Part shown: one piece after another, positions 1 through 64,000 of the stretch | How the letters are laid out: each line of letters begins with the position of its first letter | Position numbering within the stretch: position 1 is the first letter of the stretch | NCBI GenBank assembly: GCA_030737835.1 | Contig: CM060853.1 | Coordinates: forward strand, 6,539,819 to 6,603,818 | From: Acorus gramineus | Taxonomy: Eukaryota; Streptophyta; Magnoliopsida; Acorales; Acoraceae | DNA: 64,000 nt | Direction: 5' to 3' | Program-made: the position numbers and the translations under genes | Notes under the pieces: generated by a model | What the model was told of the DNA's origin: nothing | What the model saw: only the letters and a program-made list of their open reading frames with translations | Database searches by the model: none

Positions 1-707
1 GATTATAAAATAACATAATTTGTTAGGACTTAAAAATAAAAATCTTTTTAATTAAACAATTCAAACATGAAAACAACTTAATAAGGAGACAGAAAGTGAC
101 CATATATAACTACAAAGAAAATGTTACATTGTTACAGTATAAAATACAAATCAAACATGTTTTTATTATTTTTTAAAATCTAATACCTCGATAAAAAGAT
201 GTACTTTTATAAAGATAAAATGTGTATTTTAATAAATTAAATAGTATTATTTATATAAAAAAAAATTGAGATATATATTTAATACATTGAATAGAAATGG
301 CTAATGAGATATATTATACCGCGCATCTGAACAGTAAAATTGACTGCTATAAACAGAGCTCGTTAACTAAAAGTGGGCCCCACGAAAGACATATTTGAAC
401 GCGCAAAACTATCTTTTATTCCAAAGTGGGCCCCAGTCGAAGGCCCAGCTGGAGCCCAGCTGTAGTACACGATGCGGAACGCGAGGAGACCTGGCGTGCA
501 CCGGACGCCAACTCGGATCCCACCCTGACCCGATCATGCAATCAGTACCCAACACGTGTACTTTTCACCACGTCATACGCTTCGTAAGACGCAACTACCC
601 TCAAAGGGTTGCGGAAAGTGGAAAAGAAATAAAGGGCAGTTTAGGTATTATACGGGAAATTCTTATGGGGTTTCGTGAGTGGGTAAGCTCTGGCTGAGCT
701 GTCTCAG

Positions 708-760
708 CGAGTCACGTGTCATCTGACGTCACTGTCTTTCTCATATATTTATTTAAAAAT
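708..760 (+). promoter_or_regulatory. Promoter-like block: G-box, CRE/C-box, TATA-like
   Basis: A CACGTG palindrome at 713-718 is followed by a TGACGTCA palindrome at 724-731 and an AT-rich TATA-like stretch near 741-758. In plants these two palindromes are classic bZIP/bHLH binding sites, and close pairing upstream of a TATA element is typical of light-, ABA- or stress-responsive promoters. No downstream gene was found, so this may be a decayed promoter or belong to an untranslated transcript. Confidence 0.3.
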
Positions 761-1087
761 AGGTTTGTTCAAAAAAAAAAAAAAAAATTGACTGGTATAA
801 ATCTTTGTCCCCTGTTTGTTTCGCAAATGGATAAAAATTATAAATAGAAATTGGTTATCTGGTTTGGATAAATGTTGTGTGTTTCCCTTGTCTTTAATTA
901 AATAAATTTTTTGTGTTGGCAAATGGTGGGATTTCCATTAAAATCAAGACCGGGATACAATAATAATATGTATTTGTTTTGATAGTTTAATTGGGTTAAT
1001 ATAAACCAATATCATTTATTATAATAATTTAAAAATTCATTCTTTCATTTTTGATAAAAATCACTTAAAATTTGTTTGATATTCATT

Positions 1088-1113
1088 TTATATATATATA
1101 TATATATATATAT
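1088..1113. repeat. (TA)n microsatellite
   Basis: An uninterrupted TA dinucleotide run of about 26 bases is seen directly. A shorter TA run lies at about 1245-1262. Confidence 0.9.
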
Positions 1114-3190
1114 TTATTGACACCTAAAATGATTATTAGACGCTTTAAACAAATTTTTTCATTCACAGAATCTACTATAACTTGTTTCATTGAAAAAGAT
1201 GAATTATTATTCTGCACCAAAATTACAAACTAAACTTTAAAACTACTATATATATATATATACATTATCAAAAAAGTTAACAATTATATTAACAAATACG
1301 TTTCAGATTTGTCATAATAAAAGGTGAGTGTGCCTATTCCGGTCTTATTCATATCTAGATTCGCCCATGCACTTATCCATGTAATGTTGAATCATTGCTC
1401 CAATAGTCCAATATTTTACCACGGTAGCTCAATCAAACCAGTGCGTTAAGATTAGTTCTAATCAGGGCCATTTGGGCATTTTAATGATAGTTTCATAGAA
1501 CATATTCCAAGATTATTGGAAACATATGTAATTCAATGCCTCAAAATAATTCCCCAAATAATGTTGTTACATCCAGTCTTTGCTTTCAACTCTTCAACCA
1601 TTTAAGTAAATCATTCATTTTGTGTTTATTTTGTTGGACATATCATGTAATTTCTAGTGATTATCCTGTTTTATAATATTCAATGATGATTAAAGAATAT
1701 GAAAGGAATATATTTATAAATGGGATAGATTTCTGGACCTAAAAATAAAATCCCACATTAAAAATATATGACCGATCTATCCCTCCCCCAACCTTTTACC
1801 ACAATCGAAGGTTCCACTGATTCGGCGGTCCAAATCGATGGACCACTATAAGGATAAAGAAAAAGAGATCATCTGATGCTCGCGCATCCATAACAGCTCA
1901 GCCGTCAAAATCAACACACGTGGACTGCATGTAATATCAGTCGTCCAATAAGATGGACCCCTCGTACTTCCACGGAATGGTCCACGGACAGTGATTTATG
2001 AACTTCAAAATCAGACGGCCGAGATCAGATGGAGCTTCACACAGAAGGATTAAAATTTAAGAGCCTTCTTTTGAATCCTAATATAGTGATTTTATCTTCA
2101 TTTATTATTACCCATGGGATATGAATCGGCATTGTGAGATAGATATCAGTTGGATCCTATCCTATATATCTGTTTGATATGTGTTATTTTTTATTTTAAT
2201 ATTTTTAGTAACATGTTTGTCTCGTATATATTATAGAAACAATACAACGCTAACTGAATTTCATCTCATGTATCATATGTTTCTATATGGTAATATTTTT
2301 AAATCAAAATTTTATTACATTTATGTGTTAGCTGTAAATGTACATATAAAACATATAACTTTTCTAAATATGAGGATGCATCTAACTCTTACATTGAAGG
2401 CTAAAAAAGGCATGAAAAACATGAATAAGATGGAAGTAATATTCATGTAGTAAGATGAATAATACGACTAAGAACAATATCTTATGCACTAATGAGACTC
2501 ACTTGCATCATCGATCATCATATGTTCATTGCACCTATTAATGAAAGTTCACAATCAAAATTATTATCACGTAATATTTATCCAAAGCAAGTGGTGCATT
2601 CCAAATATAATACAAGAAGAATATATATCTTATGCGTTACATCGTGTTGAAATTCAATAATAATAATATGTTATAAATCTAGTTGCACTTTCTGTTCTTT
2701 AGGTCCATAAATCTATTAATTGATTTTGGATCTAATTTAAAAATTAATAAAATCTTATAATTTCTTTTGAGTCAATTTTATTCTCATTAATCTAAAATTT
2801 CACTAAATTTATTTTTATTTGAATTTAAATTTTCCAAGAAAATACCAAGAAAATTTTTTTTCCAAGAAAATTAACAATATATCTATAGTATTTGGAGATA
2901 ATAAAATTAACTTTAAGAAAAATAATCCAATATGTATATTTTTTTCCTAAAAAATATAGCTTATATGAGATTAAAAGCTTTAATTCCATTTTCCTTTTCA
3001 CCTAAAAAAATACAGAAATAACATTCATCTTTATATGAGGACTCGCTGGACTTCAAATTTAAACCACGGGCTTAAACAAACAAGGGTATTCTCGTCATTA
3101 AACAACAACCCATTCCATTCTTCCATTTAAACCCGTAATAATTAAAAACCCTTCTACATTTTATTTTTTTTTAGTTTTAAGTCCTACAAA

Positions 3191-3412
3191 CTATTATATT
3201 TAGTGATCGATCATTTTCTTCTTCGTATTTAGGTTTTAATCCCCCGATTTAAAGGATAATTCATGGATAGATCCCTCACAAGGATTAAAAAGTAAATTAA
3301 ATAATTTATGAATAGGTCCCTCTCAGGGACTAAAAAGGAACTATCATTTAAATCTGGGGACTAAAACCTAAATACAAAGAAGGAAGGGATTGATCACTAA
3401 ATATGATGGTTC
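3191..3412. repeat. Foldback (inverted-repeat) element upstream of the O-fucosyltransferase gene
   Basis: The left arm (about 3191-3300) and right arm (about 3301-3412) are imperfect inverted copies. ATATTTAGTGATCGATCA near the left edge pairs with TGATCACTAAATAT near the right edge. TTTAGGTTTTAATCCCC pairs with GGGGACTAAAACCTAAA, and the GGACC(T)/GGGACTAAAA boxes also pair. The arms are almost contiguous, so the transcript would fold into a hairpin of about 110 bp. This looks like a MITE or other nonautonomous element ending about 270 bp before the start codon of the next gene. Confidence 0.7.
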
Positions 3413-3536
3413 GTTTTATTTTAACAAATAAAAAATAAATAATTATCATAGGGGCATTTATACACAAATCAACTAGCTTCAAGGGGACATATTGATAAAA
3501 TACATTGTTTTGAGGGGTATATGGAAAAACAGTCAT

Positions 3537-3573
3537 AAAAAAACGTAATGACGAAGCGGCATTACGTTTTTTT
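3537..3573. repeat. Perfect short hairpin upstream of the O-fucosyltransferase promoter
   Basis: AAAAAAACGTAATG (3537-3550) is followed by a 9-base loop and then its exact reverse complement, CATTACGTTTTTTT (3560-3573). It lies about 60 bases upstream of the TATA-like box of the downstream gene. It may be the end of a transposable element or simply a local palindrome. Confidence 0.6.
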
Positions 3574-3629
3574 TTACACATTGTTCCCGCCGGCCAGTAT
3601 AACATAATCCCGTACATCCAAACAGGTCC

Positions 3630-3685
3630 CCCAAATATAAACCCCCTTCTTGTTCTCTCTCTCTCTCTCAATCGAAGGTCCTCTA
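3630..3685 (+). promoter_or_regulatory. Core promoter and 5' leader of the O-fucosyltransferase gene
   Basis: A TATA-like AAATATAAAC at about 3633-3642 is followed after roughly 15 bases by a CT-rich tract (TCTCTCTCTCTCTC, 3655-3669), a common plant initiator/leader feature. The ATG chosen for the gene is at 3686. Confidence 0.4.
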
Positions 3686-6600
3686 ATGGCGAAGCGGACC
3701 CAAAATAGGCTCTCCTACATATCAGTCCCTTCTCAGTTCATCCACTCCATCTCCTCCTCCCCCTCCCTCCACTCCCTCCTCATCTCCCCAACCAAGAACC
3801 CCTCACCGTCGCCGTCTCCCTCCGCCGCGTCTCGTCTCCTCTCCCTCACAAGAAACCCAAAATCCTACCTCATCTGCCTCTCCCTCCTCGCCTTCCTCTG
3901 GACCTCCCGCCTCCTCCTCCTCGGCCCCGACCCCCTCCTCCCCTGCTCCCCCCTCGCCGCCGTCCGATCGCGCGGGCTCCTCTCGATGTCCGCGCTTCCT
4001 GTTCCGGATGGCGGCGCGATTTCCGAGACGGCGGCGGAGGGGGAGTTCTGGAGGCAGCCGGAGGGGTACGGTTACCGGGGGTGCGTCGGGCCGAGCGAGG
4101 GATACAGGAGGGAGAGCGAGGCGTTGGTGAGAGGGAGGAGGAAGTATTTGATGGTGGTGGTGTCGGGCGGGCTGAATCAGCAGCGGAACCAGATTGTCGA
4201 CGCGGTGGTCATTTCGAGGATTCTCGGGGCGGCTCTCGTGGTTCCGATCTTGCAAGTCAATGTCATCTGGGGCGACGAAAGGTTAGTGGGTTTGATTGGG
4301 GTTTTTTAAAAATGTGTTCTTGGAAAAAAAATTTGTTGAATCGATTTATGATTTAAATTTTTTTGGCGAGTGAGCGTTATGACGAAAGAAAGGTTTTCGT
4401 CAAGAAGAAAAACAATCCAAGAAAAAACGCGTTTTTGTGGTGAAAAAAAATTCCTTGAAGACGAAAGGTTGGCGCTTTGTGGGGAATTAAAAAATGCGAT
4501 TTTTTAACTGTATATGCTTTTGAAAAATGCGAACTTTAGAGTGAAACTGTGAAAAAAATTGCGTTTTTTTTCTTTCTGAGTTCGGACTTCTGAGAGGTTG
4601 GTTGGGTGGGTGTGTTTTTCGGAAAATCTTTTAGAGCAATTTTTGGTGGGGTTTTGAGTTTTGATAAAATTTTGTTTCTTTTCATTTGGGTTAATGAGAG
4701 AATTGAAAATCAAGATGTTCCAAAAATACGAGTTTTTGTGTGTTTTTTTTTTTTTCACTTGGCCAACGTTTAGTCAGGAAGAAAAAATTAAAAATCCATA
4801 AAAAAAAACGCGATTTTAGAATGAAATTGTATTTTTTTTAGAAATTCTTTTTAGAGCAATCTGTGGTGGGTTTGATGTTTTTATTAAAATTTTGTGCGTT
4901 CTTTTCATCCGAGTTGGTGAGAGAACTGAATTCCAAAAGTCCGAGTTTTTATGTTCTTTTTTTTTTTTTTAACATTTGGAAATCACGATCTCTCTGTAAC
5001 GTGAGTTCTGACATTTAATTCTTTTTAAATTGAGATTATACCGTTGAGAGGGTCAGATGAAGCTTTTTTAATTAGACGTTATAACAGTTAATTAGGATGT
5101 AAAACCATCACGTTTAGTCTAATTTACAACGAAATGCCACTAAATTCCGTTAATCACAAACAAGTATCTGCAACCCACAATTCAAAAATCAGTTTTTTGA
5201 AGTTGAATGATATTTGAAACCATGAAAACCTGTATATGAATTTAACATGTGAATTCAATCTGTTTTTTTGGGTGACTTTACTGTCATAGACTCTTAGCAA
5301 TTCAACAGTTCTAGTAATATTTTGTAAACTTGTTTGGAATCATTTGAATGGTCTACTTTTTACAATGCATGATTTTCTTAACACAAATGGATAGTTGGAT
5401 TCAAAACAAGAACTTCGGATAATACTGTTTTAAGGTTGTTTACATCGCATTGTTTTGTCATTACTTTGAATTATATATTGTTCATTCATTACACTGGGCT
5501 GAATCCTCCAATTGCACCTCCTCGCAGTGAATTCTCTGATATATTCGACCTGAAGCATTTCAAGAAGGTCCTCGCCGACGATGTCCGGGTGGTATCGTCC
5601 CTCCCATCAACACACGTGATGACGAGGCCCGTTTTGGAGTCACGGACACCTCTTCACGTCTCCGCCCAATGGATCCGGCAGAGGTACTCGAGGCGGGTAA
5701 GCATTGAAACCACTCGGGGGACAGTCGCTTGAATCATCTATGGATGCTAACTTACCAACTCTAATTGCAGCTTAACAAGGAAGGCGTCCTGCTCTTGCGA
5801 GGCCTTGATTCAAGGCTGTCGAAGGACCTCCCTCTCGATCTCCAAAAGCTCCGGTGCAAGGTTTGCAAGCCTTCTTTGCACCTCTGTCTTTCCTACCCGT
5901 TCGATCTTGATGGATGATATTCATTTCACGGTTGTTTTGGAATCCGTTTTTTTAGGTTGCTTTCCATGCATTAAAATTCTCCGCCCCAATCCTCAACATC
6001 GGGAATAGACTGGCGGATCGGATGAGAAAACAAGGGCCATACCTTGCTCTGCATCTGAGGATGGAGAAGGATGTGTGGGTGAGGACCGGTTGCCTTCCAG
6101 GGCTGAGCGAGGAGCTCGATCAGATCGTTCAAGAAGAGAGGAAGCTTCGCCCTGAGCTCCTCACCGCGAGGTCTAACATGACTTTCCACGAGCGCAAGCT
6201 CGCAGGACTCTGCCCCTTGAACGCCCTCGAAGTTGCTAGGTACTCTTCTTCAAACACCTAATACAGTACATACTTTACTATGTCATTACAAAAACGGTAA
6301 GTGTGACAGTAGGCCTACTAAACAGGTTTCTTAAAGCACTTGGAGCTCCGAGGAATGCGAGGATATTCTGGGCGGGAGGCGAACCATTTGGTGGGGAAGA
6401 CGCGTTGCTTCCCTTGACTCGCGAATTCCCCAACTTTTACAACAAGGACAGCATATCCTTGCCGGGCGAGCTTGAGCCCTTCTCGAAGAGGGCGTCCCTT
6501 CTGGCAGCCATCGATTTCGTGGTGTCCGAAAGGGCTGACGTCTTCATGCCGTCTCATGGTGGAAACATGAATCATGCGATGCAGGGACTCAGAGCCTATG

Positions 6601-6821
6601 CGGGGCACAGGAAGCACATAACGCCGAACAAGCGGGAGATCTTCACGCACTTCTTGAACACTTCGATGCCCGAACCAGAGTTCAACAGGATCATAAAGGA
6701 GTTGCACAAGAACTCTCTGGGGCAGCCTGAGATGAGGACAGACAAGGCGGGGAGGGATGTCACGGCCTACCCCGTCCAGGAGTGCATGTGCAACGATTCA
6801 AAAGCGAGGTTGACCTTGTGA
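3686..6821 (+). CDS. O-fucosyltransferase family protein (plant GDP-fucose protein O-fucosyltransferase-like)
   Basis: Five exons: 3686-4281, 5528-5696, 5771-5860, 5956-6239, 6326-6821; all introns GT..AG and phases agree, giving 544 residues. The protein is a type II membrane protein: a short basic N-terminus, then a single membrane anchor at about residues 60-79. The lumenal catalytic part has GGLNQQRNQ (161-169), which begins the GDP-fucose-transferase fold, HLRMEKD (318-324), the family's conserved HLR-x-E-x-D segment, and near the C-terminus GEPFGGEDALLPL and SHGGNMNHAMQG, which match the plant family's nucleotide-sugar site. By family knowledge it acts in the Golgi, probably on cell-wall glycans or glycoproteins; the acceptor cannot be read from sequence. 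The first ATG in frame after the leader was used. Intron 1 is unusually long and repetitive. Confidence 0.92.
4500..4975. repeat. Degenerate tandem duplication in O-fucosyltransferase intron 1
   Basis: Two blocks of roughly 200 bases (about 4500-4760 and 4790-4975) share the same order of motifs: AAATGCG or AACGCGA, then TTTTAGAGCAAT, then GGTGGG-GTTTGA, then AAAATTTTGT, then TTCTTTTCAT, then GAGAGAA-TGAA, and finally a CGAGTTTTTGTG-type motif followed by a T-run. The copies have diverged, so the duplication is old. Confidence 0.55.
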
Positions 6822-7073
6822 TCTGATCAATCTATTTCTGCCCCACATTGGGTTGGTTTAGAACAAACACCTGTTGGAGATTTTCACAGAAGGTTCCCCT
6901 CTGGGAGGAGGCCAGTTTTGGAGTGGGAAGCTCACATCACAACGTTGAACTCACACAGATGATGGTCGTTGTTGATATTTGTGATACTAGATTTTTTGGA
7001 TGTAAGGATTAGATTTTTTTATTCTTTTGCTGCGGCAGCTGTGTAGTCATTGCTCTGTATATAACCTTGTATG

Positions 7074-7079
7074 AATAAA
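7074..7079 (+). terminator. Polyadenylation signal of the O-fucosyltransferase gene
   Basis: AATAAA lies about 250 bases after the stop codon, preceded by a T-rich stretch. It is a plausible near-upstream element for 3'-end formation. Confidence 0.5.
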
Positions 7080-7099
7080 AAGAAAAGAAAAATTCAGAA

Positions 7100-7740
7100 T
7101 CACATTTTTTTTGTCTTCTGTGTTTTCTCTATGCATGTGAATCTTTCATGGCTCATCTTTCTTCGGATAATTTAGGCGTTGATGAAAGTGAACGAACTTG
7201 AGAAGATGGAAACACAACCATACATGAAAATAGATTTACGTGGTTTATCCAGAGAGAGGGAAAGAAAGGATTTTCTATCAAATTTTTGGATTACAAACTC
7301 TATGCATGGGACACGATTCTGATTCTCACTCTCAACCTTGGACTTAAGTCTGGAAAGAAAATATATCCCCGATACATTACCACAGTGTCCGGATTGTGAT
7401 TACACGCGAATAATACTCATGCATCTTATTTTACCCGCGTTTTCATTCGTAGTGACAATAAAAAAAACTTCGTTGTTGCAATCCTTTCTTGACAATATAG
7501 AAATTAAGATGCAAGACATAAACGTTAGACCCAACATAGAAGAACATGAACTTACTTATATGATCTCCCCAGAGTCTTGTGTAACAGTCTTTACAAGTGT
7601 CAGTATGCATCAAACATATTAGTATCATCATCTCTGTTTCAGTCTCTAAAAACCAAAACTGCCAAAGCAAAAGCAAAAGCTAACACTACTCAAAGAAAAG
7701 CAAAAGATTAGAGCATCTCGTATCCCTTTAATCTTTCCCT
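7100..7740. other. Intergenic, possible degraded LTR fragment
   Basis: No gene is seen. The stretch around 7200-7260 (ATTTACGTGGTTTATCC with flanking purine-rich sequence) resembles a phrase common in plant Copia LTRs, but no matching second LTR or coding domain is present. The open frames here start at non-ATG codons and show no family features. Confidence 0.3.
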
Positions 7741-7829
7741 TTAATCTTTACTCACTCCCCAAGCAAACACTCCTCTTTAGTCTCATCTCCTCCTCTCTCC
7801 ACACAAACACACACACAGACTCCTCCAAT

Positions 7830-8816
7830 ATGAACTACCTTCATCTACTCCTCCTCCTCCTCTCCTCCCTCAGCATCTGCTCCTCCCAATCAACCCTCTG
7901 CCGAACCACCTGCGGCGACATCCCAATCCAGTACCCCTTCGGCATCGACGAAGGCTGCGGCAGCCCGTACTACCGTAACGCCTTCACCTGCTCGTTCTCC
8001 TCCGGTCTCCGCCTCCGCACCCCCTCCGGCACCTACCCAGTCAAGAAGATCACCTACTCCCCCGACCCACACTTGATCGTCACCGACCGCTTCATGTGGG
8101 ACTGCGCGGACGCCTCCGCGTATCGCCCGACGAGGCCCTTCAGCCTCGACACGAGCACGCGCTTCGTCCTCTCCCCTCTCAACGACTTCCTCTTCTTCAA
8201 CTGCACCCCGGGCTCGGTCGTCTCCCGCCCGCGCCCCAGCGAGTGCGCGCGCGAGCCCGACCTCTGCGCGTCCGCGTGCGACCCCTCCGCGTACCTCTGC
8301 CGCAACCTCCCCAACTGCCCTTCAAACGCGCCCCCCTGTTGCGCGTACTCGCCGAGGGCGTCGGAGTCGCTTCGTCTCATGCTGACGCGGTGCACCACCT
8401 ACACGAGCGTCTACTGGAGCAGCCTCGACGTCGGCGGAGGCGGAAACGGCGCGCCTTGGCCTTACGATCGGGTCCCCGAATACGGCGTCCGCATCGAATT
8501 CGAGGTGCCGGTCACCATCGATTGCTTGCGGTGCATGGACAGCGCGAGCGGGGGCGCGTGCGGGTACGACACGGGGTCGCGGAGGTTCCGGTGTCTGTGC
8601 CGGGAGGGGAACGAGACCGTGAATTGCGTCGATTCGGGGGAAGGCGGCGCGCAGAGGAAGACGAGGAGGGCGGGGGTCGTCGCGGGTGCGGTCGTCACGG
8701 TTGCGTCGTTTTGCGCCTTCGTCGGCGTTGGGGGTTTTGTTTGGCGGCTTAGGAAAATGAGGTTGAATAAGCCGGTGACATGCGGAGTTCAGACTAACGA
8801 GAATCGGCTCTTTTGA
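7830..8816 (+). CDS. Wall-associated receptor-like protein without kinase (GUB_WAK_bind / WAK_assoc type)
   Basis: A single-exon gene of 328 residues. A hydrophobic signal peptide covers residues 1-19. The mature N-terminus has CRTTCGDIPIQYPFGI (24-39), the hallmark start of the galacturonan-binding GUB_WAK domain, followed by many cysteines in the spacing of that domain and then of the WAK-associated C-terminal domain. A membrane segment lies at about 281-305, followed by a basic stop-transfer sequence and a tail of only about 20 residues. There is no kinase domain, whereas LRK10L/WAKL relatives carry one, so it may be a binding-only co-receptor or decoy, or a copy that lost its kinase exon. 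Family knowledge places it at the plasma membrane contacting pectin. Codon usage is strongly GC-rich compared with the flanks. The start is the first ATG after a CT/AC-rich leader. Confidence 0.88.
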   Translation: MNYLHLLLLLLSSLSICSSQSTLCRTTCGDIPIQYPFGIDEGCGSPYYRNAFTCSFSSGLRLRTPSGTYPVKKITYSPDPHLIVTDRFMWDCADASAYRPTRPFSLDTSTRFVLSPLNDFLFFNCTPGSVVSRPRPSECAREPDLCASACDPSAYLCRNLPNCPSNAPPCCAYSPRASESLRLMLTRCTTYTSVYWSSLDVGGGGNGAPWPYDRVPEYGVRIEFEVPVTIDCLRCMDSASGGACGYDTGSRRFRCLCREGNETVNCVDSGEGGAQRKTRRAGVVAGAVVTVASFCAFVGVGGFVWRLRKMRLNKPVTCGVQTNENRLF

Positions 8817-9107
8817 TTGTGTGTTTGTTTTTCTGGTGTCTACATATGTATTTTTGTTTTGGTCTGTGTGGAATAATAATACATAACTGAATAGGCGTAA
8901 ACTTGAATTACTTTCGCATACATTTTGAATCAGCAAAGATTGTTACGTTATTTTGAACCAATCGGAGGAGGCCGTGCTCTAATCTTGGATCCTCTACTGC
9001 TATTCTTCGGTTAGGAATAATTGTTAGAATCAATATCAACGTTACATCAATAATGTCTATGCTTTACTATCAATGTATATATATTATATTTTGATAAAGA
9101 ACTGCAG

Positions 9108-9205
9108 GCAAGGCTTTCATAGGCAACAGAGCTGAGCTCGAGAAGTACTTGCCGGGGAAGAAATTCGACCTACCATTGGTGGCGATGAGGTTCTGGAAGG
9201 TGTGA
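9108..9205 (+). pseudogene. Orphan terminal exon (gene fragment, unidentified)
   Basis: After a plausible splice acceptor (ACTGCAG, ending at 9107) one frame stays open for 31 codons, reading KAFIGNRAELEKYLPGKKF (19 residues) and then further residues to a TGA at 9203-9205. The composition is protein-like and unlike the AT-rich surroundings. No upstream exon in this frame was found; the preceding gene ends 290 bases earlier and is complete. It is probably the last exon of a gene that was lost or carried in by a transposon, or an alternative 3' exon. I do not recognise the protein. Confidence 0.35.
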
Positions 9206-11010
9206 TCTCCAAATTGTATTGGAAGTGAAGACACAACCTATGTATCTTCCAGCACTTGTTAGAAATTATTTTTGCATTTTGAATTCATGTAATTCATTAG
9301 AATATATATATGTTTTTTTTTTATAAAAACTTATATCTTATTAGATGAAAAATACTAAAATATTAAAACAAGTGTCGGAGTTAGAAAAAGACTATATAAA
9401 ACAAAATATACTTTTATAAAATATGAAGTATATATATTCTAATGAATTATGTGTACCCAAATATAAAAATTTAATAAATTTCTATTAAAGATGTATGCTA
9501 TGAGAGGATGTGGCTAACAAAGTATATATACGTAATAATAACACTCTAATCCTTTTTGGCTTTTCTTTTATGTATTTTGTATTTGGACCATTTGTATACT
9601 ATCAATTTATCATTTGGACATTTTTTTACAGTAAGTTCTTAAAAAATTATATTTCTTCTCACTTTGATAATAAAAATAATAATAAAGTGTACATTTGAAT
9701 AAATATAGTATTCACACACATGTTATTCATCACCAAAAAAAAGGTTATATATTTTATTTATTTAATAATTGTAAAACGATCACCGCCCTCCCTGTTTATC
9801 ATAAAAGTCGTCATTTTGCTTTAAAGCCCAGCCCATGCCAGTTGGGCCTATACCCGGCCTGTTTAGGAGACAGGTCGGGCTCGATCTTCATTTTGAGACT
9901 TGGGCTCATTTGGGCTGGCCCGTAAGCCCACCCCGCCCACAGGCCTAGTCTTTGGGCGTTTGAAAAACCCTAAAAAAAAAAAGGACGATGATACACTCAG
10001 TCCATTTTGTAATCTCATATGTTATGATGATGTATATACTGTGTTATTATAGTGTATAAAGTTTTATCATAGTATATGGCGCAAAATGTGTTATCATTTT
10101 TTTAATTTAAAAAAAATACATTAATGTATCTCAGTACACATTTCATTTCATATAACAACATGTATTTCAGTTGAAGAGTGCATGGTTTTTTTTAAAAAAA
10201 ATTGATGTGTACTACAATTGAAACTGCTATAGGTGCTGGACATATCCTTTTGTAAAAACAAAATGTGGTGGGGATTTGAGGTCCCTTGGTCACCCAAGCC
10301 TGGGCTCGGCCAGCAGGCCTATTCAGGCTTAGGGCCCTACCAGGCCTAGGCCCGTGGGTAGAGCCTAGCCTTTTTTTTTTTCACCTGGCCGGCCCATTGA
10401 TACCTAATTTATCATGTACCAACTCTTATGCCTGGTTTAGCATTGGGATAAGGGATTAAGATAAAAAAATAATTAGATTAAATCACATGTAATCCCATAT
10501 GGTATAAGAAAAACATGGACAATTGTCAATGTTTTGAGAGAAAAAGTGAAAATATTTTGTTTTAAGTAAAAGGTGAATTATACTTTATCTTCATTTTTTA
10601 ATCTTATTTTATAAAAACATAACATTTATGACTGTCATTAAAAAAAAAAACAAAACAAAAAACTTCGTGAAATCAAAACCACCAATATTGATATTTTTAA
10701 TTTTTTTTTAAGTTACCCCGTATTTTAGATTATGTTATCCATATACAAAGTTAAGGATCAGGACATAAAAAAATAAAGACAACAAAATTCATTATCAAAT
10801 GATAAAAATAGTGATTTTTTTATTTTCATAAATTTGATTAATTTATTCTAAATATTTATCTTTTACCAAACCATGCCTTAAAATTCCACTTCCATCTGAC
10901 CGTTAATCGAATTATTGGTGGTCGCAATCGTGCATAAATGTCAGTTCTTCACCTTGAAAAACAAAAAGAGACGTCGAGGAGCCCCAAAAAAAAGAGAGAG
11001 AAAGGAAAAG
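9206..11010. other. Intergenic, AT-rich with a GC-rich repeat pair
   Basis: No gene is seen between the orphan exon and the Clot gene. The region holds AT-rich low-complexity sequence and the GC-rich repeat blocks annotated separately. The last 100 bases, including an A-rich purine tract at 10985-11010, form the Clot leader. Confidence 0.5.
9822..10400. repeat. Probable nonautonomous transposon with GGCCTAGGC/GGGCTT-rich ends
   Basis: Two GC-rich blocks (about 9822-9955 and 10265-10400) contain many copies of GGCCT, AGCCC and GGGCTC in opposite orientations (for example GCCCACAGGCCTAGTC and ACCAGGCCTAGGCCCG). They flank an AT-rich core. Such GC-rich ends around an AT-rich core are seen in plant hAT-like miniature elements. 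Exact boundaries and target duplications were not resolved. Confidence 0.4.
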
Positions 11011-13159
11011 ATGCCTCTGAAAATGGTGGACGCGAACGTATCGAATTTCGAGGAGGAGCTGAAGAGGATGGAATCGGAGAACACTCAGAATCAGCTGAAA
11101 TTCATCCTCTTCTTGGCGGACAAGGACACTTCCTCCTCCCTCAGCTGGTGCCCTGGTATTTTATAATCGATCAACCCATTTTTCTTTATCTGAAAAGAAG
11201 TGATTTTTTGGTGATTTGATTGGATATGAAGGGAACCCATGTCATGGTTTTGGATGTTTGGGGCTTTGATTGGACTGAATGGGTCACTGAAATTTGTGCT
11301 TTTTTAATTTTTTTTGTTCTCTGATGGGTCTTTGTGTTTTTGGCTGTGGACATTGTTATTGGTATCAATCTATGCTTAGGGTGTTAGGGTGTGTTTGTGC
11401 AGGATGGAAAATGAAAAAAAAATGAAAGAAAATTAAAAATTTACATTTGACCATTAAACAATGTGATGTTTGTGTCAAACAAGAAGAAAAAAAAAAAAAT
11501 CACTCTTCCTCTCCTATTTTGTCTTATTAGAAAATGTAGGAAAAAAATTGAGAATTGAGGGAAAATGAAGAGAAATTTTTCACTACATGGCTACATGCAC
11601 AAACACCATGATAATTGGTCAAAAGAAATTATTTTTTATTACTTTCTCATTAACCCAAATTCTTTCACTTTCCTTTATTTTCCCTTGAGATTGTGCACAA
11701 ACACACCCTTAGGAACCAATTTTTTAAAAATAGTTTTTTTCCAGAGATAAATTGTAGGGTTAAAGACATCTAAGTCCCTACAAACATAGAAAAACCCATA
11801 TAAGTCCCTACTAAAATTAGGACAGACGTACGAGTCCCTGAAAACTTAGAAAAACCCAATTATCATCCCTGAGTTAAATTTCCATCCAAATGTAACGGAA
11901 TATTCCTAGAATATTCCATCACATATAATTGTATAGACATTGAAGTCCTTATAAACAGTCATAAAGACAAATTAGTCCCTGCAAAAGATAAAATTGCCCC
12001 TAAAAGACTTTTACATTAAATTGTGTATATATTGTAGTCCCTATAAATAATTATAAAGACAAATTAGTCCCTGCAAAAGATAAAATTGCCCTTGAAAGAC
12101 TTTTACATATAATTGAATAGACATTACAGTCCTTATAAACAATCGTAAAGACAAATTGGTCTCTCTAAAAGACAAAAATACCCTTGAAAGATTTTCATAA
12201 AAGATGTGCTCAACTAGCTTTTTTGAATAATGCTAGGTACAAATCCAAATACAGTCACAAATGCAGTCCGCAAATGTTTTAATTTTTTTAATTAGTGAAT
12301 TTTGTCTAGCGAGTGTAATACCTCATCTAAGGATGTATATATCTTGCTAGATGGCTAATGAGGTATATGAGAATGCATTTGAGGCTATAAAAAAGACTGT
12401 GAAACAACGCCTAGATTGTTTTTATGAAGGCTGTTTTGTTGAATTTAATACATAAAAATCAAAATATGAAACCAAATGCTAAAGTTTTAAATTGTTATGT
12501 TTGTTGCAACTTCAATTTACAAATTATGTATTATAGATCGTAGATTATAAATTGAAGATTATAGATTTTAACTTATGATAAATAGTATAGATGTTTATTA
12601 GAATAAGCTGTACAACTTTTTTTTTACCGTGTAATTGTTAAATACATTCCTTTAAGCCTTGGAAGTGAAAAATCGATCATGTGAGTATAAAAGGAGAGAA
12701 TTGTTATAAAGTTGTTTAAGCTTAAATAATCTCCAGTAAGGTTAAAAAAAGCATGCAACAGCTTAACTACAATCTATAAATAAAGGTTTAAACAAACACA
12801 CACAATCGTGCTTGTCTTTCTTGAATAGGATTTGATTGCTTTCTAGATATTGCATTTCTTATATGATGAAACTTTTCCTCACACAGTGGCCAACCTATTT
12901 TGCAGATTGTAATGTAGCAGAACCTGTGATATACCAGAAGATGGCGGCGGTGCCTGGCGAAGTGGCCCTCCTGAGAGCATTTGTTGGAGACAGAACTACC
13001 TGGAGGAACCCTGGCCATCCGTGGAGGGCCGACAATAGGTTCGAGATCAGGGGAGTTCCAACTCTGGTGAGGTGGGAGAATGGAGCCATCGTCGGCCGCC
13101 TTGAAGATCACGAGGCTCATGTCGAAAAGAAAATCAATGCCCTGATCGCAGGCAACTGA
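11011..13159 (+). CDS. Thioredoxin-like protein Clot (TXNDC17/TRP14 homologue)
   Basis: Two exons, 11011-11155 and 12906-13159, joined across a 1,750-base GT..AG intron, give 132 residues. The redox motif WCPDC (46-50) is split exactly by the intron: exon 1 ends in WCP plus one base, and exon 2 begins by completing the Asp codon. Downstream, GDRTTWRNPGHPWR and GVPTLVRWENG match the Clot/TXNDC17 fold, including the conserved cis-proline region (VPTL). Plant Clot is a small cytosolic thioredoxin-fold disulphide reductase; its length here equals the family norm. Two further facts support the model: the second exon alone has no in-frame ATG that would give a full fold, and the phases match. The residue after the second cysteine is Asn rather than the usual hydrophobic residue. 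The intron carries a MITE and a tandem repeat. Confidence 0.93.
11387..11708. mobile_element. Tourist-like MITE in the Clot intron
   Basis: A perfect 15-bp terminal inverted repeat, GGGTGTGTTTGTGCA at 11387-11401 and TGCACAAACACACCC at 11694-11708, is flanked on both sides by TTA (11384-11386 and 11709-11711), the 3-bp target duplication of PIF/Harbinger (Tourist) elements. The 322-bp interior is AT-rich with no coding capacity. The perfect ends suggest a fairly recent insertion. Confidence 0.85.
11927..12202. repeat. Three-copy tandem repeat, about 91-bp unit, in the Clot intron
   Basis: Units begin near 11927, 12018 and 12110. Each contains TAGTCC or CAGTCC followed by (T)ATAAAC/ATAAATAAT, then AAAGACAAATTAGTCC (or TTGGTCT) and AAAATTGCCC-TGAAAGACTTTTACAT. 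The third unit is the most diverged. The preceding 11755-11880 block contains shorter related phrases (AAGTCCCTAC, GAGTCCCTG). Confidence 0.75.
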
Positions 13160-14198
13160 TCTGTTATGTTCTAAGGCTGCGGTTCTTCGATCTTTCAACA
13201 ATAATTCGTAGATGACATCTATGATCAGATTTTTTTACTTGTTTTGTGCAACTTACTATGCTATTTCAGTAACACTTGGTGTGGCTGCTCTTTGTTTTTG
13301 TGATGGTTTATTCAGGAGAATGAAAGAGACTGATTCATAGAAATGTGAATAACCTGGCCAACTTCATGTTTGGGTACATGTCCAGAACTGAATATTGGGT
13401 TTCTTCCTGCATTAAAAGTTGCAAAATAACATTTTTTTGGATAAGAAGGCTACCTTATCATGACCAGGAGCTGTTTAGTTTATAAAAAAAAAGGTGTCAT
13501 ATATTATAGTATTCTGGTCCAGATAATTGGATATGAGAGTCCATGCTAATTGCTAGCGTTTGAAAATTCTTTTTTACTTAAATCAGTTTTTGAAAATGAG
13601 AAGCATAATTTTGTTTAGATTTATTTAAAAGCTGTTTTTTCCTTGAGTAAAATTATATTTCACTTTTTTTTTAAGTTGGACAGTAGGGATATTTGGAAAC
13701 TAGGTATGATTCCTGTAAAACAATTTTAAAGAGTTTCCAAACGCTTTGCCTAAGAAATGATAGATTGTGCCCATTAAAAGGACTTATTAGTTTCCAAACA
13801 CTCATCACTGCAAAGCAATCATGTCATGCAAGTGTGGTGGGAAGTAGAACATCAGTTTGGATAAAGATTGAGAACCTTTTTGTGGTATCTCCTACTAATC
13901 ACACATTAGCTCTGGAAATAATAAGGCATATTTCAAAGAGATTCTGCATATTCAAAGAGATGAAATTTACTAATATTGCTTAAAACTCTCTACAAACTCC
14001 AATTACTGAAACTTCTGCTTACATGCATCAAAATAGCAGACCAACTCCTGGAACATGGGGAAACAATTTTTTTTGTACAGAGTGACAAATGAAGATCAGT
14101 GGCCAATTCACTCTGTAGCCCTCAAAAAAAAATTCTCAGGTTTCACATTGTCCCTCTCCAATGCCCATTTAGACAGTTTAGAAGTGCCGAATGACAGT
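13160..14198. other. Convergent intergenic region between Clot and PSRP2
   Basis: This holds the 3' untranslated regions of the two convergent genes. No clear AATAAA is seen for Clot. No repeat structure or coding exon is evident. Confidence 0.5.
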
Positions 14199-17078
14199 TT
14201 AAGCCTTGTTGACCCGGATATTCTGACCTTCCAGCACCTGCAACATCCATGAATTACCGCAGAGAAGTTAAATAGGCTGTAAAGATAGTAGCTCATAGAG
14301 ACAGACCCTAAATTACATACAGGTAGCATTTGAAACACGGGTGGATGATTCCGCTTTAGCAGGAATCATATCTAACACTAGCGTGCTTCAAAACACCCCA
14401 AATGATCCCAGATTTTAATGGAACAAAATGGATATACTTAAGTCATTCTTGCAGACCACACACGTTGACATTTTTTAAGTACATATTTGTCAGTACATAC
14501 TTTTACCAAACAAATGAAGTAACGCATACATTTTCACGTTTCTCAAAAAAAAGTATATACTACGTTAAATGATTTTATATATTGCATTAGATGACTTAGC
14601 ATGTGCAGGAACGACTGCAAAAGTTTTCGAGTGTAACCACACACAAAAAAAAAACACTCAGTTATAATCAGTGAAGATAAGGAGTTTTGAAGGAATTAAC
14701 AAAAGTATGCTTCTTGGGCATCTAAGTTCAAAAGCAACATTAAGTGAAACTCCTTTTCAAACCTGTTTCCATACATTACCTAAATCACAAAAAGGATAAA
14801 GGACGATTTTTCACAATAGTTAGTGAACTCACAGCATTGTTAAGCGATGAAATGGCAGCTTTGACATCATCTTCAGAAGAGAACGAAACAAACCCGAATC
14901 CACTGGATTTTGAGGTCCCTGGGACCCGTGACACTTTCGCGCTGAGGACCTTTCCCTTCTCAGAGAAGAACTTGGAGAGCGATTCGGAGGTCACCGTCTT
15001 GGCAAGGTTACCCACATAGACCTTGTACGGGCTATCGACGAATGTGGATTCCTCACCTTGTAAAATGGACATGTCTGTGTTCACCAATGGTTTCTCCGTC
15101 ACGTTTACTTTGATTTGGCGCCCTCCGATTTCCTATCAATGGAACAATGGGAAGAACTTTAAATTTTAAGGGGTCATCAACCAGATTGAAATTCATCTTC
15201 TTCTTTTTACCTTCTCATGAAACTAATGATTTATCTCCCTAAGAGATGTATCCCAAAATTTATTTTTAAAAAATTAACATATTGATATTGGATATTCTGA
15301 GGCGCACACCAATCATTTGACAAAATAGTCACTATTAGAACAATTAAGAGGAATGGATATTTGATATGAACTAACATGTCAATAGCTCACCAGTTAAATC
15401 ACTTAACATGAATGAATGTTCAATTGAAACATTTATCAAGAATGGATGTTCGAATTTAACCAACAGCCTATATGTGGCCCCTATTAGAACAATTAACATG
15501 AATGGATATTCAATTAAACCGACAAGTTAATAAGTGGCCCTAATTGAACTATTAACTTGAGTGGATTTTTTATTTGAACCAACAAGTCTATAGGAAATTG
15601 ATGTATTTAGATTGGTAATACAAGTGCAAATGTGAACATCTGCAAAAAGAATATATAGTAATAATAATAATAACAAAAAACTAGAGTTTACCGTGCCGTT
15701 CAGCTTCTCAATAACTGCATTGGCATCCTCTACTGTTTTCATGGTGACAAATGCAAATCGACGACTCCTTCCTGAGTATTTGTCATACATGACCTGTAAA
15801 CAAAGTGAAAGATCACATGACAGATCTCGGAAGAAAACCCCAATAACAGCCTGAGGTCTTTAACAAAAGTCCTACAAGTGAGTGTGACTATTAACATGCT
15901 ATAGAGAGGAACATTGCATTGGAGTCTGCAGCAGACCCATGGTCTTCTATCATATCAACTTTAAGTAATTTGATAGGATTGCCATGTTCAAACCCTGAAT
16001 GAAAGAATAGTGATGAGAAACAAGGTGTATATTATACTTGTGTCCTTTTGAATTATTTAAAATTTGTTGTTCGTGTCCAATTGTTAAATAAGCTTTGTAG
16101 CATGGTCACATATAATTCAATGTTCGGAACCAATTTTCAGAAACAACTTTTTCATAAAAGCAGCTCTCAACCAACTTTTCCATAAAAGCTGTTATGTTGA
16201 CATTCAACACATAAACAAAATCCAAAACCAAAAGCTAAAGTTTATAAAATTTGCATGGAACCGTTTAGCTGGAAACTGGTTTTGAAGAAGTAGAATCAGT
16301 TTGACAGTGGCTCCAAACGGATCCTTAAGAAAAGATCCAGTAGGTTATTATAATTTATATTAAAAAAATAAATATATAACAGAATGATTCAATCCACATT
16401 TCAATTAAATCACACCCACAACTGAGGATGAACATATGATTAACCAGTTCAAAAGAAATTTAAAACTATGTAAACCATAAACATCCAAACCCAAAGCAAC
16501 CAGAACTCCATTCATGCCCAACTGCTATGATAGTAATATTTCAAAAATAAACTAAGCCACTTAAAGAGTCTCCCTTTCAATACCAGAACATTCGCGCCCA
16601 CAAAATGCAACTTTTACTACTGGAGATGACTGGATATCCACAAAATTTGATGAACCCAATTGAAATTCATGACTGAATCTTTCGAAAGATGGAATCTTTG
16701 GTACCTAAAACTACTCAAACCCACACAACTGAAAGAACCCATTTGAAATCTGAGTCTGAAATCCCCAAAACCCAGCACAAGCTGAAAGAAAAAGCAGAGA
16801 CCAAGCAATACCTCGGCCTTCTCGACGGACCCAAACTCGCCGACGATGTTCTCCAGCTCCGGGTCTTTGAGGGTCCGCGGGATATTCCCCACGTAAAGCC
16901 GCCGCGCCTCCACATCCGCCACTTCCGAGGCCTGGGCGGAGACCGAGACGGGTCTCCTAGGGTTCTTGAAGGTGAGGGGGAAGCCTACGCAGACGGGGTT
17001 AGTGAAAGGAGAGGTTTTGAATGGTGTTTTGAGAGTTTGGAGGAGGTTCGAAGTCAATGCTGAAGAAATTCCCGCCAT
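14199..17078 (-). CDS. PSRP2: Plastid-specific 30S ribosomal protein 2 (PSRP2), two-RRM chloroplast protein
   Basis: Four exons on the minus strand: 17078-16812, 15793-15692, 15132-14833, 14237-14199; all junctions follow GT..AG and keep frame, giving 235 residues. Residues 1-50 are Ser/Thr/Asn-rich and poor in acidic residues, as in a chloroplast transit peptide. RRM1 has RNP2 LYVGNI (61-66) and RNP1-like RRFAFVTM with the PSRP2-specific MYDKYSGRSRR. A linker with FVDSPYKVYVGNL leads into RRM2, whose RNP1 is SGFGFVSF. The protein ends in EGQNIRVNKA, encoded by a 39-nt last exon. The spinach protein I remember shares these segments, including SAKVSRVPGTSKS. Known family role: a component of the chloroplast small ribosomal subunit that binds RNA. 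It converges on Clot, with about 1 kb between the stop codons. Confidence 0.93.
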
Positions 17079-17689
17079 TGGAGACACAGGAAAAAATTGT
17101 TTTTTTTTTTTTTTGCAGTGAAGAGTGAGAGAGGAAGATGAACTTATCCAATACTGTGATGAGAGCCGGGGGTAGTGGAATAAGCTTGTTCCAATGATGC
17201 CCCCCCACCCGGATAAGCCCGTTTGGGTAGAGACCGTTCCAACGTAGATAAAGGTCAAGTCATTTTCTTATAGAATAGTGTTTTCTAGACCCTAACATCA
17301 CATGCCCCATGAGGATGGTATATGTGTAATACCTGTTATACTCCTTATGTGACTATTTTATTTTTTTTAGTAACTGATTCCTACAAAACGAGTGGAACAA
17401 TTACATTTTATTTTTTTTCCATAATCCACATCATCTTGCAAACCTTCACTTATCATTCTCTCCATTTCTCCCACGGACCAAAAATACAAAGAAGATTTTT
17501 TCAATAACGAACTACCGATAAAGAAGAAAGAAGGCTTCGTAAGGAATCGTTAGGTACAGAAAATTAAAGCAAAATCATCATCATTTTTTCAAAGTGTATA
17601 TTTGACATGGGATGAGAATGACATTCACTGCTTGAAAGGAGGAGATAATGACAATGGTAGAGTATGCTGCAAATCGTTTCAAAATCATC

Positions 17690-18160
17690 TATTTCTTTAT
17701 TTTATTGTTTCTAAAGGTAGTTACATTTAATTTATATATGGTTTGTATGATATTAATGTCATATTTATGACATCGAAATATTCATATTCTAATTTTTGTC
17801 ACATTTATAAATATAACAGTCTGAAATGTAATATTCATTCATGTATTTCATTTCTTTCAATGCAAATAGTAATTTATATTTGTTACATTTATTAATGTAA
17901 CAGTCAAGTACATATATTTGTTAAATGTAACACACAACAAAAAATATGTTTAACATTTTCCATAAAATGTAACTGACTATTGAAAATAGAATTTTTTTCT
18001 AAATTGTTTAAACATTGCATGGAATATAAAATATTTAGGTAAATGTAACAAACAATTTAGATAAATGTAACATTTTTTATGTAAATGTAACAAATCGTAG
18101 TGAAAGATATAAATATTCAAGAAATGTAATGTGTTTTTTTTATTTAAATTTGAATACAAT
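17690..18160. repeat. Foldback rich in the motif AAATGTAAC/GTTACATTT
   Basis: The left half carries GTTACATTTA and TTGTTACATTTATTAATGTAACAG. The right half carries repeated AAATGTAACA (for example near 18032, 18064, 18081 and 18120). The inverse orientation of the motif in the two halves gives an extended imperfect hairpin typical of an AT-rich MITE. Confidence 0.5.
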
Positions 18161-19099
18161 AAATACCCAATTTTTTTAATGCTCAGTTAATAACATTCTT
18201 AAAAAAATAAAATTACTGTGTATATTAAGAATATAAGTTTGAAAAAAAAATCTATGCCATTTGAAGAATTTTGACGAAAACAATTTAGGTAACTTTTGGT
18301 GTAATTTAGGTTTAATTGTAATTTAGGTAAGAATTTCAAAATTCAAAATTTGAAATGAATAAATAAATTTCAAGATTCACATGTAAGAGTCATAAACCAA
18401 TAGAGAAAATGAAAGGATTTGAGTTAATGGGATAGATTTTTAATGAATGAGAGATTTATATTTTGACATTTTAAAAGTCAACAAACCAATCAATAAGAAT
18501 AAATAAGGTGATGATACCTCATGTGGTCTATGAGTGAGGCTTATTTTTTAGGGCGTGGGTATCACCACTATTTTTTATTTGGTTGCGTTTTTACTTATTT
18601 TCATTTAAAAAATTATTTTTAATGTTTAATTGTCATGGATGATTCGTGAATAAAATATAAAGAATTATTTATAATATGTAATTTGATTTGACATGTGAAC
18701 CTCATGATTATAAAAGATGATGCTAAGTGATTTGACACATGAATTGTTTTTATATATAAAATAAATTAAATGAAACACTTAATTTTAAATGAGACTTTAA
18801 ATATCAATATCAGCTTATTTTTATCTATTCTATTCTAATACAGCTATATACCCATATATTCCTTATAAACAAACCACCTTGTTTATTATCCCATATTCCC
18901 ATCTATTCCAAAAAAACAAATTTTCAAGGGGTGGGATAGAGAAGTGAAGGGGTGGAAATAAAGCTCCCCATCTCTATTAAACTCCTGTTCTGTTCTGTTA
19001 CCCAAATCAGCTCCATTTCACATTGAATGAAAATTTTGTAAGGTACATGGTACTGGCTGTAAAAATGACTTCTGCGTAACATCGCTCATCCCCTATACT

Positions 19100-19191
19100 G
19101 CTATACATTCTTCCACCCGAACGCTTTTGTCATTTCAGTGGTTAGATCCGACACTTTCACTATCCACACAGAGATAGATCCGCGTTTCAAG
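19100..19191 (+). other. Probable untranslated first exon of the Gfo/Idh/MocA gene
   Basis: The sequence around 19100-19191 is less AT-rich than its surroundings and ends CGTTTCAAG|GTACGG, a good splice donor. The coding sequence begins at 20076, immediately after an AG dinucleotide, so the leader intron would span about 19192-20075. The transcription start is not visible. Confidence 0.4.
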
Positions 19192-20075
19192 GTACGGTTT
19201 AGATTTCTCTCCATTCATCTTTCCCACGTTTATTTAAAAATTGCTCTGAGTCTCGCCTTGATGAGGATGCGAAGTTGGGTTGGAAGTAATATGAGGGATA
19301 GACTGATCAAAGTTGGATCTTTTTAGTTGTTTTGAAGAGAGAAGCTTTGGTTTGAATCTGGATCTGCGAAAAAATCTTCATGAGGTGATGAATTGTGTTG
19401 TTCTTTACCATTTTATGAGACATTTCTGCATATGGGTTCTTCCCAATAGTTGTTTTCAATTCATTAAAGGAATCTTTTCTGGATAAAAATCACTTTTTTA
19501 TTACTTACAAAACTTGCCCCAATGGTACCATTTCTTATATCAATGAAACATTGCATGTGATTTATAGCTTATGTGAAAATCTTTGTCGAAGATCGTGATT
19601 TGGTTTTGATTTTTAGAATTCCATGGTGTCCTTTCCCCAACCCATTTGAAGAAGTGTGTTTGTTGTTCTTTTGGAATTCCTTATGATTCAGATTTTTGAT
19701 GTCCCATTGGCATTCGGGCCATCTGTTAGAATATGATTCTCTTGGTTTCTGAATTCATTGAAAAAATTGAAGCTTTATGTTGTGCTCTATTAGTCATGTG
19801 AATCTGATTCTTCAATCATTTGAACAGTTGGGCCTCTTTTGGTGGTTGAAAGTATGCATTTAGAGCTCAACTTGAGTAGTTCTTGGATTTATTAGTTGAT
19901 TGCGCATTACATGTGGTAGTGATTACTATGCTAGTATTGCTACAATAGATTTTTATTTCAAGTAGTTTTTGCGTGCTTGTTACCTAAAGGACTGATTTGA
20001 TTATATGCTCAAATACGATGATACCAATTTAAAATATCCTGATCGTGTATGGAATTACTGGTTGAAACATGAAAG

Positions 20076-23000
20076 ATGGCTGCCCAAGATGTGGTGCTCC
20101 CAAAGATTGCTATACTTGGCGCTGGTATATTTGTCCGAACGCAATATATACCTAGGCTGGCAGATAAGACTGATATTGTGGACTTAAAAGCAATATGGAG
20201 CCGTACTGAGGTATGTAATACAAGATTGTTATTGTTCAATTGAATTCAAAAATTGGATAAATCATCATTTATATATTAATCAGTCTTTATAGTTTCTTTA
20301 ATACAATAATGATATCCCTGTCTTTATTGACTAATTATTTCTTTTCAAAAATTTCCAGTAAATTATTTTTTGTGTGCTTGGTTTGTTTTATGCATAGGAA
20401 TCAGCGAAAGCTGTCGTGGAACTTGCTAGTAAATATTTTCCAAATACAAAATGCAAGTGGGGAGATAATGGTCTAGAAGAAATTCTTCAAGATGATTCAA
20501 TCAAAGGGGTGGCAGTTGTCCTTGCAGGCCAAGCACAGGTTTGTCTTTTAGGCTTCTAGCATTTCTTAGTTTAGAATGCATGAATAGTTATTAATTTATT
20601 TATGTTTGTTAATTAAATAATAACCATGCATCACCATCTCGGGCCGAATGACTCCCTTTTTCAGTGTCATGTAGTGAAAACCATGACTTTACTATATGGG
20701 TACTATGTTTAGAGCATTGATATGTAGTGGCGCCCAAAGCAAAGATATGATCAACTTTTTTTTTCTATTTCTTCATTGTTCTATAGTTTAAACAACCATT
20801 GGTACATCATATGCAGGTTGATATTTCACTAAGATTTCTAAGGGCTGGAAAGCACGTTCTTCAAGGTGATCCAAATGGCCTAGTTAATAAACTCATATTT
20901 TCAAAGCATTCCATTCCATGATCTACATAGATAATGGAATGCATTGAACTACAAATGAAGTTACTCTTGAACAATATTCTTGAGGCTTTTGATTATCAAT
21001 TGTGTTTTATTTTATTTTTTTATTTTAATCAAGAAAAAAAAAAAGTTTGTGATTTAATAGCATCTACGTCTCTATAATATCTATTGTCATTGTTTAGTTC
21101 TACTAAATGTGTCCCTAATTGTTTTCTCTCTCCTCTGCCTGGTCGACTTGGTGGATCTGAAGAGAAACCAGCTTCTGCATGTAAGTGATCTCATAATTTT
21201 ATCTCATTTGAAGGCTAATGCAATCCGCTCTCTTTTTGTCCGGTTTCCTTAATTAATACACGAAAATGATTCTATATTATATTCTGGTTTGTTTTAAATT
21301 TCTAAAATTTCTCTCTAGATTTCGTACTAGTACAATAAAGCTAGTGGTGTTGACTAAATTGGCATTACTATACTCAACAAGCTTCTTTTGTCATCTATTG
21401 TGCATTTGAATTTGCAACTATGTGTAGCATAAAATTTTGTTTATCTTTTACAGAAGGCCACTTGGGTGAGCACCTAATTCAAATTTGACCATAAAGCAAC
21501 TCAGAACACTGTATTAGAATTAAATTATATAAGATCAGAAAGTTATTCACTACCTTTTCAAATAATCATTGTAAAAAATTGTGATTCACAGAGGCACTTG
21601 CATGATCATTTTTGCAGATTTTGAACTTTAATCAGAATAGAGAATCCCTAAAATATCCTATAGTCCTATAGCTCTCATGTATCATTGATTGAAAGCCCTT
21701 ACATGACTGTCATGTCATATGGTCACACATACTAATAAACTAATAAGCCAAGTTTACTTCTTTTAATCAACAGCTATCAGCCAAGCAGAAACTGCACTCT
21801 CTTTATACAAATCTCTTTGCTCCTCTGTCGCCTGTCCACCAATTTGGGCTGTTGCGGAAAATTATCGGTTTGAACCCGCATTTGTGGAGGTACATGAACG
21901 TTTGTTTGATGATTTTTTATTTATATTGCTTCATGCATTAAGCCATTAAGTAATATTTTTTACAATCTTCTGTAGGCCAAAAGCCTTGTGAATGGTATAG
22001 GTGATATGATGAACGTCCAAGTCATTGTTGAAGGATCAATGAACAGTTCAAACCCATACTTCTCAAGCTCTTGGCGACGAAATCTCACGGTAAGTGATGT
22101 CCCTCAGACTAGAAGTAGTTCATCAGGGTGTTTGTAAATGCACGAGTCTGATGGAAAAACTTATAGTCAGATGATATTGTCAATGTCATTATACAAAATT
22201 TTTATTTGGTGGGAAATAATACGCATGTTCTCCATGTATAAATTATTTTGTATCAAGTCAACTTATGTAATTTATTCTGACTAATACGCACATGAGGAAT
22301 CTCGTTTGAAAACTTTAGAAGCAGATTTTGCTAATAAGGATTCCATGGTTCCCTTTGAATTGTCTATAATTTCTTAATAAGAATTCTCTCATGAACTGTT
22401 ACTGTTATATTTTCAGTCAGACTCTTGTGTAAGACTGCTATCTAGATGCTCTGACCAGCGGAAGAACTTTCAATTTTCAGGGAGGTTTCATTCTAGACAT
22501 GGGTGTCCACTTCATCGCGGGTTTGAGAATGGTAAGCCCCCTTTGTGAAATTGGCATTCTCATATATAGATACTCATAGGTCAGCTAATTATCTTCTCAA
22601 CTGATCATGAAGTTCATTATTCTGCTTGTACATTAAAAAAATGGCCCCATTAACTGGCTTTGGTTTGGGTCTCGATTTTGATGAACTTTGGCAGCAAAAG
22701 ATCACTGATGATTCAGAAGGGTCTTATTTTTTATTCAGAGGGGCAGACCAGTTGTCTAGTATTAGAATTATGAAAGAACATGAAAAGTGATTCTTTAGCG
22801 AGATGTTTCTTTAAATGATATAAAAAACACAGCATATTATACACAATCTGCATGAAAGCACTTCTATCACAATTGATTTGTACCATAAGGCATTGTCTTC
22901 AACTTAAGTTGATCTCAACTATAGAACCCATGAACATCATTTGACCTGGAATTCTATTTATTAAATGCATTACCAGATAATTGAATATTCGAATAATTAA

Positions 23001-25106
23001 ATGGTCCTTACTCACTAATTAGGAACAGTTATCTAGACTAATGAATGGTTATTTGTGACAAAATTTATGTATGATTCTTTTTATAAACTACTTAATGTGA
23101 TTTTATATGGCTTTCAATAGGTTGTTGGATGCGAGATAACATCTGTGTGTTCTAGTTGCCGCCATGTCGATACAACTTTGCCTCCACCAGATAACATCTG
23201 TTCACTTTTGTAAGTTTTTATGCGAAATATGTTATAACTGTATGTGCTTCCGTAAACCTTACATATTGAGCACCCTATGATTCCATTGAAGCCCTGGAAG
23301 TGATTATTGGGGTTTTTCTTATCTGTGTAGTCAATTGGAGAATGGCTGTGGTGGGGTGTTCATAATGGCAGTTTCTACATCTTCACCTAAGGTTTGCAGA
23401 CAAATTTCAGTCATATTATGATAATGCATTGTCAATGCTTGGCCTTTATTTTAACCATTCATTAGTCTCTCCTATGGAATGCAGTCCATTAAAATTGAAG
23501 GAAATGTGACTTAAAAAAGTGCATACTTGCATCATAGAGAAGCAATTATGCATCAACATCAACAACCATGATCATTCATTCATTAATTGTTTGTCAAATG
23601 CTTCTTAACAGCCTAAAAAGGAACTTAGCATATATGTTACTTTAACCATATGTTTGATCTATGTATGATTTTAAGTTTGCATTATTATTTGTGAGACAGG
23701 CATACATTCTGTAGATTTATTTTATGTTCACCCTATCATCTTCTCCTTGTCGAACTGACAAGATTACCCGCAAAATGCTCATGGGTTGTCCATTTAGTAA
23801 ATTTTTAAGGTTTAGGTATTGAAGTATGTTTCTTTTTTGGGGGTTGTTGGTCCTTCCTGCAAAACCGATATCACCTAACACAACAATAGGAAATCACCTA
23901 AAGCAATATATATTATACTATGTCAATTATGCTCTATTACTAAAAAAATCTTTAAAATATGTGCATTCAATTCATTTGAGTACGTAGTTTATTTTTCTTG
24001 TAAAAGTATGTATTTCTATAACACAAGTATATATTTAAAAGAAATTCAAATTGTGTTTGGTTTGCAAAAGTGATAGCGGGAATGATGAAGGACCAATTTC
24101 GTAACTCTGGCCGAGAATGAGAATTCTTCCTTTCCTAAGAATCTAGTTGTGATAGATTACATGAGAAGGAATAGAGAAAATTTTACCTGGGATGCCCAAG
24201 AATGACTACAGGAATGGAGAATTCCAAACGTCATTTACTTGAATATTCCAACAGAGAGAATAAGAATGAATGTCAAACTGACCCAATGTATAACATCATC
24301 CTTCCCTTTTTTTTCAACCATTCTTTTCTGTTCTTTTAGATATATTGGCGAGTTGTGGGCACAAAAGGAACTCTCCAAGTGGAGCGCGGCAACAAAGACG
24401 GGCGCCATGGCTACGTGGTAAGTTTTTGAGTATGGATTCTTCTTCCACTGTAATTTAAGAGTAGGTTCTTCTTCTTTGTCTTCTTGCTTTTGTTGTTGTT
24501 GGTTGCTGTGTTTTTTTTTTTTGTGACATAGATAAACTTACAGTTAGTGTTTATCTGTTTATTTGTTTTTTGGTTAAATCTTATCGTATCAACACGAGTA
24601 AATCCAATCAAACTAGAGTAAGACTCAAACCAAGGACTCCTCAAGGAGTAAAGATGTCATTTTACTTATTACTTGAGAAAGACAAATAAACTCGTATTTG
24701 GAGTTTGATATCCCAGAACTCCTAACCTGAGTGCAATATGCATTCAATTATATCTACTTTGCATGAAACAACTCGCGCTCGCATTGCTGCAGGTCTCGTT
24801 CAACGCATTGGATGGAATTTCACAGAGCGTGTTCCATCCATTCTCTGGAGTGGACGAAGAACTGCGCACATTTGTCCACGACATTTCACAAGCCACATAT
24901 AAGGTATGACAATCATCACCATCGCATTCAAAAAATAAACTCAGGCAATGGATGTCTCAGTCCACGCCCAATCCATTCTCGTGCAGGAATATGAAGCTGA
25001 ACCACGGAGCTCTTACATCGAAGGGGCTCGTGACATAGCGGTGCTGGAGGCCATGCTTGAATCTGGTGTGAAAAATGGAGCTCCTATTCATGTAAGGAAA
25101 TTTTGA
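20076..25106 (+). CDS. Gfo/Idh/MocA-family NAD(P)-dependent oxidoreductase
   Basis: Twelve coding exons: 20076-20210, 20398-20538, 20817-20865, 21163-21180, 21774-21889, 21976-22089, 22481-22531, 23121-23209, 23331-23391, 24340-24417, 24793-24903, 24987-25106; all GT..AG, total 360 residues. The N-terminal Rossmann fold opens with KIAILGAGIFVRTQYIPRL (10-28). EKPAS (109-113) is the family's conserved EKP hinge next to the nicotinamide; it lies in an 18-nt microexon. The second domain carries GGFILDMGVHFIAG, with D197 and H201 in the family's active-site pattern. An in-frame TGA just upstream fixes the start ATG. The match is to the single-copy plant oxidoreductase family of similar length (Arabidopsis At4g17370-like, from memory). 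The substrate is unknown; relatives act on sugars, inositols or biliverdin. It converges on TBCCD1. Confidence 0.93.
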
Positions 25107-25903
25107 GATGGCCTTTTTACCTACCTTCCACAACTTCTTTGAAGTATCAAATCCGGTGAACAACAAATGCTATTATTTTCAGCCTCTTTCAAGGAAGAGA
25201 AAGGAAGGGTTAAAAAAGAGACAATTTGAACTTGGTTGCCCTTTATATTTATTGCTTTTATTTTATTTTATTTTTTGGATGTTATTTTTTAATCTGGGAA
25301 GCTTTGGTGCATATTCAAGGTCACCAATGAGTATACAAGTGTTTTTCTAATTTACATGAAGAAAGCTGTTGACAAAATTACCACATTAGGTTCTTTTGAG
25401 TCCGTAGAACAAAGAAAATAATTCACTGCAACAAATAAATTTTGATAATGAGAGCTGAAGAAAAATATTATGAAGCTCTCTCAGATTTCACATCTCATAC
25501 CAACAATAATAAACATATATCAACCTTTAAACAAACCTCTACCATCAGTGATAAGAAACCTTAACTGTTCATCCTCTATCACAAATTTCACTAAATCAAA
25601 AATCTGCAACACAATCATCATAATCCCTCAAGAAAAGCAAACCCAAGTGAATCTGAACCCCACAAGAAAAACAAAAGATTACAAGATGAATTGCCAACAC
25701 ATTGAAATAAAGCATGTTGTGCAATCACTAAAATTACAATGGCAGCGCGTAGTACGATACAGAGTCTGCTTCAGCAATTAGTCTATCAAAAGCATCAAAC
25801 ATGGAAGAAGAAGAGTTGGAAATGGTGGCGGAGATTCATCGGGCCACCATAATTTACAGAATCTGGATGAGCTGAATTTTCGCCAAAGCATTGACAGTTT
25901 CAA
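25107..25903. other. Convergent 3' region between the Gfo/Idh gene and TBCCD1
   Basis: Only 3' untranslated sequence of the two genes is seen. The stretch is AT-rich, and the short ORFs here (25108 and 25470) have no features of coding sequence. Confidence 0.5.
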
Positions 25904-28900
25904 TCAATCACCTTGGAGACAGTAGAGCTGGCGTATGTTTCCAGACGCTGCAGCACAGCAGAACAAATCTTTATGGGTTAGCCAGACTCAAATTTACACT
26001 TCAATTTGTGAAAGGGTTATTTGCTAAATACCTAAAAAAAACACTTTTTGGCAAAATACCCTGTTGAAACCATATTACGCAATACCCCTCAAAAGTTTAA
26101 GTTGTGCACGAATGCACTTCTGTCATAATAAAAATATATATTTTAAGTTGTGCACGAGTATCCATCAAAAGGACATGCTTGCACGATTTAATTCCTCTCG
26201 AAGGGTTTTGCTGGGAATAGGATTTTAATGGGGGTAAAAAAAGTGGGGGTATTTTGACAAAATAAGGTATTTTTAGGGATAATTATCCACATAACCCTCT
26301 CTGATAACATTGGCAACCCAGTTTCTCAGCCTCCAAGTTCCAAGTACTGACGTGGTTGTTTTTCGAGTTATTATTATTATTTTTTTAAAAAAATAGTAGG
26401 TAGTAGGAAGAAGGAACCATTACCATATAACCAGTCTTTGAAGTGTGCATGAAGAGCAGATGCTAATTCTCGTTTTCGGTTATCCTCCAACTGCACATCC
26501 CTTAAAGCTTGTTGGACATTGTCAAAGATCGTTTTCTGTGAAAGAGATTAAGGTTAACGAATCATACAAAATGATCAGCATAAAGATTAAGCTAAAACAT
26601 CAAAATGCGTGTATTCTGAACTATTTGCAACAAAAATGAGTGGGAAGTAAAAAAACAAAAGCAGCAAAACATAACATAGTGTAAGAGCTCGTACATTCTT
26701 TTTCTGTGATTCCATGTATTTCTCTGGCAACTTAAACACATCTGGATTTCTTCTGTTGGACGTGCCTCCCAACCAATCAGGAATCTGTAGGTGATTATTG
26801 AAAGAAAAAAAAGAAACTAAGACTAATGATATCACCGGTTTAAAAAGAAGCTACTATGCATGTGAAAAATGGGGGAAACTGCACTTTTAAATGAAAATGT
26901 GCATCCGCAAATCTAATTAAATTCAAAGGAACTAACCAAAGCAGCAAAAAGTTGCTTCCGCGTTATTTAGATTCAACAAGGCACGGATATATTGAGTTAA
27001 GGGAACTGTCTACAAGAGCAAGATAAGAACAGATGTTCTTTCCAAAGAGATATAAAGAAGAAAAATACCAAAAAGTTTGTGAACTGATCAGGATCAAGGT
27101 ATGTTGCGGACTCAGCCTGGACTTCAGAAACCCCTGCCGGATGAGACAATGAATCATGCGGATCAACCATTCCAAGCACAAAGGGCTCGTCCCATCTATT
27201 GACAGTCCCATCAACACCAACTTTAGTCATATGCTCCTCTAATTGTGAATAAAAAGTGTTGTATGGTGCCACCTGAAAAGAAAAAGGACTTGATTCAATC
27301 AGATGCAAAGTATTGTTGAATTTTTGACGATTATAGTAGCCTGATCATTAAAAAAAATGGATTTTGAAATGTTAAATGTCAATCTGATATACATGTATAT
27401 TGGTCTAAACGAAGATTGCCTTCCTTAGAAAATTCAAGCCACTAGTTAAAACCTTCCTTGGAAATGAAAAATGATAAAACTCTTGAGTTACATTCAAGGG
27501 ATTTTCCCAGCCAATCTTTTTTGTCAGGACACTTGATATGTTGGCTGGACCCACATTATCCATTGAAAACAAAAAATAAAGCCAAGTCCATATCAAGCTG
27601 AAAGTTTACATCTAGTGAACTGTACTGAATCTTTGATTGGATTAACATTCGATGATACTGAATTCCGACAATTAATCAATCTAGACATATTCAAAGCAAA
27701 AGATTTTTGCACAGCTGCATGGATAACATAACCATCTGTTGGACACAATAGACCACGGATATGAATAAAAATAATGGGGGAACAACAAAACCGTAGTTTG
27801 CAGAGAAAAGTTGGCATGACTGAAAGCGGGCAGTAGCACACCCGTATTCATGCCAAACAATTGAGGAAATGTGACTAGCAGTAGAAAAGAAAGGAACTGC
27901 TTTCAGTAGAAAGATTATTTTGACAATAAAAACCTCACAGACCAACAAAATATCCTTCAAAGATAACAAAGCAATAATGAAGTGAAAATGCTAAATATCT
28001 CACCTTCAATTTATGGTTATCCCCAAGAACAAGGGGTCGTTGATTAACCCCCAAGAAAAACACACACTCTCGACAATTGGCGATGCAGATACGCTTGGCG
28101 GCTGTTATTACCTGAACCCTTTCACAGTGCTCAACTCTTACAGCCTGCATGGGCAAGAAATGCACAGCATAAGAACACATTGTTTATGTTCCTTAATGAT
28201 ATTTTAATACATGATGTTCATTAATGACGTGTCATATGTGCATGCTTAGAAAAAAATGCAAGGAAATAATTATGTTATATTGGGAAACATTACTAGACAA
28301 TCATTAAAAATAGAATGATGACATTTGCAAGTTATTTACAGGCACAACATGCATATACATGCATATACTAGTTAAATTAAATAACGATAACATTGCGGTA
28401 TGTGAAAATAGGAAAAGGTGCAGTGTTCTTTTACATGCTTGATGCTTCAATGGTTAGCTCTTTTACGATGCCTAGACAACAACATTATTCGACTTGTCAA
28501 AAAAATGGAATAAAAAACATTATCAGATGATCATCTCTGGAAATCTTTTCACGAACCTGCTCCATCTTGCACCCTTTTACAAAGCAGGTGCTCCACTAGA
28601 GAATTATAGTACTTGTTACTTGTTAGACCATGCATTTTGCATTGATGGTGACAGTCTACAGTTGACATAAAAAGGGCTATGGAAGAAATGAAGAGGAACT
28701 ATACCTTTGGGTGATCCCAGTAAGAATGCCATGGAAATGATGCCCAACAGAAATTCCTTAAGAGGTTTTTCCTCTTGAACTATGATAGATATGGGCTTGT
28801 CGCCCAGCCAGAGAAGGCCGGATCAACCCATCTACTGCAAGCTTCCACACCCTACATGGGCTTTTCCTTTCTTAGGGTGAGCATGTTCAAAACAAGATGT

Positions 28901-31900
28901 GAAACACACCCATTTTTTGAGGTTTCAAACACGTTTTTCTAGGAAATCAAGAGTTGTAGTAGGATCTTGAAGAAGAGGAAGAAACTAAAAGGAGAAAACC
29001 ATGTACATTCATATCCACCAATATCAAGTCCCATTTCTGAAGTATGCCAGAGCATCTAGATGAAAATTTATCATGTGCCTTGTATTTGGAAGAATTTCAA
29101 TTCTATGGTCAAACAAATCAAAGGTTGCTGCTATTGTTCAACGTGTCCATTCATCCTCATAAACAGAAAAAAAATGTTCTTTTAAGGAAAGGTGGTAGAT
29201 CCCACTTGTCATTTTGTAGATGGAGAACAATGTAATGTGATACAGTGAATGAATAAGAAAGAAGGATTAAAATGGTGTGTATTGCAAATTAGGAGGAGAA
29301 AATTTGATTTGTCAAAGGAAAGTAGATCTTACCTTCATCAATTTCTGTAAGGTGTCAATGAAGATATAAAACCTTAGGGCATAGTTTTAATTCAATTATA
29401 CAACTAAGTTTAAGTGAACGCTTCCACTAGTTTTAAAGCTGGGTTTTTCTGATTTGTCTTATTATCATATGGTGTCGCAACCAATTTATTCTAGAAGCCA
29501 ATATCTTGAATCTCATATAGAAATCCATGCAAATTATAAGACTCCAAGCAATTACAAATCAATGCATACAAAAGCTTAAGATAGGGAAAAAATAAATTGT
29601 GGAATATCCAATCATACCTTTCCGATGGCACCAAGGACAATAGTTGCATCTGAACACCCATAGATTGTTGCATATCTCAAAGGAGCTAATATATACACCA
29701 CTGAATCATGACAATTCACAACCTGGGTATCATAAATCAATAGTCAGACAATAAACAAAACGGCTGACAAGCTCTAGATATCAACATGTAAAACATTTTT
29801 CCACATGGGAAATTAAATAAAGGAAACAAAAAAATGACAAAAATCAGTCAGAACTTCTATAAGTAATTTTGAGATTATGTCCAGTTCAGTCAATCAGCTC
29901 ACTCTTCTTCTTTTCCGAGGCAATAAAACAGCTCAACTTTTTAACAATAAGACACAGAATCTTCAATTTGTATGGACCTCTGGACTAAAACAATCCACAA
30001 AACCTAAAATCTCTTTCATTTTGCCTCAATTCCTATGAGGGTTAGGGGATCTTCACTTTTGATTTCCCCACACCCTACCTCATACACATCCAGCTAAGCA
30101 TAAAAGGGACAACTGGTTCTAATAATGTACATATCTATAGTTAGTGTGATAACAATAAGCGGTCACATGCCAAAATAAATCTTTTCTTTTGTGAAGCAAC
30201 TTAAATGTTAAAAATTTGAGGAGAATTTTATGCATTTAGTCATCCAAGTCAAAATTATAATACATCTCAGAATAGATTTAACTTTTTGTATGTGGCCTTA
30301 TGTAAGCAGGAATCCACATATAGACAAGTCAGATTTTTTTTATTTTTTAATTTCTGCACACCATTTGTCAGAAATCATTTTGTTTTCTCATTTCATTTTC
30401 ATCCCCAGAAGGAGATAGAAGTTGGAACGAGATGTCTGCAGATTATCCATGATGTTTGAAAAGGAGATTGGAGCCTTTATATTAAAGATGATGCCCCTCG
30501 AACAAAAAGGAGACGAGGGATCTCCACAAAAAAAAAAAAAAAAAAGATAAACAAATGAAATACAAGAGTAAATAATGGTTTAATGAAAACCAGAGTTACA
30601 TGGACAACAAGAACCTCATCTAAGGCACCTTATCTAAGGATAGAAGAAATTCCTACCCATTTGTAGGCATTATCACGCCTGCATATTTGAACAATAATTT
30701 CTATTGGTTATATTTCACAACTTTTATAGCTTACTGTGAATAAGTATTTGGCACATTATACAATGGCTTCATCTGCCTCTATAATTATACTCTGATCTGA
30801 CTCTATATATTAAAACAGCTTATAGCCTGCGATCCTGCCACTTTGTCGCATTCTGACTAGAAAATTGTATCCTTTTGGATGTGCCTAGCCCTACTTTTAG
30901 TATTTCACATGCATCTGCATGAGTAAACCACGTGATTGGGATGGCTTCTTGCAGTCAAGCATGATTCAGATACATATATCAAGGTAACACTATATCCAGG
31001 CAGATGGAGTATAAGGATATAGAGATTCCATTTTATTTTATTTTTGAAGAGAAGTTAGGCATCCTACCTCAATATTGTTAATAGAGGGGAACGCCCAAAG
31101 CATAATACAAATTCAAATAACAAAAAAAAAACCCACCAAAAGTGGGTCTGTTAGAAGAGAAATCTTCTATAGACACCGCCAGTAGCATAAACCAAAAAAA
31201 CTACTCAATGACAACACGTCCCCCAACCCACCCCACCCCCCCCCCCCCCCCCCGAATACAACACAAGACCTGCCCATGTATAAAAGCATCCCCAATCTTT
31301 GATAAAATGAACCATCTCCCAAATGTTCTCCATGTAAAGCACCCCCCTTTGAACAACACATGGTTCCTCGATAAGCATATTGCCTACACAACTTTCGAGA
31401 TTCCATTTCAGTTGAAGAGAAATTTCAAACACGAATTCAACAACAGCATCCAATTCTTCGTATAATATGAGAGATGAAACTTTTATATGAGAACAAAAGG
31501 ATAGATAAACATCTAGAAGTCAAACTTTTCAGTTAGCCATTCTTTCTAAAAATTCTTTAATCTTTTCTCAAGAAGGCAAATATCCAGCAGCAAAAAAGAA
31601 ACTGACCTTTACAGAGGAACCCTTGATATCACTGGCCTTCTTCACAACTGAGGCTCTAGAAATTCCCTCCACAAAAGTCTGGTTCCTAGAATTACCTTGA
31701 ATAGATGCCCCGCTCAATGACAGACTGCTCTGGCCCTTTCCTTGATTTGGATAGACATCAACCATAGTAACATCCGAGTCCGAGGCATTCTGTGGGCCAT
31801 TTTCTTTAGCTGCTACCTTTTCTGCAGTTTGCTCCAGAGAAGCAGCTATGTTTTGTAGGAGCCATTCATGAACTTCACCAGCTGGAACAGGAGCCGCCGG

Positions 31901-34900
31901 CATGTCTGGATCAGAGTTCGCAAAAAAGGGAGCCACCTGGCTCAAGGGAATTCCTTCACTACCCTTTTCACCAAACTGAATGAGAAACCCAAGATGCTCA
32001 AACCTTTCAAGCGTCAAAACCTACAGACAAGTCCAACCATTAGCAACTCAAAAGAAGAAAGTTTACCCATACAAAACTATTTGACCTAGTCAGCACATAA
32101 ATAAAAGGACCTTAAAATGATATATCACAAAGAGATAACTTTGTAAAAGCACATAAGAAGTCAAGGAGTGGCACCCTGACATTACATCCAGCAAATATAT
32201 ATATAGAAATGTGCATTCCATTTAATCTATTCAATAGAAGCTCACATTCTGAAGTAAATTAAGTAATTAATGACATTTTTTGTATGAACAAATACAAAAA
32301 TCATACTATTACAAACAAAAACTGCTGACCAAACAGCTTGACAGTTTCTCCCACATGTATCAGTTCCTGGTTGTAGGAGAACCACTTTCTTAGTAGAGAA
32401 TGATAAATGTGGCCAAGAAAATTTAAAGATTCAAGCCAAACCAATTAAAAGAATGCATTGTCTCTGTCAAGTTGTGCTAAAATTCAAGTTCAATAAGTAA
32501 ATTATTCTCTAGATAACAATTTTCCTCATGAAACATAACAAAAAAAAAAAAAGGTCTCAAACTCAACAAGAGTTATCCATGCTCAAGTCTCTTCGTATCC
32601 CGTAACCAAATAGTGCCATTATACCATATTACCATCCATAAAACAAAAGATGGATAGAAGAAAAGTATAAGCATGCCATCCTTAAAAAACATGGGTGTTT
32701 TCTGAAATAAAGGAACTCCTATTTATATGAAGAATGAACATGATCTTAATCACACTTCTTCCACAACTATACACAAATATAACCCAACAACATAACTTTA
32801 TCTGAGGGGATTTGTTTTGGCTTCACATTCAATGACATGAAATAGATAGTTGTACCCAAACATACAAAGACTAAAAAATCAAATCCAAATTGTTAACTAA
32901 CCAGAGATTCCTCATCATTGCTTTCTACAGGATCAGCTAAAAGAGCAAGCATATTGGCTATATGTTTCTGTAAATATGATAACTGGTGGGCCTCTTCATC
33001 AGCCTGTGAAGGCATAAATCGACGACTGTTGCTGCGCACAAGCTGCAATCAAACAGGCACTCACTTAATAATACTGTTGACATGTAATAAAATGAAACGA
33101 ATATTATAGTAAGGCCACCAGAATATCAAACAAACACTGCTGCAAAAGTTAAGATACTTCATATTAATACAGAACCCAGCTTGTTATAATAATGTGTCAA
33201 TCAATATTATACTATTGAAAAGTTCTCGTGATCATCACATGTCCTAATCCACATGGAGACCCAGTCACCAACTTACGTATAATAGGGCTGTCGAGCAGTG
33301 ATATGGGATGCATGACATGGATCTACCCCATTAGTAAACAACATAAGTATTGATACCGCGATGAGAAGAAAAATGTTAAGCACCTGAAATGAGAATTCCT
33401 TCGTTGGAGAAAATGTAAAAAGGGAAAATGATATCTTCTTGTGTCCTATCAGGAGCAGTGGCGAACCCACAGAAGGACCAGTGGGGGCAGCTGCCCCACT
33501 CTTTTTTTTTTCAAATAGCAGTTGATGTGTTTTGGTTTGGTAGAACATTGATGGATTTTAATTAACTAGAACAAGTATGAGTTACTTTTGATTGTTTATT
33601 ATTTTATACTGATATTTATATAAAAAGTATTTTATTTTTTGTTTTAGCTCCCGCTTGATTTGTGGATGTCTTATTTACGTATAAATTTATAAATTAGTTA
33701 TATACGGATAGAATCGTAGAAAAGAATTCGAAAAACTGTTGTTTGATATTCATTTATTTAGATAAATATCTATGTTTTGTGCTTGTGTTATCATACTTTG
33801 TCTCTCTTCCTTGTATCTACTTTGAACTGCAATTGAGACTCAGATTTTTTATAACTTTTTTAATAGCTTTAAAAGTTGTAGTGAACCTCTTTTTGTTTCT
33901 TGTTTGTTTGCACCTTCTACCAATAAACTTTAACTATTTTTATGTTTAGTGAAGATGAAAAAAAATGTATCGTTTAATTATTTTGATTAGGAAAAAAATA
34001 TTTTTACAAGGGTCAATGCCATTGTGATGTGATGTAACTGAACCACGGTTTCATTTTTTTTGAAATTGTCTTCCAATTGCAACATGGGTGTTCACCATAT
34101 TATGAATATGGCAATTTCACCCTTTATTCCATCAGTATTCAATTTGACGAGGAACCCTAACATTAGATGGCAAATCCCTAGTCACCACAAACAATGTGCA
34201 TCAGGTAAGCCCGAGAGGATTCAAACCCGAGACCTGTGGTGAGCAAACCCATGACACTAGCCAAAGAGATAACAACCCCGTGTGAGTTGTTCAAAAAAAC
34301 ATGACCTACATATTATTTTAGGTAAGACATGTGCATTGAAAAGCCACTTGAAAAATCTGGACAACATAACAATGATCAATGTACCCATAACAACAGCAAC
34401 AATAAACGAAGACCTCCCAATAATTCCATCGACCCTACCCAATTGCATACCACTCAAAATAGACACTATACATTAAAACATAATTTTCATGAATCAATCA
34501 TATAGAACACAACAAAACATATTGATACATAGATTTTCAATACATATAGACAGAGAGTGAAAGATTGACCTGGAGAGGAGACAGAGCGGACAAATACCCA
34601 TCGAATGCCGACGTCGAGGGCCAAACGTCGGCCACCGACGCCGAGTCCTTGTGGCTCCTCGGGAGGAGCCTCTTGTAAGACTGTATGTACAAGAACAAGA
34701 TCAGATCGTCCACGTGGGCTCCGACGGCGTCGACGTCCTCAGTCCTCGCCGAGGCGAGGGGGTCCGAATCGGACGGCAAGACCGCGGAGAGAGACTCGAG
34801 GACGAGCCGGGCGTCGTCGGACGAGATCCCAAGCGACTCAGAGATCTCCAACGAGCCGACCCGGCGGCGGTCGGAGGAAATGAGCTTCTGCTTGACGGAG

Positions 34901-35040
34901 GAGAGGGTGGCGGCACCGTCGGCGAAGATAATCTTCGGGATCGGGAGGAGGCCGTGCTCGAATGGCTCCCGACGCGGCCGGAGAAGCGGCGGCGACGGCG
35001 TCGGAGACGGGGACGTCACGGGTTCGGCGACTTCGGTCAT
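25904..35040 (-). CDS. TBCCD1: TBCC domain-containing protein 1 (TBCCD1)
   Basis: Nine exons on the minus strand: 35040-34570, 33042-32902, 32020-31607, 29722-29618, 28144-28004, 27272-27069, 26784-26695, 26535-26424, 25947-25904; every junction is GT..AG and in frame, giving 573 residues. The N-terminal part is Pro-rich and then helical (SLEISESLGISSDDARL). The TBCC/C-CAP beta-helix domain lies at about 343-440 and includes VVNCHDSVVYILAPLRYATI and VEHCERVQVITAAKRICIAN, with the repeated hydrophobic pattern of that fold. The C-terminus ends WLYASGNIRQLYCLQGD. TBCCD1 proteins in animals and algae are linked to centrosome/basal-body positioning and cell polarity; the plant role is not settled. 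An upstream in-frame start at 35139 would add 33 residues, but 35040 fits the family better. The gene is spread out by transposon-bearing introns. Confidence 0.92.
26015..26290. repeat. Foldback element in the last TBCCD1 intron
   Basis: The left edge (TTATTTGCTAAATACC, TTGGCAAAATACCC) and the right edge (GGGGGTATTTTGACAAAATAAGG, TATTTTTAGGGATAATTATCC) are inverted imperfect copies. The centre has two direct copies of TTTAAGTTGTGCACGA (about 26098 and 26142). This is probably a MITE. Confidence 0.5.
31236..31253. repeat. Poly-C tract in TBCCD1 intron 3
   Basis: An uninterrupted run of 18 C bases is visible, preceded by C-rich sequence. Long C runs are rare in this AT-rich DNA and also error-prone in assembly. 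Confidence 0.9.
33450..33520. repeat. Transposon-like GTGGCG...GGGGGCAGCTGCCCC segment in TBCCD1 intron 1
   Basis: The phrase GAGCAGTGGCGAACCCACAG followed by GGGGGCAGCTGCCCC is of a kind I associate with the ends of dispersed plant transposons. A similar phrase (GCAGTGGTGTAGCCAAGATA) occurs at about 51457 inside the large foldback. The rest of the element is not delimited. Confidence 0.3.
34200..34275 (-). mobile_element. Possible tRNA-derived SINE head in TBCCD1 intron 1
   Basis: Read on the minus strand, TGGCTAGTGTCATGGG (34263-34248) resembles a polymerase III box A. GGTTTGAATCC (34227-34217) matches box B (GGTTCRANNCC) at one mismatch, with tRNA-like spacing. No cloverleaf with paired acceptor arms is seen, so it is not a functional tRNA. 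The body may run down to an A-rich stretch near 34050. Confidence 0.4.
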
Positions 35041-35557
35041 TTTTTGGGGGTCGCTTTTTTGCTCTGTTTTTGGTTCTTTTTTTCCGATCGAAATAGAGAA
35101 GATTTGGGGACTGGAATTACATACGTTTCCTCGGATCATTGTTTATATGTGTTTCGGATCGTTGGATTTAATGATGGACGGATGAGAGATTCGTGTTGAC
35201 TCGTTCAAATCGGAGGGTCTTTTTGCGTAATCGGACGGTCCATGATGCAATGACGTATTGATGGGCCGGATCACGGCTCGAATTGATGGCGTATGAGAAA
35301 TCCGCCAAATCATTCGGGTTTAGATTACTAAATATCCGATTGACGTAATGGATTTTTTCAGATTAATGATTGGTACCTATATTTGGGATGGATTGAGTGA
35401 TGGAAAAATTGAAAAAAATGGTACTCTGCGTATCCAAATGGATTTTAGGCTTCCGCGTCCACCCCGGCCCACACCATTGAATAACATTACGCCACGCCTT
35501 TGTATTTTCATATGCCCGCAAAATAATGTTTTTTCACCGTCGGGGTTTGAACTCTTA
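35041..35557. other. TBCCD1 promoter and upstream flank
   Basis: No gene is seen. The GC-rich strand-shadow ORFs over TBCCD1 exon 1 end here. No strong TATA box was identified for the minus-strand gene. Confidence 0.4.
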
Positions 35558-35787
35558 GGGTGCGTTTGATTACGCGATTGTAAAATTGATTCTGTAGAAA
35601 TCTGCGATTGCAAAATTGATTCTCCAAGAAGCTCACTTTCTCAGCTTTCTGAAATCGTAGTTTTTGGACACTATTTGCTTGAAATCTGTGTGCATGAAGC
35701 TGTACAGTAAAATTGTTTGGTTGCACGATTATAAACGCAGCTTCCTGCAATTGCAATCGCAGCGCAATCGCACAACCAAACGCACCT
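35558..35787. mobile_element. Tourist-like MITE, 230 bp
   Basis: The left end GGGTGCGTTTGATTACGCGA and the right end (ACAACCAAACGCACCT) are inverted copies (about 20 of 24 positions). TTA flanks both ends (35555-35557 and 35788-35790), the target duplication of PIF/Harbinger elements. The interior itself folds (GCGATTG...CAATCGC) and has no coding capacity. Confidence 0.75.
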
Positions 35788-36169
35788 TTACTCTCTTACA
35801 TTTTAAAAATGTGAAAATCCCTATTATGAATCTAAATAGGACCTAAACTGAAAATGTACAGTAAAGTATGATCATCCAAGATATTTAATCTCTCCTATAC
35901 TAATACAGTTAGATTTATTCTTAATACATTAATACAATACACAACAGTCAACATATATAGAAAAAATTCTAATAATCAAATATTTCATTAGCTTGACGAC
36001 ATAGAAATCAGTTATTACTCATCGCCCATATCAAAAGGTAATTGGATGTAATGTATTCATATGATTTATTTGGGTGAATAAATTGATCGAATTTTTAGTG
36101 ATTTAATCAGAACAGATATGTATATAAAATCTTAGGAATAACGAACTTATGACTAGAAAATAAATAGAT

Positions 36170-36235
36170 TATCTTGAATTTAGCGCTCTGAAATCTTTAA
36201 GCTATCTTGAATTTAGCGCTCTGAAATCTTTAAGA
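36170..36235. repeat. 33-bp tandem duplication
   Basis: Two nearly perfect 33-base copies, 36170-36202 and 36203-36235, each contain TTGAATTTAGCGCTCTGAAA. A third partial echo (TAGCGCTTTAAAAT) follows. It is likely a recent slippage or unequal-exchange event. Confidence 0.85.
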
Positions 36236-37749
36236 TAGCGCTTTAAAATAAGTTTTTTTTAAAAAAAATTTAACTTAAATTAGTTTTTCAAAAAACTTAT
36301 TTTTATCCGTTGTTTTTTATAATTAAAAATTATTTTTTCAAAAGTCATGTTAATGAAAGCATTTGAAACGTGGACTTCAATTAGATATGATTTATGTGAA
36401 ATTTAAATCTACAAAAGTCATTTTTACTTGTTTCCGAATGATCACTGAGCCTAGTTTGATAAAAGAATAAGTAACCAAACAAGGTGAGAGATAATAAGTT
36501 ACATGGTTAAAAAATAAAATATTATACTCATTATACAAAAATGGTATAATGTAGGCAATTTTTTAGAAATTTGAAAATGAAAAATGAAGATTTTTTCAAA
36601 TTTGTTAACTTTCTTCAAAATTTCATCTGCCCTTGATTACCTCACATTCTCTTGGTTGGTTGTAAAGCTTCCATCAAATATGTTCCCTTCGACCATTTAA
36701 TGCATTTCTCTCACCTCTCTTCATCAAATTTTAAGTGTGTCAAAGTCACGCTTTGTTGGTATCAATTCAATCAATTAATTATAATTTGACACTTACTGAA
36801 ATAAGATGGAACCTTAATATCCATTCATTGCAGCCAACCATCTCCTTTGATGACATGTGAAGTGTAAAATGACATATTTCCCTTTTGAGCGGATTTTGTA
36901 TCTCAAAAGCAAAAATATTTCAAATGCCAACTCAAACACATTTTTAAGTTAGATATTTCAAAATATCTCTTTTTTTTTTAAGATAAAAAACTTAGCTATC
37001 GAAAAGTTTCTGTCTTTGAAAACACATTTGAAAAGTATGCTTTCTGTATAAAATGGTTTAATAAAACTCGATTTCTAGAAAGCTCTTTTTTTTTTCTTTT
37101 TAAAAAGGATATTTATAAATGAAAGTATGCCAACAGATAGGACAGTATGGTGCTTCGTGCCTTTTGTATAAAAAACTAAAATAAATTTTTTAATTAAACA
37201 TGCATGCTTTAGTGGAGCCATTTGAAAACACGTTTGTATTTTTTTTTTTTTTTCATAAAACAAAATCTCATCCAAACGAGTTTCTAAACATTACCTAAAA
37301 CAATATTTTTTAAAAGTTAAGTTTGAAAGATGAGATTTTAAGAATCTCAGTATTACAATTGTGAATCCAAACACAAACAATTCAAGATAAAAATATTGAG
37401 CTTTATGAGCAAAAGAGAAGATGAAAAGGTTATATGAGTCATGACAATCATGAATCATGAATTATAGCCCGGTGACACCCAAAAATGTTCTTTAGCAACA
37501 ACTACAATAAATGTTATAATGTAATGAATATGGTGGATAACCACCACCATTGAAATCCATATCTCCTACCAATTTCTCCATAACCCCTATTCTTCACTGC
37601 CTTAACCCCCTATCTCTTTAACACTACCCTCTCCTTTTATGACTTGTAACTTTTAATTTTTATGCTTCATTTGGTTCTGTCGTTGAAGCGGTATTTTTTC
37701 CTTTCAATTAAAACAATTGGTCATCGGAGACTTCTTCTCAAATCCGGAT
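36236..37749. other. AT-rich intergenic, no gene recognised
   Basis: Low-complexity AT-rich DNA with T- and A-runs. No coding exon or clear element was recognised. Confidence 0.5.
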
Positions 37750-38470
37750 CCGATTGAAAGTGGATCATGCACTCAAAAAGGAATTAGGGGGCCACCGGTA
37801 TGGTGTCAGTCAAAGGGCTTCCGAAGAGATGAATCAGTAAGGGAATTCAAATGAAAATCTTACTAATTTGGTGGCTTGTGTGTAAACGGAAAGTTAGATA
37901 CCTTAACTCGTTCATCACTTCCCTTTTTATAAAGTCCCATGGCTTAGATAGCCGTTGTCACTATCTTCCTAGCTATTATAACGACTTTCCTTAATGACTG
38001 CATAGTGGGCTGTTTTGGTGGTAACCGCCTTGCTTTATTGTAACTCGACGTCCCTTTAATTACTCACGTTCTATGAGTAATGGGCGTTAATCACCTATCT
38101 GGAAGTTACTGGTGTTATGGATATTTGACCGTTTCCTCGGTTCTCCTCGTGGTTTTTGGCATGATCGTTTATACGTGGTCTTATTCGATGTGTGTATAAC
38201 CATTTACTCAGGAGGTATGAGACCGTCTGACCAGACCTTCAATATGGTCGTGTCTTATCTACTCAGGATGACATTCGTTCGCGAGGTGTAAGGCCATCTG
38301 ATCAGATCTTTAACCTGATCGTGCCTTATCTACCCGGATGACATTCACCTGTAAGATTTAAGACCGCCCGATCAGACCTTCAATCTGGTCGTGTCCCACC
38401 TATTCAGAAGTGTCCATGTGGTATTTTGAATTTATATTTGGGTTTTCGGGTGATGGATATGGTGGTCCAT
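37750..38470. repeat. Probable LTR-retrotransposon remnant with 70-bp tandem units
   Basis: The stretch is less AT-rich than its flanks. At about 38197-38402 it contains three diverged direct units, each with (C/T)CATCTGATCAGATC-like or GACCGTCTGACCAGACC-like sequence, then TTCAAT-TGGTCGTG and a (TT)ATCT or CACCTA ending. Such pyrimidine/purine units and the TTTTATAAAGTCCC promoter-like motif at 37925 are typical of plant Ty3-type LTRs. No partner LTR or coding domain is present in the window. Confidence 0.35.
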
Positions 38471-39320
38471 ACCCGGCTAAACTTTGACACGTGTCGTCTT
38501 TTAATATGGTGCATGTTTTTCCCTCCATAGTCATGTATTCCATAAGCAACAATAGTGAATAAGACTGTCTACCTTTTCTCAAAAAAAATAAAAATAATAG
38601 TGAATAAGAATTCCTCTCTACCACTTTTATGTTTATGCTTCATTTGTGTATTTTTGTGTTATATAATTACTTTATTTTACAACACCTAAATCAAAGGTTA
38701 GATCACCTAGGATCTTATTTATTTTTTTATACTTTTATCTTGCTTGACTCGTGTGAGGCTTCTATATTATTATGAATAATATTATGTGATTGTAAATACA
38801 TCGATTGAAATAGATTTTTTCTTCTTTTTAGATTTCATAAGCATTTGCAACCATCTATTGAAAATAATTTTACAATTATTTCAATTTTATAATCATATAA
38901 AAAATGTGAAATTTTGTAGGGGTGTGTGATTAATATTTCTCTAATAATATCAAAAAGGGAAGAAGAGTGTTAGAATAAAGGAAAGTGAATTCTTGTTATT
39001 GTATTAGAGAAGTCAAAAGCTCTATTTATAGATACTTAAAGGAAAACCTAAAATACCAGAAAATGAAATTAGGAAAACTAGGAAACTAATAATATCATAA
39101 TAATGATAATAAAGAGTCAATATTCTCATAATAATGACTCTTTAACACCCCATCCCAAACTCTGAAGGGTAGAGAACCCTTAGAGTTTATACAAAAATAA
39201 CAAACACCTCTGTTAAAGAGTCATTATTATGATAATATTGACTCTTTAAAAACCTCCAACAATCGAAGAACTCGATATTATAAATTGATAGTCGTCATCT
39301 GTCTTTTGGAATATATCATT

Positions 39321-39505
39321 TCGCTCCCGCTTTTCTTGAGTCAGTCAGAATCGCTCCCGCTATTCTTGAGTCAGTCGGAGTCGCTTCCGCTCTTCTTGAG
39401 TCAGTCGGAGTTGCTCCCACTTTGTTGAGTCAGTTGGAGTCGCTGCCGCTCTTTGAGTCAGTCAGAGTCGCTCCCGCTTTTTTTAAGTCAGTCAGAGTCG
39501 CTGAT
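39321..39505. repeat. Array of about 30-bp repeats inside the TRIM-like element
   Basis: Six units start at 39321, 39351, 39381, 39411, about 39440 and about 39468. Each has TCGCTCCCGC (or a variant) followed by TTCTTGAGTCAGTCGGAG. The array is GC-rich relative to the element's LTRs. Confidence 0.85.
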
Positions 39506-39534
39506 CCACTAAATCAGATGACGCGCATATGAGA

Positions 39535-39653
39535 TCTAGAGGTGTACGGAGGGCTTGTGGAGGCATGAGTAGAGACTATGAACACGGAGACGCTCTAGAG
39601 GTGTGTGGAGAGCTTGTGGAGACACGAGTAGAGGCTGTGAACACGGAAACGCT
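39535..39653. repeat. 59-bp tandem duplication inside the TRIM-like element
   Basis: Two copies start TCTAGAGGTGT at 39535 and 39594. Both continue with GGAG-GCTTGTGGAG, GAGTAGAG-CT-TGAACACGGA and ACGCTC. The sequence is GC-rich and unlike the LTRs. Confidence 0.8.
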
Positions 39654-40555
39654 CGAAGGTTGCTCCCAAAGGGCGGCGCAACAGACTAGCGTGGATATGC
39701 AGCGGAGACGGTGCGCGTTGATGGCTCTTGGAGGGCGAGGATGACGTGTCGTTGCCCGCAGACCTGAAGAAGGAAGAAGGAGTTGGATGATGTGCTCCCA
39801 CGTAACGTGGCCTGACATTCTTTGCATCAAATCACATGCAAAAGTATGATTTTTTTTTCATCCAACACCTTGAACAATGCAGACGGGTGTTAACGCACGC
39901 TCAGACAGAAGGTCCATGACAGGTGTCCTCAGTGCGGTTCGGCAGCAGCAGCGGCTCGGCACGGCGGTATCTTTGTGACGGCTGCGGTGTCGCTCAGCAG
40001 TGGCAATCAACGGTGATGACGCTCGACACTGCATCGCACCGAGGTTTGCAACGCTGAGGATCAAGACGGACGAGGTCGAGATGAAGAAACAAACAAAGCA
40101 ATGAAAAAAAAAAGATATGGATACCAAGAGTCCTCCCCCGCTCCGATTGAAAATTCATCAATCGGAGTGGGGAAGAAGAAAAGAAAATATTTGTGGATCT
40201 AGGATTTTTTTAGTGGCTCTGATACTATGTTATAATAAAGGAAAGGGAATTCTTCTTATTGTATTAGAGAAACCAAAAGCTCTATTTATAGATACATAAG
40301 GGAAAACCTAAAATACTAGAAAAGGAAACTAGGAAAACTAGAAAATTAATAATATCATAATAATGATAATAATAAGTCAATATTTTTATAAAAATAACTC
40401 TTTAACAAAGAGTAAGAATGCATTTAAGGACAAACTGATCATTCATAGAAAACTAAATGAATTTTTTGAATAGTTGTTTAAATATCATTTTTTTTTACAA
40501 CAATCCTAATGAAACAAAGTGTAGGAAAACAAATTACGAATCGCCAAGTTTCTAA

Positions 40556-41302
40556 GAGCATCTCCAAAAGACTCCATACACCACATTTTTCTTTATATAG
40601 GGAGTCAAAAACCTTAAATCTCTCTTGTGTATGGAGCCTTGTAGAGAAAATTAATATGCAAAAAGACTTTTTTACCCCTTTCAACAAACCCTATTTTTTT
40701 TCCAACCAACTCTCTCTCTCTCCCCATTTTTTAAATCATCTCCTCCAAATGTATCCCATCTTCCTCTCTACCCTAAAAACCCTAAAAAAAAATAAAAAAT
40801 CAAAACCTTCCATTTCATCTGCCGTCCATCTGTTTGTCCGTCTACCCGCCGTCTTACCAAGATTTGTCTTTGTTATATCATGTCAGGCTTACATTTTAAT
40901 TTCACCAAACCTTACTCTTTCATATCTAATCAAGTTTAGATTTTAAATCACATATGTACAATGTCTCTATTTATGGATTCTCGTGAACCTTTTGTGGAGT
41001 AGTTGATTATATTTTTCATATTTTATTTAAAAATTTTAATTTACTTTTAATTAATTTTAATTTATTATTATTAATTTTATTCCAAGTCATGATAAATTTT
41101 AGAATGTGCTTTTATTCATTTGAAATTTAAATATCCTATAATTTATAGATGTGAATTGGGATAAAGTGGTCATTTGGAATAAATATAGGGTAAAATTGAT
41201 GAGGCTTTTGGAGTGATAAAAAAAAAAACTCTCTACATATCATAGGGAGCATTTTTTTCCCCACAATGTAAAGAAACATTGAAGAGGCTTTTGGGGAAGC
41301 TC
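40556..41302. mobile_element. MITE with GAGCATCTCC ends, 747 bp
   Basis: The left end GAGCATCTCCAAAAGACTCC is inverted at the right end (GAGGCTTTTGGGGAAGCTC), about 16 of 20 positions matching. TAA flanks each side (40553-40555 and 41303-41305), consistent with a 3-bp PIF/Harbinger-type duplication. The interior is CT-rich, then AT-rich, and noncoding. The insertion lies only about 145 bases from the miniature LTR element. Confidence 0.7.
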
Positions 41303-41382
41303 TAAGGATTTATATGATATTGCATGTATTTACTATTTAGTCTTTGAAAATAAAAAGAAATGACGTATAATTGTTTTTATGG

Positions 41383-41874
41383 AAAAATCCAAATAACCCA
41401 TTGTAAACGAACTGAAATCTATATAACCCTCTAAAAACACCTAAGTAAATCTAAATAATCCCTGAGTTAAATTTCCATGATTGATGAGAAATATTTTGCT
41501 TATATTCTGTTTGATTAACCTTAACAGACAATACAATATACAAAAAAAAAACTCTTAAAATGTGTTGAAAATGTAAAAAATCATCTTTAAATAATGATTT
41601 TACCTCTCCAGATATGGTTTTATAATCTATTCGGATGGGTAAAATCATCATTTATAGATGGTTTTTTGCATTTAACAAATCATAAGGTTTTTGGTATATG
41701 ATGTTTTCAGCCGGGGTTAATCAAACATAATATTCACATAATATTCATCATCTGGAAGTTTAAATTAAGAGGTTATTTGAATCTATGTAGGTGTTTCCAG
41801 GTGTTATATGGATTTTTGAAAAAGTTAGGGGGTTATATGGATTTCAGACTATTTGAAGGGGCTATTTGGATTTT
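41383..41874. mobile_element. Foldback element, family A copy 1
   Basis: Ends AAAAATCCAAATAACCC (left) and GGGGCTATTTGGATTTT (right) are inverted. The arms continue inward through GTAAATCTAAATAATCCCTGAG and its inverse, then TGATTAACC / GGTTAATCA, ACAATATAC and its inverse, and a central hairpin around GATTTTACC / GGTAAAATC. A second copy lies at 46928-47460 and a short relative at 46616-46783. No coding capacity. Confidence 0.75.
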
Positions 41875-43145
41875 CTTTAGTTTTCAATTTAAAGGATAAT
41901 TGTTTGATAACTCTGTTCACAGAGAATTTTTCATTCTCACACATAATAGATCCAGTTCTAATGAATTTTATAAAAACAACAATTTTTTTTCTTCTTTAGC
42001 AGACAAAATCACAGCCAGGTCCCTCAAATCAAACGGTCAAATCCGGCAAAACCCCCCCAAAGGAAAAGAAAACTATCAAATCACGAAACGATCAGACGGT
42101 CCTCATTTCTAAATAAGAGGTCCACGGTGGACCCCAATTTCACGTTTTCGGTACAGATGACTAACAGTGTCAATGTCAGCACACATTACGCTCCTTAAAC
42201 TACACCTTCTTTCATCCCTCCTCATGATCCAATACCAACCGTACAAACCCCAAATCGAGAAGAAGAGGATCCTCCGTATCCTCACCGGACGTGAACAACG
42301 GATGTCGGACTTGAAAACGGCGCCATAGCTCACACGCGTGGCCTGGCACGTGCGAGCCTCGGCGGTTGCCTTGTAAAAAAGGGAGGCTCTGTTTAGTCGG
42401 TCTCAAGAAAAATCGCGAATGAGCGATCACTGTTTTCCGAATCACAGACTTCGAGTGGCTCCGGAAGCCAACGAAGTAGGGTTTTGAAGTTTCGGGTATG
42501 AAATCTCATTCGTTTGATGCCTCTTTCTCTTCTTCTGTGAAAAAAAATCGTTTTTTCCCGTCTCGGATTGGTCCATTTCGGCGAAATTTGTGAAATCTGA
42601 AGCATTTAATCACTGGGGTTCGAAATGTGTGGGTTTTTCGTTGATTTCGTCCGATTTTAGGGTTTCTCGTGAGTTGCATTGTGGTTTCTGAGTTCTGGGT
42701 TCTCTTTTTTTATTTTTTATTTTGTTGGTTTGGCTTTTGGTTTCTGCAGGGGCGATAATGGCTTCTCTATGAAATCTAGGGTTTTGCGTCACATTTTGAA
42801 GTTCTGAATCGCTTCGCTATTTCAAGATCTTATTTTGTCTTTTTGAGTTTGAATCGAAAGTAAAAATAACTAAAAGCGCGGTTTTTTTTCTTTATCGAGT
42901 AGCCCTGTTAATTCGGCCGGATTTATAGTGCTGTTTTTGGTCTTCTGAAGGACATTTGAAACCCTAGCGTGCCTTTTAGAGCTTCCCCCCTTTTTGGGTA
43001 CACATTGAATTTCAAAAACCCCTCTCTCAACAGGTTTGCTGTTCCACTTCAAAAAAATTTCATCAAAGGCGACAACTTTTTCAACAGAAACCCCTCAATT
43101 TCCAACCCAATTAAGTTTTCTTCATTGGGTCCCCTGCAATAGACG
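41875..43145 (+). promoter_or_regulatory. Promoter and spliced leader of the MCTP gene
   Basis: From about 42380 the sequence becomes leader-like, with candidate splice acceptors TTTCTGCAG (ending at 42750) and CTCTCAACAG (ending at 43033). A leader intron is common in this gene family. Clusters of ACGCGTGG and CACGTGCG motifs near 42335-42355 could be regulatory. No protein-coding exon is visible. Confidence 0.4.
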
Positions 43146-45795
43146 ATGATGATGCAGCGGCCGCTCCCTCCCGAAGAGTACTCCCTGAGGGAGACCTCGC
43201 CGCACCTCGGCGGGGTCATTGCCAAGGGCGACAAGCTGACGAGCACGTACGACCTCATCGAGCAGATGCAGTACCTCTATGTCCGCGTCGTGAAGGCCCG
43301 GGACCTCCCCGCGATGGACGTCACAGGCAGCTGCGACCCCTACGTGGAGGTCAAGCTCGGCAACTACAAAGGCACGACCCCCCACTTCGTGAAGAAGACC
43401 AACCCCGAGTGGAACCAAGTCTTCGCCTTCTCGAAAGACCGCATCCAGGCCTCCGTGATTGAGGTCACCGTGAAAGACAAGGACTTTGTGAAGGATGACT
43501 TCATCGGCCGCGTCTCCTTCGACCTCACCGAGGTCCCCAAACGGGTTCCCCCCGACAGCCCCCTCGCCCCGCAGTGGTACCGATTGGAGGACAAGAAGGG
43601 CGACAAGGCGAAAAGCGAGCTCATGCTGGCTGTTTGGATGGGCACGCAAGCCGACGAGGCCTTCCCCGAAGCCTGGCATTCGGACGCCGCGGCGGTGCCA
43701 AGCGAGGGCCTTGCGAGTATCCGATCGAAGGTCTACTTGTCGCCCAAGCTTTGGTACGTGCGGGTGAACATCATCGAAGCGCAGGACTTGCTAGTGAGCG
43801 ACAAGGGCCGGTACCCGGAGGTGCTTGTCAAGGCCGTGCTCGGAAACCAGGCTCTCCGAACCCGGGTCTCCCCGAGTCGGAATTTGAATCCCATGTGGAA
43901 CGAGGACTTGATGTTTGTCGCAGCCGAACCGTTCGAGGAACATTTGGTTCTTAGCGTGGAGGATCGGGTGGGGCCGAAGAAGGACGAGGTGTTGGGGAAG
44001 GTCGCGATTCCATTGCAGAACGTCGAGAGGAGGTTGGATTACAGGGCGGTGAATACAAAGTGGTACAACCTCGAGAGGCACGTCGTCGTCGCGGAGGGGG
44101 ATCAGAAGAAGGAGACGACGACGACAAAGTTCTCAAGTCGGATCCATTTGAGGATATGTTTGGACGGCGGGTACCATGTCTTGGACGAGTCGACGCATTA
44201 CAGCAGCGACCTCAGGCCAACGGCGAAGCAGCTGTGGAAGTCGAGCATCGGGGTTTTGGAGGTCGGGATACTGACCGCGCAGGGGCTCTTGCCGATGAAG
44301 ACCAAGGACAAAAAAGGGACGACGGATGCGTATTGCGTGGCGAAGTACGGGCAGAAGTGGATCCGCACGAGGACGATCATCGACTGCTTTGCGCCGAAGT
44401 GGAACGAGCAGTACACTTGGGAGGTGTTCGACCCGTGCACGGTGGTGACCGTTGGAGTGTTCGACAATTGCCATTTGCAGGTAAGCATGTCAACGGATCA
44501 GATACCTTAATAACTGTATTTTATCCTGAATTATTCAGATACAAGTATTAATACTAGAATTCTAGATGCAAAGTAGATACAGTTATTTTCCTATATTTTA
44601 CATGTTTAATTATGGAAACTAGTTTGCTGATCATGTGACATATTAGGAAAAAATTGAGATTTCAGAAATTTCTCGTCATATTCAATGATCATACAAAGAG
44701 AATTCAATGTTATGATTAATCATGAATATATTTGAATTCGGAACGGATATGTATATTTTTTTGGATAATTGAGAGGATTATACGCAGGGTGGGGACAAGG
44801 CGACGGAGACGAAGGATTCGAGGATCGGGAAAGTGAGGATCCGACTCTCGACGCTCGAGACCGACAGGGTCTACACCCACTCGTACCCACTTCTTGTCTT
44901 GCATCCGTCGGGGGTGAAGAAGATGGGGGAGGTCCAGCTCGCCGTCCGGTTCACGCGCTCTTCCCTCCTCAACATGCTCTACATCTATTCGCTGCCCCTG
45001 CTTCCGAAGATGCACTACCTCCACCCACTGTCGGTTACCCAACTGGACAATCTCCGGCACCAGGCGACCCAGATCGTGTCAATGAGGCTCGCCCGTGCTG
45101 AGCCCCCGCTGAGGAAGGAAGTGGTGGAGTACATGCTCGACGTCGACTCACACATGTGGAGCATGCGCAAGAGCAAGGCCAACTTCTTCCGCATCATGGG
45201 CGTCTTGGGCGGGCTGATCGCGGTGGGCAGTTGGTTTGATCAGGTTCGCAACTGGAAGAACCCGCTCACGACGGTCCTCGTTCACGTCCTTTTCATCATC
45301 CTCGTCTTGTATCCCGAGCTGATCCTCCCGACTGCGTTCCTCTACCTGTTCTTGATCGGCATCTGGTACTACCGCCGGAGGCCGAGGCAGCCCCCCCACA
45401 TGGACACCCGCCTCTCCCACGCGGATGCTGTCCACCCTGACGAGCTGGACGAGGAGTTTGACACGTTCCCGACATCTCGCCCTCCGAACATCGTGCGGAT
45501 GAGGTATGACAGGCTGAGGAGCGTCGCGGGCAGGATACAGACTGTGGTCGGGGACCTCGCTACGCAGGGGGAGAGGCTCCAGTCGCTTCTGAGCTGGCGT
45601 GATCCGAGGGCGACCGCGCTCTTCATGACGTTCTGTTTGGTCACTGCGATCGTTCTGTACGTCACGCCGTTCCGTGTTGTGGCGCTGGTGGCGGGGATCT
45701 ATGCGTTGAGGCATCCAAGGTTCCGTCGCAAGCTTCCGTCCGCGCCGCTCAACTTCTTTCGGAGGTTGCCGGCGAGAACGGATAGCATGCTATGA
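43146..45795 (+). CDS. Multiple C2 and transmembrane domain protein (MCTP / FTIP3-4 type)
   Basis: Two exons, 43146-44480 and 44788-45795, in frame, give 780 residues (three consecutive ATGs; the first is taken). Three C2 domains are seen: about 40-140 (DVTGSCDPYVEVKLG with the calcium-ligand aspartates and VKDKDFVKDD), about 205-320 (SDKGRYPEVLVKAVLG, where the usual acidic ligand positions are changed), and about 370-490 (TKDKKGTTDAYCVAKYG). After these comes the plant phosphoribosyltransferase-C-type membrane domain with hydrophobic segments around NFFRIMGVLGGLIAVGSWF, VLFIILVLYPELILP and FCLVTAIVLYVTP. Length and motif order match the Arabidopsis MCTP3/MCTP4 branch. Family role: ER-plasma membrane tethers at plasmodesmata that control trafficking of mobile regulators. 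The exon is visibly GC-rich. A 307-bp intron interrupts the third C2 domain. Confidence 0.93.
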
Positions 45796-46615
45796 GGAGG
45801 CAAAAAGGATTGACGACGGCGACTTCAGGGCGGCGTATTCGCATGTGATGTTTCTGGTAAGTGTTTTTGTGTAAATTTGTAGCTTTTGTTGTTAATTATG
45901 CTATCATTCATGTTAGTGTTTCCTATGCTGTATGCTGATTTTCATGGACTGATTATCATAAAAATGTGAACAGTCACTCTGGTAGTCTGTTTGGGTATCT
46001 GGGGAGCTCAAGTGGGTTATGTTCATAGTTTTTAATGCATGAGAAAAGCTTGTTTTAGCAAAAAAAAATTTCATTGGGGCCTCGGGAATGTAGGATCCAA
46101 ATTCCTTGCTTTCACGTTTTAAGAATATTTGATGTAAATGTAGACATGTGACATGGACTACCCCATCTCATAATATGGTTTGGAAGTGCTTCATGTTGCG
46201 GGTTCTGTTCGCATGTGATTCCTTGTTTGATGTTTTCTTCTGCCAACCCGCACTTCACTGAAACTTGTACATATTTAACAGCATTGTCTCAATGGGATTG
46301 AATCATCTGTTTATTTTTTTTGTACTTGTATCTTTACTTGATCAATTAAACGGTTATAAATTCATTATATAAAATGAATCCATTTATGCATTTATGATTT
46401 AAAAACTATTCCTTTAACGGGACAGGGGGTGATTATATATCTCTTTTACTTCTATATTTTTTGTGGGTGGTCTTGTATGTGTTTATAATCTGAATAACTC
46501 CTTTTCTTTTATTAAAATTAAATATGTGTGGTATCTTGAAAAAAAATTTCAAAAGTAAATGTTAAACAATCCAATTTTTAAACCACATGTAAAGAAAATT
46601 AAAAAAAAAAAATGA
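45796..46615. other. MCTP 3' region
   Basis: 3' untranslated sequence; GGTAAGTG at about 45856 could be a donor of a 3'UTR intron. The sequence becomes AT-rich after 46300. No gene is seen. Confidence 0.4.
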
Positions 46616-46783
46616 GAAAAATCCATATAACCCCCTGTAATCTGCCATAAATCCATATAACCCCCTGCCCCGTTAAACAGATGGACGGAAGGTAGATGGA
46701 GGGGGTTTTATGGATATAGAGGGGTGATTACAGGGGGTTATATAGATTTAGGCTAGATTACAGACGGTTATATGGATTTTTCC
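46616..46783. mobile_element. Short foldback element, family A relative (168 bp)
   Basis: GAAAAATCCATATAACCCCC at the left edge pairs with GGTTATATGGATTTTTC at the right edge. The arms continue through AAATCCATATAACCCCCTGC and its inverse, forming a near-complete palindrome around the GATGGACGGAAGG centre. The terminal sequence is shared with the longer family A copies. Confidence 0.75.
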
Positions 46784-46927
46784 CAAAAAAATATTGTGTG
46801 TAACAGAGGTCTATTAAAAAATAGTATATATCATCTAATAAAATGTGTATTTTTGTAAAAATTTAAATATATTTACTTAATGAATTGTATGAACTCATTT
46901 ACAACATATGTAAATTTTTATTTAGGG

Positions 46928-47460
46928 CAAAATTCATACAACCCCCCTATAAACTAATTAAAATCCATATAACTCCTTGACTTTTCTTGAAATCCAAGTA
47001 ACCCCTTGAAAACATCTAGTAAATCCAAATAACCCTTTGAATAAAATTTTTGTTGACAGATGATGAATATTTTGTGAATATATGTTTGGTTAACCCTGAA
47101 TGAAAATACAATATATAAAAAAAACCCTATAATGTGTTAAAAATGCTAGAAAATCATCTGTGAATGATGATTTTATCCCTCTGAATAGAGTTTTATATTC
47201 TATTTAGATGGGTAAAATCATCTTTTTATAGAATTTTTTACATTTTTAATACATTGTAAAGTTTTTTTTTAGTATATTATGTTTTCAGTTATGGTTAACC
47301 AAACAGAATATTCATAAAATATTTATCATCTGTCAATAAAATTTTATTGAGGGGGTTATTTGGATTTACTAGGTGTTTTCAGGGGATTATATAGATTTCA
47401 AGAAAAATCAGGGGGTTATATGGATTTCAGTCAGTTTTTAAAGGGTTTTTTAGATTTTTT
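46928..47460. mobile_element. Foldback element, family A copy 2
   Basis: The same order of motifs as at 41383-41874 is present: ATCCATATAACTCC, AGTAAATCCAAATAACCC, a TGATGAATATTTTGTG block, TTGGTTAACCCTGA, AATACAATATA, CATCTGTGAATGATGATTTT, then the inverse set ending in GGGGGTTATATGGATTTCAG. The copies are clearly homologous but diverged, so they are independent insertions of one family about 5.5 kb apart, on either side of the MCTP gene. Confidence 0.75.
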
Positions 47461-47782
47461 TTCTTTTATTTAATGAGATATATATCTCGTTACAGTGAGT
47501 ATAGACTGCTAACAAGATATATAAAGTTGAAAATGATTTGAATGTAATAACGCTCTAATTAAATATAGGTGTTTTTGTCACGTTATATAGATTGAGCTTG
47601 AGCAACCCATTTGATCAAGGATAATCTTACACACAGTAAATATTTACTCCTAGTGAAACATATATCTCATTGAATTGTATATCTCATCACTTGTGCAAAT
47701 AAAAAAAAAATATCACCTTTTCATCTAAAAACATATATATTTCTCGATCAAATGAGATTGTGTGTGAGGTTGCATACAAAGG

Positions 47783-48472
47783 TAGGGGTGCAACTTGGGT
47801 GGGTTGAACCCGACTCAACCCGGTTCATGGGCGGGTTTGGGTTGAGGTTTTTCTCTGCTGGATTTAACCCGACCCGAACTGGGTTCGGGTCGGGTTTGGG
47901 TTGGGGGGTCGGGTTATGCTGGCTCAACCCGAACCCGAATTGGTAAATGCTTTTCTTATATTTTTTCATGGGTGGGTTTGAGTTGAGATTTTTCTCTGCC
48001 GGGTTCAACCTGACCCGAACCCAATTCGGGTCGGGTTTGGGTTGGGGGGTCGGGTTATGCGGGCTCAACCCGAACCCGAATTGGTAAATGTTTTTTTTAT
48101 ATTTTTGTTGAAAAATGATGAAGTTATGTTTAGCTTAATTAAAATTTAGATATGTATTCATAAACTATTTGGATTTTGTAAGTTTTTTTTATGATGAATA
48201 TACATTTAATTAATTAGAGTTTATTATGTTGTTTATTAAATAATTTTTATGATCTTTTAAGTATTAAACCTGAGTCCGACCAGAGCCTAACCCGAGCCCG
48301 AATTCAACCCGAACCCGACCCGAACCAGCGGATTGAGGTCGGGTTCGAGTTTAGGTTGTACCCTTCGGGTTGAGGTCGGGTTCGGGCTCGGGTTCGAGTT
48401 GGACTCTGTGCAATGTGGGTTAAACCCGAACCCGACCCGAACCCGATCCAACCCGTCTGAGTTGCACCCCTG
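47783..48472. mobile_element. GC-rich hAT-like nonautonomous element
   Basis: Ends TAGGGGTGCAACTTGGGTGG and the inverse of CAGGGGTGCAACTCAGACGG are terminal inverted repeats of the CAGGGGTG hAT type. Flanking TACAAAGG (47775-47782) and TTACAAGG (48473-48480) look like an 8-bp target duplication with one slip. The interior contains a 142-bp tandem duplication (starting near 47826 and 47968) built from GGGTTCGGGTCGGGTT units. The open frames seen on both strands here are only the repeat read through. Confidence 0.7.
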
Positions 48473-50279
48473 TTACAAGGAGGAGAAGATTTTTACACCC
48501 ATGTTGTCATGAGCGAGGGGTTAAGGTTTATATCAGAGATGTCAAAGGTTCAACGTGCGTGTGAGAGATTTGAAATCGTGGATTGTGGGCCGAAATATTT
48601 TTAATATTAAGAAAATAAAAAAAAAATATTGCTGACACACATTCTGGTACTTTTTTAGTTATTGTAAAATATTTTTCTAACATGCATACTTAATGTATTA
48701 AATGCATTTTTTTTTTTTTTAGCGTTTTCCTAACCTACTCTGCAAGTGAATGTGCATTTTTTTTTTCTATATAAAATAAGTCTACTTGGGGATGATCTAA
48801 CAACCTCAGATTGACATTTGGTTTCAAAATCATTCTTTGAACTGGTGTGTTGAATGAGTCCTACACTACTTTATAAGATAATTTAGTCACAAGTAGAAAA
48901 TTTGTTGAGGTTGGTGTCTTGGGAATCTTAATGCTTTTGGACATCTTGATTCCCCCATTGTATTTTATGGATTTCTTCGTACTTAGTTAGTTAGGGCTGG
49001 ATTACTTTGGATTGACTAGACCCTGATGAAAGACTTATATTTGTGACAATTAACTGTAAGAAACTGGTACAATCTTATGTGTTGAATATGTCAGGGGTCA
49101 CAACTCACAAGTCGGTCTTCTCTTGAGAGAGAATGAGCAGTTCTGATTGGATCTTTTGTCTTTGATTGGTTGAATCCCATCTCACATGATTTGCAATTGG
49201 AATTACAATAGTCAGGGGCTGGATAAAATGATGTAAGCAATTGTCATGTTCTCACATGCCAGACACATTTGTAAGGTTCTCACATGCCAGACACATTTGA
49301 TGTTCCACCTTTGATTGGATGTATACCATGGACTCCAATGACCCTCTATCATAAATTGTAGTTAATATCCCATCAAAAATTGTAAATATATATTTTGTGT
49401 TGCATTCTTTAGCTTTACAGCTTGTTCTTTATCTAACCAATCTTTCTTCTTCTATTTCAATTCTTTTTTTTTTGACTGATTTTTCTTCTTCTATTTCATC
49501 TCTCTTTCAAATTAACATAACATATGTGGAAAAGAGAAAGAACTGTCACAAAATGGATCACTGGTATCATACAGCTCTCATACCACCCGAGGTTGAGATC
49601 AACCAAGATGTTCTTGTTGAATAATGCTTGACAAGGATAAAAAATAGGCATTGGATGTTTTTAATTTCTTACCCTTGAAAATATTTTTTATTAAACAATT
49701 TTTTTTAGTTCAAATGCCTTCCTCGTTGGGTAAACGTTTGCAGTCACGTTTGGTATGTCATAGCTTCATTGATCGTCAAGGTTTTAACTAACCAACTTGA
49801 ATAAGTATTTTTATGTACTCTAATTCCCATCCATGTTTAAATGAATTGAATGTGCATTATGTCATTCAGCCTTTTTGAAGGAGACAGACTGCACATTTTT
49901 TAGTTCTTGCAATTCTAGTTGCAAATTCCACGTCTCCTGTAGAAAATTATCTTCTATAGCTGAAGAATTTATATTCTACTTGATCTGAGTTCCTACTACT
50001 CAATTTATTATAAATAAATGAAAAAACTAATAATGGCCCATTCTTTGGTTGATTAACTAATTTCATAATAGAAAGCTTATTGTAATTTATGGACCTACAT
50101 ACATAATCGAAGATCGTATTTTTAAGGCAGGTTGTATATATACTGGCAAAAGATTCCATCCATATTATTTCATTTTAAATATATACGAGCACAACTACAT
50201 TAGGTTATTTCATTCTATTGTGCTATGTACATACATATGAATATGATGTAACACACATGAATATGATGTAACTTTTAAG
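48473..50279. other. Intergenic, no gene recognised
   Basis: AT-rich sequence. A 28-bp tandem repeat with core GTTCTCACATGCCAGACACA occurs twice at 49248-49299. Nothing else structured was seen, and the ORF at 49397 has no family features. Confidence 0.5.
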
Positions 50280-50470
50280 GTCTAGTTTGGGTACCAAGAG
50301 CCCCGGCGGTGGCGGGTATCGTGTGCTAGTGTTAGGAACACCCCCCCCTCCAGACGTGAGGTCCTTGGGCAAGCGGTAGCCTGATGTCCTGTACCCTAGT
50401 ATCGCCTGCAAACAAACGGGTCGCGGCAATCTGAGATCACGTGCTCGAGACCCAAACATCTGAAACACCG
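50280..50470. repeat. GC-rich short element with GTTTGGGT/ACCCAAAC ends
   Basis: GTTTGGGTACC at about 50286 and GAGACCCAAAC at about 50448 are inverted, bounding a GC-rich block (CCCCGGCGGTGGCGGGTATC and related) in otherwise AT-rich DNA. It is probably a small transposon remnant. Confidence 0.35.
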
Positions 50471-50651
50471 GGGGGAAGAGGAACTGCCAGACTGGTAGTT
50501 GCCTCTTCTACACCGAATCTTCTGCCATCCCTCCCCCAGCACCACTCGCTCCCCCGCGCCTCCTTGCCCCCTTCTCCTTACTCTAGCTCCGGCGGACCAT
50601 TGCTCTTCTCGTGTTCAACATTGGAATTATTATATTACCGACATAATAGTG

Positions 50652-50790
50652 AATGGCTGTGGCGATGGAATGTTGGTATGAATAGAGCTTTGTTATGTAA
50701 ATGGCTGTGGCGATGGAATGTTGGTATGAATAGAGCTTTGTTATGTAAATGGCTATGGCGATGGAATGTTGGTAAACATTTGTTATGGCG
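50652..50790. repeat. 48-bp tandem repeat, about 2.5 units
   Basis: Units start AATGGCTGTGGCGATGG at 50652 and 50700, and AATGGCTATGGCGATGG at 50748; the first two are almost identical. The 48-base period is a multiple of three, so one plus-strand frame reads a 16-residue repeat (WLWRWNVGMNRALLCK). I see no evidence that it is a gene. Confidence 0.85.
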
Positions 50791-51079
50791 GATGGTGGTC
50801 CTTGGAGGAGTGGGGAGCTTTAATGGGGACAAGGCAGGTTCCCTTGGTCCAATTGCAGAACCTGCCTGATTTGGAGGGGGATACTTTCGCTTGCTCAAGA
50901 GTTTGGGGAGACAACCCAAACTTTGATAGGGATTTATATGGGATTACTCATGTTTACAGAGATGTATACGTCTTTAACCCTAATCAAAATGTATACTTTA
51001 CCTTATCAAAACAAAAAGGTAAGGGATTTTTAGTTTTAAATCTTTGTAAACACGTCTATTTAGGTATCAGTTCGTCCCC

Positions 51080-52210
51080 TCGTCATATTTATTTTTAAGT
51101 CCCAAAATTCAATCGCCTATTTGATTTTTAGTCCGTCTGTCAAACATATGTCAATACATCGTTAGTTTGTGAAATGTGATTTTATTTTTAAATCCTTGTA
51201 AACTATGTTATTTAGTTATCGGTCCCTCTCTTCTTCATATTTCATTTTAAGTCTCCAATTTCAAACTTTTTTTTTATTAGTCTCTAAAAAAAATGCTTAT
51301 ATGATTTTGTAAGTATTTTGATAATTGAAACTTGTATACAAAATGTTTGGTGAAATATCTAAATAAATATATATTTTAGTATTTTGATATTGATTGTCTA
51401 GTTCAGCATATCTTCAACTTCTATCATTTTATATTTTAAATCAATTATGGTGTGCAGTGGTGTAGCCAAGATACTATAACAGTAAGAGAAAATCTCAGAC
51501 CTTTCATGAATGAGATTTTAAATATAAATAAAAACTAAAATAATAGTAGTTTAAATGTTAAATAAATAAATATATAATATAAATAGATTCAGCTAAAATC
51601 ACTAATCTCTAAATAAATAAAAGTTTAGAGCCAAGCAAAATAAATTTTTCATTTGTATTTAAAGTTTTAAATTAAAATTCTAAACACACTCAAAATATCT
51701 AATTTAATATTTCACAATTTTCAACAAAAAAAAAATCATTTACAAAATTCAATAATGAAAAATCCTTAAAATTTGTTTATATAATCATTCTTCTTCTGCT
51801 TATGTAATCAATTCTAATTAGACAGTTAAGACTATAAATAAATAAAATATCGGATTGGGTTCATATGCATTGAATAATACAAAAATTGTCACTGAATATC
51901 TAACAATTCAAATGCATTTTTGGATTTAGATATTTCACCAAAAATTTTGTATGCAAGTTACAAATATCAAAATACTTACAAAATGATATAGACATTTTGT
52001 TCATGGACTAATAAGAAAAAAATGTTTGAAGTTGAGGACTTAAAATAAAATATGAAAAAATGATGGTTTGATAACTAAATAACATAGTTTACATGGACTT
52101 AAAAATAAAATCACATTTAAAAAATTAATGGTGTATGGACGGACATTTAGTGGAGCGGCTAAAAACTAAATATGCGGTTGAATTTGGGGACTTAAAAAGA
52201 AATGTGAAGA
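51080..52210. mobile_element. Large inverted-repeat (foldback) element, about 1.1 kb
   Basis: The left arm (about 51080-51370) and right arm (about 51924-52210) are inverted copies of roughly 290 bp. Matching segments include CATATTTATTTTTAAGTCCC, AATGTGATTTTATTTTTAA, AAACTATGTTATTTAGTTAT, TTTTGTAAGTATTTTGATA and GGTGAAATATCTAAAT with their inverses. The spacer (about 550 bp) is AT-rich and contains the GCAGTGGTGTAGCCAAGATA phrase. Transcribed, it would form a long dsRNA hairpin. No coding capacity. Confidence 0.75.
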
Positions 52211-53562
52211 AAGGAGAGAACGCTCCATGTAAAAAAAAATAAAATAAATAAAAATCTGGATGAAAGTCCATTGATAATCACCGTCTGATCTGTGGACTCT
52301 ACCGTTGATTTCGAAGGGCGGGAAAAGTTCTTTTTTTTTTTCAGGAGTCCGAGACGGACGAAATATGGTTGAGCGACTCAAAATGAAACCGACACTAAAT
52401 CCCTCGATCCGATTGAGGCCGACCCAAATATTCGCACAAAAACGAATCCCCCAATCGAAACCCCAAACAAAAAAATGGTTTCCGATCAATTGCGATCGGT
52501 TCTCAGCATATCCCAACCAAAGATTTCGATTTTCTCGAATTCCAGTTACGGAAAGCATATCACTCACACAAACCCAATTCGCCCAATTTTTTTTTTTTTT
52601 TAGGGTTTTGTTTGTCCCCAATTAAAAAAAAAACCTAGAAAGGGACCTCCTTTTCATAAAGAAATGGTGAGGGGCGGTCCAAGTGAGACGGATATCCCGA
52701 CAGGCGGTGAATCCGATATAAAAAAAGGATATCCTGAACCCTAGAAATCCCAAATTCGCTGCCTTCTTGAACTGGTTTTGGACTCTTCTACTTGTACTCA
52801 AATGGAATCTCGGCTGCTTAAATGCCATGGATGGGACCCCAGCGTTTGTTGTGGAAGAGCGGCCTCGACGGAGACGAGGAGTCCATTTGTTTCTCCACAT
52901 TTGGATTTGGATCCACTTCAGAAAGCGAGGTGCTTTTTTTTTTTCTTTCTGAAGTTTGATCTACTTATGTTTGAATTTTGAATATATGAACTCGACGTGT
53001 TTGATCCAATGCATGTGTGAGATTCTCACCTCTCCGAACTCCGTAATGTTTTTGGGCTCATTGTTGGGTAATAGAGATCCTTCCATCTTGAGTTTCTAAT
53101 GCTGATTCATGTGTTGTTCACGCGTGCTTTTATATGCGATTGCCCATTTGGAATCTGTTTGTGCATTAGTTTTCAAATTATCGGATTAGAACTTTCATTC
53201 TTAGTACTAGATTTTATATTTATGTGTTGAAACTCAACAAAACAGCTTTTATGAAAAAGTTGTTTTTGAAAATTGGGTTCAAACGGGACAAGTTCTTTAT
53301 TGTTGTCATTTGTGGCTACCACTACGATTCCGGCTTCATGATTCCAATTAGAAATTGAAAACTAAGCTCTTCTAGTTGCTTGGATTCCTTGAACCATGGT
53401 ATCTCTGTCGATTAGAATTGAATTCATAATGCACGTAGTAGCACAATCTTGTATGTGTATGGGCTGTGCTATGTGATTCAGTCATATAGAAAAACAGCAC
53501 CCTCTCAGTTATTTAGCTATTTTTGACAGGTTTCGCTTTGAAGATTATTCATTGGTGGGGAT
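52211..53562 (+). promoter_or_regulatory. Promoter and leader of the multidomain megaenzyme gene
   Basis: A GC-richer block at about 52750-52930 could be an untranslated first exon with an upstream ATG (52802, an open frame of about 45 codons). TTTTGACAG (ending at 53529) is a good acceptor for the exon that contains the start codon. An in-frame stop between this acceptor and the ATG at 53563 fixes the translation start. Leader structure is inferred only. Confidence 0.4.
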
Positions 53563-56500
53563 ATGGACACGAAAATATCCTTGGAAGATCAATTTTCCAA
53601 GCTGCATCCATGTTTTCCAGCCAACACGAGAATCGGTATAGTTGGAGCTGGGCCAAGTGGATTATCAGCTGCCTATGCCTTGGCTAAGCTCGGTTACTGC
53701 AATGTAACCGTCTTGGAGAAATGTAAAAATGTGTCGGGCATGTGTGAATCATACGAAATTGAGGGTGAGAGGATTGCTAACTGTTTTTTTTTTTTGATAT
53801 GTCATATCTAGCTCAGGTTCTTCTGTAACTTTATCTGATCATACGATTTTTTTACATATTTTGTTCTATAGGAAAGGTATACGATCTTGGGGGTCAAGTT
53901 CTTGCTGCTAACAGTGCTCCTGTCATCTTTCAATTGGCAAAGGAGATGGGGTCTGAACTCGTAGAGATGGACTCACACAAGCTTGCTGTTATCGACAGTC
54001 ACACAGGAAAATATGAGGACCTCGATGTGGCAAACGATTACATCTCTATTTTATCACTGACATTGAAACTCCAGGTCTGTTTCTGTTGTAACTGTTTCAT
54101 TTTTAGTACTATCTTTGATGAGTTTTCTTTGGAGATCCGTGTTGGTCATGTTGGTTACCAATTTTTTTTCTTGTTTTTAAAATATAGGATGAGGCTAAGG
54201 CCTCTGGTCGAATTGGAGTCCATGCCGTTAGTGACATTGCTTCCAACCTGACCCCTGATTTCCTTAAGCGCAATGGGATTAAATTCGTTCCAAAATCAGT
54301 GGCATATGGATACACTGCTTCTGGGTGGGGTTTCGTTCAAGACATGCCATATGCATACATTCAGGAATTTGCTCGCACTTCCATGGCTGGAAAAATAAGA
54401 CGCTTCGAGGGAGGGTACATGAGCATGTGGCAAAAACTGTGCCAATCTCTGCCATTCGAAGTGCTTTGTAACACAGAGGTTTTGTCAATCGAGCGCAGTT
54501 CATTGAGTGCCCATGTAAATATCAGGAGTGCTGATGGAGAAAACAAAATGCTGGAGTTTGATAAGATTATCGTCTCCGGTGCTTTTCCCTTCAAGAATGG
54601 AAGAACATATAGATCGTCATCAGCTTCAAAAGGTGAAACTGTCGTCTAAGCATCACATGGGTTTTTATTAATCCTTCTGATATGTCTTGAATAAGAAAAT
54701 TTGATGCCTTTTGCATGTGCAGATATCGAATCCATGGTGATGGAGTTGAGTGAGATTGAAAAGGAGTTGTTCAGTAAAGTAGAGACTATAGATTACTACA
54801 CAACTGTCCTGAAGATCAAAGGACTTGAGCATATGTCCATGGGTTTTTATTATTTTGGGGAGTTCATGGAGGACCCATCGACCATTGGGCATCCAGTGGC
54901 AATGCAAAGATTCTTTGCTGATTCCAACATTTTCCTATTCTGGTCTTATGGAAACGCATCAGACATCAAGGGTCCAACAGTGACAAAACTTGCTACTGAA
55001 GTGGTGAAAAACATGGGAGGCGAAGTGGAAGATGTGATTTTACAAAGAAGATTCAAATATTTCCCGCATGTGAGCAGTGAAGGTACACTAACATATAACT
55101 CAAACTTTTCTCGTTATCTTCAATTCTGTTTCAGCTAGTTGATCAATCACTTCAAATACAGACATGCAGGGTGGTTTCTATGCCAAGTTGGAGGATGAAC
55201 TTCAAGGCCTGCAAAATACCTATTACGTTGGTGGGCTCATGGCGTTTGAGCTTACCGAGCGAAATTCATCATACGCAATGGCTATGGTCTGCAAACACTT
55301 CGCAAATGATAATTCATTGCACTCTTATCCATATGTCAAGGTAATATAACTTGATATTTTGATAGCCTTAGTATTTTAATGGTGTTAGAAGACATGACAT
55401 CATGCTTATCCTGAAACACATTCCTCTGCAGAGACTGTTTCCATTGCTTTCAAATCACGAGCCCCCCACCCCTCAAGAACTCGATGAGTTCCCTGGAATT
55501 CAATTTCCGGATTTGAATTCACTTGATGGCTACTTGAAGTTCTGGGGGACTCATCCATTCACTGAGAACAGAACACTTTATACTTGGCTCAACGACGAGG
55601 GAGGAGTCGCCACCCAGCGAACCTACCGTGAGCTACATAACAATGCAACTCTGATCGCGCACAAGCTTTTGACGAACAACAAACCGGTCATCAAGCCTGG
55701 CGACAGGGTTCTCTTGGTCCATCTCCCCGGTCTGGACTTTGTCGATGCCTTCTTCGGGTGTCTAAGAGCTCGTGTTCTACCCGTTCCACTTATTCCCCCC
55801 GATCCCCTTCAAAGTGGCGGACAAGCACTTCTCAAGATCGAAAATGTATCTAAATCGTGCGGTGCAGTTGCGATTCTATCCACATCATTCTATCATTCTG
55901 CTGTTCGGGCAGGCTTTGTGAGGAATATCATATCACTATCGAAAAGCAACGGGAAGTCCTCTGCGCGATGGCCTGACCTTCCATGGATCCACACGGATGG
56001 GCTGATTAAGAACTCTAGAAAGGCATCCACTGAATCATCGGAGGATGTCATAGACCACTCAGAGCCCCAGCCGTCGGATCTATGTTTCCTGCAATTCACT
56101 TCTGGTTCGACCGGAGAGGCGAAGGGCGTGATGATCACTCATGGAGGTCTCATTCACAACGTGAAGCTGATGCGGAGGAGATACAAAAGCACGTCGAGGA
56201 CCGTGCTGGTCAGCTGGCTCCCTCAGTACCACGATATGGGCCTCATCGGCGGACTCTTCACTGCATTGGTCAGTGGGGGAACCGCCGTCCTCTTCTCCCC
56301 GATGACGTTCATCAAAAATCCGCTTTTATGGCTCCAAACCATGTCTAGTTACCGTGCCACTCACAGCGCAGGGCCTAACTTCGCATTTGAACTCGTGATC
56401 AGGAGACTCGAGTCTGGGAAACAGAACACCCAATGCTTCGATCTCTCATCCATGGCGTTCCTCATGGTCGCTGCCGAACCGGTGAGGCAGAAGACACTCA

Positions 56501-59500
56501 AGAAATTTGTTGAACTCTGCCACCCATTCGGCCTCTCTCAGATGGTGATGGCTCCCGGTTACGGTTTGGCTGAGAATTGCGTGTTTGTGAGTTGCGCGTA
56601 TGGAGAAGGCAAGCCTATCTTGATAGACTGGCAAGGCAGGGTCTGCTGTGGTTACATCAATCGAAATAGTCCCGATGTCGATGTGAGAATCGTTGACCCA
56701 GAAACTGGCATCGAACACGAAGAGCATGGGAAGGAAGGGGAGGTGTGGATCAGCTGTATGAGTTCTGGTGTTGGGTACTGGGGAAAGCATGAGCTGAGCC
56801 AGATAACATTCCACAATGAGCTTCAGACATGTCCGGGGACGAAGTTCACAAGGACAGGGGATCTCGGGCGGATCATCGATGGGAATCTCTTCATCACTGG
56901 CAGAATCAAGGACCTGATCATTGTCGCTGGAAGGAACATATACTCCGCCGATGTTGAGAAGACTGTCGAGACCTCCTCTGACATCTTACGCCCGGGGTGT
57001 TGCGCTGTCATAGGTGTTCCTGAAGAGATCTTGTCAAGCAAAGGCATTTTGGTTCCTGAAACTACTGATCAGGTTGGTCTGGTTGTGATCGCCGAAGTTC
57101 GAGAGGACAAAAGAGTCGATAAGGAGGTCGTCGAGAAGATTCAGGCGAGCGTCGCTGAAGAGCACGGAGTCCCTGTCGCGTCTGTGAGGCTGATCAAGCC
57201 CAGGACCATTTGCAAAACCACATCGGGGAAGATAAGGAGGTTCGAGTGTCTGAAGCAGTTCATGGAAGGGACGCTGAGCCTGGCTTCCGAACCCGTCTCC
57301 GTGAAGAGACCTCCCCTGTGTCGGTCTTTCTCGACGGGTACTTGTACCGAAGGAAGAACTCCCCGTCAGCTTGGCAAGAAACCGCCTCTGCCTCAGCGCT
57401 TTGAATTTGGCATGAACGAAATCATCGGGTTCTTGAAAGAGCTGGTTTCGGAGCAAACCGGGATTTCGATCGACAAGATAACCGAGACTGAGAGCCTGGT
57501 TTCTTATGGGATCGACTCGCTCGGTGTGGTTCGAGTCTCGCAGAAGCTCTCTGACTTTCTTGGCGTTCCAATCGGTGCGATGGACATTTTCACAGCGACG
57601 TGCATCGAGGACTTGGCGAGCTTCTCGGAGGGCCTAGTTATGAAGTCTAAACCTCAGTCTGTGATGGACACATTGCTTGGCATGGATCATGAGCCAGAAT
57701 TGCGCCAACCCGATATCAAGGTCACGAAATTCAGGCAATTTGGTATTGGTTTTCTCCAGATTTTTGCCCTCATTTATGCTTCCGCAATTCTTCTTCTCCC
57801 CGCCTATATCTCCGCCTCTGCTTTCAAGAACATGTGCTTCGGCGGGAACTCGCATTTGAATTATCTGGTTCCATTGTTCTTAGCTCCTCTTGCTTGGATC
57901 CTTCAAATTTCACTCGCCTGCATTTCGATATCCCTCTTCGGAAACTCCTTCCTGCAAGGGAATTACGTGCTGATCCCCGAAGCCTCAATCTGTTCGATCG
58001 ATTTTGTGAAATGGTGGGCTCTTTACAAGGTTCAAGAGGTCGCGGGTAAGGTGTTCGCCGTTCATCTGAGAGGGACGGTGTTCCTCAATTACTGGTTCGA
58101 GATGCTAGGCGCACGGATTGGTTCGTCTGTCATCATCGACACGATCGATATCACCGACCCGTCTCTTGTTTCGATTGGAGATGGAGCGGTGATTGCAGAG
58201 GGAGCGCTTGTTCAAGGCCATGAAGTCAAGGATGGGATGATTCGTTTCCGACCGGTGAAGATCGGCCGGAAGTCCTCAGTTGGTCCTTACGCTGTGATTC
58301 AGAATGGAAGCATTGTTGGGGAGGAGTCTCAGGTCCTTCCTTTGCAGAAGACTGAAGGAGGAAAGCCGGTTTATGCATCAAAGAGGCCTACAAAACTTGA
58401 TAAGGTACTGTTTGAAACCAATTTTCAAAAACAACTTTTTCATAAAGACCATAATATGATCCCGTGTTAAGCATCCATGGCTGAATGGTTAACTGAAAAC
58501 TAATTCCAAAAGCTGAAGTTTTAAAATTCCCATTTGGAACTGATAACTGAAAACTAATTTTGCAGATGCATAATCAATTTTTCACAATTGGTTTTAAAAA
58601 GGGTCAATGTTTGGAAACTAGTTTGAAAAAAAAAAAAACACTTCACTTAGAACTACTTTTAAAAATAGCTTTCAAGGATTTTGTATTTGTTTGAACCGAA
58701 ATACTATTTTTATTAAATAAAAGTTGTTTTAGTTCCGTTCAAAAGTTTGGATCGTTTTGGGCGTTTGTAAATAAACTTGGGTAAAAGTATGATTCTTGCA
58801 AAAACAGAATTCCAAAAGCTGTTCAATCGCGTTTTCATGGTAGTGTGAAATAGCTTCTAATTAGTAATTGTGCTTCTCATGCAATCGCAAACATAACATC
58901 AAAAGATGAAGTTTTGCTCACTTTCATACCTATTTTGCACAAAAAAAAACATGCAGGAAGAAATCACAGAGAGATCTCAAGAAAAACACTTGCCTCTTCA
59001 TCAATTCATGGCCATCTACACAGTTGGTCTTCTCAGCTCTCTATCTGCTGCCATCCCTTACTTCCTCTACATCTCGTTCACCAAAACCTCCCCACACCCA
59101 CAACACTTCGCCTTCCTCTGCCTTGCCGGCGCTTTCCACTGGTTCCCATCCGTGATCGCTGCATATGCCGCCATGTTCGTCGAGCTTCCTATAAGCCCAT
59201 CAACCTTCGCATTCTACGTCGCCACCGCGTACCTCATCCACGGCGTCCTCCTCTGCAGCCTCACTGCCGTAGTCACTCGCACAGTCTCTGTGAAACAGAA
59301 ATGCCTTCGCCACCGCCTGATCACTGCCTGCCACGTCCGGTTCGCCAAGCTCCTCTCAGGCACCGAGGCGTTATGCGTGTATCTTCGCCTCCTGGGCGTG
59401 GAGATCGGTCAGCATTGCTCGATCAGGGCGATCAACCCCGTGGTTGACCCGGGGCTGGTCTCGATTGGTGATGGCGTGCATCTGGGTGACTTCAGCCGGA

Positions 59501-61500
59501 TCGTCACTGGCGTCCACTCCCGTGATGGGCTGCATTGCGCGAAGGTTGAGATAGGCAAGAATTCGATCATCGGAAGCCAGGCATTGGTCCTTGCGGGGTC
59601 TGTTATTCAGGCAGACGTCGTGCTTGGCGCTCTATCCGTCGCGCCCTCAAACGCGATCCTTCAACGGGGTGGCGTATTCGTGGGTTCTCAAGCTCCAGTA
59701 ATGGTGAAGAACACGTTGCACGAATCAGATGAACGCATCGACGAAATGGACCCAACGTACAAGAAGATCATTGGAAACCTCGCCGGTAACTTGGCGATCA
59801 CTACGATGAAGGTCAAGTCGAGGTACTTCCACCGGATCGGCGTAGGCGGGAGGGGCATTATGAAAGTGTTCGATGATTTACCGATGTTTCCCGATCATGA
59901 GATCTTCCGCACGGGGAAGAGCTTCCCCGTTATAGTCCGACACAGCAACAGCTTGAGCGCAGATGATGATGCGCGGATAGATGCGCGCGGCGCGGCGTTG
60001 CGGATACTGTCGGAGGGACCGGATGAGATGCCGTTGCTTGACTTGACGTTAAAGACGGGCAAGGCTTTCTACGCGCGCACGATCGCTGACTTTGCTAGGT
60101 GGCTTGTGTGTGGGCTCCCAGCGAGGGAAGAGCTCGTGAAGCGAGCCCCGCATATCGGGGGCGCCGTGTGGGGGTCGCTGAGGAACGCGAGCTCGTATGC
60201 CGAGCTCCACTACTACTCGAACTTCTGCCGTCTCTTGCGCTTTGCGGATGGTCGGGAGAGGTACGTGAAGTTCAAGCTCCGCCCGGCCGACGGTTCAATT
60301 GGTGAGGACTCCGGTGCGGTGGTCCCCAATGGGATCCTCCCGCCCGAGACGGGCGCGATCCCAAGAGATGAGCACGACAACCGTCCGATGCTGTTCCTTG
60401 CGGAGGACTTCAGGCGCCGGGTCGAGCGCCCCGGTGGAGTCCACTACGTGTTCCAGATGCAGATTCAGCCTGTGCCGTCCGACGAAGCGGGCCGAGAATC
60501 GGCCCTCGACTGCACGTGCCCGTGGGACGAGTCGTCGTTCCCTTACATCAACATCGGGGAGGTGATGCTCGACCATAACTTGACGACGGAGGAGTCAGAG
60601 AGGCTCGAATTCAATCCATTCCAGAGGTGCGCGGGCGTGGACGTCATCCGAGCGACGTCGTGCACATCGAGCGCGTCAATCGATCACGGCCGCTCGTTGG
60701 TGTACGAGATATGCCAGCGCCTCCGCAACGGCGTGCCCCTCCCCGCGGCGTGGCGGAGCTTCTTGGAGCAGTCCGACACCAAGGTTGATCTCTCCGGATG
60801 CCCGATATTGGCGCCCGCGACCAAAACCGCTAAGAAACCAACGCTCGCGCGGTCGTGGCACCAGACCCTCTGGACCGCATCCGCGCAACCAGTCCTACAG
60901 ACATTCCTCCCATATTTCATCCTCGCATCGGCGGTCTCCGCGCCTCTGCAAGTGCTGTTGTCGTTGAAGAGCACGCTCCCGCTTCAGCTGCTTCTGCCGC
61001 TGTTTTGGGTCGCGTCGGGGGTGCTCGCATCGCTCACCTGCGTCGCCTCCAAGTGGGTCCTCGTCGGGAAGAGAAACGAGGGCGAGGTGATGCCGATGTG
61101 GGGATTCGGAGCCTTTGCAGACACCGCGTGGCAGGCTATTCGGACGGTGACAGGGGACTACTTCGCGGACATGACCTGCGGGTCCGTGATGTTTGCGCTT
61201 TACATGAGGCTGATGGGTTCGGATATCGGAGGGGGGGTCTACGTGGACTCCGCACAGGCGGTGATGAATCCGGAGATGGTGGAGATCGGGCGGGGTGGGT
61301 GTGTAGGGCGGGACGCGGCGTTGTTCGGGCACATATATGAGGGGGAGGGGGGGATGGTGAGGTTTGGGAAGGTGAGGGTTGGGGAGGGTGGGGGTGTGGG
61401 GAGCAGGGCGGTTGTGATGCCTGGGGTGACTGTGGAGGGTGGGGGGAGTCTGAGTGCACTATCAGTGGCCATGAAAGGAGAGGTTGTGAGGTCTAGGTGA
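53563..61500 (+). CDS. Multidomain FAD oxidase / fatty acyl-AMP ligase / acyl carrier / Pls-like membrane transferase / haem megaenzyme
   Basis: Seven exons: 53563-53764, 53872-54074, 54188-54632, 54723-55082, 55162-55340, 55432-58404, 58957-61500; phases agree and give 2,301 residues. Domains: FAD-dependent oxidoreductase, about 20-460 (VGAGPSGLSAAYAL, 27-40). Adenylating fatty-acyl-AMP ligase, about 475-1080: FTSGSTGEAKG (685-695), SWLPQYHDMGLIGG (724-737), GYGLAE (839-844), TGDLG (938-942), GRIKDLIIVAGRN (953-965), TTSGKIRR with catalytic-type K1063. Acyl carrier domain with GIDSL, phosphopantetheine Ser1159. Membrane segments near 1235-1300, then left-handed beta-helix 1. Membrane segments plus beta-helix 2 (to about 1700). 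Catalase-like haem domain, about 1722-2057: RYFH with His1746, and RSLVY, an R-x3-Y proximal motif. A third membrane/beta-helix module to the C-terminus. The triple modules resemble the C-terminal region of epsilon-poly-lysine synthase. It probably activates and transfers an oxidised fatty acyl chain at a membrane; the product is unknown. Confidence 0.85.
58405..58956 (+). other. Last intron of the megaenzyme gene, transposon-derived sequence
   Basis: The intron begins AAG|GTACTG. Within ten bases it runs into a dispersed repeat with AACAACTTTTTCATAAA that also occurs at about 16128 and, inverted, at about 53246. It ends ACATGCAG|GAAGAA, with a weak pyrimidine tract because an A-run lies next to the acceptor. 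A different acceptor would break the frame of the large final exon, so this junction is preferred. Confidence 0.55.
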
Positions 61501-62350
61501 TGGTGATTTCAGTTTTTTCTGTTTATGTGGTTCTGTTTCTTGGCATTGTGACCAGATTTTGGTTTTAGTGCCGTCACTATGTGTAGGAGAAATGATATGT
61601 AATGCTCGGCGCAGTTGATATAAAAATAAAATCATGCATCTGTATTTCTAATAAAAATAAAGGGTAATAATTCTGAATGTTTAAATTATGTATTTTTAGT
61701 CTAATGGAACATATAAGTTCGAACAATTAAACATATAAATATTTTAAAATGAAGGGTCTAGCCCGACCCTTCCGCGGTCACTGAATTCAGTTTAGTCACT
61801 GGATTCAGTTTATAGATATATTTGCACTACTAAATTCATGTTGCACACCCCTCAAAGACTCAATTGGTGTGTGCAAAATATCAATGAATGTTGTTACAAA
61901 CAACCATTTTACTGTCACATATACCTCGTTAACACTTTGCACCATTACGAGGTATGCAACTCTGTGGAATTTTTATATACATTTTATAAATGAGTTCATA
62001 CAATTTAGTTTTTTACAACAATAGTATATCATTAGATGTGATATAATACTTTTAAAAAATAAAAAAAGTACGTACTGCATTTAGGATCCAAGTCTTGTAT
62101 TTTCTCATACAATATTCCCATCTATTGTAGCCAAACCTAGTGGAATCAACCTAAACGCCACCGAGTGCTGTTACACAGTTTTTATTCGAGTTTCGTATGC
62201 ATCGATAAAAAAATTATCATAGCATATAGTCACTTTAGATATTTTCTATAAGTATATCAATACAATTCATTGGAGTAAATATTTTATTTTTTTATATGAG
62301 ATATACTATATTTAAAAAATTCAAAACACTTTATATTAACTGAATTTAGT
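61501..62350. other. 3' region of the megaenzyme gene and AT-rich flank
   Basis: AATAAA at 61625-61630, about 125 bases after the stop codon, is a plausible polyadenylation signal. The rest is AT-rich and without recognised genes. Confidence 0.45.
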
Positions 62351-62359
62351 CTGGATGAA

Positions 62360-62580
62360 GCATTATCCAACCCAAAATAATCCAATTTTTCGGCCCAATG
62401 GGCCTATTTTCTCTTCCAATAACGTTCCGTTATTCACAACGATCCACTCCCCCCGCCACGATAATAACTGTTTCGGACACGTGTCGCATGATGGTTGGTG
62501 AAGTGATTGAAACCGCCAGAAGGTGGTTAGGGGTCTCCATAATATAAGAAGGGCACCTGTAATCCAAAAATTTGAATAAA
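62360..62580 (+). promoter_or_regulatory. Promoter-like region for an unseen downstream transcript
   Basis: A GC-richer block holds GGACACGTGTCGC (G-box CACGTG at 62478-62483) and, about 60 bases later, AATATAAGAAGG (62541-62552), a TATA-like box. No coding exon follows before the window ends, so it would serve a gene with a long leader intron or a noncoding transcript. Confidence 0.3.
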
Positions 62581-64000
62581 CCAAAATCACTTCATTTTGT
62601 TACTCTTAAATTTTGTTCATCTTTTGATACGTTTTGATTGTTGAAATGAAATTGGAGGGATCATTGAATGATTTCCACAGGCTTTCTTGAACCCTTTTAG
62701 AAAGGAAATAAAAGTATATCTCACAAGTTGATTTGTTATTTTGGAAGGGTCAAGCAAGTCTGTGAGAAACCATTTCATGATTTCGAAAAATAATTTCATG
62801 TGTTCTTCATCGATCATCTGTTTATAGTTGAGTCTTTGTCTCCTTTTTCATGGTTTCTCAAATTCAGGCCCTATTATTAGTAATGAATAATAATTATTGG
62901 TTCTAATTTGTGGTCAATTAAGATTCAGAGGAGAAAATTTGTGGGATTCTAATTGTTATGTTCTCTTTTTTTTTTTTATGTAATATCAAGTCAGCAGATA
63001 TTTAAAAAATAATGAATTTTATATTTCTATTTACCTCCTTTACAGGTATATATATTTATATTTATCTTATGTTGTGTTGTGTTTTTTTTTTTTTTTTTCT
63101 AGTTTAATCTAATTCACTCATTGATTAGTGGATCTGGAAACATCTTATTAGAGTGAAATTTATCAGACTTACAAATCATGTTGTATTATATGGTAAGGTG
63201 CAAGACGAACATCTAAGTATATATTTCTTCTAATTTTAATTTTTGCTGATTTTTTTTATATTTAATTGAAGATTTAAAGTAATTATCTTCTCAGAATATA
63301 TTTTAAAAAATACAATACAGTTTTTTTAAAAAAATGTGGAGAAATTTTTATCCTGAGACACCACACCACCTTCAGTGGAATGATTGTCCCGAATTATTTA
63401 ATACAAATCAATTTCAATTAACAGTTATGTTGTTTTCAAAGATTATCTACATATAAAATTCACTTTGAGTAACTACCATGATTCAATCATCCCATGCAGG
63501 AGATCAACAAAAAATATATAAATTATATATGATATTTTGGTCTAATATATGGGTTATTATTGCAAACCAAATAGTTAATAATGTATACAAAACACACGTT
63601 TGAACACCAAAAATATGATTTTTTTTTTCTCTTCTATTCGTCATCATCTTTTTATTTTTCTGCATATAAATCATGTTTTTTACCTACACCATCAAATATT
63701 TTTTTTAATTAACATTCAAATCGACACTTTTTACTCCTCAAGTACATAAAACCTCCAAATGCATTTAAATTATGCTAATGCCCCCCCCCCCCCCTTTTTT
63801 TTTTTTTGCAAAAGCTAGTCACTTATCTTTCATAATTAAGTTGAATTGTTGGTGTCAATATCCCAACCTTTTAACAAAGTCTATAATTATCCACATAATT
63901 TTATTCATAAATGATATATGATAAGTATGATAAAACATGAAAATGATTAAATTATTATCTAAATATATTCCGACAGTGAATACGAAAAATACAGTAATGA
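62581..64000. other. AT-rich terminal stretch, no gene recognised
   Basis: Only low-complexity sequence is seen, including T-runs near 62965 and 63085. The ORFs at 62363 and 62617 on the minus strand show no family features. Confidence 0.5.
63781..63807. repeat. Adjacent poly-C and poly-T tract
   Basis: A run of 14 C bases is followed directly by 13 T bases. It is an unusual homopolymer junction and also a typical site of sequencing error. Confidence 0.85.

Follow-up and report, generated by a model that had tools for sequence, protein, structure and literature searches.

Fatty acyl-AMP ligases (FAALs) of plants have been described before. In the accessible part of a 2021 eLife paper (PMC8460268), a CoA-rejecting pocket and FAAL-specific insertion features were used to detect them; they are located between 'HemY' and 'catalase' domains, and their function is called unknown there. 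The same part of the text gives these proteins no polyunsaturated-fatty-acid isomerase (PAI), allene-oxide-synthase (AOS) or Pls identity, and the words 'hexapeptide' and 'Pls' have 0 occurrences in it. It is the only source describing such plant proteins that we found in the literature covered, a coverage that lies outside most subscription journals. Three further systems each resemble a part of the plant protein. The Pls/PosA poly-amino-acid synthetases carry an adenylation domain and a carrier followed by three membrane/beta-helix modules (C1-C3), PAI is a double-bond isomerase, and the coral catalase-related AOS is a haem enzyme. Here, we compare these systems with a gene in a 64,000-nucleotide stretch of Acorus gramineus DNA (the window). 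The first-pass annotation had read it as one gene for a fatty-acid-type adenylating ligase with its own carrier, a membrane transfer module, a haem domain and an FAD oxidase. That outline stands except for the oxidase, and parts of it are renamed below.

A single reading frame widespread in flowering plants

The coding region lies at 53563..61500 on the forward strand, as do all features below. In the splice model, seven exons (53563-53764, 53872-54074, 54188-54632, 54723-55082, 55162-55340, 55432-58404 and 58957-61500) join in frame into 2,301 residues and a stop, as first annotated. All six introns start with GT and end with AG, and there is no frame break at the joins, including that between the flavin and ligase parts. 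By exon length, the flavin part (residues 1-463) is encoded by exons 1-5; ligase, carrier and C1 (464-1454) are encoded by exon 6; and C2, haem domain and C3 (1455-2301) by exon 7. Every motif first noticed in the sequence is present: GAGPSG, the motifs for adenylation, the carrier serine in DSL, three modules that are hydrophobic and beta-helical, and a catalase-like His with R-x3-Y. HMM searches with the gene's ORFs, a kind of search proposed as a check, matched NAD_binding_8 and amine-oxidase-type models, PF00501, PF00550, PF00199 and the Pls-type model TIGR02353.

A protein search gave 541 matches, 120 of them listed, and all organism-named proteins among those listed come from flowering plants. 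The twelve relatives aligned over their full length are 64-71% identical to the Acorus protein, and the gene is not a chance product. Full-length colinear relatives, at about 63-71% identity, occur in many flowering plants, crops included. The first-pass annotation called such synthases rare in land plants; whatever holds for the class, this one is widespread in flowering plants.

Four proteins of 2,306-2,323 residues (P0023, P0065, P0075 and P0118) have longest contigs, among the matches listed, of 7,252-7,581 bases. Since only 310-618 of these bases lie outside the frame, fewer than the 1,032 intron bases of the Acorus gene, the contigs resemble cDNA and indirectly support a single mRNA for the whole frame. 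That the gene model is an artefact fusing neighbouring genes is hardly credible. Models of this family do go wrong, as a public Acorus calamus model without several exons (P0086) attests, but the in-frame splice model, the colinear relatives and the 7.3-7.6 kb contigs containing the entire frame speak against fusion here.

Domains along the plant chain

The FAD domain (residues 1-463, exons 1-5, 53563..55340) carries the GAGPSG dinucleotide-binding motif at residues 28-33 (53644..53661), matched by Pfam NAD_binding_8. Its sole near-full-length PDB match is 2b9w (E 7.7e-26, residues 21-450), which we take to be the PAI of P. acnes. Among solved structures the predicted domain is nearest PAI, a likeness that extends to YFPHVSSED and is consistent with the tree below. 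A plain amine oxidase or HemY reading is weaker than this PDB match. The "oxidase" said to oxidise the acyl chain is not borne out: the nearest solved structure is a double-bond isomerase, and the label is doubtful because PAI matches nearly the whole domain whereas amine oxidases of solved structure match mostly the nucleotide-binding end. Glu433 and Glu436 (FEL-x-E) are common to the plants and the assembly lines discussed below, whereas PAI has other residues there. In each of the 12 plant rows, Lys stands opposite PAI Arg88 and a gap opposite Phe193, the two presumably forming the substrate gate of PAI, in a stretch where the alignment is weak.

The FAAL-type adenylation domain (residues 480-1095, 55480..57327; PF00501 3.8e-55) has fatty-acid--AMP ligase as its best NCBIfam model, at 323 bits against a curated cut-off of 775. 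The best model named for a CoA ligase (PRK07768) scores 263 bits and the next 134. The first 15 PDB chains (1.6e-83 to 2.2e-45) comprise seven FadD/fatty acyl-adenylate ligases, four entries named 'Acyl-CoA synthase', three polyketide synthases and one saframycin synthetase; feruloyl-CoA synthetase follows at 3.1e-19. With best matches to FAALs rather than CoA ligases, the predicted ligase is nearest to the FAALs. It is followed by an acyl/peptidyl carrier domain (residues 1120-1200, 57400..57642; PF00550 3.5e-12), whose predicted phosphopantetheine attachment site, Ser1159 of the DSL motif (57517..57519), is invariant in a 13-row alignment. Of the 120 listed plant proteins, 119 contain the carrier motif, and 14 have it doubled, twelve of them grasses. 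An adenylation domain followed by a carrier with its attachment serine is the arrangement of NRPS/PKS-type assembly lines; the six ORFs scanned gave no Pfam match for condensation or ketosynthase chain extension.

Module C1 (57715..58392) consists of a hydrophobic pair and a left-handed beta-helix, supported by hydropathy and by TIGR02353 (1.7e-23 for its ORF). C2 (58987..59724) has hydrophobic segments and a beta-helix, from profile matches and hydropathy, and C3 (60832..61497) a hydrophobic pair and a beta-helix, with residues 679-864 of the exon-7 ORF on positions 502-684 of the 695 in TIGR02353. Residues 1332-1826 of a rice protein (P0049) align to profile positions 2-476, and the rice protein and Acorus exon-7 ORF together give the C1-C2-C3 order of Pls/PosA. 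Two whole plant proteins score 186.2 and 174.5 bits, and the Acorus protein with its haem insert removed 200.1, all below the cut-off of 423.1. The three membrane beta-helix modules first annotated are thus present but not separate: they form a single C1-C3 unit of Pls/PosA type, and the haem domain sits where C2 borders on C3. The plant proteins also differ from Pls/PosA in their N-terminal flavin domain and in their fatty-acid-type adenylation domain (AA-adenyl-dom 130 bits, FAAL model 323), which speaks against an amino-acid-polymer synthetase. The protein might instead be mainly an N-acylating or polymer-type synthetase like Pls, whose beta-helix unit would amide-link acyl groups to polyamines or amino acids, with the flavin and haem domains serving only for chain trimming or sensing; in favour of this, C1, C2 and C3 follow one another as they do at the end of Pls/PosA. 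We consider it distinctly improbable in view of the FAAL-like rather than amino-acid-type adenylation domain, the almost invariant haem pocket and ten bacterial Pls-like proteins, of which seven show weak similarity to FAALs and three none that was detected.

The catalase-related, AOS-like haem domain (residues 1715-2075, 59737..60819; PF00199 37.9 bits) lies between C2 and C3 and matches coral AOS (1u5u) at 2.9e-30, a stronger match than a plain catalase reading offers. The "catalase-like" domain of the first-pass annotation is therefore a haem domain whose nearest solved structure is an AOS, not a catalase. Conservation was read from 121 rows, the 120 listed plant proteins (of 541 matches) and the Acorus protein. 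The distal haem His1746 (59830..59832; coral H67) and the proximal ligand motif Arg2033-x3-Tyr2037 (60691..60705; coral R349/Y353) are kept in all 121. So are the columns of R102 and R360, and R64 is kept in 120; R349 we take to be a haem-site residue. The plant domain thus shares with the coral enzyme the distal His, the proximal Tyr and four haem-site Arg. Six of the eight residues checked are kept in the Acorus protein. Coral Thr66 is Phe in 121 of 121 rows and Asn137 aligns with Lys in all of the six plants in that comparison; the plant domain may therefore catalyse a reaction other than that of coral AOS. In the available part of a paper on coral AOS, R64, H67, R102, Y353 and R360 are the haem residues and N137 is not important for catalysis proper. 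A further difference from the coral system is that a Pfam scan of six ORFs recognised neither a lipoxygenase partner nor another source of hydroperoxide on the plant chain.

This conservation also bears on a non-catalytic or regulatory lipid protein with degenerate enzyme domains, like the FAAL-like DIP2 of animals. The accessible part of PMC8460268 does describe DIP2/CPS1 proteins, whose FAAL-like domains do not belong to polyketide systems. With cofactor, adenylation and carrier motifs in 115-120 of the 120 listed plant proteins, and six haem columns kept in 120-121 of 121 rows, such a role is very unlikely here.

Related single-chain lines in bacteria and an alga

Beyond what PMC8460268 describes, FAAL, haem, PAI-like and, for the most part, carrier domains are also united on one chain, with differing release domains, in proteins of actinobacteria, of a myxobacterium and of a green alga, and in metagenomes. 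We seeded the searches for these lines with a Cat-PAI protein, and the counts are thus no measure of natural frequency. Haem (Cat) and PAI domains occur together in 44 of 60 proteins of a first set (the first 60 of 120 listed matches, ahead of P0181-P0240) and in 39 of the 41 that a second set added, 83 of 101 in all; a FAAL shares the chain with both in 4 of 60 and 27 of 41. In Streptomyces phyllanthi (L042) the FAAL lies beside a Cat-PAI-carrier-thioesterase protein. This line and P0178, P0256, P0177 and P0179 share FAAL, haem, flavin and mostly carrier domains with the plant protein. They differ from it in order, FAAL-Cat-PAI-carrier and then a thioesterase, a PlsC acyltransferase or a thioester reductase, and a Pls module was found in none of the 101 examined. 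The varied release domains fit C1-C3 as the plant release unit. Plant and line domains are 25-37% identical. P0177 has Glu at the distal His position, and the algal Cat match ends at residue 951, short of the proximal-ligand end, so the algal 349-360 columns are misaligned flavin sequence.

The co-occurrence of flavin and haem domains in plants and in 83 of 101 line proteins also suits another scheme, in which the flavin domain works as an oxidase or dehydrogenase on acyl-carrier substrates and makes H2O2, and the catalase-related domain is a peroxygenase or peroxide remover, with no isomerisation. Amine-oxidase-type models match the flavin domain too, and peroxide made in place would supply the substrate for which the chain has no recognised hydroperoxide-forming domain. 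We nevertheless regard this scheme as unlikely: the only near-full-length PDB match is an isomerase, and in 18 of the 101 line proteins the flavin domain is present but no Cat match accompanies it.

In the Cat tree (12 plants, 27 lines and 15 single proteins, from 201 extracted domains and locus pieces), the 12 plants are nested inside the 27 line domains (98/92). The FAD tree (44 rows, from 219 extracted and three singles) unites plants and 29 lines against the three single proteins (99/95), with plants as sister to lines weakly supported (80/74). A FAAL tree of 52 chosen rows neither joins the plant FAAL to the line FAALs nor splits it from them. One tree row (L148) spans two annotated genes of a Sinorhizobium plasmid.

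No bacterial gene with the plant domain order was seen in GTDB scans, plasmid tblastn, or Myxococcota and Actinomycetota genomes. The 145 pattern matches of the GTDB scan with a flavin alignment included no relative, a result that proves little, because relatives exist that it missed. In the GTDB scan with a FAAL-carrier-C1 alignment, 171 places were confirmed and 80 of them kept; Cat and FAD lie beside the FAAL at one of these 80 loci. Among plasmids, no place covers 80% of exon 6 or exon 7; five records match the flavin part, two over at least 80%, and the matching places are single proteins or stretches that carry no annotation. About two candidates per genome were scored in 377 Myxococcota and 396 Actinomycetota genomes, and no frame matched both Cat and Pls; 43 and 34 genomes, respectively, had any match at all. 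Two matches overhanging the Cat/Pls border were re-read as Pls only and as FAAL-Cat-FAD-carrier-PlsC lacking Pls.

A proposed carrier-bound acyl pathway

The FAAL, the PAI match (7.7e-26) and the coral AOS match (2.9e-30) make three catalytic domains that point to fatty acids. From the domains observed, their order, intact motifs and conservation, we infer the reaction steps, their order, the substrate and the product of a single-chain, membrane-anchored line. Its FAAL domain would convert a free fatty acid, probably an unsaturated one, into acyl-AMP and load the acyl group on the protein's own phosphopantetheine carrier at Ser1159. The PAI-like flavin domain may then shift a double bond in the tethered acyl chain or desaturate it, and the AOS-like haem domain may rearrange an oxidised chain while it is still tethered. 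The Pls/PosA-type C1-C2-C3 membrane domain would hand the product on to an acceptor with an amine or hydroxyl group, giving what may be an undescribed lipid or lipid conjugate. We put the probability that a carrier-bound fatty acid is so remodelled and then transferred at the membrane at roughly 55%.

More tentatively, flowering plants might possess in this carrier-tethered line a third route to modified fatty acids (oxylipins or conjugated fatty acids) beside lipoxygenase and CYP74, its domains shared with an undescribed class of bacterial FAAL-haem-flavin-carrier lines and set anew into a membrane scaffold of Pls type. In that case the acyl products of plants and bacteria would be related, and the chemistry that releases them would differ. 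The enzyme is one of 2,300 residues whose catalytic residues are almost invariant across many flowering plants, crops included. Its named parts allow direct tests of which fatty acid is loaded, how the flavin and haem domains act on it, and to what partner it is attached. The bacterial lines offer tractable models and suggest that carrier-bound remodelling of fatty acids may be commoner than has been described.

Gene structure and conservation in flowering plants

The gene lies at 53563-61500 on the forward strand, where a splice model of seven exons gives 2,301 residues in a single frame with GT-AG at every intron. From the exon lengths, the flavin part (residues 1-463) corresponds exactly to exons 1-5, exon 6 (residues 464-1454) encodes the ligase, the carrier and the first membrane module, and exon 7 (residues 1455-2301) encodes the second module, the haem domain and the third module. 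A protein search with the megaenzyme returned 541 proteins at E <= 0.001, and the named sources among the best 120 are all flowering plants. Twelve plant relatives align over the full length with 64-71% identity to the window protein and an unchanged domain order. The seven-exon, single-frame gene of the first-pass annotation is thus borne out by the splice model, its GT-AG introns and these colinear full-length relatives. In four entries the contigs that carry the complete protein measure no more than 7,252-7,581 bases, leaving just 310-618 bases outside the frame, so these are probably cDNA. The top identity among the matches listed (89% over 72%) belongs to P0086, a public Acorus calamus gene model, which places the window in Acorus. 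Several exons are missing from P0086, which means that the A. calamus annotation models this family wrongly. Ordinary plant genes in the window include O-fucosyltransferase exons (3641-6821), a wall-associated-kinase-type extracellular part (7650-8816) and a C2-domain/PRT_C protein (43143-45795), which we take to be MCTP-type.

Domain identities of the megaenzyme

The ligase is matched best in NCBIfam by a fatty-acid--AMP ligase model (323 bits) versus 263 and 134 bits for the two best models named CoA ligase, and it reaches no curated NCBIfam cut-off. Against PDB, the top match is at 1.6e-83, seven of the first 15 chains bear FadD or fatty acyl-adenylate ligase names, and the first clearly distinct CoA synthetase comes at 3.1e-19. 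Downstream of the ligase lies a carrier domain (PF00550, 3.5e-12), and the fatty-acid-type adenylating ligase with its own carrier that had been read from the DNA is upheld. Two carrier motifs are found in 14 of the best 120 plant proteins of the 541, twelve of them grasses by name; the tandem motif is seen outside grasses in Reevesia (P0005) and Rosa (P0014), and rice P0049 is also among the 14.

The flavin domain had been called an FAD oxidase. It has the general FAD/amine-oxidase signature in Pfam and NCBIfam, but its nearest solved structure is 2b9w ('putative aminooxidase', E 7.7e-26, residues 21-450), which we take to be the polyunsaturated-fatty-acid isomerase PAI of P. acnes, so the oxidase label is doubtful. 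The second-best structure (9.7e-07) is confined to residues 24-100. Arg88 and Phe193, presumably the gate residues of PAI, are not retained in plant flavin domains; this difference is not decisive, because a carrier-bound substrate would lack a free carboxylate. PAI is named in the accessible part of a 2026 review, which cites the PAI structure paper.

The catalase-like assignment stood in part. The haem domain passes PF00199 (37.9 bits against a 25-bit threshold), but its nearest structure is coral allene oxide synthase (AOS; 1u5u, 2.9e-30), while true catalase is a marginal match (0.0067). Coral R64, H67, R102, Y353, R360 and R349, the last presumably a further haem-site residue, are kept in the window protein as R1743, H1746, R1782, Y2037, R2044 and R2033. 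These six columns are conserved in 120-121 of 121 plant rows (the best 120 of 541 plus the window). The available text of the coral paper gives R64, R102, R360, H67, T66, N137 and Y353 as haem residues and reports N137 as unimportant for catalysis itself. T66 is replaced by Phe in 121/121 plant rows, and Lys lies opposite N137 in the alignment of six plants.

All three membrane modules align to TIGR02353, the profile of the Pls/PosA terminal domain; in rice P0049 a single stretch spans profile positions 2-476, and the last module in exon 7 of the window covers positions 502-684 of 695. The PosA paper, in its accessible portion, describes a terminal domain of ~730 residues that combines three membrane-helix pairs with three left-handed beta-helices, for which packing into a single unit is predicted. 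Hydropathy places paired segments before each beta-helix of the plant protein, with a possible third segment before module 2. The three membrane/beta-helix modules first proposed are confirmed by the profile and these pairs. Taken together, profile coverage, PosA layout and hydropathy give the plant protein a C1-C2-C3 unit in which ~360 residues of haem domain lie at the C2/C3 border. The TIGR02353 scores do not reach the family cut-off, so the plant protein is not classed as a Pls/PosA member.

One-chain counterparts in bacteria and an alga

A catalase-related haem domain (Cat) and a PAI-like domain adjoin a fatty acyl-AMP ligase (FAAL) at one of 80 bacterial FAAL loci from GTDB, that of Streptomyces phyllanthi (L042). 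Here Cat, PAI-like, carrier and thioesterase domains lie on one protein, followed by a PfaD-family gene; together with the adjacent FAAL, these genes (L042:2693-10040) may form a compact cluster that makes a modified fatty acid. Named relatives of the L042 protein are actinobacterial, and many others are metagenome proteins. Cat and PAI occur together in 44 of the first 60 of 120 matches listed, and FAAL as well in four. The Cat-PAI part of P0178, another such single-protein "line", retrieved 47 proteins, 41 of them new; on recount, 39 of the 41 have Cat and PAI, 27 FAAL besides, and 11 resemble P0178 at its PlsC-type end. Because Cat-PAI sequence was the starting point of the searches, these counts are not natural frequencies. 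The proteins retrieved include P0256 of the myxobacterium Archangium gephyra and P0278 of the green alga Myrmecia bisecta (Chlorophyta), the latter encoded on a 13-Mb contig.

Release domains by Pfam are thioesterase in P0177, PlsC in P0178 and thioester-reductase in P0179. A Pls module was found on none of the 101 line-type proteins examined; among ten bacterial Pls proteins, none has a Cat match, and FAAL similarity is weak in seven and undetected in three. In P0177 Glu replaces the distal His of the haem domain, and the Cat match of algal P0278 stops short of the proximal-ligand region, both of which count against a uniform mechanism.

Many actinobacterial or metagenome PAI-carrier-thioesterase proteins (P0134-P0176) contain a cytochrome P450 (PF00067), with or without a Cat match, and P0251 has two Cat matches. 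By eye, the C-terminal ~500 residues of P0256 and P0278 are similar, with an alpha/alpha-barrel (terpene-cyclase-like) look; this putative shared barrel would suggest bacterium-alga transfer of the line. On the Sinorhizobium fredii NGR234 plasmid (L148), a catalase-related stretch runs across two annotated genes and adjoins a di-haem cytochrome c peroxidase and a patatin-like phospholipase.

Descent and proposed function

The Cat tree places 12 plant domains inside a set of 27 line domains (branch 98/92) and leaves 15 single proteins, including coral AOS, outside; two changes are needed for the line group, and the fork of lines plus plants has 97/52. Plants and 29 lines make up one clade of the FAD tree (99/95), set against three single proteins, two of them long-branched, and plants are weakly placed as sister to the lines (80/74). 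The FAAL tree unites 19 line FAALs, including those of S. phyllanthi and the alga, in one clade (100/99); as this tree has no outgroup, the plant FAAL could belong with either side. The Cat and FAD trees support common descent of the haem and flavin domains of plants and lines.

The plant architecture is already known in outline: an eLife 2021 paper (PMC8460268) notes, in its accessible text, plant FAALs between 'HemY' and 'catalase' domains. Added here are the closer domain identities, the C2/C3 placement of the haem domain, the one-chain counterparts and the trees, no description of which was found in the accessible text of the literature searched. With three domains that have fatty-acid relatives arranged around one carrier, and the same set found again in other proteins where one release domain stands in for another, the best reading is that the plant megaenzyme would be a carrier-bound line that modifies fatty acids.
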